IMG/VR virus record: IMGVR_UViG_3300047557_002991
Coordinates: 1-35,603 of that record
Source: a virus
Direction: 5' to 3' (one strand)
DNA: 35,603 bases
How positions within the stretch are numbered: the first letter of the stretch is position 1; each line of letters begins with the position of its first letter. Positions 1 to 35,603 of the stretch are shown here, piece by piece. The notes beneath the pieces are model-generated. The model was given only the letters and a program-made list of their open reading frames with translations. It was not told the DNA's origin and did not search any database. Both the position numbers and the translations under genes were made by a program.

Positions 1-73
1 AATCGGCAAACTCAAGTTGAGATTTTAGTTTGCCTTGTAAAAACTCAACTTGTTCTGGTGTAAGGTCAGTCAT
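1..73 (-). CDS. Start of a small hypothetical protein, cut by the window edge
   Basis: An ATG at 71-73 opens a reading frame that runs off the left end. The visible N-terminus begins MTDLTPEQVEFLQGKL and is charged and probably helical. It lies 2 nt after the stop of the upstream gene, as expected for the next member of the same minus-strand run. No strong Shine-Dalgarno sequence is seen. Only 24 residues are visible, so no function can be given. Confidence 0.55.
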   Translation of the reverse strand, partial: MTDLTPEQVEFLQGKLKSQLEFAD

Positions 74-75
74 AG

Positions 76-357
76 TTATTTCAATATCTCATCAACTTCT
101 TCAAGCAACTTATCTGTTTCGTCCATTCGTTGTTCAATACCATCATAAAGAACCCAGAGATTATCATAATAATTTTTTTCCCAATCTGGGTCAAGTTGTT
201 TCAGTTCTTTGATATAATCATCAAGTGAGTTTGGTGGTTGAGCAAGATTACCAAAGAAAACAGCACAATCAAAAACATCATAAGGATATTTGAGTATCAT
301 TTTCCAGTGCCGATAATCTTTGAGAACCATTTTCCAACCTTCAAGTATTTGGTTCAT
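76..357 (-). CDS. Hypothetical protein, 93 aa
   Basis: I do not recognise this protein. It is acidic and rich in Asp, Glu, Trp and Tyr, with a Cys-containing segment (VFDCAVFFGNLAQPPNS) followed by helices (SLDDYIKELKQLDPDWEKN and an acidic C-terminus). No signal peptide or membrane segment is seen. Its ATG overlaps the stop of the upstream gene in an ATGA junction, so the two are probably translationally coupled in the early-type operon that starts near 3110. Small acidic proteins in such operons are often host-takeover factors, but that is inference from context only. Confidence 0.75.
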   Translation of the reverse strand: MNQILEGWKMVLKDYRHWKMILKYPYDVFDCAVFFGNLAQPPNSLDDYIKELKQLDPDWEKNYYDNLWVLYDGIEQRMDETDKLLEEVDEILK

Positions 358-551
358 TTCTGGTTCTCTTGAAGTTTTAGGTAATCATACTTGATTTTAC
401 AATCTGCTGGTTTCTCCATACACAAAACAAGAGTTTCATTCACTCCCTTTTTGTATCCTTGTTCGTCAGCAATTAAAAACATACCCATAAGAGACGCAAC
501 AAGAACAAATAGAACAATAACTGATGCCCAATCATCATTATGATTATACAT
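354..551 (-). CDS. Small single-span membrane protein, 65 aa
   Basis: The chosen start is the ATG at 549-551, preceded by GGGAGGAAACTGAA, which contains the stop codon of the upstream gene; a longer reading to 605 would overlap that gene needlessly. Residues 6-27 (starting DDWASVIVLFVLVASLMGMF) form one hydrophobic helix, followed by a basic and acidic tail with two Cys (LCMEKPADCK). The layout resembles the next gene upstream: Asp-Trp-Ala before the helix and Cys residues after it. The two may be tandem paralogues. Function is unknown; it probably sits in the host inner membrane. Confidence 0.7.
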   Translation of the reverse strand: MYNHNDDWASVIVLFVLVASLMGMFLIADEQGYKKGVNETLVLCMEKPADCKIKYDYLKLQENQK

Positions 552-552
552 T

Positions 553-780
553 TCAGTTTCCTCCCGTAAAATCTTTGATTTGTGGAACTTCTCCACAAAT
601 CTCATTCACTCGTACTACTGTTTGGTCTTTGAGTGCTTGACGACACTCCAAGTTCTTATTGTATGTTTGTTGGAAGAGCACTCGTTGTTGTTGAGCATCA
701 TAGGTGATGATAGCACCAGCAACGATTGCAATAAAAAATACAAACAAAACTGCCCAATCAATTCCATTAAAGTTTTTCAT
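553..780 (-). CDS. Small single-span membrane protein, 75 aa
   Basis: The N-terminus MKNFNGIDWAVLFVFF leads into a transmembrane helix at about residues 9-26, followed by a polar domain with two Cys (LECRQAL and NEICGEV). The start ATG overlaps the stop of the upstream gene (ATGA). The DWAxLFV opening is shared with the neighbouring 65-aa protein. By topology it is probably anchored in the cytoplasmic membrane with one domain exposed. No family is recognised. Confidence 0.72.
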   Translation of the reverse strand: MKNFNGIDWAVLFVFFIAIVAGAIITYDAQQQRVLFQQTYNKNLECRQALKDQTVVRVNEICGEVPQIKDFTGGN

Positions 781-992
781 AGTGCCTCCACATTATAGGA
801 AAGTTCATAAAGTTTTTGAGCATCAACTACCATATCTTCTACACCTTCATCTTTACAACACTGATAGTATTGATATTGATTAGCAATCTCACGGATAGCA
901 GTAGCAAGTGCTTCTTTCATATCATCGGTGGGTTCTACAATCAATTCTGCTTTGAATGCTTCCCAAACTTTGTATGCTGCGTCAGTCATCAT
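777..992 (-). CDS. Hypothetical protein, 71 aa
   Basis: I start it at the ATG at 992, placed just after GAGGGGTGG, rather than at the in-frame TTG at 1004 that forms part of that ribosome-binding site. The product (MMTDAAYKVWEAFKAE...) is an acidic, mostly helical protein with adjacent Cys residues (YQCCKDEG). It overlaps the downstream membrane-protein gene by 4 nt. No family or function is recognised. Confidence 0.7.
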   Translation of the reverse strand: MMTDAAYKVWEAFKAELIVEPTDDMKEALATAIREIANQYQYYQCCKDEGVEDMVVDAQKLYELSYNVEAL

Positions 993-1000
993 TCCACCCC

Positions 1001-1243
1001 TCAACAGTATTCAGTAAAGAAATAAAAACTTAAACCATATTTACCAACTTGAAAATCTACTCCAAATAAAGAACTAGTAAAGAATGAGAATAGGATGTGT
1101 AATCCACCATCACTAAAAACTAAACGACTGGGATTTTCATAATGAACCCAGAGTAATGAACGATTGTTGAAGATACCAAACTGCCAAGTGCGGTCAGTTT
1201 CACCATCATCCCAAACTTTTAGGTTGTACTGATAGGGTTTCAT
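1001..1243 (-). CDS. Hypothetical protein, 80 aa
   Basis: The ATG at 1241-1243 is preferred over the upstream in-frame TTG at 1315, because a terminator-like hairpin (1274-1300) lies between them. The protein is aromatic-rich: WDDGETDRTWQFGIF, RSLLWVHYENP, then a hydrophobic GGLHILFSFF and FGVDFQVGKYGLSFYFF. The order of features resembles the 92-aa protein at 2231-2509 (RWALLQASVSW, GTLLSIMFW, FGFDIGV), so the two may be diverged paralogues. A TATAAT box lies shortly upstream (about 1264-1269) but has no clear -35 box. Function unknown. Confidence 0.65.
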   Translation of the reverse strand: MKPYQYNLKVWDDGETDRTWQFGIFNNRSLLWVHYENPSRLVFSDGGLHILFSFFTSSLFGVDFQVGKYGLSFYFFTEYC

Positions 1244-1273
1244 CGGTTTGTTGTGTATGAAGTTATTATAAGG

Positions 1274-1300
1274 CAAAAAGGGCACCTGTGGAGATGCCCT
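1274..1300 (-). terminator. Intrinsic terminator inside the small-gene run
   Basis: On the minus strand a 9-bp stem (1292-1300 pairing with 1279-1287, one G-T wobble) with a 4-nt loop is followed by five T residues. It lies about 12 nt after the stop of the 1312-1614 gene. It should end or attenuate transcription from the early promoter before the last distal genes. Confidence 0.75.
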
Positions 1301-1311
1301 GTGCCAGTTCG

Positions 1312-1614
1312 TCAAGTGTCCTTGTATTTCTCTTCTACTTCTTTCACACGCTCCATGAAACTATCATCACCATGATCACCACTATAAAGATAATCAATGT
1401 GACGCATAATCTCTGCCATCTTACGCATCTTGGGAAGTTGTTCTTTCAGATACTCAATTACTTCTGGTTCGTGGTTAGGATACCACTCATAACCATAAGT
1501 TCGGTCTTCATTTCTTTCTCTACCGTTGTTGGAGATTTCTACCTCCAACTCATCAGCAAACTGTGATACCTTGTAGTAATCGTATCCACAATAACCAAAA
1601 TGTCCACCGCTCAT
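1312..1614 (-). CDS. MSGGHFGY-type conserved phage protein, 100 aa
   Basis: The N-terminus MSGGHFGYCGYDYYKVSQFA matches the MSGGHFxY opening of a small family I recall as widespread in phages and some bacteria. Helices follow (FADELEVEISNNG, PEVIEYLKEQLPKMRKMAE, HIDYLYSGDHGDDSFMERV). Its length is typical of that family. The role is not known to me. It starts within the stop region of the upstream gene and is followed at once by a terminator, so it is the last gene of the uninterrupted early transcript. Confidence 0.8.
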   Translation of the reverse strand: MSGGHFGYCGYDYYKVSQFADELEVEISNNGRERNEDRTYGYEWYPNHEPEVIEYLKEQLPKMRKMAEIMRHIDYLYSGDHGDDSFMERVKEVEEKYKDT

Positions 1615-1823
1615 TTCTTACCCTCCAGAATATCAAGTTTTTCGTGAATAAAATCAGTCACATCAATAGTATTCGCATCCACACCTTCTTCTTGGCAGTC
1701 AAGAATAAACTCCATGAATGCACTAAGAATCAAGCAGGTGCGACGATGATCGTGCTCTGTGATGGTAGTATGAGGCATAGCAACATACTTAACGATGTAA
1801 CCGTAGAGTTCGTCGTAAGTCAT
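1611..1823 (-). CDS. Hypothetical protein, 70 aa
   Basis: A small mostly helical protein (MTYDELYGYIVKYVAMP..., later AFMEFILDCQEEGVDA and FIHEKLDILEGKK). It contains a His/Arg/Asp cluster (HTTITEHDHRRTC). It overlaps both neighbours by 4 nt, so it belongs to the same coupled operon. No family is recognised and no metal-binding claim can be supported from the cluster alone. Confidence 0.75.
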   Translation of the reverse strand: MTYDELYGYIVKYVAMPHTTITEHDHRRTCLILSAFMEFILDCQEEGVDANTIDVTDFIHEKLDILEGKK

Positions 1824-2092
1824 TCAAATTCTCCTGGTTTAGGTTCGGGAACAGGTGGAAGAGGAGGAGGGATTACAGGTTTCTGAACTACTACGGTTTC
1901 GGGTTTTGGTTGTTCTTTTACTTGTTCAAGTTGTTTTTCAAGGTCATTAATTTTTTCTTCAAAAGCAGAAACATCTTGTGTCTGTTCTACTGGTTGAGGT
2001 TGATTTTCATTTGCCAGTTTCCAACCAGTAGCACCAGCAGCAAAGATACTTGCAAGAGCAGCAAATACAGAAACAGTTTTAGAGAAACTCAT
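1820..2092 (-). CDS. Membrane-anchored coiled-coil, proline-rich protein, 90 aa
   Basis: Residues about 5-25 (SKTVSVFAALASIFAAGATG) form an N-terminal hydrophobic helix that reads as an uncleaved anchor or signal sequence. A coiled coil follows (FEEKINDLEKQLEQVKEQ, about 44-61), then a proline-rich tail (VIPPPLPPVPEPKPGEF). The shape suggests an inner-membrane-anchored periplasm-facing rod, but the true location is unknown. Its ATG overlaps the TGA of the 53-aa gene upstream. Confidence 0.75.
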   Translation of the reverse strand: MSFSKTVSVFAALASIFAAGATGWKLANENQPQPVEQTQDVSAFEEKINDLEKQLEQVKEQPKPETVVVQKPVIPPPLPPVPEPKPGEFE

Positions 2093-2250
2093 TTTGAATT
2101 AGCAAGTTTGAAAGGGAACCTTTCTTCCGACAACTCATCATACAGCAGTCGGGCAAAGATAATGTGGGGTCTTGTGCCACATTCAATTGCGGATGACGTT
2201 GCGACCGTCCACATAATATCCAATTCTCTCTTATTGGGTAGAGGTTTCAT
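2089..2250 (-). CDS. Hypothetical protein, 53 aa
   Basis: A short frame beginning MKPLPNKRELDIMWTVATSS and ending FKLANSK fills what would otherwise be a 138-bp gap. It overlaps the 3' end of the upstream gene by 20 bp and ends in an ATGA junction with the next gene, the same coupling seen throughout this operon. The sequence has an amphipathic helical look and one Cys. No family is recognised; the tight packing is the main support. Confidence 0.7.
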   Translation of the reverse strand: MKPLPNKRELDIMWTVATSSAIECGTRPHIIFARLLYDELSEERFPFKLANSK

Positions 2251-2509
2251 CTTCCTCTACATCAAGATCTTCAAGATACTCAAAGTTCCAAGTGTGCTCG
2301 CAGACACCAATATCAAATCCAAACCTATACACCCAGAACATAATACTCAAAAGAGTTCCAGTTCCAGATTTGATTTGGATGTAAGGCCAACCAGCATAAT
2401 CATTCCAAGAAACTGATGCTTGAAGAAGTGCCCATCGTTTTGTATGAAGAACTTGTGCATACCATTCATGTCCGTAGTCTTCACGATGCTTAAAGGAAAT
2501 TAGTTTCAT
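2231..2509 (-). CDS. Hypothetical protein, 92 aa
   Basis: The protein opens MKLISFKHREDYGHEWYAQV and has a Trp-rich middle (RWALLQASVSWNDYAGWPYI), a hydrophobic stretch GTLLSIMFWVYRFGFDIGV, and an acidic tail (YLEDLDVEEDETSTQ). The hydrophobic GT/GG-L-x-I-x-F followed by FGxD pattern is also present in the 80-aa protein at 1001-1243. I infer diverged paralogues. It overlaps its upstream neighbour by 4 nt. No function is known. Confidence 0.75.
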   Translation of the reverse strand: MKLISFKHREDYGHEWYAQVLHTKRWALLQASVSWNDYAGWPYIQIKSGTGTLLSIMFWVYRFGFDIGVCEHTWNFEYLEDLDVEEDETSTQ

Positions 2510-2700
2510 TGATGCAATTCCTGCGCGAGTTCCAGTAAATCGTTTCTATCCAACACAATAAGATCATTTTGCGCTGTATAGGACTTAACTACATCAGCAG
2601 CAATGAATAGGATTGATGCTACCAATTTTTCTTCTGTGTCTGCACCATTGTTCCGATGTTCCCACACAGAACTCATAAAATCTTTTGCTCTATCGCTCAT
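2506..2700 (-). CDS. Hypothetical protein, 64 aa
   Basis: A small acidic helical protein (MSDRAKDFMSSVWEH..., VASILFIAADVVKSY, LDRNDLLELAQELHQ). It has no clear signal or membrane helix. It overlaps both neighbours by 4 nt. I do not recognise the family. Confidence 0.75.
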   Translation of the reverse strand: MSDRAKDFMSSVWEHRNNGADTEEKLVASILFIAADVVKSYTAQNDLIVLDRNDLLELAQELHQ

Positions 2701-3110
2701 TTTCCTTCTTCCAGATTCGTCAATTCTTCTTCAGTGAGCACAGTTCCCATTGGACCTTTTACCAGTCGTGCAATTTCTTCATCGCGCACTTTCCATTCCT
2801 CAAACTTACTGTGAAGATCTTCATCCATCGTCAGTTCATATTCTTTACAGACCTTACGTTGTTCTTCTTCAGTCACGAAATCATTGAAAACCAGAGACAT
2901 AGCACCACTACGAATACTTGAAGGGCACATGCCAACACACAGCATAAACTTCTCAAAGAGTTTGAAATACTGTTTTGCATTCAGATCTGCAGCAGGTGCA
3001 GTAATCAGGAAATGCTCTTCGGGGACAAAATCATCATCAGAAAAAGAAGAACTATAACTGGGAGTCCAGGTAGAATCAAACTTAAATTGAACTTCTGCGT
3101 TGTAAGTCAT
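2697..3110 (-). CDS. Hypothetical acidic protein, first gene of early-type operon, 137 aa
   Basis: This is the promoter-proximal and largest gene of the left operon. It starts MTYNAEVQFKFDSTWTPSYS, has a beta-like first half (HFLITAPAADLNAKQYFKLF) and a strongly charged helical second half (FVTEEEQRKVCKEYELTMDE; LTEEELTNLEEGK). Three Cys are present. A sigma70-like promoter lies 24 bp before the ATG. The leader has no strong ribosome-binding site. I believe relatives occur in other cyanophages, but no role is known to me. Confidence 0.78.
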   Translation of the reverse strand: MTYNAEVQFKFDSTWTPSYSSSFSDDDFVPEEHFLITAPAADLNAKQYFKLFEKFMLCVGMCPSSIRSGAMSLVFNDFVTEEEQRKVCKEYELTMDEDLHSKFEEWKVRDEEIARLVKGPMGTVLTEEELTNLEEGK

Positions 3111-3133
3111 AGTGAAAGTGTTTCAATACAGAT

Positions 3134-3162
3134 ACTATAAAACCTCCTTCACCCAAAGTCAA
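3134..3162 (-). promoter_or_regulatory. Sigma70-like early promoter
   Basis: On the minus strand TTGACT (3157-3162) is separated by exactly 17 bp from TATAGT (3134-3139). It lies between the 3177-3497 gene and the start at 3110. It is positioned to drive the small-gene run down to 76, recognised by the host housekeeping sigma factor. Confidence 0.8.
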
Positions 3163-3176
3163 GAAGGTGTGTGCCA

Positions 3177-3497
3177 CTAGTCTCGCTGTCTCCAGTCTTC
3201 TGGTTTGTCTCCCGTAAAGAAATCAATGATATCATCAACACCACCACCAAAGTTTGATTTATGTGTTGATGGATCTGGATTTCCCAAATCAAGTTGATTC
3301 AAAAAATCATCCATATCTCCTTCTTGCATATCTGGATTTGCTGCTCTCCTTCTTGCTTGTCTTAAAAGTGTAGCAGCACTCCTATTTGCTTTTGATAACT
3401 TTTCTACCCATATCATCTCACTTAATTCTACAGATTCCCCTTTTACAATTTTCTCGCAAATTGATTCTACACGGAGACGATATTGGGTTGATAACAT
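3177..3497 (-). CDS. Conserved cyanophage protein of unknown function, 106 aa
   Basis: The protein (MLSTQYRLRVESICEKIVKG..., LSEMIWVEKLSKANRSAATL, NPDMQEGDMDDFLNQLDLG, FGGGVDDIIDFF, ending DWRQRD) matches a small protein I remember as conserved across T4-like cyanophages. The N-terminal half is helical and basic; the C-terminal half is acidic with an NPDMQEG turn. It is preceded by its own late-type octamer, which suggests late expression and a possible virion or assembly role; that is inference. No enzymatic motif is seen. Confidence 0.8.
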   Translation of the reverse strand: MLSTQYRLRVESICEKIVKGESVELSEMIWVEKLSKANRSAATLLRQARRRAANPDMQEGDMDDFLNQLDLGNPDPSTHKSNFGGGVDDIIDFFTGDKPEDWRQRD

Positions 3498-3519
3498 AAA
3501 TGTACTACCATATACAGTA

Positions 3520-3759
3520 TTATTTATTTTTAGATTTTAACTCGTCTTGCAATTCTTTTGCAAGTTTATATGCTCTTCTCCACATAAAATATTTTACAAT
3601 TGGATTTGCAGGATTATGAATAATCCACCACTTTGTTTTTTCATATTGTACTCTTACGAGTTGGGTTAACATATAGAACCCCTTTGCTACTGATTGATCG
3701 GTGATAATCAAATAGGCAATACAAAAGAATATAGCAAAGTAAATATAGGATGCATTCAT
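3520..3759 (-). CDS. Small membrane protein, 79 aa
   Basis: An N-terminal hydrophobic helix (residues about 4-20, YIYFAIFFCIAYLIIT) is followed by a helical, basic cytoplasmic-type region (VQYEKTKWWIIHNPANPIVK, FMWRRAYKLAKELQDELKSK). Such a layout suits a small inner-membrane anchor. I think it resembles a small conserved cyanophage protein but cannot name it. Its ATG overlaps the TGA of the 57-aa gene upstream. Confidence 0.75.
   Translation of the reverse strand: MNASYIYFAIFFCIAYLIITDQSVAKGFYMLTQLVRVQYEKTKWWIIHNPANPIVKYFMWRRAYKLAKELQDELKSKNK
3521..3528 (-). promoter_or_regulatory. T4-like late promoter, AATAAATA
   Basis: AATAAATA on the minus strand lies 23 bp before the ATG at 3497, overlapping the stop codon of the upstream gene. 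Spacing matches the other late-type octamers here. Confidence 0.6.
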
Positions 3760-3929
3760 CTTCTTAAAAGTTTTAGATATTCTAGAACATGCTCACGGAC
3801 TGCCATAAGTTCGTTATAGCATTTTTGATTGTGAGCACATTGACGAAGTTCATGATCTGGTTTATGAACTGATTCAATAAACAAATCAAGTCCGCGATTC
3901 CACTTAGTGTCTTGAGATTCTTCCATCAT
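3756..3929 (-). CDS. Hypothetical protein, 57 aa
   Basis: A short frame (MMEESQDTKWNRGLDLFIES..., then HELRQCAHNQKCYNELMAV, ending YLKLLRR) is packed between its neighbours with ATGA-type overlaps on both sides. It may start at the second of the two adjacent ATG codons (3926). It has a CAHNQKC pair of Cys that could bind a metal or form a disulfide. No family is recognised. Confidence 0.7.
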   Translation of the reverse strand: MMEESQDTKWNRGLDLFIESVHKPDHELRQCAHNQKCYNELMAVREHVLEYLKLLRR

Positions 3930-4090
3930 TTTTGTTTAACTGTAACTGGACAGAAAGGAATTACTTTACGAATTTCTTGAACTATTTCTGTTTTTTGGAC
4001 TTCCGTTAATCCGACAACTTTTTGTATTCGATAGATGATATTCATTGCTTGGGAGCAAGTAATAATGGTTGATGCATATAGAACAACCAT
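3926..4090 (-). CDS. Hypothetical protein, 54 aa
   Basis: The frame begins MVVLYASTIITCSQAMNIIY and continues VGLTEVQKTEIVQEIRKV, ending VTVKQK. An AGGA sequence lies about 8 nt before the ATG, and the stop overlaps the next gene's start. A late-like ATTAAATA lies 21 bp upstream. The protein is mostly helical with a hydrophobic start. Function unknown. Confidence 0.68.
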   Translation of the reverse strand: MVVLYASTIITCSQAMNIIYRIQKVVGLTEVQKTEIVQEIRKVIPFCPVTVKQK

Positions 4091-4111
4091 AGTAGTTTCC
4101 TATTCTGTTAC

Positions 4112-4119
4112 TATTTAAT
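4112..4119 (-). promoter_or_regulatory. Possible late promoter, ATTAAATA
   Basis: A one-mismatch version of TATAAATA on the minus strand, 21 bp before the ATG at 4090. The surrounding gap (4091-4141) shows no terminator hairpin, only T-rich DNA, so the call rests on spacing. Confidence 0.4.
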
Positions 4120-4141
4120 ATGGTTTATGTTTTTTTAATAA

Positions 4142-4513
4142 TCAATCCCAACTGACATTTTGAACTAGGAACCCAGGCATCACATAGGTCCATACACCAA
4201 GTTCTTGATTTCCGCCGACTTTATAATCCCATTTATATTCAAACTTATTATGACTATCCCAGGTCATATATCCCTTCTCCTTATCGAAGCGACCTTTGAT
4301 AGTTAAAGCATGTTTATTAGAATAAATGTTACGAGTGCGAAGTACCCCACCCTTCTCGCGGGTTTCAATTACCACACAAGTATCGGGATACGTTTGAATA
4401 CCTACCTCAAGTAAACAAGGAGTTTCATATCGAAATGGTCGATATGTTTTAGTCTCTTGGGCAAAAGTAGGAGAAGAGAACAAAAGTGCTGCAAGAACAA
4501 TAAGTTTTTTCAT
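4142..4513 (-). CDS. Secreted protein with cleavable signal peptide, 123 aa
   Basis: The start is the ATG at 4513, preceded by GGAGGG; it overlaps the stop of the RlpA-like gene by 4 nt. Residues 1-18 (MKKLIVLAALLFSSPTFA) are a textbook Sec signal peptide with predicted cleavage before QETK. The mature part is beta-rich with two Cys (ETPCLLE, PDTCVVIE) that could form a disulfide in the periplasm. I do not recognise the fold. Coupling to the RlpA-like gene suggests a shared envelope role. Confidence 0.75.
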   Translation of the reverse strand: MKKLIVLAALLFSSPTFAQETKTYRPFRYETPCLLEVGIQTYPDTCVVIETREKGGVLRTRNIYSNKHALTIKGRFDKEKGYMTWDSHNKFEYKWDYKVGGNQELGVWTYVMPGFLVQNVSWD

Positions 4514-4821
4514 CCAACAACCCTCCAACAAACGACAGCATTTCCTTTTTTCACAGACTCAATATGAGCAAAAGCAGCATAAGAGAGATCTAGATCGGCA
4601 TGTGAATATGGACCACGATCATTAACACGTACAATCACTTGTTTACCATTATCTTGATTCGTCACCCTGATTTTAGTGCCCATAGGAAGATAAGGATGAG
4701 CTGCAGTCCAACGATAAGCATTAAACCTTTCCCCGTTAGCGGTGATTTGTCCATGAAATCCGTCTCCTATTCCATAATATGTAGAAAGTCCACAAGTCAG
4801 TCCAGCAATCAATCCAATCAT
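4510..4821 (-). CDS. RlpA-like double-psi beta-barrel protein (possible lytic transglycosylase), 103 aa
   Basis: The pattern STYYG - FHGQITANGERF - TAAHPYLPMGTKIRVTN - NGKQVIVRVNDRGPY - DLDLSYAAF is the core of the RlpA/DPBB family, whose bacterial members cleave peptide-free glycan strands. By spacing, E31, H42 and D68 correspond to the acidic/His residues important in Pseudomonas RlpA, while a usual Asp is Asn here (N34). The protein is almost only the barrel: no SPOR domain, and only a short hydrophobic N-terminus (IGLIAGLTCGL) that is not a clean lipobox or signal. It is coupled to a secreted protein and lies behind a sigma70-like promoter. Whether it is active on peptidoglycan is not shown. 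Confidence 0.85.
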   Translation of the reverse strand: MIGLIAGLTCGLSTYYGIGDGFHGQITANGERFNAYRWTAAHPYLPMGTKIRVTNQDNGKQVIVRVNDRGPYSHADLDLSYAAFAHIESVKKGNAVVCWRVVG

Positions 4822-5036
4822 TTTTCAATCTTCCAGTGTTCATTTCCATTTTTCTGGATCCAAAAGCAGTATTGCTTATTAATAGAAACCAAAAAGAATT
4901 TATCAGCGGTCTCTTGTTCAATCTCACAGGAATGAAGAGACTGCATGATATTCACAAATCGATTCTTTGCTTTAGAACTCAGAGGAGTTACATTTAAGAA
5001 TCTTTTTTTTGTATTTGGAGCTTTTACTGATGCCAT
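4818..5036 (-). CDS. Conserved small cyanophage protein, 72 aa
   Basis: The protein has a basic N-terminus (MASVKAPNTKKRFLNV) and a beta-like C-terminal half (FFLVSINKQYCFWIQKNGNE). I recall similar small proteins in other cyanophages without known function. GGAGG lies about 10 nt before the ATG and a near-consensus sigma70-like promoter lies just upstream, so it is the first gene of the RlpA-like/secreted-protein operon. The basic start might bind nucleic acid, but nothing proves this. Confidence 0.75.
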   Translation of the reverse strand: MASVKAPNTKKRFLNVTPLSSKAKNRFVNIMQSLHSCEIEQETADKFFLVSINKQYCFWIQKNGNEHWKIEK

Positions 5037-5057
5037 TGTTTAAACCTCCACAAAGGT

Positions 5058-5086
5058 ATTTTAAAGAGTTTTCAGAGAGATGTCAA
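5058..5086 (-). promoter_or_regulatory. Sigma70-like promoter, near consensus
   Basis: TTGACA (5081-5086) and TAAAAT (5058-5063) on the minus strand are 17 bp apart. The predicted start near 5051 gives a short leader with a GGAGG site for the 5036 gene. Confidence 0.82.
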
Positions 5087-5206
5087 GAAGTTTTTAAAAA
5101 TTACTTCGGAAAGTCTAGTTGCCCAGTGAAAGAACCACAGTGTTGATGTAATAAAGATCAACCTGTCCAGATTGGAATACCTCATACGGTCTTCGAGAGT
5201 ATCCAT
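5072..5206 (-). CDS. Possible 44-aa protein with a hydrophobic segment
   Basis: An ATG at 5204-5206 opens a frame MDTLEDRMRYSNLDRLIFIT that ends at 5072 and includes a hydrophobic stretch (LIFITSTLWFFHWATRL). It fills most of the otherwise gene-free 5037-5269 gap and its end overlaps the -35/-10 region of the downstream promoter. No Shine-Dalgarno sequence is seen and a terminator lies directly before it, so expression would need readthrough or a promoter in the TATAAT-like run after the hairpin. I keep it as a candidate. Confidence 0.42.
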   Translation of the reverse strand: MDTLEDRMRYSNLDRLIFITSTLWFFHWATRLSEVIFKNFLTSL

Positions 5207-5215
5207 ATATTATAA

Positions 5216-5242
5216 AACCCCCCAAGGTGCTTTTGGGGGGTT
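5216..5242 (-). terminator. Strong intrinsic terminator after the 398-aa fibre gene
   Basis: A 10-bp perfect stem (AACCCCCCAA paired with TTGGGGGGTT) with a 7-nt loop is followed by TTATAATA on the minus strand. It lies 27 bp after the stop at 5270 and separates late fibre transcripts from the early-type genes to the left. Confidence 0.85.
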
Positions 5243-5269
5243 GGTGGACAGATTTTAAACTGGCATATG

Positions 5270-6466
5270 CTAGACAGCAATTGTCTTTAAAGTGCCATCA
5301 TTTTCAACAAAAAGTTGATACTTTGTGCCGTTTGGTGATGTAAGAATTACGCCAGAAGAAGTATTTACACCAACTCTTACACTACTAGTGTAAGTAGAAA
5401 CGCCAGAAACACTTAACTGATTTGTAAAGGTAGTTCCAGTGACTGTTACGCCAGCACCAAGAGTTGCAAATTTCTCATTTCCCCCATAATAAAGTTTTAC
5501 AAACTCACTATTAAAAGTAGTAGCATCAAAAATTGCAAGATCTCTTTGAGTTGTGGTTTCGGAATTTCTAATTGTTGTCCTTAAATTTCTTATATCAAGA
5601 TATCCAGAACTAGCATCAATGTAATTATAACTATTTCCAAGATACGTTCCGGTAGAATAGATTGACATCTCATCTAAACTTCCAAAATATGCTCTTGTTG
5701 GATTAGTTGAGTGATGAGTTGAATCTTGAAAATAAGTATCATTTTGGAAAGTAGAAACACCAGAAACACTTAAAGTTTCAAGAGAAGTATTACCTTTAAC
5801 TGTAAGAGCACTTGTTGGATTTGTGGTTCCTATACCAACAGAACCACTTACAAATGCAGTTGCAGTTGCATTTCCAAGAGTCGTAATTCCTACAACTCTA
5901 AGTCTGGATAAATCGGCACCTTGTGATGCATTAAGACCACCAGAGAAAGTTGAAATTCCTACAACTCTAAGTCTAGATAAATCGGCACCTTGTGATGCAT
6001 TAAGACCACCAGCAGTTGATGTAACACCGGTGATGTTTAATCTTCCAGATACATTAAAATCACCCTCAGTTGCGACACCATTTGAAAGAGAAAATTGAGT
6101 AACGTTGAACGCAGATCCATAAGAAACTGCAAAGAAAAACAATCCAGCTTCTGGAGCAGTGCTAAATGTAATATTATTATCTGAAATTGTATAATCTATA
6201 TTGGGTTCCTGAACAACTCCTCCAATACTTACGAGAAGTGCTTCAGGGCTTGCAGGTCTTACAGGAACTCCATCTAAAAATAATGAAAAAGTTTGAGTAA
6301 TTCCATTAAAAGAAGTTGCAATATCATCAACATATGCAATATTTGTTACGCTTGCTGGGGTGTAACTATTCCATACATATCCGTCCCATTGATACGAAAA
6401 CCCAGAAGCAACATTCGTAAAAATAGTGCCTATACCGGGATTATTTGGAAAATTAATTGATGACAC
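5270..6466 (-). CDS. Tail-fibre-like structural protein, 398 aa
   Basis: The N-terminus (MSSINFPNNPGIGTIFTNVA, then YQWDGYVWNSY) is a common opening of cyanophage fibre proteins. Next comes a beta domain around residues 45-120 (FSLFLDGVPVRPASPEALLV; VVQEPNIDYTISDNNITFS), then repeated fibre motifs (VVGISTF, VSGVSTF) including a perfect 18-residue duplication starting GGLNASQGADLSRL and ending VVGI. The C-terminus (SPNGTKYQLFVENDGTLKT) is a typical end of such proteins. It is probably a trimeric adhesin of the distal tail. It has its own late promoter and terminator. The exact fibre type cannot be assigned. Confidence 0.8.
   Translation of the reverse strand: MSSINFPNNPGIGTIFTNVASGFSYQWDGYVWNSYTPASVTNIAYVDDIATSFNGITQTFSLFLDGVPVRPASPEALLVSIGGVVQEPNIDYTISDNNITFSTAPEAGLFFFAVSYGSAFNVTQFSLSNGVATEGDFNVSGRLNITGVTSTAGGLNASQGADLSRLRVVGISTFSGGLNASQGADLSRLRVVGITTLGNATATAFVSGSVGIGTTNPTSALTVKGNTSLETLSVSGVSTFQNDTYFQDSTHHSTNPTRAYFGSLDEMSIYSTGTYLGNSYNYIDASSGYLDIRNLRTTIRNSETTTQRDLAIFDATTFNSEFVKLYYGGNEKFATLGAGVTVTGTTFTNQLSVSGVSTYTSSVRVGVNTSSGVILTSPNGTKYQLFVENDGTLKTIAV
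5885..6012 (-). repeat. 69-bp tandem duplication within the fibre gene
   Basis: Two copies about 59 bp long, differing at one base, begin at 5885 and 5954 with a 69-bp period, encoding a 23-residue unit that starts GGLNASQGADLSRL. The near identity points to recent duplication. Confidence 0.85.
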
Positions 6467-6492
6467 GACAGATTTTAATCTTTTATTTTAGT

Positions 6493-6500
6493 TATTTATT
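6493..6500 (-). promoter_or_regulatory. T4-like late promoter, AATAAATA
   Basis: AATAAATA on the minus strand, 26 bp before the ATG at 6466, overlapping the stop codon of the 6496-6831 gene. Confidence 0.65.
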
Positions 6501-6831
6501 CACCATCGGATTCTTTCAATGATTTAATAGGAACATCTAGTGGTGCCATATTTACAGGTACTACACCTTGTTGAAGTGCCTGTACATATAGTTGCTGATT
6601 TTCTTGATTTGCTCTTACAGTTTCATTTCTAAATGATTCTACTGCTGCACCAGTTTGCCTCTGTTGTTGAGAATTTTCAATTAATAACATCGGCATCCAA
6701 GAAACTGCACAATCCCATTTATCTACAGGTTCCCCTGTGTTTGGATTGCTTCCACGAACTTGAATATACCAAGAACACTTATGTTCAATGCACTTTTTTT
6801 TAATCAAAGGACAAAAATTATCTTTTTTCAT
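6496..6831 (-). CDS. Conserved Cys-containing cyanophage protein, 111 aa
   Basis: The N-terminal third (MKKDNFCPLIKKKCIEHKCS, then VDKWDCAVSWMPMLLIEN) has four Cys at about residues 7, 14, 19 and 41, a pattern that suggests a small metal- or cluster-binding domain. The rest is Gln/Asn-rich and helical (SQQQRQTGAAVESFRNET, ANQENQQLYVQALQQG). I recall similar proteins next to structural genes in T4-like cyanophages, with no assigned function. It sits between two fibre genes and is probably co-transcribed from the 8072 promoter. Confidence 0.75.
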   Translation of the reverse strand: MKKDNFCPLIKKKCIEHKCSWYIQVRGSNPNTGEPVDKWDCAVSWMPMLLIENSQQQRQTGAAVESFRNETVRANQENQQLYVQALQQGVVPVNMAPLDVPIKSLKESDGE

Positions 6832-6869
6832 TTAAATACAAAACATTAATTAAAGTTATTCTATCAAAA

Positions 6870-8054
6870 TTAATCTAAAGAAGCAATAATAACATCAATA
6901 TATTGAACTGCAAAATCCATAGTGTTTCCTATTGTTCCGCCATAAGTTGGGCTACTGGTAGTGAATGTGTGGGTGTGTGCTACTGATTGCCCACCACTAG
7001 TAAGATTAATAGTATGTCCATGAGTTGTAGTCTGATTTGGATTTCCTGTAGTAGCACTGAAACTATGATTGTGATCTACACTTACTCCAGATGTAGTTCC
7101 ACTAAAAGTATGGGTATGTTGAGTACTACGACCACTTGTTGTTGCAACATCGGTTCCTGCTCCAGCACGAATTGCATTTCCTCCCCCAGTTACTCCATTA
7201 TTATTGACGTTTCTTAATGTTTCCGTGTGCGTGTGATCCGGAGAATCTCCACTAGTAGTTCCGCTATATGTATGTGAGTGGTTTTGACTTTGATTTCCAG
7301 TGTTTCCTGATATATTGTGCGTATGAGATACATCGGTATTACTAGTGGCTCCTGAAGTGGTGTGGGAGTGATCTACACTATTGTTACCAGTTGTTCCTCC
7401 ATGAGTATGACTAGGAAGAGGAACTGTTCTCCCCAGAGCAAAAACAGTTGTGAAGTCTGAACTGCCTCCAGATCCACCTCCAGTACCACTTACAACTCTG
7501 AGTGCTTTATTGTTATGTGTGGTTACTCTAGTCCATCCGGTTGGAGCAGATGCCTGATAAAATAAAGTAACTGTTCCACTATCAAATGCAATATATTTTC
7601 TACTCCCATTTGTCAAAGAGTTTGTTGAACCATTTATTGAAATTGAACCCGAATTAATTAAATTTGAGGAAACAATCTCTGCAGTTACTGTTTTTGTAGA
7701 CGCATTTAATGTAACTGATGATCCAACTGATACTGTGCTACTAGATGCATTTAATGATATATTTCCCGCATTCAAAGTTCCAGATGCAGTAATAATTCCT
7801 GCAGCATTTATATTTGTAGATCTTAGATTCTCGATTGTGGAAATTCCAGAACTGTTAAAAGATTGTGAATTTAAATTAACAATATTCGTACCACTCGCTG
7901 TGATGATTCCCGTTACATTTGCATTTGCAACTTGTAAACTTTCAGATAAAAGATTACCATCAAAAGATGATGCAGTTATAATACCGGCAGCAACTAATCC
8001 ATCTGGTAGAGTTCCTACAATATTACTAACTAATTGTACTTTCGTTTGGGCCAT
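6870..8054 (-). CDS. Tail-fibre protein with collar-like region and nine HxH motifs, 394 aa
   Basis: The N-terminus (MAQTKVQLVSNIVGTLPDG, then GIITAS repeats to about residue 130) is fibre-shaft-like. A collar-type segment follows (YIAFDSGTVTLFYQASAPTG, ALRVVSGTGGGSGG). Residues 216-362 hold nine HxH motifs (HTH, HSH, HNH, HGH) mostly 15 residues apart, interrupted by one 39-residue insertion. In T4 gp37 such motifs from three chains coordinate iron ions along the needle tip. The C-terminus MDFAVQYIDVIIASLD is usual for cyanophage fibres. I infer a trimeric, metal-stabilised distal fibre, though the ligand ion is not known. Confidence 0.85.
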   Translation of the reverse strand: MAQTKVQLVSNIVGTLPDGLVAAGIITASSFDGNLLSESLQVANANVTGIITASGTNIVNLNSQSFNSSGISTIENLRSTNINAAGIITASGTLNAGNISLNASSSTVSVGSSVTLNASTKTVTAEIVSSNLINSGSISINGSTNSLTNGSRKYIAFDSGTVTLFYQASAPTGWTRVTTHNNKALRVVSGTGGGSGGSSDFTTVFALGRTVPLPSHTHGGTTGNNSVDHSHTTSGATSNTDVSHTHNISGNTGNQSQNHSHTYSGTTSGDSPDHTHTETLRNVNNNGVTGGGNAIRAGAGTDVATTSGRSTQHTHTFSGTTSGVSVDHNHSFSATTGNPNQTTTHGHTINLTSGGQSVAHTHTFTTSSPTYGGTIGNTMDFAVQYIDVIIASLD

Positions 8055-8071
8055 TTTATAAACTTTTTAGT

Positions 8072-8079
8072 TATTTATT
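8072..8079 (-). promoter_or_regulatory. T4-like late promoter, AATAAATA
   Basis: AATAAATA on the minus strand 17 bp before the ATG at 8054, in the 26-bp gap between two fibre genes. Confidence 0.68.
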
Positions 8080-8080
8080 G

Positions 8081-9994
8081 TTAACTGTAATTTGTATCTG
8101 ATGATCCAAATACAATAACCGTTCCAGAATTATCTCTCACGATAGAAAATGTAATAATATCATAATTATTTGTTGCTGTTGGAGTAGATCCACCATTCCA
8201 CTTAATTCCACCACTTACCACAGAACCATTTACGGTACAATCGTCACCATAAGTCTGTGCAGTATCTCCATCAATAATTACAGTAATTGTAGTTGCTTTA
8301 CTATTGGCAGTTGGAACATTTATGAATGCCCAAGTAGTCACAGATGAACTTAAGTCTCCGAGGAAAACTGTCCCTAAGGACGTATCAATAGTTAATGTTC
8401 CAGTAGAGGGTGATAAACTGGTCGTAAATCCATTAACTACAGTTTCTGTAATTTGATTAAAGTTTGTTACATTGGAAATAGTAAGATTACTAGTTGTAAC
8501 AAATCCAGTTACTCTAACGTCACCATTGACAACCAGAGCAGTTGTAGACCCACCAACTACAGTATTATTAAAGGTAGATACCCCAGTTACTCTAACGTCA
8601 CCATTAACAACAGTATTATTGAATGTAGATACTCCAGTTACTGTAAAGTCACCATTAACAGCAGTATTGTTAAATGTGGATACTCCAGTTACTCTAATTC
8701 CACTATTGTTAATATTTAAAATTGATGATCCTGCAGATACAAAAGTAATTTGTTTTGTTCCAGGAGAAAACACACCGGTTTGCTCATCACCGACAAGATA
8801 TATTGCAGGAGTTGATGAAGTTCCACTATAAAAAGAAACATTATATAACGATGTAATTATACCAACATTTGATGGGGATGCATCTACCCATTGAGCACTA
8901 TCTCCATCTGAATAATAAAAGAATAGTCTACCGTACTTTTCATTATACCAAAGGTTACCTGGTTTAGGGAGACCAACAAATCCAGCTTCTCCTGGTGTCG
9001 ATCCTATACCAATTTGCGGACCAACAGGTTGTAAAAAGATCGTGGCAATACCAGTGGTTGCCGAGAAATAGCAAGTGGAAAGCAGTGGACCAGCAAAATT
9101 AATGAAAGATACACCATACCCAATTAAAGCACCCTCAGTGGATAGACCTATTCCTCTATTAACATTAAGTAACCTTGCACCATCACCATAATAGGTAACA
9201 ATCCCAGTTCTTGCGGTGATAACTCCAGATGAAACTAAAACAGATCCAAAAGTAGAAATGCCACTTACAGACATATCTGTAAATGTATTTGGGGAATTTA
9301 CAATTACAGACTCAATTGAGGCAGTAGTTACTTCGTCAAAAGAAGCAATATTTCTTAATTGTCTACTAGAAGTGATAACTTCCGAAGATCCAATACTGAT
9401 AGAACCTGCAGTAGTAATACCGGAAACTCTTAAACTACCACTTACGTCAACCGAATTATTGATATCAACATATCCACCTAAAGTACTGATACCACCAACT
9501 CTAGAATTTCCGGAAACATCAATAGAATTATTGAGTTGAAGATATCCATTTATAGTTGTATCAGCACCAGCAGAAAGAGATAATCCATCGTTTATAGTTA
9601 GAGATCCAAAAGAGGAATCATTGAAAACAGCAACGTTTCCATATACAACTCCAGTAGCAGTAACATCTCCCTGAACATATAATGAAGTAGACCCAGTAGA
9701 TGTTGAAGATCGAATATCTAAGGGATATATTGGATTTGAAGTTCTAATTCCGATAAAATTATTGGGAGCAACAATTGTCAATGCACTCGAACCAGTTCCG
9801 ACTCTAAGTTGGGAGAGGAATGTTCCTGTGTTTGAAACTGTTATATTGGTTACACCTACTCCACCATTTACCTGAAATGTATATTGAGTTACCGTAGTAG
9901 CAATTCCGACTCGATTTGCACTTGCATCGGCAAAGATTAAATTTGTATCTACCTCAAGTCCGTTTTTTACTACAAAATTCTTATCTACTGCCAA
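8081..9994 (-). CDS. Tail-fibre-like structural protein, 637 aa
   Basis: The opening MAVDKNFVVKNGLEVDTNLI is one I associate with cyanophage fibre or structural proteins. The body is a long run of short beta motifs (VSGISTFGS, VTGVSTFNN), a middle module (GNLWYNEKYGRLFFYY, AQWVDASPSN) and a C-terminal beta domain (about residues 535-637) with Thr/Asp/Gly-rich strands. Near residues 430-500 a 17-residue unit (VTGVSTFNNTVVNGDVR) is repeated. It probably forms a trimeric fibre. It is expressed from a late octamer 28 bp upstream. The receptor is unknown. Confidence 0.78.
   Translation of the reverse strand: MAVDKNFVVKNGLEVDTNLIFADASANRVGIATTVTQYTFQVNGGVGVTNITVSNTGTFLSQLRVGTGSSALTIVAPNNFIGIRTSNPIYPLDIRSSTSTGSTSLYVQGDVTATGVVYGNVAVFNDSSFGSLTINDGLSLSAGADTTINGYLQLNNSIDVSGNSRVGGISTLGGYVDINNSVDVSGSLRVSGITTAGSISIGSSEVITSSRQLRNIASFDEVTTASIESVIVNSPNTFTDMSVSGISTFGSVLVSSGVITARTGIVTYYGDGARLLNVNRGIGLSTEGALIGYGVSFINFAGPLLSTCYFSATTGIATIFLQPVGPQIGIGSTPGEAGFVGLPKPGNLWYNEKYGRLFFYYSDGDSAQWVDASPSNVGIITSLYNVSFYSGTSSTPAIYLVGDEQTGVFSPGTKQITFVSAGSSILNINNSGIRVTGVSTFNNTAVNGDFTVTGVSTFNNTVVNGDVRVTGVSTFNNTVVGGSTTALVVNGDVRVTGFVTTSNLTISNVTNFNQITETVVNGFTTSLSPSTGTLTIDTSLGTVFLGDLSSSVTTWAFINVPTANSKATTITVIIDGDTAQTYGDDCTVNGSVVSGGIKWNGGSTPTATNNYDIITFSIVRDNSGTVIVFGSSDTNYS
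8510..8697 (-). repeat. About 51-bp imperfect tandem repeats in the 637-aa fibre gene
   Basis: Three to four copies encode VTGVSTFNNTxVNGDxx. The third carries a short insertion (GGSTTALV). Such repeats are prone to length change by recombination. Confidence 0.75.
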
Positions 9995-10022
9995 GGTTCA
10001 CTCTCCCCTCTTTTATTTTAAC

Positions 10023-10030
10023 TATTTATG
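10023..10030 (-). promoter_or_regulatory. T4-like late promoter, CATAAATA
   Basis: CATAAATA on the minus strand, 28 bp before the ATG at 9994; a ribosome site (GAGGGGAGAG) follows it. It lies back to back with the plus-strand octamer at 10035. Confidence 0.65.
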
Positions 10031-10034
10031 TTAA

Positions 10035-10042
10035 ACTAAATA
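10035..10042 (+). promoter_or_regulatory. Possible late promoter, ACTAAATA
   Basis: ACTAAATA on the plus strand lies 24 bp before the ATG at 10067. The NCTAAATA form also occurs upstream of 31957 and of the 17521 gene. A start near 10049 would exclude the earlier in-frame ATG at 10043. Confidence 0.5.
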
Positions 10043-10066
10043 ATGAAAAGTATTTTAATATTAAAT

Positions 10067-10411
10067 ATGGCTGCCCAAGTTTTAAATGGTACTGGTAATG
10101 TTTCATATACAAACAACACTGGACAAAATGTAAGAATTATAGTATATGCATATCAATTCTCAAGTGCAGTTACGGTAAGCATGAGTGCTGGCCCATCAAC
10201 TTTCACTGCAGCATCTGTCATTGGGTTTGGAAAAAATTATGCATTTTCCACATCAAGAAGTACTGCATCATTTTTTGCATCCAACATTCTTTCAACAGCA
10301 GAAGCAGGTCTACCGGTAGAAATAATGCTTTCTGCAGGTCAATCTTTTTCGGTAAGTTCTGCCGCGGCTTCATCTAATTATAATATACTGGTAATTCCTG
10401 AGGCAGGATAA
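10067..10411 (+). CDS. Small beta-rich protein on the opposite strand between fibre genes, 114 aa
   Basis: The start MAAQVLNGTGNVSYTNNTG at 10067 is preferred over an in-frame ATG 24 bp upstream because the latter would lie before the predicted transcription start. The protein is Ser/Ala/Thr-rich and alternates polar and hydrophobic residues (VRIIVYAYQFSSAVTVSMSA, FSVSSAAASSNYNILVIP), indicating a beta-sandwich. It lacks a signal peptide and Cys. It is the only plus-strand gene within the 27-kb minus-strand block and converges directly on the giant protein gene with no gap. It could be a fibre-tip or capsid decoration, but this is inference. Confidence 0.72.
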   Translation: MAAQVLNGTGNVSYTNNTGQNVRIIVYAYQFSSAVTVSMSAGPSTFTAASVIGFGKNYAFSTSRSTASFFASNILSTAEAGLPVEIMLSAGQSFSVSSAAASSNYNILVIPEAG

Positions 10412-13400
10412 TCAGATAGGGATGCTAAATCCGCGAGTTGTAAATGGATATGGGGTTGGATTTCCTACATTGAAATTAATCTTATTAGTTGCATCATCAT
10501 ATGATACGGTAATGCCAGTTTGGATACCAGCATTTATTGCTTCCCCAATAGCATCTTGTGCTCTTTCATTTGTAAAATACTGATTTGTAGTACCTTCAGA
10601 AAGAGCATCTGTACTAGTAATCCCAAGAGCAACCAATGAAGATGGATTAATCCAAGTTAGAACTCCACTACCAGTAGTATATAAAACTTGATTTGGATTT
10701 CCAAAAGTTGCAGGTAAAGTGAAAATGGCATCACTGCTTATGTCTGGTATTTGAAGAGCAACATAATTTGTTCTCGTTTCATCATCATAGAATCTCAGCT
10801 GTCCGGTAACTGCAACATTACCAACTACATCTAGAGGTGCTATCGCACTAACAGTGTTAATACCAACTCTACCATTAATATCAACAATAAATGGATTTGT
10901 ATCCCCTAAGAAATTATCAATTCTTAGAATATTTCCAAAACCACTTGTTGATTTGATGCGAAGTGCCTCTTGAGTTCGTGCAACAATTTCAAGTTTTGCA
11001 GTTGGAGATATGCTGCTGATACCGATTGAATTATTAACCAGAACATTTGATCCATCAAATGTAAATGCAGAATTTCCCCTGAAGAATCCACCATCGTTAT
11101 ACTGAACAGAATTTAGTGGAAGACCTGGAGCAGAACCTCCACCAAGAGATGAACCGTCAATAGTTACACTTGCAATTCCTGCATTATAAACTGCAGAAAT
11201 TGTTACTCCATATCCAATAAAATTAATTTCGGATGCGACACCAACAAAGGTTCTGGTCGCTCCAACTCCTGTTGATACACCAACATTTAGTGCAGTAGAG
11301 TCAAAGATAAAAGTTCCAATTCCAGACAAACTATTAAAATCAGATCTAATAGTCGCTCCAATACCAGAACGAAAATCAATCATTGTTGCAATTCCAAGGA
11401 AATTGCCTGCTGAAGAAACCCCGACCTTATCACCAATTTCACCAATGTATCCGAATTTTTCCCACTGATTTCCAACAGTATAAACCCAACCAACATACTG
11501 CTGAGTAGCAGGAATTGCGTTATAGAAAACATCACCCGGGTTAGATGCAAGAGTTGGAGTTGAGATGCCTACACTGTACTTTCTGGAAACACTTGTATCT
11601 CCCTGCAAATATAAAGAATTTGCTTCAATTCCCTTAGGTGATGAACTGGTAATTTTGTTATTGAAAACAACTGGACCACCAAATTCACTGACAAGATTAT
11701 TATTTGGACCACCATCAACTTTAATGGAACGTTCGACATATACTTCAGACGGACTGATAATATCAAATCCAGATCTTACACCACCGGTTCCAGGATCTTC
11801 ACCAACAATACTTGGTATTGGAGCATCAATTAGTTCCTCTTTACCAGAACTTGAGATGATTTTTTTGTTTCCAGTGATAAAATCACCATTTTCATTCATC
11901 GCAGTATATACAATAGATCCACCATCGATCTTTGTTGCTTGTGCAATAAGTTGCTCAGTAGGTTCTAAGCTCCTATCTTGTCTTTCTGGGAATGCTGTGG
12001 AATAATTTCCAGGACCAAATCCAAGATATTCAAGAGTATGCGCAGATCCACGGATGAGTGAATTTCTGCGTAATTCAATTGGTCTAGGTTTGATTCTTCT
12101 TACAACACGACCACTACTATGAGAAGTTTGAGTTGTTCCTAAAAGTCCACGGAAAACAGAAACTGGATTTACAGAAACTGTTGACCTAATTCTCATAATC
12201 TCATTATCTACAAGTAGATAATCTCCTATATTGAAATCAAAATTCCCTACATTTGAGATTGAAATTGTAGTATCTACAGCACCTATTGCAGAAGATATAG
12301 TTGTAGTAATACCAGCATATTGCGGAATTAAACGTCCAGAAGATCCATCAGAGAATCGAGAAATATCTCCACCGAAAGAACTATATGCTAGAGGATGAAC
12401 AAAAATATTCCCAGAAGTAATAACAGAAGATGTCGTTACGCCTGGATTGATAGTAAATGATGTAGTAGCACCAACAGACTTGATTAAAAATTCTCCGTTA
12501 AAGAAATTGCTATCAGCACCACCAAGACGAATTTTTTTATCCAAAGAAAGACCATGCGCTTCAGAAGTTATTATTGTTGCAATACCAGTAGTATTATTGT
12601 ATTGTAACTGATAGACACTTAAAGATTTGCCGGTAAGAATTATATCTGCAGTAGAAGCAACTGTAATACCAATTCCAGAAGTATAAGCAGGAGATATAGA
12701 TGATGCTGATGCAACAGTTATTTCTTTAGGACCATTAACTCCAGTAATTCTATAAAGACTATCATACGATGAATATGCATTTGGAGTTATTCTTTCTATA
12801 CTTAATACATCACCGACATTATTATAAATGCTTCTGACTCTTAGATTACCAGGAACATTTGATGTTGTTGTTGCAATCCCTACTATTGCTAGAGTATTTC
12901 CAATTTCATATGCACTACCACCATCAATAATTTTTACAGAACTAATTGATCCACTATTAACAGTAACTCTAACAGTAGCATATGAACCAGTTATTGACCC
13001 AGCAAATCCAACTAGTTTTGCATTATAATAATTTCCATCAACGTAATTAGATCCCGCATTTGAAATAGTAAGTCCAGTAATTCTATTATATCCATGATCA
13101 ATTTCAGTGTAAATTGTATGTGTTGTTCCAGAAGAATCTGAAATCAATTGTGTCAAACCAATACCAACACCACTATCAATCAATTGTGTAGTTAAAGTTT
13201 CCTTGGTAATAGAATTTTGTGGGTCATCAACCACGACTTTTCCAAGAGAATCTGGTAAAGCAAAGGAAATAGATTCTTTTGGATCTGATTTAGGATTGTC
13301 TCTGTTTATTTGTGGATAAAGATTTTGTATTGGTTGAGAGAATCTTAGAGAATTAAAAGGAAGAACAGATGGGGAATTATTTGCGTTCAGAACTGTTAGA

Positions 13401-16279
13401 TAGTAAATTCCATCCTGTTGTCCAGGAATGTACTCCTGAACTTCTTCTGTTTTATAAACATAATAAGTTCCAGATGTCTTTTTCTTCTTAAAGTATGGTA
13501 AAGATGAATTTCTAGTAGAGGTATCATTTGTAAAATTACCAGGATCAGTAATACCAGGCAAACTATAACTAAATTCTTTTGCACTGCTGATCCCAGTAAT
13601 TGTAAAAGTGCCATTATAGGAAGAATTAGCAACACCAGCTGGATTGTTGCTACTCTTTACATTCAAGATTTGAATTTGAGATCCAACATTCAAACCATGT
13701 GGAATTTCTGTCAAGATATTGGCAACTCCACCGGACCAATTTGCTCCAGCAATATACCTAGGATTCCTCAATTCAGTTGAATTTGCTAAGGTAGAAAGCG
13801 ATGGATTATAAAGAGACGCAATTTCAGTCGTTGTAGATCCGATTGAAGTGTTTGATTCTTGAATTATATACCCATCAAGAGGGGGTTTTGCATCAAATGG
13901 AGAATCCGATGGAATTACATAACGTAATCTATAAATTCTATCTACTAATTTTCTTGTATCGGGTTTGCGAGTAATATATGACCTGGAAGTAGCATTACCA
14001 AGACTAGTGGTTCCCAAAGAAATGATGGCATTATAAAGTCCACTTTCAGTAACTGCTGTTGAAACGTTTACATACCACTGATTTTCTACACTATCATATT
14101 GTATTGGATGTCCAATATCACCAGAATTTTTATCACTTACTCTGCTTATAATATTTAAAAGTCCACCTCTGTTATTGATGAAAATAGAATTATCACTCAG
14201 TGCATCATTTGAATTTTGTGCAAGTTTAATTTGACTTGAAGAAACAATGTTTGTCCCAGAGGTAATTGCATAATAAAGAGTATTATTTTTAACCCCATCA
14301 GGAAGTTGACCAGTTTCACTAATTACACGAACAGATTCTCCATTGAGTAAATTATGACTAGAAGTAAGCGTTAAGACACTATTTGTAATACTGTTTACAC
14401 CTACAGAACTTCTATTAACAACAGATTTTTTTTCTGCAGTAATTTCACTACCAGCATTCGGCATAATGATTCTTGCCGAATAAGTAGTAGAGACTCCGCT
14501 TTGCGTTACGATAACATTTAAATTATCATTTTCCTTAGCACCAATTCTATATCCATCAATAACGCTTTCTGGTATAATGGACGAATCTATTTGATTATAA
14601 AGATACAATCTACCAGTTGACGCTACCGATACTGTTTTAGCAACGTCTATTGACAAAAATTCAACGCTTGTTTCGGTATTTTCATTTTCTTTTGGTGGAA
14701 TAATATGTGTAATATATCCAACATCATCTCTAGAAAATGCGTCTCTCTTAAATCCAGAAGCAACAAATGCTCTTGCACCAAAGTTAGAGTTGGAGTTAGT
14801 TACCGAGGCATCTCCACCATTTTCAACCACGAAGTGATTCGCATATCCAATTGCAAAGACAGACACTACCTGAATATATGCATCATTCGAAGCTTTGATA
14901 TGATAATTCTCATACGTTGGCTTAAATCTTGCTCTTGAATCCGATTGAATATTCTCGTTTCCATCGGAAGTTTTATCTTGATATGTCCCTAAGATGGAAT
15001 TATATTTTACAAATGCATTATTATCTTTTTGAAGGCCAATTCCAGTAAACTGAGCAACGACCATGCTCTTGAATCCTTCTACTTTATCACCATCTGCATG
15101 TAATCCACACATTCCATAAACGGATCTCAGAGAAATATTAAAGATGTATGGTGAAGCAGATGTTGTTGTATCGACGACAACACTTGCAGTTGCTCCGAGA
15201 ACAACAGGAGCTGGATCACCTGGAGGATTCTGAACTTTATACTGAATATTTGTAGAGTCTACTTTTCCAGAAACAACGAACTGCCCATCATATCCGGGAG
15301 TTCCAACTCCTTCGATTCTTATTGGAGTGTCTGTATCAAACTCTTCCGCAGAATCTCCTAAAGTTACCGTAATAGTTGTATTGGGTAAGATACCATCTCC
15401 TGCACGAATACTTGTAATTCCTACTTCCTTTCCTCTAGATCCTACAATTCTATATTCATCAATCTTTGTTTGTACATCAAGACCACCAGAAGCTGCTAAG
15501 TTTACTACAATTTCGCGACCAGAAGAAGGTCCGTAAGCATATCCTATCTTTTGATAGAACATATCCAAGTCTGTTCTATCGGTAGAATATGTAATGAAAT
15601 CATCATTTATATTGACATTATTAACACCATCTACAAATTCAAATGCAGTTAACTTATGGTGCGAAAAATTAGGAACATATTGATTAGTCGTATAGTCAAT
15701 ATAGCAAACATCATTTGGTTCTGCATCTAGAATTGAGAACTGCCAGAAATAACAAGCACCAGTTATTCTGAAAATTGCAGACCTTTCAATTTGATCATTT
15801 TGAGGATTTGGAACATATTTTGGACGAATTCTTGTTTTACGAAGATCCATACCAACAATAGAAGTACCACGAGGAACAATGACTCCTCCATGAATACTGT
15901 TTAATTTATATAAAGCATTATCAGGAACGGAAAGATCAAAATTAGTTGTTAAGTCCCAAGAACCATATTCATTTGTTGATTGGCTATTTCTAAATATGAA
16001 ATTTGTTGATGAATCTGGAATCCATCCTGGGCGATTATCTACAAAGTGATCACCTGGATATAAAACAATTGTAGTTTTATTAAATCTATCGTTATCCAAT
16101 CCACGCTGATATGAAAATCTAGCTGCTTCAGCGAGTGCCCTTTGAATTGTTTTAAAAGGTGCTGTTAAACTATTTCCTTGATTTTCAATGCTATCTGTAG
16201 CATCGATGCTGTTTGGATCAACATAAAGAATCGTCCCTCTAACTGACTTGAGGAAATTATCCAGACGACTTAATCCCAT
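10412..16279 (-). CDS. Giant modular tail/fibre structural protein (VrlC-like in cyanophage annotations), 1955 aa
   Basis: The N-terminus MGLSRLDNFLKSVRGTILYV with DPNSIDATDSIENQG and FKTIQRALAEAARF resembles a protein often labelled VrlC in cyanophages; the FKTIQRAL block recalls right-handed beta-helix domains. Later modules include several copies of an HGL-type beta domain (for example near residues 863 and 1243: HGLNVGSQIQI, YNGTFTITGI), a G-x-G-Y-like module near 1076 (ISNAGSNYVDG), an NEIMRIRSTV/FRGLLGTTQTSHSSG module near 1360-1400, GISTF-type shaft motifs, and a C-terminal YFTNERAQDAIGEA fibre segment. Size suggests a long baseplate-attached fibre. No catalytic residues are evident. 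It is expressed from the octamer at 16310. Confidence 0.8.
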   Translation of the reverse strand: MGLSRLDNFLKSVRGTILYVDPNSIDATDSIENQGNSLTAPFKTIQRALAEAARFSYQRGLDNDRFNKTTIVLYPGDHFVDNRPGWIPDSSTNFIFRNSQSTNEYGSWDLTTNFDLSVPDNALYKLNSIHGGVIVPRGTSIVGMDLRKTRIRPKYVPNPQNDQIERSAIFRITGACYFWQFSILDAEPNDVCYIDYTTNQYVPNFSHHKLTAFEFVDGVNNVNINDDFITYSTDRTDLDMFYQKIGYAYGPSSGREIVVNLAASGGLDVQTKIDEYRIVGSRGKEVGITSIRAGDGILPNTTITVTLGDSAEEFDTDTPIRIEGVGTPGYDGQFVVSGKVDSTNIQYKVQNPPGDPAPVVLGATASVVVDTTTSASPYIFNISLRSVYGMCGLHADGDKVEGFKSMVVAQFTGIGLQKDNNAFVKYNSILGTYQDKTSDGNENIQSDSRARFKPTYENYHIKASNDAYIQVVSVFAIGYANHFVVENGGDASVTNSNSNFGARAFVASGFKRDAFSRDDVGYITHIIPPKENENTETSVEFLSIDVAKTVSVASTGRLYLYNQIDSSIIPESVIDGYRIGAKENDNLNVIVTQSGVSTTYSARIIMPNAGSEITAEKKSVVNRSSVGVNSITNSVLTLTSSHNLLNGESVRVISETGQLPDGVKNNTLYYAITSGTNIVSSSQIKLAQNSNDALSDNSIFINNRGGLLNIISRVSDKNSGDIGHPIQYDSVENQWYVNVSTAVTESGLYNAIISLGTTSLGNATSRSYITRKPDTRKLVDRIYRLRYVIPSDSPFDAKPPLDGYIIQESNTSIGSTTTEIASLYNPSLSTLANSTELRNPRYIAGANWSGGVANILTEIPHGLNVGSQIQILNVKSSNNPAGVANSSYNGTFTITGISSAKEFSYSLPGITDPGNFTNDTSTRNSSLPYFKKKKTSGTYYVYKTEEVQEYIPGQQDGIYYLTVLNANNSPSVLPFNSLRFSQPIQNLYPQINRDNPKSDPKESISFALPDSLGKVVVDDPQNSITKETLTTQLIDSGVGIGLTQLISDSSGTTHTIYTEIDHGYNRITGLTISNAGSNYVDGNYYNAKLVGFAGSITGSYATVRVTVNSGSISSVKIIDGGSAYEIGNTLAIVGIATTTSNVPGNLRVRSIYNNVGDVLSIERITPNAYSSYDSLYRITGVNGPKEITVASASSISPAYTSGIGITVASTADIILTGKSLSVYQLQYNNTTGIATIITSEAHGLSLDKKIRLGGADSNFFNGEFLIKSVGATTSFTINPGVTTSSVITSGNIFVHPLAYSSFGGDISRFSDGSSGRLIPQYAGITTTISSAIGAVDTTISISNVGNFDFNIGDYLLVDNEIMRIRSTVSVNPVSVFRGLLGTTQTSHSSGRVVRRIKPRPIELRRNSLIRGSAHTLEYLGFGPGNYSTAFPERQDRSLEPTEQLIAQATKIDGGSIVYTAMNENGDFITGNKKIISSSGKEELIDAPIPSIVGEDPGTGGVRSGFDIISPSEVYVERSIKVDGGPNNNLVSEFGGPVVFNNKITSSSPKGIEANSLYLQGDTSVSRKYSVGISTPTLASNPGDVFYNAIPATQQYVGWVYTVGNQWEKFGYIGEIGDKVGVSSAGNFLGIATMIDFRSGIGATIRSDFNSLSGIGTFIFDSTALNVGVSTGVGATRTFVGVASEINFIGYGVTISAVYNAGIASVTIDGSSLGGGSAPGLPLNSVQYNDGGFFRGNSAFTFDGSNVLVNNSIGISSISPTAKLEIVARTQEALRIKSTSGFGNILRIDNFLGDTNPFIVDINGRVGINTVSAIAPLDVVGNVAVTGQLRFYDDETRTNYVALQIPDISSDAIFTLPATFGNPNQVLYTTGSGVLTWINPSSLVALGITSTDALSEGTTNQYFTNERAQDAIGEAINAGIQTGITVSYDDATNKINFNVGNPTPYPFTTRGFSIPI

Positions 16280-16309
16280 TTTATTAATACTTATAGTTCC
16301 GTTATGGAT

Positions 16310-16317
16310 TATTTATC
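16310..16317 (-). promoter_or_regulatory. T4-like late promoter, GATAAATA
   Basis: GATAAATA on the minus strand, 30 bp before the ATG at 16279 and directly after a terminator hairpin, so late transcription of the giant gene is insulated from the island upstream. Confidence 0.7.
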
Positions 16318-16320
16318 ATA

Positions 16321-16344
16321 CAAGAAAACCTCCAAAAGGAGGTT
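16321..16344 (-). terminator. Intrinsic terminator ending the tRNA/mom island
   Basis: On the minus strand AACCTCC, a TTTT loop and GGAGGTT form a 7-bp perfect stem, followed by TTCTTG. It lies 38 bp after the stop of the Mom-like gene. Confidence 0.75.
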
Positions 16345-16381
16345 CTCAAGTCACACGGAAGGGGTTTGGTTTAGTATCGCC
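16321..16381 (-). ncRNA. Candidate short terminated RNA of about 60 nt
   Basis: A sigma70-like promoter (16388-16417) overlapping the end of the Mom-like gene predicts a start near 16381, and the terminator hairpin ends near 16321. The RNA between them would contain no start codon with a usable frame: about 35 nt of single strand rich in CCAAACCCC-type sequence, then the hairpin. This is inferred only from the promoter-terminator pair; the pair could simply produce an aborted transcript. Confidence 0.35.
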
Positions 16382-17002
16382 TTAAGTATTATACCACTTT
16401 TGCTCTTCCCAAGTCAAGCGTTTTTTAAGTTCTTTATCAAACACCATCAAGTATCTATGTTTCCTACTTCTTTCCCTCCATTCACCTACGGAACCTTTTA
16501 TTTTTCCACGAGAGTGTTTAGTTCCGTCTGAATAATAGAAATCTTTTTTTCTATCAGTGAGACCGTAATACTTAAAGTTGCAAGCACGATAAGTTATACC
16601 AGAATGGAAATCTGAATCAGCATAAGAAAGGATTGCTTTAACTTCAGTATCTTTCCGAAGTTGTCTAATCACTCGTGACACAAACCAAGAAGTGATGTTA
16701 TATTCGCATGACTGAGTACTAGGCTCGATGCAAAGTCTTGAGAGTTCGAAAAGTCCCTGTTGTTCGTTTCTCTCAAGTCCAAATGCTCCTTTCGCAACTT
16801 CGGGTACAGGTAATCCTGTAAATATACAAACTCCCCTGATCCCTCCAATATTTAATGGTGAAAACTCATTTTTTTCAAAAAGACCATAATTGTATCCAGA
16901 TTTGAATCCTTTTGAGAAATCTTTAAGATAATGATATTTAAGTAATAATTCTTCTGCTTGTTTTTTGGTTACTCTGCCAATATAAAAGTCAGTTTTAGCC
17001 AT
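16382..17002 (-). CDS. mom-like: Mom-like GNAT-related DNA modification protein, 206 aa
   Basis: The pattern KYHYLKDFSKGFKSGYNYG (23-41), GVCIFTGLPVPE (57-68), FELSRLCIEP (85-94), SWFVSRVIRQL (105-115), AILSYADSDFHSGITYRAC (123-141) and FKYYGLT (143-149) matches the Mom family, whose phage Mu member converts adenine in phage DNA to a carbamoylmethyl form that resists restriction. Length is close to Mu Mom. The SYAD and HSGITYRA blocks hold residues typical of the family's acetyltransferase-like core. Its start overlaps the end of a 53-aa gene. In Mu, mom is tightly regulated; here a terminator and internal promoter lie just after it. Which base is modified in this phage is unknown. Confidence 0.8.
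   Translation of the reverse strand: MAKTDFYIGRVTKKQAEELLLKYHYLKDFSKGFKSGYNYGLFEKNEFSPLNIGGIRGVCIFTGLPVPEVAKGAFGLERNEQQGLFELSRLCIEPSTQSCEYNITSWFVSRVIRQLRKDTEVKAILSYADSDFHSGITYRACNFKYYGLTDRKKDFYYSDGTKHSRGKIKGSVGEWRERSRKHRYLMVFDKELKKRLTWEEQKWYNT
16388..16417 (-). promoter_or_regulatory. Sigma70-like promoter inside the 3' end of the Mom-like gene
   Basis: TTGACT (16412-16417) and a perfect TATAAT (16388-16393) are 18 bp apart on the minus strand. Both boxes are also codons of the C-terminal residues LTWEEQKWYN, so chance cannot be excluded. Confidence 0.55.
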
Positions 17003-17156
17003 TCATCATATATTCTACAGTATTCGCAACATCATTCATGGCATCACGAAGATCTGGTTGTTGTCCCGATTCTTGTTTTAGAATGGGTCTAGAATCGTCA
17101 GTAAGGGTCCACCTCCACTGACTCATATCTTTACAATACCAGAGATTAATTTTCAT
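16995..17156 (-). CDS. Small conserved cyanophage protein, 53 aa
   Basis: The frame MKINLWYCKDMSQWRWTLTD ... LRDAMNDVANTVEYMMNG matches a short protein I recall in several cyanophages. It has a beta-like Trp-rich start and a helical end. It overlaps the Mom-like start by 8 bp, so the two are probably translated together, and it lies between tRNA-Thr and mom. Function unknown. A partner or regulator of the Mom-like protein is possible, but there is no direct evidence. Confidence 0.75.
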   Translation of the reverse strand: MKINLWYCKDMSQWRWTLTDDSRPILKQESGQQPDLRDAMNDVANTVEYMMNG

Positions 17157-17178
17157 TTTGGAGTTATAAAGAACTCAG

Positions 17179-17250
17179 AGCCCCCCATCGGATTTGAACC
17201 GATGACCGCTCGCTTACAAGGCGAGTGCTCTACCACTGAGCTAGAGAGGC
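17179..17250 (-). tRNA. tRNA-Thr (anticodon TGU/UGU)
   Basis: The 72-nt minus-strand sequence folds as a full cloverleaf: 7-bp acceptor stem (GCCTCTC with GGGGGGC, with wobbles), D arm GCTC/GAGC, anticodon stem CTCGC/GCGAG with loop CTTGTAA, 5-nt variable loop and T arm ATCGG-TTCAAAT-CCGAT. The anticodon TGT reads ACA. CCA is not encoded. Confidence 0.93.
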
Positions 17251-17251
17251 A

Positions 17252-17521
17252 TTAATCAACAGGCAACATTTCTGGATTTTCCAGTTCCAATTCAAACATA
17301 AGAGGATGACATTGCTCATCGATCAAATAGAATGATGATTTATATAGATCCTCTGGTTCAAATCTTCTTTCGTTATCTGCTAAGTGTATTAACTCCAAAT
17401 CCTGCATTGAACAATTTGGAAGTTCGTCAAAAGTAAAAGGAATATTATTTATAAAGTACATTAGAACAATTTGTGTTCCTTTATTGTACCAACAATACCT
17501 GGCATCAATTCTGTACTTCAT
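17252..17521 (-). CDS. Hypothetical protein between two tRNAs, 89 aa
   Basis: The start is ATG at 17521 with AGGA upstream. The protein (MKYRIDARYCWYNKGTQIVL..., NIPFTFDELPNCSMQDLELI, PEDLYKSSFYLIDEQCHPLM) is acidic, with three Cys, and looks globular alpha/beta. It ends 2 bp before the tRNA-Thr gene. A TCTAAATA octamer 22 bp upstream suggests it can be made late in addition to readthrough from the island promoter. No family is recognised. Confidence 0.75.
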   Translation of the reverse strand: MKYRIDARYCWYNKGTQIVLMYFINNIPFTFDELPNCSMQDLELIHLADNERRFEPEDLYKSSFYLIDEQCHPLMFELELENPEMLPVD

Positions 17522-17543
17522 AGGAGTTTTTCCTACTTTTGCT

Positions 17544-17551
17544 TATTTAGA
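17544..17551 (-). promoter_or_regulatory. Possible late promoter, TCTAAATA
   Basis: TCTAAATA on the minus strand 22 bp before the ATG at 17521, just downstream of tRNA-Leu. Same variant as at 31933. Confidence 0.45.
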
Positions 17552-17570
17552 GGTGGTTTATTTCCTCTAA

Positions 17571-17643
17571 TAGGAGTGGTGGGATTCGAACCCACCCTGG
17601 ATGGATTTTAAGTCCACTGCCTCTTCCGCTGGGCTACACTCCC
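17571..17643 (-). tRNA. tRNA-Leu (anticodon TAA/UAA), class-I-like short variable loop
   Basis: The 73-nt minus-strand sequence folds with acceptor GGGAGTG/CACTCCT (first pair G-U), D arm GCC/GGC, anticodon stem GTGGA/TCCAT with loop CTTAAAA, variable loop CCAGG and T arm GTGGG-TTCGAAT-CCCAC; discriminator A. The anticodon TAA reads UUA (Leu). Bacterial tRNA-Leu normally has a long variable arm, but this one has only 5 nt. CCA is not encoded. Confidence 0.9.
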
Positions 17644-17652
17644 ACAAAAATC

Positions 17653-17832
17653 TCAGAAGAGATTGAGTTGATTATCAGATTCTACCACATATGTTGGTAG
17701 ATGTAAACGGCAGTATTCATTAAATGTAATCTTCATTTCTTTGTTGGTAAGATTACAGTTTTTTGCTGCTGTTGGCACATTCCATTTTGCCGTGAACAGC
17801 ATTTCCATTGATTCTCGTGTTTCGGCTCTCAT
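17653..17832 (-). CDS. Small helix-turn-helix-like protein, 59 aa
   Basis: The frame MRAETRESMEMLFTAKWNVP followed by TAAKNCNLTNKEMKITFNEY ends DNQLNLF. The segment around residues 21-41 (AAKNCNLTNKEMKITF) resembles the helix-turn-helix layout of small DNA-binding proteins, and I recall relatives in cyanophages. It starts in an ATGA overlap with the upstream gene and stops 10 bp before tRNA-Leu. DNA binding is inference from the pattern only. Confidence 0.7.
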   Translation of the reverse strand: MRAETRESMEMLFTAKWNVPTAAKNCNLTNKEMKITFNEYCRLHLPTYVVESDNQLNLF

Positions 17833-18011
17833 AGAGGACTTGTATATGCAAGGGTTTTTTCGTCTACTGTAGCGCGAACAAAGTCTAGCACATTCATAAA
17901 CTCATCTACAGTCTCACAGGTCACTTGCTTTTCTGTCCCCTCGCTAGAGTACAGATAAACGGTTCGCTTAATAGGGTCTACCACGCAACGTGAGAGGTAC
18001 TCGTCTTGCAT
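17829..18011 (-). CDS. Small conserved protein, first gene of the tRNA/mom island, 60 aa
   Basis: The protein (MQDEYLSRCVVDPIKRTVYL..., EKQVTCETVDEFMNVLDFVR) looks like a compact alpha/beta fold with two Cys. It starts 26 bp after the -10 box of a near-consensus sigma70-like promoter, so it should be expressed early. I recall similar short proteins in cyanophages but no function. Confidence 0.75.
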   Translation of the reverse strand: MQDEYLSRCVVDPIKRTVYLYSSEGTEKQVTCETVDEFMNVLDFVRATVDEKTLAYTSPL

Positions 18012-18036
18012 TCGGTCGTCCGTTGATTACCTAGGT

Positions 18037-18065
18037 ATCATAGCAGGTCTGGTGGCGGGTGTCAA
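18037..18065 (-). promoter_or_regulatory. Sigma70-like promoter of the tRNA/mom island
   Basis: TTGACA (18060-18065) and TATGAT (18037-18042) are exactly 17 bp apart on the minus strand, in the 60-bp gap after the structural gene ending at 18072. The spacer is unusually GC-rich (CCCGCCACC). Confidence 0.85.
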
Positions 18066-18071
18066 GACCCC

Positions 18072-18920
18072 CTAGCGAGTAATCGTGTTTCTGGGACCTT
18101 TATACTGTGGATCCAACAAATTCCGATTCTCATCATCAGGATCTTTATTCAAATGATTTGGGTCGGGATAATCTTTCCAACTATTTCCCTCATATTCAAC
18201 ATGAAGTGGGTTGACATCTTTTCTTTCCGCGTAAACATGATAGAAACAATCAATAGACAATCCACTATTTGATTGGAGATAAATTTTAGAATCATCCCAT
18301 CTCTTCACAATAATATTTTGATGAGAACCTATTGGTTGAAGTTGTACCGATATACTATCTTCATGAACCAAATTCTTCCAATAATCTGGGAGATTTATTT
18401 CAGTTTTATTCGTAACTCTACCTCTAAAATATACACCAATTTCGGGTCCTTCCACACATGCATAAGACAATCTCCACCCCTTACCTTTAGATGGGTGAAC
18501 CATATCAAATGTTTTTCCTAGAGCATCTGCAGTTGCAAATCTTGCTGCCAGTTTTCCTTTGTTACCACAGTCAACTTTTCCGGTAACAAAAACATCACCA
18601 TCAATATAAAGAACATCAGTTGTTGGTCCAGTGATATAAACTGCGTTTGGTGTCTGACCATCACCTTCAAATTTACTATCACCCTTTACAAATAAAGATC
18701 TTTTTGCGTTTGATGGTGTGTCTGGGTTGGTCTCTCTGCCAATCATCAGGGATGCTTCAACATTTCCATAATCACTATCCTTTCCAATGTGGACTGGCGC
18801 TTGGAAATATGCAGATCCATGGATACTTTTAGGACCTCTTCCAAGAGCTTCAGGTTTTGATGCTTTATTTGTTACATGAAGTTGACCATGAATCAACTCA
18901 AAATCACTTGAACTTGACAT
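18072..18920 (-). CDS. Structural protein with GWRLxxACxEGPE domain, 282 aa
   Basis: The N-terminal half (FELIHGQLHVTNKASKPEAL; SLFVKGDSKFEGDG; DVLYIDGDVFVTGKVDC) is beta-rich and fibre-like. The C-terminal domain (MVHPSKGKGWRLSYACVEGP, EIGVYFRGRV, then INLPDYWKNLVHEDSISVQL) is a module I recall at the ends of marine phage fibre or baseplate proteins. It ends in a polar tail. It is the last gene of the hub block, next to a spike-like protein. Its exact role is not known; fibre or spike attachment is the likeliest. Confidence 0.7.
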   Translation of the reverse strand: MSSSSDFELIHGQLHVTNKASKPEALGRGPKSIHGSAYFQAPVHIGKDSDYGNVEASLMIGRETNPDTPSNAKRSLFVKGDSKFEGDGQTPNAVYITGPTTDVLYIDGDVFVTGKVDCGNKGKLAARFATADALGKTFDMVHPSKGKGWRLSYACVEGPEIGVYFRGRVTNKTEINLPDYWKNLVHEDSISVQLQPIGSHQNIIVKRWDDSKIYLQSNSGLSIDCFYHVYAERKDVNPLHVEYEGNSWKDYPDPNHLNKDPDDENRNLLDPQYKGPRNTITR

Positions 18921-18923
18921 ATA

Positions 18924-19502
18924 TTAGAATGGGAATTGCGGAGCTAATTGAGTAATATCGTTTAAAATAGGCAATGATGGTAATTTTACTGAACTCATAG
19001 AGGTCATCTTTTCAATACTACCACCAAATATTTTCATAATATTTATAGCAGTTTGTTGCATTTCTCCATCAGTAAACAAACTGATGGATTCATTTGCATT
19101 TGTAGTAAACTTTTTAGTCTCAATATTTACGCTCTCGTTGGAGTGAATATTGATAACACCTTTTGTAGGATCTGGACCTCTAGCAATAATGTCAATGTTT
19201 TCAGCCTCCATTCTAATTCTACCTTTTGTCTGAATTAGAATATCACTAGCATCGGCATTAAACCACATGCCAATTTGATCTTTTTCAATGTCATCACCAC
19301 ATCTGACTTGATATCTTCCTCTACATCTAGATGTCATCCACCTTTTTCTTGGTGCAGTTTGATCGATTGAAATATATTCCAGAGATTCTTGTCCCTGAAT
19401 CATTACTGAAGATTTAACTTCATCGCCATGTATGTGCCCAAAAGATATCTGACCATCCTTTGTTCCTGTTCTTTTTGTTTCGTAATTTTTAGATTTTGCC
19501 AT
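18924..19502 (-). CDS. Spike-like baseplate protein, 192 aa
   Basis: After a polar start (MAKSKNYETKRTGTKDGQIS) the protein contains a series of short strands (DILIQTKGRIRMEAENIDII, GVINIHSNESVNIETKKF, ESISLFTDGEM) like the beta-helical C-terminal needle of gp5/VgrG spikes. It lies downstream of a gp5 OB-domain gene, so it may be a separated spike part. The C-terminus (PSLPILNDITQLAPQFPF) is hydrophobic. The identification is from pattern and position only. Confidence 0.6.
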   Translation of the reverse strand: MAKSKNYETKRTGTKDGQISFGHIHGDEVKSSVMIQGQESLEYISIDQTAPRKRWMTSRCRGRYQVRCGDDIEKDQIGMWFNADASDILIQTKGRIRMEAENIDIIARGPDPTKGVINIHSNESVNIETKKFTTNANESISLFTDGEMQQTAINIMKIFGGSIEKMTSMSSVKLPSLPILNDITQLAPQFPF

Positions 19503-19503
19503 T

Positions 19504-20715
19504 TTATCTTGGTACTATGTCAAACATTTCTTGATCTGGTAGATCTATTTTGCCTACACAATCTACTATTGAAATAACCGCAGTTCTTTCAACAGTTTCT
19601 GGATTTGGAATACTACTTAGAGGTATTATTTTTAAAATAGGAATTAGTTGTGCATTATATCCTGTCGGAGAATTTACAATAATTCTAGGAAGATCTATAA
19701 ATCCAGATCCAGGTTTTACAACCTCAACTGATTCAATCTCCCCCCTATCATTTATAACTGGTTTTAACACTGCACCTCGACTTGTTCCTTCTGGGACAGA
19801 AATAACTTCTATAGTATCGCCCGGATTATAATTAAATCCAGGATTTGAAACAAAAATTTCTTCAATCTCAGTAATTGCAGGATATGTTAAAACAGGTTCG
19901 GTTAGAGTTGGAACAATTTGAGTTGGAACAGTTGGAATTGGGGCAATTTGAGTTGGGACAGTTGGAATTGGCGCAGTTGGAATTGGCGCAGTTGGAGTTG
20001 GAACAACCGGAACAGTTGAAGTTGGAGGAAAAACTATATCGCCTGGATTTAATGGAGGTTGATTTCCTGGGTTAAAAATAATAATAGTCCCGTCAACAGT
20101 CTCAACGTATCCCTGATTTGGACCAACTATAGTTCTACCATTTCCACCTTTACTTCCATTCGGTGCAGGAAGGTATCCATCTCCCGTAGAAGTTACGATT
20201 ATATTTCTAACTTCAAGTCCACCTTTAGAAGATGGTCGTGTTTGAACTTTTCCAGATCCGCCAAATCCATTACCACAAGTGTCCTCTATAGAAGCATAAG
20301 GTGGACTTAGATATCCAAATCCGGGGTTTACGATGTCAAAACCAATTATAGAAGAAGAGTTTGGACTTATGACGGCATTTGCCATTGCTCCAAATCCACC
20401 ACCACCAAAAAATCTTACTTTAGGAGGTCCACATAATTGAGGACTTGTTGGGCATGGGGGAATTCCTGGTTTAACTGCATCATTTATTGTTAGTTTTTTA
20501 ACGCCACCAATAGAAAGTTCTCTTCGATATGCATCCGAATCTTGAAAGTAAAAAGTCTGCTTAGGATTTAATGCAGCAATACACTCAGCTTCTTTTCTAG
20601 TAACATCATCTATCAATTGTCCATCTAGATCGTAAAAAGAAACCCGGATAGGATCTTCCTTTCCTCTATTTTTATTTCTTCTACGTACACATTTATCTCT
20701 ATATTGATCTGACAT
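19504..20715 (-). CDS. Structural protein with Pro-Thr repeat hinge, 403 aa
   Basis: An N-terminal domain rich in basic residues (DKCVRRRNKNRGKEDP, LSIGGVKKLTINDAVKPG) is followed by Gly-rich beta modules (FDIVNPGFGYLSPPYASIED, VTSTGDGYLPAP). A Pro-Thr-Val/Ala tract (PTAPIPTAPIPTVPTQIAP) links to more of the same module (VSNPGFNYNPGDTIEV, VVKPGSGFIDLPRIIV). The repeated G-x-G/N-Y/F pattern is also in the giant protein. Likely a tail tip or fibre-network protein of the baseplate; the function is inferred from context. Confidence 0.68.
   Translation of the reverse strand: MSDQYRDKCVRRRNKNRGKEDPIRVSFYDLDGQLIDDVTRKEAECIAALNPKQTFYFQDSDAYRRELSIGGVKKLTINDAVKPGIPPCPTSPQLCGPPKVRFFGGGGFGAMANAVISPNSSSIIGFDIVNPGFGYLSPPYASIEDTCGNGFGGSGKVQTRPSSKGGLEVRNIIVTSTGDGYLPAPNGSKGGNGRTIVGPNQGYVETVDGTIIIFNPGNQPPLNPGDIVFPPTSTVPVVPTPTAPIPTAPIPTVPTQIAPIPTVPTQIVPTLTEPVLTYPAITEIEEIFVSNPGFNYNPGDTIEVISVPEGTSRGAVLKPVINDRGEIESVEVVKPGSGFIDLPRIIVNSPTGYNAQLIPILKIIPLSSIPNPETVERTAVISIVDCVGKIDLPDQEMFDIVPR
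19902..20027 (-). repeat. Tandem short repeats encoding PT-rich hinge
   Basis: About eight imperfect copies of a 15- to 18-bp unit encode PTxP(I/V) residues. The plus-strand reading is a Glu/Leu-rich shadow frame and not a gene. Confidence 0.8.
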
Positions 20716-20729
20716 ATTTCTTTAGAAAA

Positions 20730-21659
20730 TTATCGTTTTTTAGATGATGTATTGAGATCTGCCGTAGAAGAAGCTTTGGTAGAACCAGTTCCATCTGAAT
20801 AATCCGTCTTACCATCTGGACCAGGAGCCAACGGTAATGGCGATTCACCCGCAAGAGCAGCAGTTCCGGCAAGATTGACCTGATCAACAACTGGACACGC
20901 TTTGTCGTCATCACAATCAAAGAAATTTAATATTCCAGTTAAAAAATCCAAAGCATTGAAAAGACTATTTGCAAGGTTACTTACTGCTCCAGAAATTAAT
21001 GCAAGAGCAGCATTAATAGCAGAAGTGATAGGACCTAAAATGTTACCCAAAAGATTAGAAATAAAATCTTCAACTAAACACATTGGACCATTTAGGAATT
21101 TATCGATTAAACCCAACAACAAATTACCGACAGTACTAAAAAGACCTCTGACTATTTTTGCAAAAGCACAGGAAATAAGATTAGTTCCTTTATTCAATTT
21201 ATCAAGGAAAGAAGGCATTTCTCCGGGAAAAAGAAAAGGTAATATCTTTTTTGCATTCTTTTGAACTTCATTTAAAACCCATCCACGAACTCCTCCTAAG
21301 ATATTTTTTACATATCCAGCAACATCACCCGTTGCAATATCCAAATATTTTTTTATTTCTTTTCCTGGACCAGATTCTTCATTAATAAGAGTGCTTACTG
21401 CAGAATTTAAATTTGAAAATTTAGATGCATATTGTTGAACTTTTGAAATTTGATTTTGTAGTTTTTGAATTGATAATTGAATTCCTTTTTTATCACTATT
21501 TCCAGATTTACATGGACTTTGAACAGAGAACTTTTCTTCACGATCTTCATGTTGCAACCATTCAGCTAATGTCCATTCCTTATGGTCGATTAAGCGATAG
21601 TTGTCTATTGAATTCTGAAATACATCAGTTGTTGGTGGTTGCGAATATGAAACAGTCAT
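20730..21659 (-). CDS. Virion protein with long hydrophobic helices, 309 aa
   Basis: The N-terminus (MTVSYSQPPTTDVFQNSIDN) is polar. A coiled coil follows (IQKLQNQISKVQQYASKF), then a long Gly/Leu-rich helical stretch at about residues 165-245 (GLFSTVGNLLLGLIDKFLNG; SNLLGNILGPITSAINAALA; LIFALDF-like helix) that could insert in a membrane or pack in a hub. Cys residues cluster near the end (DCDDDKACPVV). It sits between the gp5-OB gene and the PT-repeat protein. A role in membrane penetration is speculation from composition. Confidence 0.65.
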   Translation of the reverse strand: MTVSYSQPPTTDVFQNSIDNYRLIDHKEWTLAEWLQHEDREEKFSVQSPCKSGNSDKKGIQLSIQKLQNQISKVQQYASKFSNLNSAVSTLINEESGPGKEIKKYLDIATGDVAGYVKNILGGVRGWVLNEVQKNAKKILPFLFPGEMPSFLDKLNKGTNLISCAFAKIVRGLFSTVGNLLLGLIDKFLNGPMCLVEDFISNLLGNILGPITSAINAALALISGAVSNLANSLFNALDFLTGILNFFDCDDDKACPVVDQVNLAGTAALAGESPLPLAPGPDGKTDYSDGTGSTKASSTADLNTSSKKR

Positions 21660-21661
21660 AA

Positions 21662-22204
21662 TTATCTTCCACTATTTGGATTGGTGGTAAATTGATTGCT
21701 GGCGAAAGAAGGTTTTTTATATTTTTTAATCAACTTAAGATAATCCGGAACTAAAGCATCTTCATTATATGTATCGTTGAAGAGTTGAGCACCCCCAGTT
21801 TCATCCTTTGGTTGTGTTTTGGGAACAACATTATTTGAGTTAATTAAAACGCCAAAAATATATGGTTCTTGCCCTGCCATTCCATCGAGAAAGAAACCAA
21901 CTACAATTGACCCAGGGGAAAGGGTAGGAGTATCAATAAATCCTCCAAGACCAGATCCACTAGTTACAGGCAAAACGACATTTGCCATTGGCAATTGTTC
22001 GTCAGGCAAATCTTGAGTGTTTGGAGTATGCAATCCAAAATATCTCACTCTATATCGATATCCCCACCCCCTCTTGGATGCGGAATCGTAATGCGCTGGT
22101 TCAAGATTATCCTGCCAAGAAACACTCGATACTACTCTACCTATCCACATTGGGAAAGAAGATATCGTATTTAAATCAAAATTACCAGAATACTCGTTCA
22201 TCAA
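21662..22204 (-). CDS. 5: Baseplate hub gp5 OB-fold protein (no lysozyme domain), 180 aa
   Basis: The sequence FPMWIGRVVSSVSWQDNLEP, YRYRVRYFGLHTPNTQDLPD, LPMANVVLPVTSGSGLGGF, and SPGSIVVGFFLDGMAGQEPY matches the N-terminal OB-fold of T4 gp5, the part that joins the spike to the gp27 hub. T4 gp5 is 575 aa with OB, lysozyme and needle parts; here only the OB part and a polar tail remain. The lytic domain may be supplied by the 982-aa protein, and the needle by the 192-aa protein. It overlaps the 71-aa gene upstream by 4 nt. Confidence 0.85.
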   Translation of the reverse strand: MMNEYSGNFDLNTISSFPMWIGRVVSSVSWQDNLEPAHYDSASKRGWGYRYRVRYFGLHTPNTQDLPDEQLPMANVVLPVTSGSGLGGFIDTPTLSPGSIVVGFFLDGMAGQEPYIFGVLINSNNVVPKTQPKDETGGAQLFNDTYNEDALVPDYLKLIKKYKKPSFASNQFTTNPNSGR

Positions 22205-22416
22205 TCCTCGTACAATCTACATTCAAGTGCTTCAGGATTCTCATCGCAGTACATTTCAAATCCTGTTGGGTCATGATCTGTATCTGGATGATTATTTTGA
22301 TATCTTTCTAGATGGTCCAACTCATCTTCCAAATGACGACGACGTTGACTACTTACACAGGGATTATTAATCTCATCGCGATCATCATTGATATGTTGTT
22401 GAAGTGTCCTATCCAT
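22201..22416 (-). CDS. Small conserved acidic cyanophage protein, 71 aa
   Basis: The protein (MDRTLQQHINDDRDEINNPC, RRRHLEDELDHLERYQNNHP, FEMYCDENPEALECRLYED) is charged, mostly helical, and has three Cys. I recall close relatives in T4-like cyanophages at a similar position before the gp5 gene. It is made from its own late octamer and coupled to gene 5, so an assembly role in the hub is possible. No family function is known to me. Confidence 0.78.
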   Translation of the reverse strand: MDRTLQQHINDDRDEINNPCVSSQRRRHLEDELDHLERYQNNHPDTDHDPTGFEMYCDENPEALECRLYED

Positions 22417-22441
22417 GGGAACACGCTAATTAATTTTTTAT

Positions 22442-22449
22442 TATTTATC
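22442..22449 (-). promoter_or_regulatory. T4-like late promoter, GATAAATA
   Basis: GATAAATA on the minus strand 25 bp before the ATG at 22416, in the gap after the hub gene that ends at 22468. Confidence 0.68.
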
Positions 22450-22467
22450 AGAATTGCATGACCTTTT

Positions 22468-23781
22468 CTATTTTCGGTAAATGGACTCTCTGACCATGTT
22501 AAGTCTCGTATAACAACCATTCTTTGATAGATAATGACAAACATCGACTATTAAATATTTTCCACCTTTCTTCTGACTGACTACTCTTTTCTTTTTACCA
22601 GAAATTTCAGGAAAATCACAAAAAACCGTATCACCTGCTCTTAAACTCATATCACCAGGAATTGCAATTGAAAGTTTAATAGAGAACATGTTATTAAATC
22701 TCATATAAGATTGCCGTAAAATCTCATCATTACTGTAGTTAATATATGTTGACTTAGGAAGTTGATCTTTTAATGTCTTACCCTTAACAAGAAATCCCTG
22801 GTCATCAAATTTTTGAGATATTCGCGTCACTTGACTTTGAGCACCAAGATCTGCTGCAATTTTTGGTTGCTCTAATCCACCAATATATGGAGGATTAAAT
22901 TGCTTATTAGAATTAAAATCATTCTGACGATATGCACTTTCATAGGTATTAACTGCTTTCATTTTAGATTGAAATTGTGCTCCAGTAAGTAATTCTCTTT
23001 TTAGTTCTAAATTACTATCAAAAGCATATTCAATAATTTTTGCATCATACCCTTTCGGAACCTCTACTTGAATCACATCATTGTAAATAAATTTTTTCTT
23101 AGGATCTTTACTGAACAAAACATCAATAGACTTAAATTTAAATCCATCGTAAGTCTCGAAAAATAAAAATCCAGCAAGATTTCCTTTAGCACTCGCAATA
23201 TCAGGAACCGATCTTGGTCCTAACCAAGCTACTTTATAGAATGGTTTTTCAACATTTCCAATAAAACTCAATTCATTTAGTGTAGGATCAACTTCAATTT
23301 TTTTAGATGTTACTAAAACTTCTTTAAGAATCTTTTTTACATTATCATCTATTTTTCCATCGTATCTTTTTTTCACTCTTTTACTTTCGTATTCATTCTC
23401 AATTGATTCTTTAGAAAATAAATCAACAGTATATACCATCTTGTTTACACTTTCATCAATATTTCTCACCTCTTTAATTCTCATATCAAGTTCTAATGTA
23501 AATCCATATCCATCAACTGCAATTGCAGCGACTCTTTCCCCAACCGTTAGGTTAAGATCTCCTTTTTCGATAGATCCCTCAGTATTAGATTCTCCTTCCA
23601 GTGTTCTATATCCAGTATCAAGAAAAGTTGCAGTTACTCTTGTTGTATTATCCAAGATACTTTCATAGTAATGAAAATCAAAAATGCCAGATTCAACATC
23701 AACAGGTTTTCCGTAGTTGGAAAAAATCTTAAATAAACGAAGCTGACCTTCACCTGCCTGAGATTTGATATTTGCTGTCAT
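22468..23781 (-). CDS. Baseplate hub protein, gp27-like, 437 aa
   Basis: The opening (IFDFHYYESILDNTTRVTAT, FLDTGYRTLEGESNTEG, INVGERVAAI-like strand) and the C-terminal part (FSIKLSIAIPGDMSLRAGDT, GGKYLIVDVCHYL, YTRLNMVRESI) fit the hub family of T4 gp27 and VgrG/gp44 proteins, which form the trimeric ring joining tail tube and spike. Length is a little above T4 gp27 (391 aa). It lies just upstream of the gp5 OB gene, its expected partner. The similarity was judged by eye, so the specific T4 number is left open. Confidence 0.7.
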   Translation of the reverse strand: MTANIKSQAGEGQLRLFKIFSNYGKPVDVESGIFDFHYYESILDNTTRVTATFLDTGYRTLEGESNTEGSIEKGDLNLTVGERVAAIAVDGYGFTLELDMRIKEVRNIDESVNKMVYTVDLFSKESIENEYESKRVKKRYDGKIDDNVKKILKEVLVTSKKIEVDPTLNELSFIGNVEKPFYKVAWLGPRSVPDIASAKGNLAGFLFFETYDGFKFKSIDVLFSKDPKKKFIYNDVIQVEVPKGYDAKIIEYAFDSNLELKRELLTGAQFQSKMKAVNTYESAYRQNDFNSNKQFNPPYIGGLEQPKIAADLGAQSQVTRISQKFDDQGFLVKGKTLKDQLPKSTYINYSNDEILRQSYMRFNNMFSIKLSIAIPGDMSLRAGDTVFCDFPEISGKKKRVVSQKKGGKYLIVDVCHYLSKNGCYTRLNMVRESIYRK

Positions 23782-23782
23782 T

Positions 23783-26731
23783 TTATCCTCTCATTAGACC
23801 CGTCATACCTGTATTATTTACACGCATATCTCCCACAAAAGATGTTGGACTTTTTCTGGATTGAGAAGAAGAAACATGAACTATTTTTTCAATAGGTTGA
23901 ATTACAATCATCATCCCACCTTCTGAAGAATATGAAGGGTATGACGATAGTTTTGATGTATTTCTTTTAGGTGATTGTTTGGGTACATAACCACCACCCT
24001 GATAAGCAACATGGACATGATCGTTATGATTTCCGGATGGATCATTTCCTGCATGAAGCAATTGAACAGGTTTGACTTTATTCAATTTGTTAAACTCTGC
24101 AATTGCTTTTAAAACAGGTCCTTGTTCATTTGCATTTGCCCCAAGATCAATTGCTCTACCTTGGTAATGTAAAGATCCTTTACTATGTCCCGATGTTAAA
24201 CTATATGGTGGGTGTTCTGGATGTCTATGAATACTTCCCGGAACAACTCCCTTTTTCTTCATAAATCTTCCAAGTTCGCCCGCAATTTTACCGCCTGCAG
24301 CTCCATATCCCGCTCCAGTTTCGAGAACATCTCCTTTTACAATCTGCTTATTTACTTCAGCAGGCATTAATTTTCCTTTTTTAAATGCACCAATGTTTCT
24401 CCCTCTAGGTTCAAATCCAAAGGTATGTCCATATCTACTTACTTCAGTCGAATTATCTAAATGATCATTTGATTTTTCATAAGAATCAGATCTAAAGTTA
24501 TCTCTTGGACCAACAAATGTTCTTGCTTTTTCTTGTTTAGATCTATCCAACAAAGATGCTGCGATTCTTTCGACTATATTTCCACTATATCCTTTATATT
24601 TTTTAGCAAATGCAATCGCCTTTTCCTTTGAATTGATCTGAGACCATTCATTAACACCGCCATAATCCTTCACCGGTTGGAACTGCCCTGGTTGTAAGAT
24701 TACACCCCTAATACTTTTTGGCCATCCTGGTAAAGAAACTCTATTATAAATTGCTTGAGCAGCATCAGCAGCTCCCTGATATCCATCTGCTGGATTTCCA
24801 TTTTCAAATAATGCTGCAGTAACTAATAACCAAAAGTCTGGACTTTCTGAGGTTACTTTAATATTTCCCGGAGTTGTATCAATATCACCGGGAAGAACTT
24901 CATTCTTAGTTTCACCATACTTACCAGGCATCAATTGCTTCTGAACCTCACGAATTGCCTCATCTACTTTTTTCTGAACTAAACTACTCAAAACATTATT
25001 GATATCTTTTGCCAACTGAGCATCATCACGTTTAGTAAGATCTCTTATTCCAGTTCTAGGAACTGACCCACCCGTTTGCATTTTAGAAACTTCTTTCTCT
25101 ATATCGCGGATACTGGATGATATTTGATTATTTGCAATAGAACTTATAAGATAGGAAATACCACTACTTAAATTCTTAACTGCATTTGGATTAAACTTTT
25201 CTCCAAGAGCTATATCAATTGCTCCACCCATTAAATGACCAATTCCAAATGGAATATCTTTTAACTTTTTAGCAACACCCGTTAAAGCTTTATATGGATT
25301 TGGTAGCGATTTAATTTTATTTTCTCTATCTTGAATTTGACTTGCAGTTGGATTTGGGGGTAGTGGCGGCAATAAATTCCACCAAGCACCTTTTTGTTCG
25401 CCCTCAATATCTGTTCTTACCGAAGGATCAGGATATAACTCTCTTATTTTTTTCTTACCGCCAACATCTTTTCCAGGTTGAGATTGTTTTGGTTTTATTT
25501 TTTGTGGTTTTCTTCTTGAAATTTTTATAGTTCTTTTAGGAGCACCTTGAGTTTTTCCACCTCTTGTAACTGAACCACCATTTGCTTTCTTTTGAACTTT
25601 TCCTGTTGGTTTTTTATTTTCAAAGAGAACCTCATAAAGTTTTCCAGCAAGTTCAGCACCAGCCACACCACCAATAAAAGTTCCAAACCCAGGAAGTATT
25701 AACGAACCAACAGCACCCAATAGAATAGTTCCAATTCCTCTAAATGCTGCCTTACCTACAGGATCTCCCAGTGCCCAAGATAAACCAAACTCAATTAATC
25801 CACCAAGAATCGGTAATCTCGATAACGGACCTTTCGCAAGTCTTAAAAGTTGCCTAGTTGCTTGTTTTCCAGCAATCGCACGAGATCCTCCAGAACCAGT
25901 TGTTACAGTCGGTCTTTGGCGAAGAGGATTTCTTATATCGGGTCTACCAGCAGCACCTCCCCCAGAAGTAGTAACTCTTGGTCTTCCACCACTTCCACCA
26001 GATGGTGTAGGTGAATCTGGTTTATAGTTACGGGCATTCCTAGCAAATGTAGTAATAGCGCCAGTAAGTGCCATTCCTCCTATTAAAACATAATTAATAT
26101 ACTCGTTTAACTTGCCAGATAACTTATCAAAATCTTGCTGTGCTTTTTCTCCACCAATGCTCTTTGCAAGATCTCTAACTTTATCATAGGTTTGATATCC
26201 ACGATCAATAAAGTTTACAAATGTTTCAAGTAAGAACTTAAAAATATTCTCAGCAATTCCATAGACCTGAATGATGGTCTTTAAAACACCCTCTAACTTT
26301 GGAAGTTGATCTTGGAACTTTGTAAACAACCAACCAAGTGCAGTAAAGAATATGAACCTCTTAATTCTATCTAAAAACCCCATTGCAGGAACATTAAGTC
26401 CAGGAAGTTTAAACTTTCTTGCTTCTTTTGGTGCTTCTAATTTTTTTTCTTCCTTTTCAAAATCTGCCTTTTCTTTCTGTTTTCTTTTTTTATTTTGATT
26501 TCTTTGTTCTTCACCTAATATTAATTTTAAACGGATATCAATATCCGTTAATGTTTTTACTATTGAACCAGGTTCATCTCTTTTTGCTAAAGGTCCCGCA
26601 AGTTTTTTAGTATCAATTTGTTTAGTCTTAATCGAAAGAGCAGAAGATGCGCCTATTGTACCTATTGAAGATATTTTTGAGAGAGGAGACCCCTTTGAAG
26701 ATGGGAGTAGTTTTTGAGTATTGATTGCCAT
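23783..26731 (-). CDS. Large tail protein with SleB-like and M15-like peptidoglycan hydrolase domains, 982 aa
   Basis: Residues 75-110 are a charged coiled coil, then a hydrophobic block (FLDRIKRFIFFTALGWLFTK) as in the neighbouring 813-aa protein; a Lys/Gly-rich middle follows. Around residues 635-700 a SleB-like cell-wall hydrolase pattern appears: ALFENGNPADGY with E643 as the likely catalytic Glu, AAQAIYNRV, and IRGVILQPGQFQP. Around 840-910 a zinc-peptidase-like pattern appears: HYQGRAIDLG (H855, D862) and NHNDHVHVAY (H902-H907). These could open the cell wall during infection, replacing the lysozyme missing from gp5. The ends resemble tape-measure or hub proteins. Activity is inferred from motifs. 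Confidence 0.75.
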   Translation of the reverse strand: MAINTQKLLPSSKGSPLSKISSIGTIGASSALSIKTKQIDTKKLAGPLAKRDEPGSIVKTLTDIDIRLKLILGEEQRNQNKKRKQKEKADFEKEEKKLEAPKEARKFKLPGLNVPAMGFLDRIKRFIFFTALGWLFTKFQDQLPKLEGVLKTIIQVYGIAENIFKFLLETFVNFIDRGYQTYDKVRDLAKSIGGEKAQQDFDKLSGKLNEYINYVLIGGMALTGAITTFARNARNYKPDSPTPSGGSGGRPRVTTSGGGAAGRPDIRNPLRQRPTVTTGSGGSRAIAGKQATRQLLRLAKGPLSRLPILGGLIEFGLSWALGDPVGKAAFRGIGTILLGAVGSLILPGFGTFIGGVAGAELAGKLYEVLFENKKPTGKVQKKANGGSVTRGGKTQGAPKRTIKISRRKPQKIKPKQSQPGKDVGGKKKIRELYPDPSVRTDIEGEQKGAWWNLLPPLPPNPTASQIQDRENKIKSLPNPYKALTGVAKKLKDIPFGIGHLMGGAIDIALGEKFNPNAVKNLSSGISYLISSIANNQISSSIRDIEKEVSKMQTGGSVPRTGIRDLTKRDDAQLAKDINNVLSSLVQKKVDEAIREVQKQLMPGKYGETKNEVLPGDIDTTPGNIKVTSESPDFWLLVTAALFENGNPADGYQGAADAAQAIYNRVSLPGWPKSIRGVILQPGQFQPVKDYGGVNEWSQINSKEKAIAFAKKYKGYSGNIVERIAASLLDRSKQEKARTFVGPRDNFRSDSYEKSNDHLDNSTEVSRYGHTFGFEPRGRNIGAFKKGKLMPAEVNKQIVKGDVLETGAGYGAAGGKIAGELGRFMKKKGVVPGSIHRHPEHPPYSLTSGHSKGSLHYQGRAIDLGANANEQGPVLKAIAEFNKLNKVKPVQLLHAGNDPSGNHNDHVHVAYQGGGYVPKQSPKRNTSKLSSYPSYSSEGGMMIVIQPIEKIVHVSSSQSRKSPTSFVGDMRVNNTGMTGLMRG

Positions 26732-29172
26732 TATCCAATAACCCCATAGATAGCACAGTTCATATTTCTTTCACCAGCACCACTGGGAGATGCTGCCATA
26801 AAGGATGGAATTCTAGATCCACCGAAAGAACCAGAACCAGATCTAGATCCAGACTCCTGAGTAATTGGTGGGAGAGTGATCATATTACCACTTCCTCTTG
26901 GAAGTGGAGTAATTTTTGGTTTATTTACTGACGTTTTAAAAGGATTGGAATTACTATCAGTCATTGCAACGAGTTTATCAATCAGTGAAGTACCAAGACG
27001 ATTTACAGTATCGACAGGAAGAACGTATTCTCCAGGCTGCGCTGCGATCAACTGCCTATCTGCTGTCGCTCCGGGAATATTACTTCCAGTATTCTCTTTA
27101 ATTAGACCACCATTCAAAAATGCTTTAAATGAATTATATCCAAAAGGAACAGTTGCTCCACGATTGTTACTTCCAGCATTATCTTTAACTAATCCACCAT
27201 TCCGCAATCCCTTAAATGGATTATATCCAAAAGGAAGAGTTGTTCCGGGCATTGGTCCGGGAAGACGCAAAAGTGGTCTAGGTATAAATGATCCTTGAGG
27301 TCTAACGTATCCTGGAGAAGGTAAAGGTGTGAACGGTCCTTGAGGAATTTCTCCGCCACCTTGTCTCTTTATAGGTTTTCCACTTAAAGTCATGTTTTCA
27401 TCTGCACCTTTCATGCCAGCACTGCGCATTGCATCTCTTAACGCATCATAACGTTGTTGTGTTTTTATAGATGACGAGGCAGCACTTTCCACCAATGGTC
27501 TATATGCAGACGCACCAGGCATATTTGTTATATCTCTAGCATTTTGTATAGCGTTTCTTAATCTCTGATTATTTGTTGATGTTATTGCTCCAGTGGATGT
27601 TGGTTGTACTCTTGGTTTTGTCTGTAAGTTATACTGTGATGGAGTGTAGCTAAAATGCCTACCAAACATATCTTTCGTGAGATAATCTGGATTACCACCA
27701 CGGGCCCGTGCTGCATTATATCGGTCTACATCTTGTTGACGATATGTTTGATTTAGAGGTAATCCCCTCCACCTTCCTACATTCATTCCAAGGAATTTAT
27801 CTTGATATCCAATATTATTTTTAGATCCTCCAGGAGACATTGCAGTTCCAGTATTAGGTAAAACTCTACCTAACCAATTCAAAAATCCACCACCCTGCAT
27901 TCCAACCATTCCACCAGTATTATATAATCTACCCATCTTGGGTTTATTTGCTCCAGGACCACCATATTGCCTATTCAAAGAAAGAAGATTATCAGCACCA
28001 ACAGCATCAACTGTTTTTTTGTTCATAACGATTTCGCCCGGTTGAGCAACAATCATTTGAGTATCAGGTCCAAATCCAGATACTTTTTGACCCGTACTTG
28101 AGTCTATTCCTTCATAACCATTCCCAGGATTAATTCCTCCCCCAGTAAACTTTAAGATTTGTCCACCATTAACTGCACCTTGCAACATTCTATATGGTGT
28201 CGTTGGACCCATATCACCAACACCACCAACACCCTGAACTCCAAGACCCTTTCCAGACTGTGCTCTTGCTTTATTTTCTGTCTGAACAGAGGCTGCTTTT
28301 CTTTGACCAGTAACTTCATTTGCTGCAGCCGCTAAACCAACAGCAGCTGCAGGAACAGCAAACCAAGGATTTAATGCCAAACCTTTAACTGCTTTTGCAA
28401 TTCTAGGTATTAATTTAACTAATTTTCCCGTAAAAAATCCAACAAGACTCAATGTTTTTCTAACAAATGCACCAAAGGGGGTGAGGAATAAAACAGCAGC
28501 ACCCAATAAAGTAGGCCACCAATCTTTTAAGAATCTTCCAAGAACATCTATTTTCTTTTTATTTGCAGGATCTCCTAACCAATCCATCAATTGAGTAAAT
28601 GCTCTTCCCAACAAAGTGAAGAATATAAATCTCCAAATACGATCTATGATACTCTGAAATGGTGCAAGCATTTTCTTTGCCGCACTAGAAACTGCCGATA
28701 TTCCTTTTTTGAGTCCTTCTAATCCCTCTTCTCTTTTAGTCCGTTTTTGAGATTCTTTTTCTTTTCTATCATCTTCACTTGCTTTTTTTCTAAATTTTAA
28801 GAAAGATGATAATGTTTTGGAAATAGATTGTAGTGGTTTTCCTATTTCGGTTAAATTATCTTGAGATATATCTGGTTTAGAAATTGCAGCAGGAAGCATC
28901 GAAACTTTCTTAGAACCCTTAAGAATTTTCGTTGTTGCTATTTTATCTGCTGTTATTTTTTGTTTCTTAGGTTTAAACCTACCTTTCTTTCCTCTTATTC
29001 TTTTTCTTTCATTCGCAAGAATTGCAAGTTCTTCTTGGGGTATCTTATTTGCCCCAAGAACCATTGCCTCTCGGATTAAGTTGAAATAAGTATCATAATC
29101 CAGATCGAAAACATCCTCAAGATTGAGTAATCTCAGAATTCTTTCATCTATGTTTTCTGATACTGTATTCAT
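26731..29172 (-). CDS. Tape-measure/hub-like tail protein, 813 aa
   Basis: The N-terminal 160 residues are basic and coiled-coil-like. A hydrophobic block follows (IIDRIWRFIFFTLLGRAFTQ; LLGAAVLFLTPFGAF; NPWFAVPAAAVGLAAAAN). Two copies of a tape-measure-type motif occur, MIVAQPGEIVMNKKTVDAVG and LIAAQPGEYVLPVDTVNRLG, with a tandem FGYNxFKxxxNGGL repeat before the second. The first hydrophobic block is shared with the 982-aa protein. T4 gp29 (590 aa) is the corresponding tape measure/hub, but I cannot prove orthology. It starts 2 bp after the gene 51 stop and overlaps the next gene by one base. Confidence 0.68.
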   Translation of the reverse strand: MNTVSENIDERILRLLNLEDVFDLDYDTYFNLIREAMVLGANKIPQEELAILANERKRIRGKKGRFKPKKQKITADKIATTKILKGSKKVSMLPAAISKPDISQDNLTEIGKPLQSISKTLSSFLKFRKKASEDDRKEKESQKRTKREEGLEGLKKGISAVSSAAKKMLAPFQSIIDRIWRFIFFTLLGRAFTQLMDWLGDPANKKKIDVLGRFLKDWWPTLLGAAVLFLTPFGAFVRKTLSLVGFFTGKLVKLIPRIAKAVKGLALNPWFAVPAAAVGLAAAANEVTGQRKAASVQTENKARAQSGKGLGVQGVGGVGDMGPTTPYRMLQGAVNGGQILKFTGGGINPGNGYEGIDSSTGQKVSGFGPDTQMIVAQPGEIVMNKKTVDAVGADNLLSLNRQYGGPGANKPKMGRLYNTGGMVGMQGGGFLNWLGRVLPNTGTAMSPGGSKNNIGYQDKFLGMNVGRWRGLPLNQTYRQQDVDRYNAARARGGNPDYLTKDMFGRHFSYTPSQYNLQTKPRVQPTSTGAITSTNNQRLRNAIQNARDITNMPGASAYRPLVESAASSSIKTQQRYDALRDAMRSAGMKGADENMTLSGKPIKRQGGGEIPQGPFTPLPSPGYVRPQGSFIPRPLLRLPGPMPGTTLPFGYNPFKGLRNGGLVKDNAGSNNRGATVPFGYNSFKAFLNGGLIKENTGSNIPGATADRQLIAAQPGEYVLPVDTVNRLGTSLIDKLVAMTDSNSNPFKTSVNKPKITPLPRGSGNMITLPPITQESGSRSGSGSFGGSRIPSFMAASPSGAGERNMNCAIYGVIG
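27079..27260 (-). repeat. 87-bp imperfect tandem repeat in the 813-aa tail gene
   Basis: Two copies 87 bp apart (for example attatatccaaaaggaa at about 27133 and 27220) encode the 29-residue unit FGYNxFKxxxNGGLxKxNxG. Confidence 0.75.
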
Positions 29173-29173
29173 T

Positions 29174-29338
29174 TTATTGTTTTTGTTGTGCCTTGTACTC
29201 TTCTTCCTCTAAATGAATCTTGAGAAGACCAACATAGATGTCTCTTTCCCAAGGTATCATATTTTCAATTTCTGTCAATGAATATTTATGATACTGCATT
29301 AAGGAAAAATTTAACCTGAAATAATTCTCCAGGTCCAT
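29174..29338 (-). CDS. 51: Baseplate hub assembly protein gp51, 54 aa
   Basis: The frame MDLENYFRLNFSLMQYHKYS followed by LTEIENMIPWERDIYVGLLK and an acidic tail is the short protein I recognise as gp51 in cyanophages, found directly after gene 26. In T4, gp51 catalyses hub assembly and is not in the virion. I choose the ATG at 29338, with AGGG about 9 nt before it; an ATG three codons upstream (29347) is the alternative. It is followed 2 bp later by the 813-aa gene. Confidence 0.8.
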   Translation of the reverse strand: MDLENYFRLNFSLMQYHKYSLTEIENMIPWERDIYVGLLKIHLEEEEYKAQQKQ

Positions 29339-29349
29339 ATGAGACATCC

Positions 29350-30069
29350 CTATGAGAAAAAACTTGAGAGTCCCTCCAATGTTACTTCACTCTCAACTTC
29401 TGTTACTGGATTTTTAACTTTAACTTTATGAGATAGTTTAGGCATTGTCTCAAAGAATTTTTCAATTTCTTTGAATTGACTCGAATTCATTTGATCAAGA
29501 AATTCTAAAAGTTCTTTTTTAGTAACATCAGCAGCAACCCAAACCTCCTCTTCATTGAAAATTTTATCAATACAGGTAGCGATCAATTCAAAAGATTGCT
29601 CCATTGTATTATCTGATGCAAAATCAAAATTACTCTTAATAAATTGATCTAATGATGGATATTTCATTTCCATCATAATTGAATCATCAAGTTTAATTTT
29701 TGAATTATGTTCGGGATTTCTTTGAACTTTAATGTCATCTACAAAAATTTTAACAGGAACTGATGTTTCTTCGTCATCTGGGCAAATAATATTGACTTCG
29801 ATTTCTTCTCCAACAGATTTCCCACGAATATTAAGAAAAAGATATTCGATATCAAAAGTTGGAAGAGATTCGACCTTAACATTTTTTGTTTCAATACAAT
29901 TCTTAATAACTGTTTTAATTGCATTTGTAATTTGCTTTGTATCTTCAGACTCCAAAGCAAGAACTAAAAGTTTTTCTTCTCTTACAAGAAAAGGTCTGTA
30001 TTTTATTGTTTGTCTAGTTGATGGCAACTCAAGTTCATAAGTTGGTGTCGAAATCTTAGGTAAAGGCAT
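29350..30069 (-). CDS. 26: Baseplate hub subunit gp26, 239 aa
   Basis: The opening (MPLPKISTPTYELELPSTRQ, KYRPFLVREEKLLVLALESE) and the middle (VESLPTFDIEYLFLNIRGKS, VGEEIEVNIICPDD) are typical of the T4_baseplate/gp26 family, hub components of contractile tails. The C-terminal half is helical (QSFELIATCIDKIF, VAADVTKKELLEFLDQMN, FKEIEKFFETMPKLSHKV). Length is near T4 gp26 (208 aa). It precedes gene 51 and follows a late octamer 27 bp before its ATG. Confidence 0.85.
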   Translation of the reverse strand: MPLPKISTPTYELELPSTRQTIKYRPFLVREEKLLVLALESEDTKQITNAIKTVIKNCIETKNVKVESLPTFDIEYLFLNIRGKSVGEEIEVNIICPDDEETSVPVKIFVDDIKVQRNPEHNSKIKLDDSIMMEMKYPSLDQFIKSNFDFASDNTMEQSFELIATCIDKIFNEEEVWVAADVTKKELLEFLDQMNSSQFKEIEKFFETMPKLSHKVKVKNPVTEVESEVTLEGLSSFFS

Positions 30070-30096
30070 GATGTTCTATAGAAACTTCAGTGTGAT

Positions 30097-30104
30097 TATT
30101 TATT
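30097..30104 (-). promoter_or_regulatory. T4-like late promoter, AATAAATA
   Basis: AATAAATA on the minus strand 27 bp before the ATG at 30069, overlapping the end of gene 54. Confidence 0.68.
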
Positions 30105-31074
30105 ATGCGATAGTAGGGTTTAAATTTCCAGTCAATCCAGGTATTCCGGGTCCTATGGGAAAATCATTTCCATCTACATCACCAATAACCGGTAAATTTT
30201 GATTTATATTTCCTACATTTGGTAATGAATTTGGTGATGCAAGTTCTGGAACTCCAGGAGCAATTGGATTAGGTTTAACTCCACCAGATGATAATTGAAC
30301 ACGTTCAGTTATGTATCTAGTATAAGAAAACGAAACTGTACATTTAAGTAAATCAGAAGATTCATATGATACGGGCATAGAGTTTATACTTACGGGGTAT
30401 GCTTGCATAAATTGATACCGTAAATATTGAGATCCAGCGTCCCTTTCAAACTTATTAATGTACAATTCATCAGTTGTATAGTCATCAGGATACCTGACCC
30501 GATGATAAAAATTCCTAGTACGTAGACCTCTAGCCTCTTGCTCATTAGCAATATATTGCATCCACTTTTCAAAAAACCAGAGAATATTATAATTTCCATC
30601 ATCTCTTCCATGATCAACATAAAAAGTAAAATCTGCACGATCATCATACGATCTACGATATGCGTATCTTTCAGTAACTCCAGTATGATCATCGATAATT
30701 TCATTCGTCATGAATGAAGATCCAGGAAGAGATGCTTCACTGCAAGATAAAGTTAAAAGATCCAAATTGAGTCCATAATTTAAACCTTTTTGAGTAAACC
30801 AGGTTTGAACAGGACGAGGAGCATTAAATATGCATTCATAATGCGATGTTAATGCTGGACGAAGAAGTTTTTCTCGTATAGTACCATAAACTCTCACAAA
30901 TGGTGTTCTATTTCCACCAGTCTCACCACTAGTATTTTGCGGTGATCCAGAAGAAGTATTTCCGGAAGTTGCGCTAGGTGGTTGGGGAATACCAGGAGCA
31001 GTTCCCTGAGATTGAGTTGTTGATGTTCTTCCTCTTGATCTATTTTGTTGTATTAGATCTTCTCTTCCAGCCAT
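30103..31074 (-). CDS. 54: Tail-tube initiator gp54-like, 323 aa
   Basis: After a 55-residue Ser/Gln/Gly/Pro-rich linker, the core (LTSHYECIFNAPRPVQTWFT, LLTLSCSEASLPGSSFMTNE, GVTERYAYRRSYDDRADFTF, NILWFFEKWMQYIANEQEAR, YQFMQAYPVSINSMPVSYES) resembles tube-type proteins of T4 (gp54 and gp19). Length equals T4 gp54 (320 aa), which starts tube polymerisation on the hub. It is divergent from the gene 4-48-53 set, unlike the T4 order 48-54. A tail-tube (gp19) identity is less likely because of length and position. The C-terminal 50 residues are Pro/Gly/Asn-rich. Confidence 0.75.
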   Translation of the reverse strand: MAGREDLIQQNRSRGRTSTTQSQGTAPGIPQPPSATSGNTSSGSPQNTSGETGGNRTPFVRVYGTIREKLLRPALTSHYECIFNAPRPVQTWFTQKGLNYGLNLDLLTLSCSEASLPGSSFMTNEIIDDHTGVTERYAYRRSYDDRADFTFYVDHGRDDGNYNILWFFEKWMQYIANEQEARGLRTRNFYHRVRYPDDYTTDELYINKFERDAGSQYLRYQFMQAYPVSINSMPVSYESSDLLKCTVSFSYTRYITERVQLSSGGVKPNPIAPGVPELASPNSLPNVGNINQNLPVIGDVDGNDFPIGPGIPGLTGNLNPTIA

Positions 31075-31075
31075 C

Positions 31076-31083
31076 TATAAATA
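31076..31083 (+). promoter_or_regulatory. T4-like late promoter, consensus TATAAATA
   Basis: A perfect TATAAATA on the plus strand lies in the 38-bp gap between divergent genes 54 and 4, 29 bp before the chosen gene 4 start. It should drive genes 4 to 53. Confidence 0.78.
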
Positions 31084-31112
31084 CTTTTACTAATATATTA
31101 TGTATGCTGGAA

Positions 31113-31556
31113 ATGGCAGAAAGTATCAAAAGTATCTATAAACCATCTTATCCAGAAAAATATCAAGGTGACGCAAACAATATTATCTGTAGAAGTAGTT
31201 GGGAAAGAAAGTTTTGTTATTATTGCGACCACAATCCAAGTATAATATCTTGGGCATCGGAAGAGTTTTGTATCGGATATGTGTCTCCTGTAGATGGTAG
31301 AGTGCATAGATACTTTCCAGATTACTTAATTAAGGTAAAAGAACAATCTGGTAAGATTAAAACTTATGTGATTGAAGTAAAACCAAAGAAACAAACCATC
31401 CCACCAAAACAAAAATCAAGAGTGACTAAATCATATCTTCACGAATGTAGAACTTATGCAGTAAACCAAGCAAAATGGAAAGCAGCAAAAGAATGGTGTG
31501 CCGATAGAATGTTAGAGTTCAAAGTCATTACCGAAGAAGAGTTAGGTATCAAGTAA
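31113..31556 (+). CDS. 4: Head completion protein gp4 (nuclease-like), 147 aa
   Basis: The sequence MAESIKSIYKPSYPEKYQGD, IICRSSWERKFCYYCDHNPS, SPVDGRVHRYFPDYLIKV and YVIEVKPKKQTIPPK is the gp4 head-completion family of T4-like phages. The pattern WERKF...D.NP...W.SE...I.Y..P.DG..HRYFPD...E.KP resembles a PD-(D/E)XK nuclease core (D at FPD, E and K at IEVKP). The ATG at 31113 is chosen; an ATG three codons earlier (31104) would give 150 aa, the T4 gp4 length. The stop overlaps the next ATG by one base. Confidence 0.88.
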   Translation: MAESIKSIYKPSYPEKYQGDANNIICRSSWERKFCYYCDHNPSIISWASEEFCIGYVSPVDGRVHRYFPDYLIKVKEQSGKIKTYVIEVKPKKQTIPPKQKSRVTKSYLHECRTYAVNQAKWKAAKEWCADRMLEFKVITEEELGIK

Positions 31557-31945
31557 TGGCAGAAGGTTTCGGTCAATACGTAGGAACTGGTACTACACGA
31601 ACAAAAGAACTTCTAAAAAGAGTCGAAGAATCTGGTAGTACAGATCCAGAAGACATAATGCTATTAATTATGGATATATTTAAAGAAGAAGTATTATATC
31701 CAGAACCAGGAAAATTTTACACTTTCATTTATACACCAAAGACTCCAGATATTGAATATGATCAGCACCCTTTAATTGCTTGCACTGAACTTTATAATTG
31801 GGGATTCAAAGGACTTAATTTTCATTGGAGACAATCAAGAAATTATACTTGGGAAGAGATATCAGGAAAGCTCCATGTCGTTAAGTATAATGAGTTAGAT
31901 GAGTTAGTTTCATTGCAGTATGGAAAATTCCGTCTAAATAGATAA
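31556..31945 (+). CDS. Conserved T4-like cyanophage protein, 129 aa, function unknown
   Basis: The protein (MAEGFGQYVGTGTTRTKELL, DPEDIMLLIMDIFKEEVLYP, GKFYTFIYTPKTPDIEYDQH, FKGLNFHWRQSRNYTWEEIS) resembles one I recall as conserved between genes 4 and 48 of T4-like cyanophages. The first third is helical and the rest alpha/beta, with no catalytic motif that I recognise. The YTFIYxPKTPxIxYDxHPL block looks like a binding surface of a structural or assembly protein. It is coupled to gene 4 and followed by gene 48. Confidence 0.8.
   Translation: MAEGFGQYVGTGTTRTKELLKRVEESGSTDPEDIMLLIMDIFKEEVLYPEPGKFYTFIYTPKTPDIEYDQHPLIACTELYNWGFKGLNFHWRQSRNYTWEEISGKLHVVKYNELDELVSLQYGKFRLNR
31933..31940 (+). promoter_or_regulatory. 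Possible late promoter, TCTAAATA
   Basis: TCTAAATA on the plus strand, 16 bp before the gene 48 ATG at 31957, within the last codons of the upstream gene. Confidence 0.45.
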
Positions 31946-31956
31946 AAAAGTCTATA

Positions 31957-33141
31957 ATGGCTCAATCTAAACCATATCTTTTACCTAACACTGCGGGAAG
32001 ATATGTTACAGAAACTCTTACAAATACCTCCGGTTCCATTTTTAGAGTAGATGGATCAAAAACAGTCTATGCAGATTATTTTATTGAAAATGGAAACCTT
32101 ATTTTAGAGACATCAGCATTTGCATCGCCAGAATTTCAAAGAAATCTAGCGCAAAATTCTCAAGGATATAATAGAACAATAAGTAACTCCATTCTTGAGG
32201 CAACTGGAACCGCCCCTAGCGGAAACACTGCACAAAATAATCCGAATGATTCGGGATCTCCCGATTCATCCCAACCAACAACGTCTCCGCCAAATAACAA
32301 ACAACCAGTAACTGCACCACCGGGATTAATCTATCCAACTGACCTGGGATCTAGTGATCAAGATAAAATTAGATTTTGGGCAGCGGAATATGTTACGGGT
32401 AAAAGTAGAGGTCTTTCGGGAAGTGGTGTTCCATCTTTATCATCTGTTGTTGGGGCAAAAGTTGAAGTTCCTGTTTTTTTACCAATTCAATCGGCAATTT
32501 CAGACCAAAATGCAGTTGGGTGGGAACCTGATACTCTAAATCCAATTGAATTGTATGCAGTAAATGCTTCATTGGACGTAATGGAGGCTGGTAGCATGGA
32601 AAACGTCACAAAAGTAAGTGCAGATAATCTTAACACGGCTTTACAACGTTTAAGATCAAGCTCTAGAGAAGTAAGGACATATCTTGCCGGTCAAGCAGTT
32701 GGTGTAAATAATCTTCTTTCAAGGTTGCAAGGTCAAGTTCTAAACCCAAACTTAGAACTTCTCTTTCAAGGTCCGCAATTAAGACCTTTTAGTTTTACAT
32801 TTAAGTTATCGGCAAGAAATGATATTGAAACAAAGACTATTAAGCAAATTATAAATTATTTTAAAAAATATATGGCTCCTAGATACAAAGATGGTGATCT
32901 GTTTATAAGAGCACCTCACATATTTGAAATAAAATATCTTTACAAGAATAAAGAAGATCACCCAGGACTAAATTTAATCAAAGCTTGTGCATTGACAAAC
33001 TTTTCTGTTGATTATACTCCTCTTGGTTCATACATGACATATGAAGATGGAACAATGGTGGCATATACATTATCAATGCAATTCCAAGAACTTACTCCAA
33101 TTTATGAAAACGACTACGACGGACACGATATAGGATACTAA
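31957..33141 (+). CDS. 48: Baseplate tail-tube cap gp48, 394 aa
   Basis: The protein has an N-terminal beta part (MAQSKPYLLPNTAGRYVTET, FIENGNLILETSAF), a Pro/Ser/Asn-rich linker at about residues 88-130, and a core (AAEYVTGKSRGLSG; LNPNLELLFQGPQLRPFSFT; IKQIINYFKKYMAPRYKDG; LFIRAPHIFEIKYLY; VDYTPLGSYMTYEDGTMVAY; MQFQELTPIYENDYDG) that fits the gp48 family, which caps the hub and starts the tube with gp54. T4 gp48 is 364 aa. It follows the 129-aa gene by 11 bp and is followed by gene 53. Confidence 0.86.
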   Translation: MAQSKPYLLPNTAGRYVTETLTNTSGSIFRVDGSKTVYADYFIENGNLILETSAFASPEFQRNLAQNSQGYNRTISNSILEATGTAPSGNTAQNNPNDSGSPDSSQPTTSPPNNKQPVTAPPGLIYPTDLGSSDQDKIRFWAAEYVTGKSRGLSGSGVPSLSSVVGAKVEVPVFLPIQSAISDQNAVGWEPDTLNPIELYAVNASLDVMEAGSMENVTKVSADNLNTALQRLRSSSREVRTYLAGQAVGVNNLLSRLQGQVLNPNLELLFQGPQLRPFSFTFKLSARNDIETKTIKQIINYFKKYMAPRYKDGDLFIRAPHIFEIKYLYKNKEDHPGLNLIKACALTNFSVDYTPLGSYMTYEDGTMVAYTLSMQFQELTPIYENDYDGHDIGY

Positions 33142-33142
33142 A

Positions 33143-34162
33143 ATGTCAAGAAACTATTTCCAGTACTTACCAAATTTTGAATACGTTAATCGCAATCCAG
33201 AAAACAGCGACATATCTAACTATATTGCGATCAAAAATCTTTTCAAAAGAGTAAAAATTAGGGAAGACATTTTTAATAACTTAAATTATTTTGAAAAATA
33301 TCAAATCATTGGAGATGAAAGACCAGATAATGTGGCATTTAAAATTTATGAAGATCAAAATCTAGACTGGGTTGTTCTTCTTGCAAATAATATTACAAAT
33401 ATTCAAAGCGAATGGCCATTACCCCAAAATTTATTTGATAAGGTTCTTCTAGAGAAGTATGGATCATATGAAAACTTATACTCCAATATTCATCATTATG
33501 AAACTATAGAGGTTAAAAACTCAGCAAGAGCTGTTGTATTACCAGCGGGACTAAGAATACAAAACACTTGGAGAACAAATGGCAACTTTATTCAAGTTAT
33601 AAACACAAAAATAAATCAAATATTTGCTGGAAATGGTATCGTTGGGACAAAAACAGTAACAGTTACCATGAACAATGGCATTAAAGGATTAACTGAGGGG
33701 TCTCAGGTTTTAATCAATAACGTATCCGAAAATATATACAACGGGAAATTTACTGTTACTTCTGTTTTAGCTCCATTTAATGATATTGCAATCTCTTTTA
33801 CATATGAACTTCCTTCAGTGCCATCAATAATAAACCCAAATATAAGCACATCAAACAAAGAAGAAGTTGTCTTTACTCTCGAAAGTGGAATGGAGGGTGG
33901 AAATTCATATTACTATGAATTTTATGACAGCAATCTTGAATCTTATACTTTAGTTCCATCAACGGATTTACTCAAAGCAGTTACAAATTACGAATACGAA
34001 CTTTCAGTCGAAGATAAAAAAAGAAGTATCTTTATCTTAAAACCAGATTATCTAGATCTTGTCTTTAATGATCTTAATTCGATTATGAGATACAAAGAAG
34101 GTGGTGTCCAATACATAGACACCACCTTAAAGAGAGGAGAAAATATTAGATTATATCAATAA
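33143..34162 (+). CDS. 53: Baseplate wedge gp53 with extra beta module, 339 aa
   Basis: The opening MSRNYFQYLPNFEYVNRNPE, then ERPDNVAFKIYEDQNLDWVV, LLANNITNIQSEWPLPQNLF and KVLLEKYGSYENLYSNIHHY, matches gp53 of the wedge (compare RPEELANAIYGNPQLYWVLL in T4). T4 gp53 is 196 aa. The extra length is a beta insertion at about residues 169-240 (VTVTMNNGIKGLTEGSQVLI, YNGKFTVTSVLAPF, FTYELPS) that resembles HGL modules in the 1955-aa protein. The end (FNDLNSIMRYKEGGVQY) fits the family's C-terminus (INSFMNDLIRIMEKSY in T4). It starts 1 bp after gene 48. Confidence 0.82.
   Translation: MSRNYFQYLPNFEYVNRNPENSDISNYIAIKNLFKRVKIREDIFNNLNYFEKYQIIGDERPDNVAFKIYEDQNLDWVVLLANNITNIQSEWPLPQNLFDKVLLEKYGSYENLYSNIHHYETIEVKNSARAVVLPAGLRIQNTWRTNGNFIQVINTKINQIFAGNGIVGTKTVTVTMNNGIKGLTEGSQVLINNVSENIYNGKFTVTSVLAPFNDIAISFTYELPSVPSIINPNISTSNKEEVVFTLESGMEGGNSYYYEFYDSNLESYTLVPSTDLLKAVTNYEYELSVEDKKRSIFILKPDYLDLVFNDLNSIMRYKEGGVQYIDTTLKRGENIRLYQ
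34098..34128. terminator. Perfect 11-bp inverted repeat at the gene 53/32 convergence
   Basis: AAGGTGGTGTC and GACACCACCTT flank a 9-nt loop inside the last codons of gene 53. Read on the minus strand it lies 34 bp after the gene 32 stop and is followed by CTTTGT, so it may end gene 32 transcripts. Read on the plus strand it is followed by A-rich DNA and is less terminator-like. Confidence 0.55.
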
Positions 34163-35110
34163 TCAGTCTTCGGCAAGACGTTGGAAGTATGCGAGAGCAT
34201 CATCTTCATCTTCGTCAGATTCTTGTGAAATTTTAGGAAGAGAAGGAGTCTTGGATCGAGCATAAGATTGCTCTAGTTCTTCAACAACACGATCCTGGGC
34301 GGAGGGTTTTTGCTCATAATCATCTAGATCATCTTCTTGTTCAACTACGGCACGAGAACGTGTAGGAGTAGTTTGAAGACCAAGAACAGCATTCAGGCGA
34401 TTTTCAAGTTCTTCGTAGGTCTTGAATTGGTCGGGAGCAGTCACTGCAGAAAGTGAGTATTGCTTTTTCCAAAGTGCTTCCAGAGCATCATCATCTTCAA
34501 GAAGAGGAGTTACACGATCAAACTCAGACTTGTCATAATTCCAGTAACCATCTTTCTTGACAATCTTCAGTTTGAAGTTTGCACCCTGCCAGAAATCAAA
34601 AGGATTGATCGGAGTTTCATCCTCAAATTCAGGTTGCATTGCTTCCATGATCTTATCAAAGATCTTCTTACCATATTTGAAGAGGAAGACTTTACCTTCG
34701 TTTTGAGGATTGGTAGGATCCTTTACAACATAGATGTTGGAGTAATAGGACAGTTTACGCTTCTGTTTGCGAACAATTTCTTTATCCTTGTCGCTACCAC
34801 TGTTCCACAGTTTCCGATTATGCTCAGAAACAGGGTCTTTTTGTCCGATTGTGGTCAGTGAATTTTCAATGTACCATCCGCCAGGACCTTGGAAACCATG
34901 TGAATACATTTTTGCCCAGGGAACTTCTTCACCCTCTGGTGCAGGAAGAAAACGGATAACTGCAAAACCGTTTCCAGTTTTATCTACCTCTGGTTTCCAG
35001 AGACGCTCATCAGCACCGCTAGAAGTAGTACTCATCTTCTCAACTTCCTTTACCAGTTTGGAAGTCAGAGAACCAAGTTTGGATTGCTTTTTAAGATTTT
35101 CGAATGACAT
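34163..35110 (-). CDS. 32: Single-stranded DNA-binding protein gp32, 315 aa
   Basis: The N-terminal MSFENLKKQSKLGSLTSKLV is the basic cooperative-binding region of gp32. The core (RLWKPEVDKTGNGFAVIRFL, WYIENSLTTIGQKDPVSEHN, IYVVKDPTNPQNEGKVFLFK, YGKKIFDKIMEAMQPE, INPFDFWQGANFKLKIVKKD) is the OB-fold that covers single-stranded DNA, and the acidic tail (ISQESDEDEDDALAYFQRLA) contacts replication partners. T4 gp32 has a zinc site (His-Cys3). Here there is no Cys, so that site is absent. GAGGTAAT precedes the ATG. It converges with gene 53 with no gap. Confidence 0.95.
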   Translation of the reverse strand: MSFENLKKQSKLGSLTSKLVKEVEKMSTTSSGADERLWKPEVDKTGNGFAVIRFLPAPEGEEVPWAKMYSHGFQGPGGWYIENSLTTIGQKDPVSEHNRKLWNSGSDKDKEIVRKQKRKLSYYSNIYVVKDPTNPQNEGKVFLFKYGKKIFDKIMEAMQPEFEDETPINPFDFWQGANFKLKIVKKDGYWNYDKSEFDRVTPLLEDDDALEALWKKQYSLSAVTAPDQFKTYEELENRLNAVLGLQTTPTRSRAVVEQEDDLDDYEQKPSAQDRVVEELEQSYARSKTPSLPKISQESDEDEDDALAYFQRLAED

Positions 35111-35158
35111 TAGATTACCTCGTATTAGTAGGATTTGGCTTTTGTGTACCTCGTTATT

Positions 35159-35503
35159 CTACAGGTCTGAACCCGTTTTGTCAATCTGCTTTTTCATTAC
35201 CTCAAGCATCTGAGACATATTGTTAAGGATAATGTTCATGTCTGTGCCTGCGGGCATACCCATCATAATGGCAGATTTAGTAATGCGTTCTTTCATTTCA
35301 ATTGCTTCTGGATCATCCGACAAACTCACTCTTGTATAAAGAACTTTTTGTTTATCAAGAAGTTTTTCCAAAAGTTCTACATGTTGAAGTTTCTGTTCTT
35401 TTGACATCGCAGGAAACTTAAAGACATTTGAATAAACATCTTCTTGCAATTCTGCAATCTCGGTCATCTCTGCACGGACAACCTCAGAATTAAAGAAACT
35501 CAT
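35159..35503 (-). CDS. 33: gp33-like late transcription coactivator, DUF1825-like, 114 aa
   Basis: The protein (MSFFNSEVVRAEMTEIAELQ, SKEQKLQHVELLEKLLDKQK, VLYTRVSLSDDPEAIEMKER, MNIILNNMSQMLEVMKKQID) has the length of T4 gp33 (112 aa) and lies beside gene 32 as in T4-like genomes. Its sequence resembles the cyanobacterial DUF1825 family (opening MAFFDSE, helix ending in a KRFELSDD-type block). In T4, gp33 bridges sliding clamp and RNA polymerase at late promoters. The link between the two families is inference. Its ATG overlaps the stop of the upstream gene. Confidence 0.65.
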   Translation of the reverse strand: MSFFNSEVVRAEMTEIAELQEDVYSNVFKFPAMSKEQKLQHVELLEKLLDKQKVLYTRVSLSDDPEAIEMKERITKSAIMMGMPAGTDMNIILNNMSQMLEVMKKQIDKTGSDL

Positions 35504-35603
35504 GAATCCTCCAGAACAATCTCTTTCAAGATTTTACGAAAACGAAATACATCAATATTTAGAAACGGATTATATTTTTTAATCCGACGACTTACGGTTT
35601 GCC
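35500..35603 (-). CDS. 3' end of an upstream gene, possibly gene 59
   Basis: A minus-strand frame enters at the right edge and ends in TGA at 35500, overlapping the gp33-like start. The visible C-terminal 33 residues include SRRIKKYNPFLNIDVFRFRK and end LEDS. In T4 the neighbour of genes 32 and 33 is the helicase loader gene 59, so that identity is possible from position only. Confidence 0.6.
   Translation of the reverse strand, partial: QTVSRRIKKYNPFLNIDVFRFRKILKEIVLEDS

Follow-up and report, generated by a model that had tools for sequence, protein, structure and literature searches.

Earlier work has remarked on RlpA-like genes in cyanophages or has guessed that they serve lysis (PMC7431792, PMC4916379); for instance, ORF83 of the freshwater cyanophage PA-SR01 is an RlpA-family gene that was proposed to act in lysis (PMC7431792). 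Among the bacterial proteins, E. coli RlpA is reported to have lost the catalytic aspartate (D168 in P. aeruginosa) and carries a serine instead (PMC9712689). Spackle (gp61.3) of T4 is an early phage product that is exported to the periplasm and contains a disulfide (PMC7677548).

The DNA analysed here, referred to throughout as the window, is a 35.6-kb virus fragment from IMG/VR. That it comes from a T4-like cyanophage is seen from its own tail genes and from its relatives, of which the main ones are the Kyanoviridae isolates DSL-LC03 and S-SZBM1. Comparison of one of its operons with related loci indicates that T4-like cyanophages carry at least two kinds of RlpA: an exported one, whose gene in S-PM2 and S-CRM01 neighbours that of the lysozyme, and one that lacks a signal, in most cases accompanied by a secreted but uncharacterised protein and often placed under a conserved early-type promoter.

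The operon and its promoter

Three minus-strand genes lie in tandem, consecutive ones being joined by 4-nt ATGA overlaps. The leading gene (4818-5036) encodes a small protein of 72 aa that matches phrog_1653 (E 2.4e-12) and is present in 19 cyanophage records. It is followed by an RlpA-like double-psi beta-barrel (DPBB) protein of 103 aa without a signal peptide (4510-4821), hereafter the barrel, and by a beta-rich protein of 123 aa and no known family (4142-4513), hereafter the partner, which begins with a Sec signal peptide, MKKLIVLAALLFSSPTFAQ (4457-4513). This arrangement, with its 4-nt overlaps, its conserved small gene at the head and the clear signal peptide on its last product, is as the first-pass annotation described it. 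On the same strand, 3' of the upstream tail gene, lies a probable terminator hairpin, AACCCCCC...GGGGGGTTTTAT (5216-5242; fold -20.4 kcal/mol, z -2.49), to which a T-rich tail is attached and which probably sets the tail gene apart from the operon. Since this terminator-like hairpin closes the preceding gene and a promoter stands just upstream of the small gene, the three genes probably have a transcription start of their own.

The promoter (5058-5086, minus strand) is of the sigma70 type and early-like, with a -35 TTGACA at 5086-5081, a 17-bp spacer and a -10 TAAAAT at 5063-5058, which together give 11 of 12 matches. One such score is weak evidence when taken alone: the window holds five sites scoring at least 11/12 where a Markov null predicts about 1.5. 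The pattern TTGACA-N16-18-TAnnnT-ACCTTTG is, however, carried by 32 distinct sequences from the fetched related loci, and across 13 records the true promoter pattern gave 11 matches while a reversed-pattern control gave none; the near-consensus promoter seen in the first pass is thus kept among relatives.

Conservation continues downstream of the -10 box into an unusual extension, ACCTTTGTGGAGGTT (5043-5057, minus strand), a candidate operator or leader element, and relatives show the extended form TAnAAT-n-ACCTTTGTGGAGGTT. Within the extension lies a dyad, ACCT-N6-AGGT (ACCT at 5057-5054, AGGT at 5047-5044), which surrounds the presumed start site and is possibly an operator or a 5' leader hairpin; GGAGG at 5049-5045 is likely a ribosome-binding site. 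A GGTT further downstream, outside the query, is near-invariant among the IMG/VR matches listed (108-118 of 120 per position).

Scanning IMG/VR for the promoter element returned at least 120 stretches. In about three quarters (at least 88 of the 120 listed, loci L212-L331) the element lies between gp55 and the neighbouring gene, antisense to uvsW, while other listed elements sit 5' of a thyX operon or of phrog_1653 genes. The isolate S-SM2 has such a site between gp55 and SSM2_125, again antisense to uvsW, in the form TTGACA-N17-TAcAAT-n-ACCTTTGTGGAGGTTGA (107649-107683, minus strand; L346:2650-2684). A search of Rfam gave no match for the antisense-uvsW element, and we consider the gp55/SSM2_125 element likely to be an early antisense promoter that is conserved in T4-like cyanophages; in T4 itself an early antisense transcript covers uvsW. 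Because the element of the operon is shared with these sites, its early class is supported, though short of proof. S-SM2 also has the element ahead of its copy of the small gene, where no RlpA pair follows, and the element therefore did not evolve for the barrel and its partner. No late-type motif adjoins the barrel gene. It is the promoter that suggests early timing for the operon, and the early-type label given to it at first holds as a sequence type that relatives conserve.

The RlpA-like barrel and its missing signal

The barrel passes the curated cut-offs of both PF03330 (DPBB_1; E 1.7e-22, 79.9 bits against 28.8) and TIGR00413 (99.3 bits against 82.15), which bears out the RlpA-like identity first proposed for it. 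The C-terminal SPOR domain of cellular RlpA is missing, the 103 aa holding the DPBB only, and the structure prediction reached a pLDDT of 56. In alignments E31, H42, D68 and D78 are all present. The first three had been listed before; D78, which had been left off that list, is invariant in an alignment of 36 relatives and falls opposite the Ser of 'ISLS' in E. coli RlpA. Since this is the residue that E. coli RlpA has lost, the case for an active site is stronger than the first-pass annotation held. That annotation also treated N34 as a departure from the usual acidic residue, which was mistaken: the aligned position is Asn or Asp across the clade, and it is Asn also in PA4485, in the A-1(L) hub and in a cyanobacterial protein. 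The barrel is under strong purifying selection (dN/dS 0.083), and we regard it as a putative lytic transglycosylase.

To judge by sequence, nearly all of about 75 distinct clade members have an N-terminus with neither n-region charge nor lipobox nor cleavage site, in the forms M-I-G-L-I-A-G-L-T-C-G or M-I-E-T-L-I-A-G-L-T-C-G. A lipobox reading of 'GLTCG' was rejected, the residue that precedes the Cys being T, A, V or M. Relatives in S-PM2, S-CREM1, S-CBS4 and S-CRM01 do have N-terminal signals. The signal-less clade is monophyletic in the tree (98/95) and lies within a wider clade (99/96) that holds the signal-bearing S-PM2-type and S-CBS4 proteins; as it is nested among signal-bearing relatives, its signal peptide was probably lost. 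Cys10 and Cys98, common to the exported S-PM2-type proteins, stayed invariant in the barrel clade, which hints that the barrel still ends in an oxidising place. Without a signal peptide it has no obvious access to peptidoglycan before the membrane opens, and the earlier suggestion that it remodels the envelope early in infection is unsupported for a clade with this ancestry.

The remoteness from lysis genes that had been remarked on was borne out: in six relatives 50 kb or more separate the barrel gene from a GH24 lysozyme. For the exported RlpA type of S-PM2 and S-CRM01, the GH24 lysozyme and a phrog_3316 lipoprotein-like gene both lie within about 2 kb, and one 222-kb record contains both RlpA types. 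Taken together, the early-type promoter and the distance from lysozyme suggest a role beyond simple cell bursting. In one relative the DPBB domain is found within a tail protein, and with the signal-less and the lysozyme-linked exported forms this makes at least three ways in which T4-like cyanophages use the domain.

We note several further observations on these genes and their surroundings. In L347 (reverse complement 2354-3182) a signal-bearing RlpA has behind it a lipoprotein-like and possibly spanin-like protein of phrog_3316, and the signal-less pair is also in the record. At 23783-26731 the window encodes a tail protein that contains a cell wall hydrolase domain (Hydrolase_2) and in which a stretch resembling an M15 peptidase can be made out by eye; it is a relative's version of this protein that has the DPBB domain. 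T7-like freshwater and estuarine cyanophages (L207, L209 and L210) carry a signal-less RlpA-like gene amid capsid genes, adjoining psbA in two of the three. The window also encodes a Mom-family DNA modification protein (16382-17002; PF25680, E 4.8e-26), and in DSL-LC03 the Mom-like gene adjoins a restriction endonuclease gene.

The secreted partner and its pairing with the barrel

Relatives of the partner were found in 250 IMG/VR stretches and, among annotated phages, in DSL-LC03 only. Cys33 and Cys46 are invariant among them, and nearly all keep the n-region Lys, the hydrophobic core and the AxA-type end of the signal; dN/dS is 0.09 for the mature part, so that the partner too is under strong purifying selection, and 0.445 for the signal peptide. 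From these features the partner is presumably exported to the periplasm and, unlike the barrel, would be positioned in the envelope during infection. Its AlphaFold model (pLDDT 78) is all-beta apart from the signal helix. The best VIA Z in a fold comparison was 6.2 (nitrobindin), below a meaningful level, and Foldseek gave no significant match (best E 0.1), so modulation by the partner is a guess from its location. Membership of a known family was rejected, Pfam, NCBIfam, PHROGs, PADLOC and PDB sequences having yielded no convincing match. A cellular origin was likewise rejected, as a pattern scan of genome contigs found no relative; a profile run against 386 cyanobacterial genomes gave one spurious match, with stops.

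The first-pass annotation had advised a search for the gene pair in other cyanophages, and the pair proved to be conserved, though not absolutely. Among 80 RlpA-seeded viral loci the partner lies directly downstream with the same 4-nt overlap in 47, both genes are within about 400 bp in 67 (the 47 and 20 more), and the partner is absent from 13; seven overlaps with shorter partners, first classed as 'reversed order adjacent', were assigned to the overlap count by hand. Seeding with the partner, we found no RlpA within about 4 kb in 31 of 80 loci, in some of which it may merely fall outside the fetched stretch. Each query contributed its 80 best matches, which enriches the co-occurrence for close relatives, and the contigs include some that nearly duplicate others. 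The pair stands behind at least five unrelated families of upstream genes and in a few loci the gene order is reversed, so the association survives rearrangement. The idea that a frameshift joins RlpA to the gene before it was rejected, since the upstream genes differ between loci. S-SZBM1 has the barrel without the partner, and in DSL-LC03 the two genes are separated by 5.8 kb. On this comparative evidence the pair is a conserved and often overlapping feature of freshwater T4-like cyanophages.

Possible roles and comparison with known systems

Our preferred reading, held tentatively and at less than even confidence, is that the operon forms an early-transcribed envelope module in two compartments, a stored transglycosylase and a periplasmic modulator. 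The partner would be exported from early infection onwards, fold in the periplasm as a disulfide-bonded beta-protein and modulate either peptidoglycan or an enzyme that cuts it. The barrel would be a lytic transglycosylase stored in the cytoplasm until a holin or something similar opens the inner membrane, and only then would it reach the wall, form its disulfide and help the separate GH24 lysozyme; translation through the overlap would hold the two proteins in proportion. Against this, the short hydrophobic N-terminus of the barrel (MIGLIAGLTCG) could be a cryptic export signal, and the pairing of the two genes is not absolute. We speculate further, and with distinctly more doubt, that the two form a wall-control system found only in phages, in which a dedicated periplasmic regulator of a new family, co-translated with the signal-less transglycosylase, either holds that enzyme in check up to lysis or acts against rival phages by blocking the domains with which their tails cut the wall.

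Alternatively, the barrel itself might be exported, by its hydrophobic N-terminus or by another route, and remodel peptidoglycan with the partner during infection, as was first proposed. An early-type promoter would suit this, an oxidising compartment is suggested by the two Cys that never vary, and a hydrophobic N-terminus of 8-10 residues is kept in the clade, similar ones being found in the T7-like S-CBP3, DSL-LC07 and S-SRP01. We nevertheless think it unlikely, since that N-terminus has neither n-region charge nor cleavage site, the S-SZBM1 barrel has only six residues ahead of its Cys, and relatives bear true signal peptides of a sort probably lost in this clade. Superinfection exclusion is a further candidate that we rate as low: the partner might bind the wall-cutting domains of incoming tails in the manner of Spackle, an early periplasmic inhibitor of tail lysozyme. 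The early-type promoter, Sec signal and Cys pair fit the anatomy of Spackle (PMC7677548), wall-cutting tail domains do occur in this phage group (the Hydrolase_2 of the window, the DPBB of its relative), and lytic transglycosylases are known to have protein inhibitors (PMC10746161); such a role, however, leaves the paired barrel unexplained, and Spackle, being alpha-helical, has no sequence relation to a partner predicted to be beta.

Two other roles for the barrel seem to us improbable. It might be packaged in the tail as a virion component, like the DPBB of the A-1(L) hub and of some cyanophage tail proteins; it matches hub 8kea, a DPBB is found in the tail protein of the relative and in S-CBWM1, and the RlpA gene of S-CREM1 lies amid baseplate genes, but the genes of the barrel clade lie amid small genes, behind an early-type promoter and away from any adjacent late-type motif. 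Nor do we give much credence to a non-enzymatic cytoplasmic binder, for instance an inhibitor of proteases akin to the papain inhibitor of Streptomyces, which has a DPBB fold and to which the barrel has a weak match: the lack of a signal peptide would agree with it, yet every RlpA catalytic residue including D78 is kept at the low dN/dS given above, and the NF041659 score is far under its cut-off.

The finding of at least two RlpA kinds makes it testable whether cyanophages act ahead of lysis on the walls of their hosts or against rival phages. PA-SR01, whose RlpA-family gene was proposed for lysis, has no lysozyme, whereas relatives of the window have a separate GH24 lysozyme. The partner appears to be like Spackle in its periplasmic signal peptide and invariant Cys pair, and its early-type promoter would suit an early product; it differs in its predicted beta fold, Spackle being compact and helical. 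The RlpA-like proteins of S-PM2 (p158), S-CREM1 and S-CRM01 share with the barrel a single DPBB, the catalytic motif and the Cys pair at 51-63% identity; they have N-terminal export signals, and none of the three phages has this secreted partner. Compared with bacterial RlpA, the septal ring lytic transglycosylase of TIGR00413, the barrel is a protein of 103 aa without lipoprotein signal or SPOR domain, in which the DPBB nevertheless scores over the cut-off and the catalytic Asp is present as it is in P. aeruginosa RlpA.
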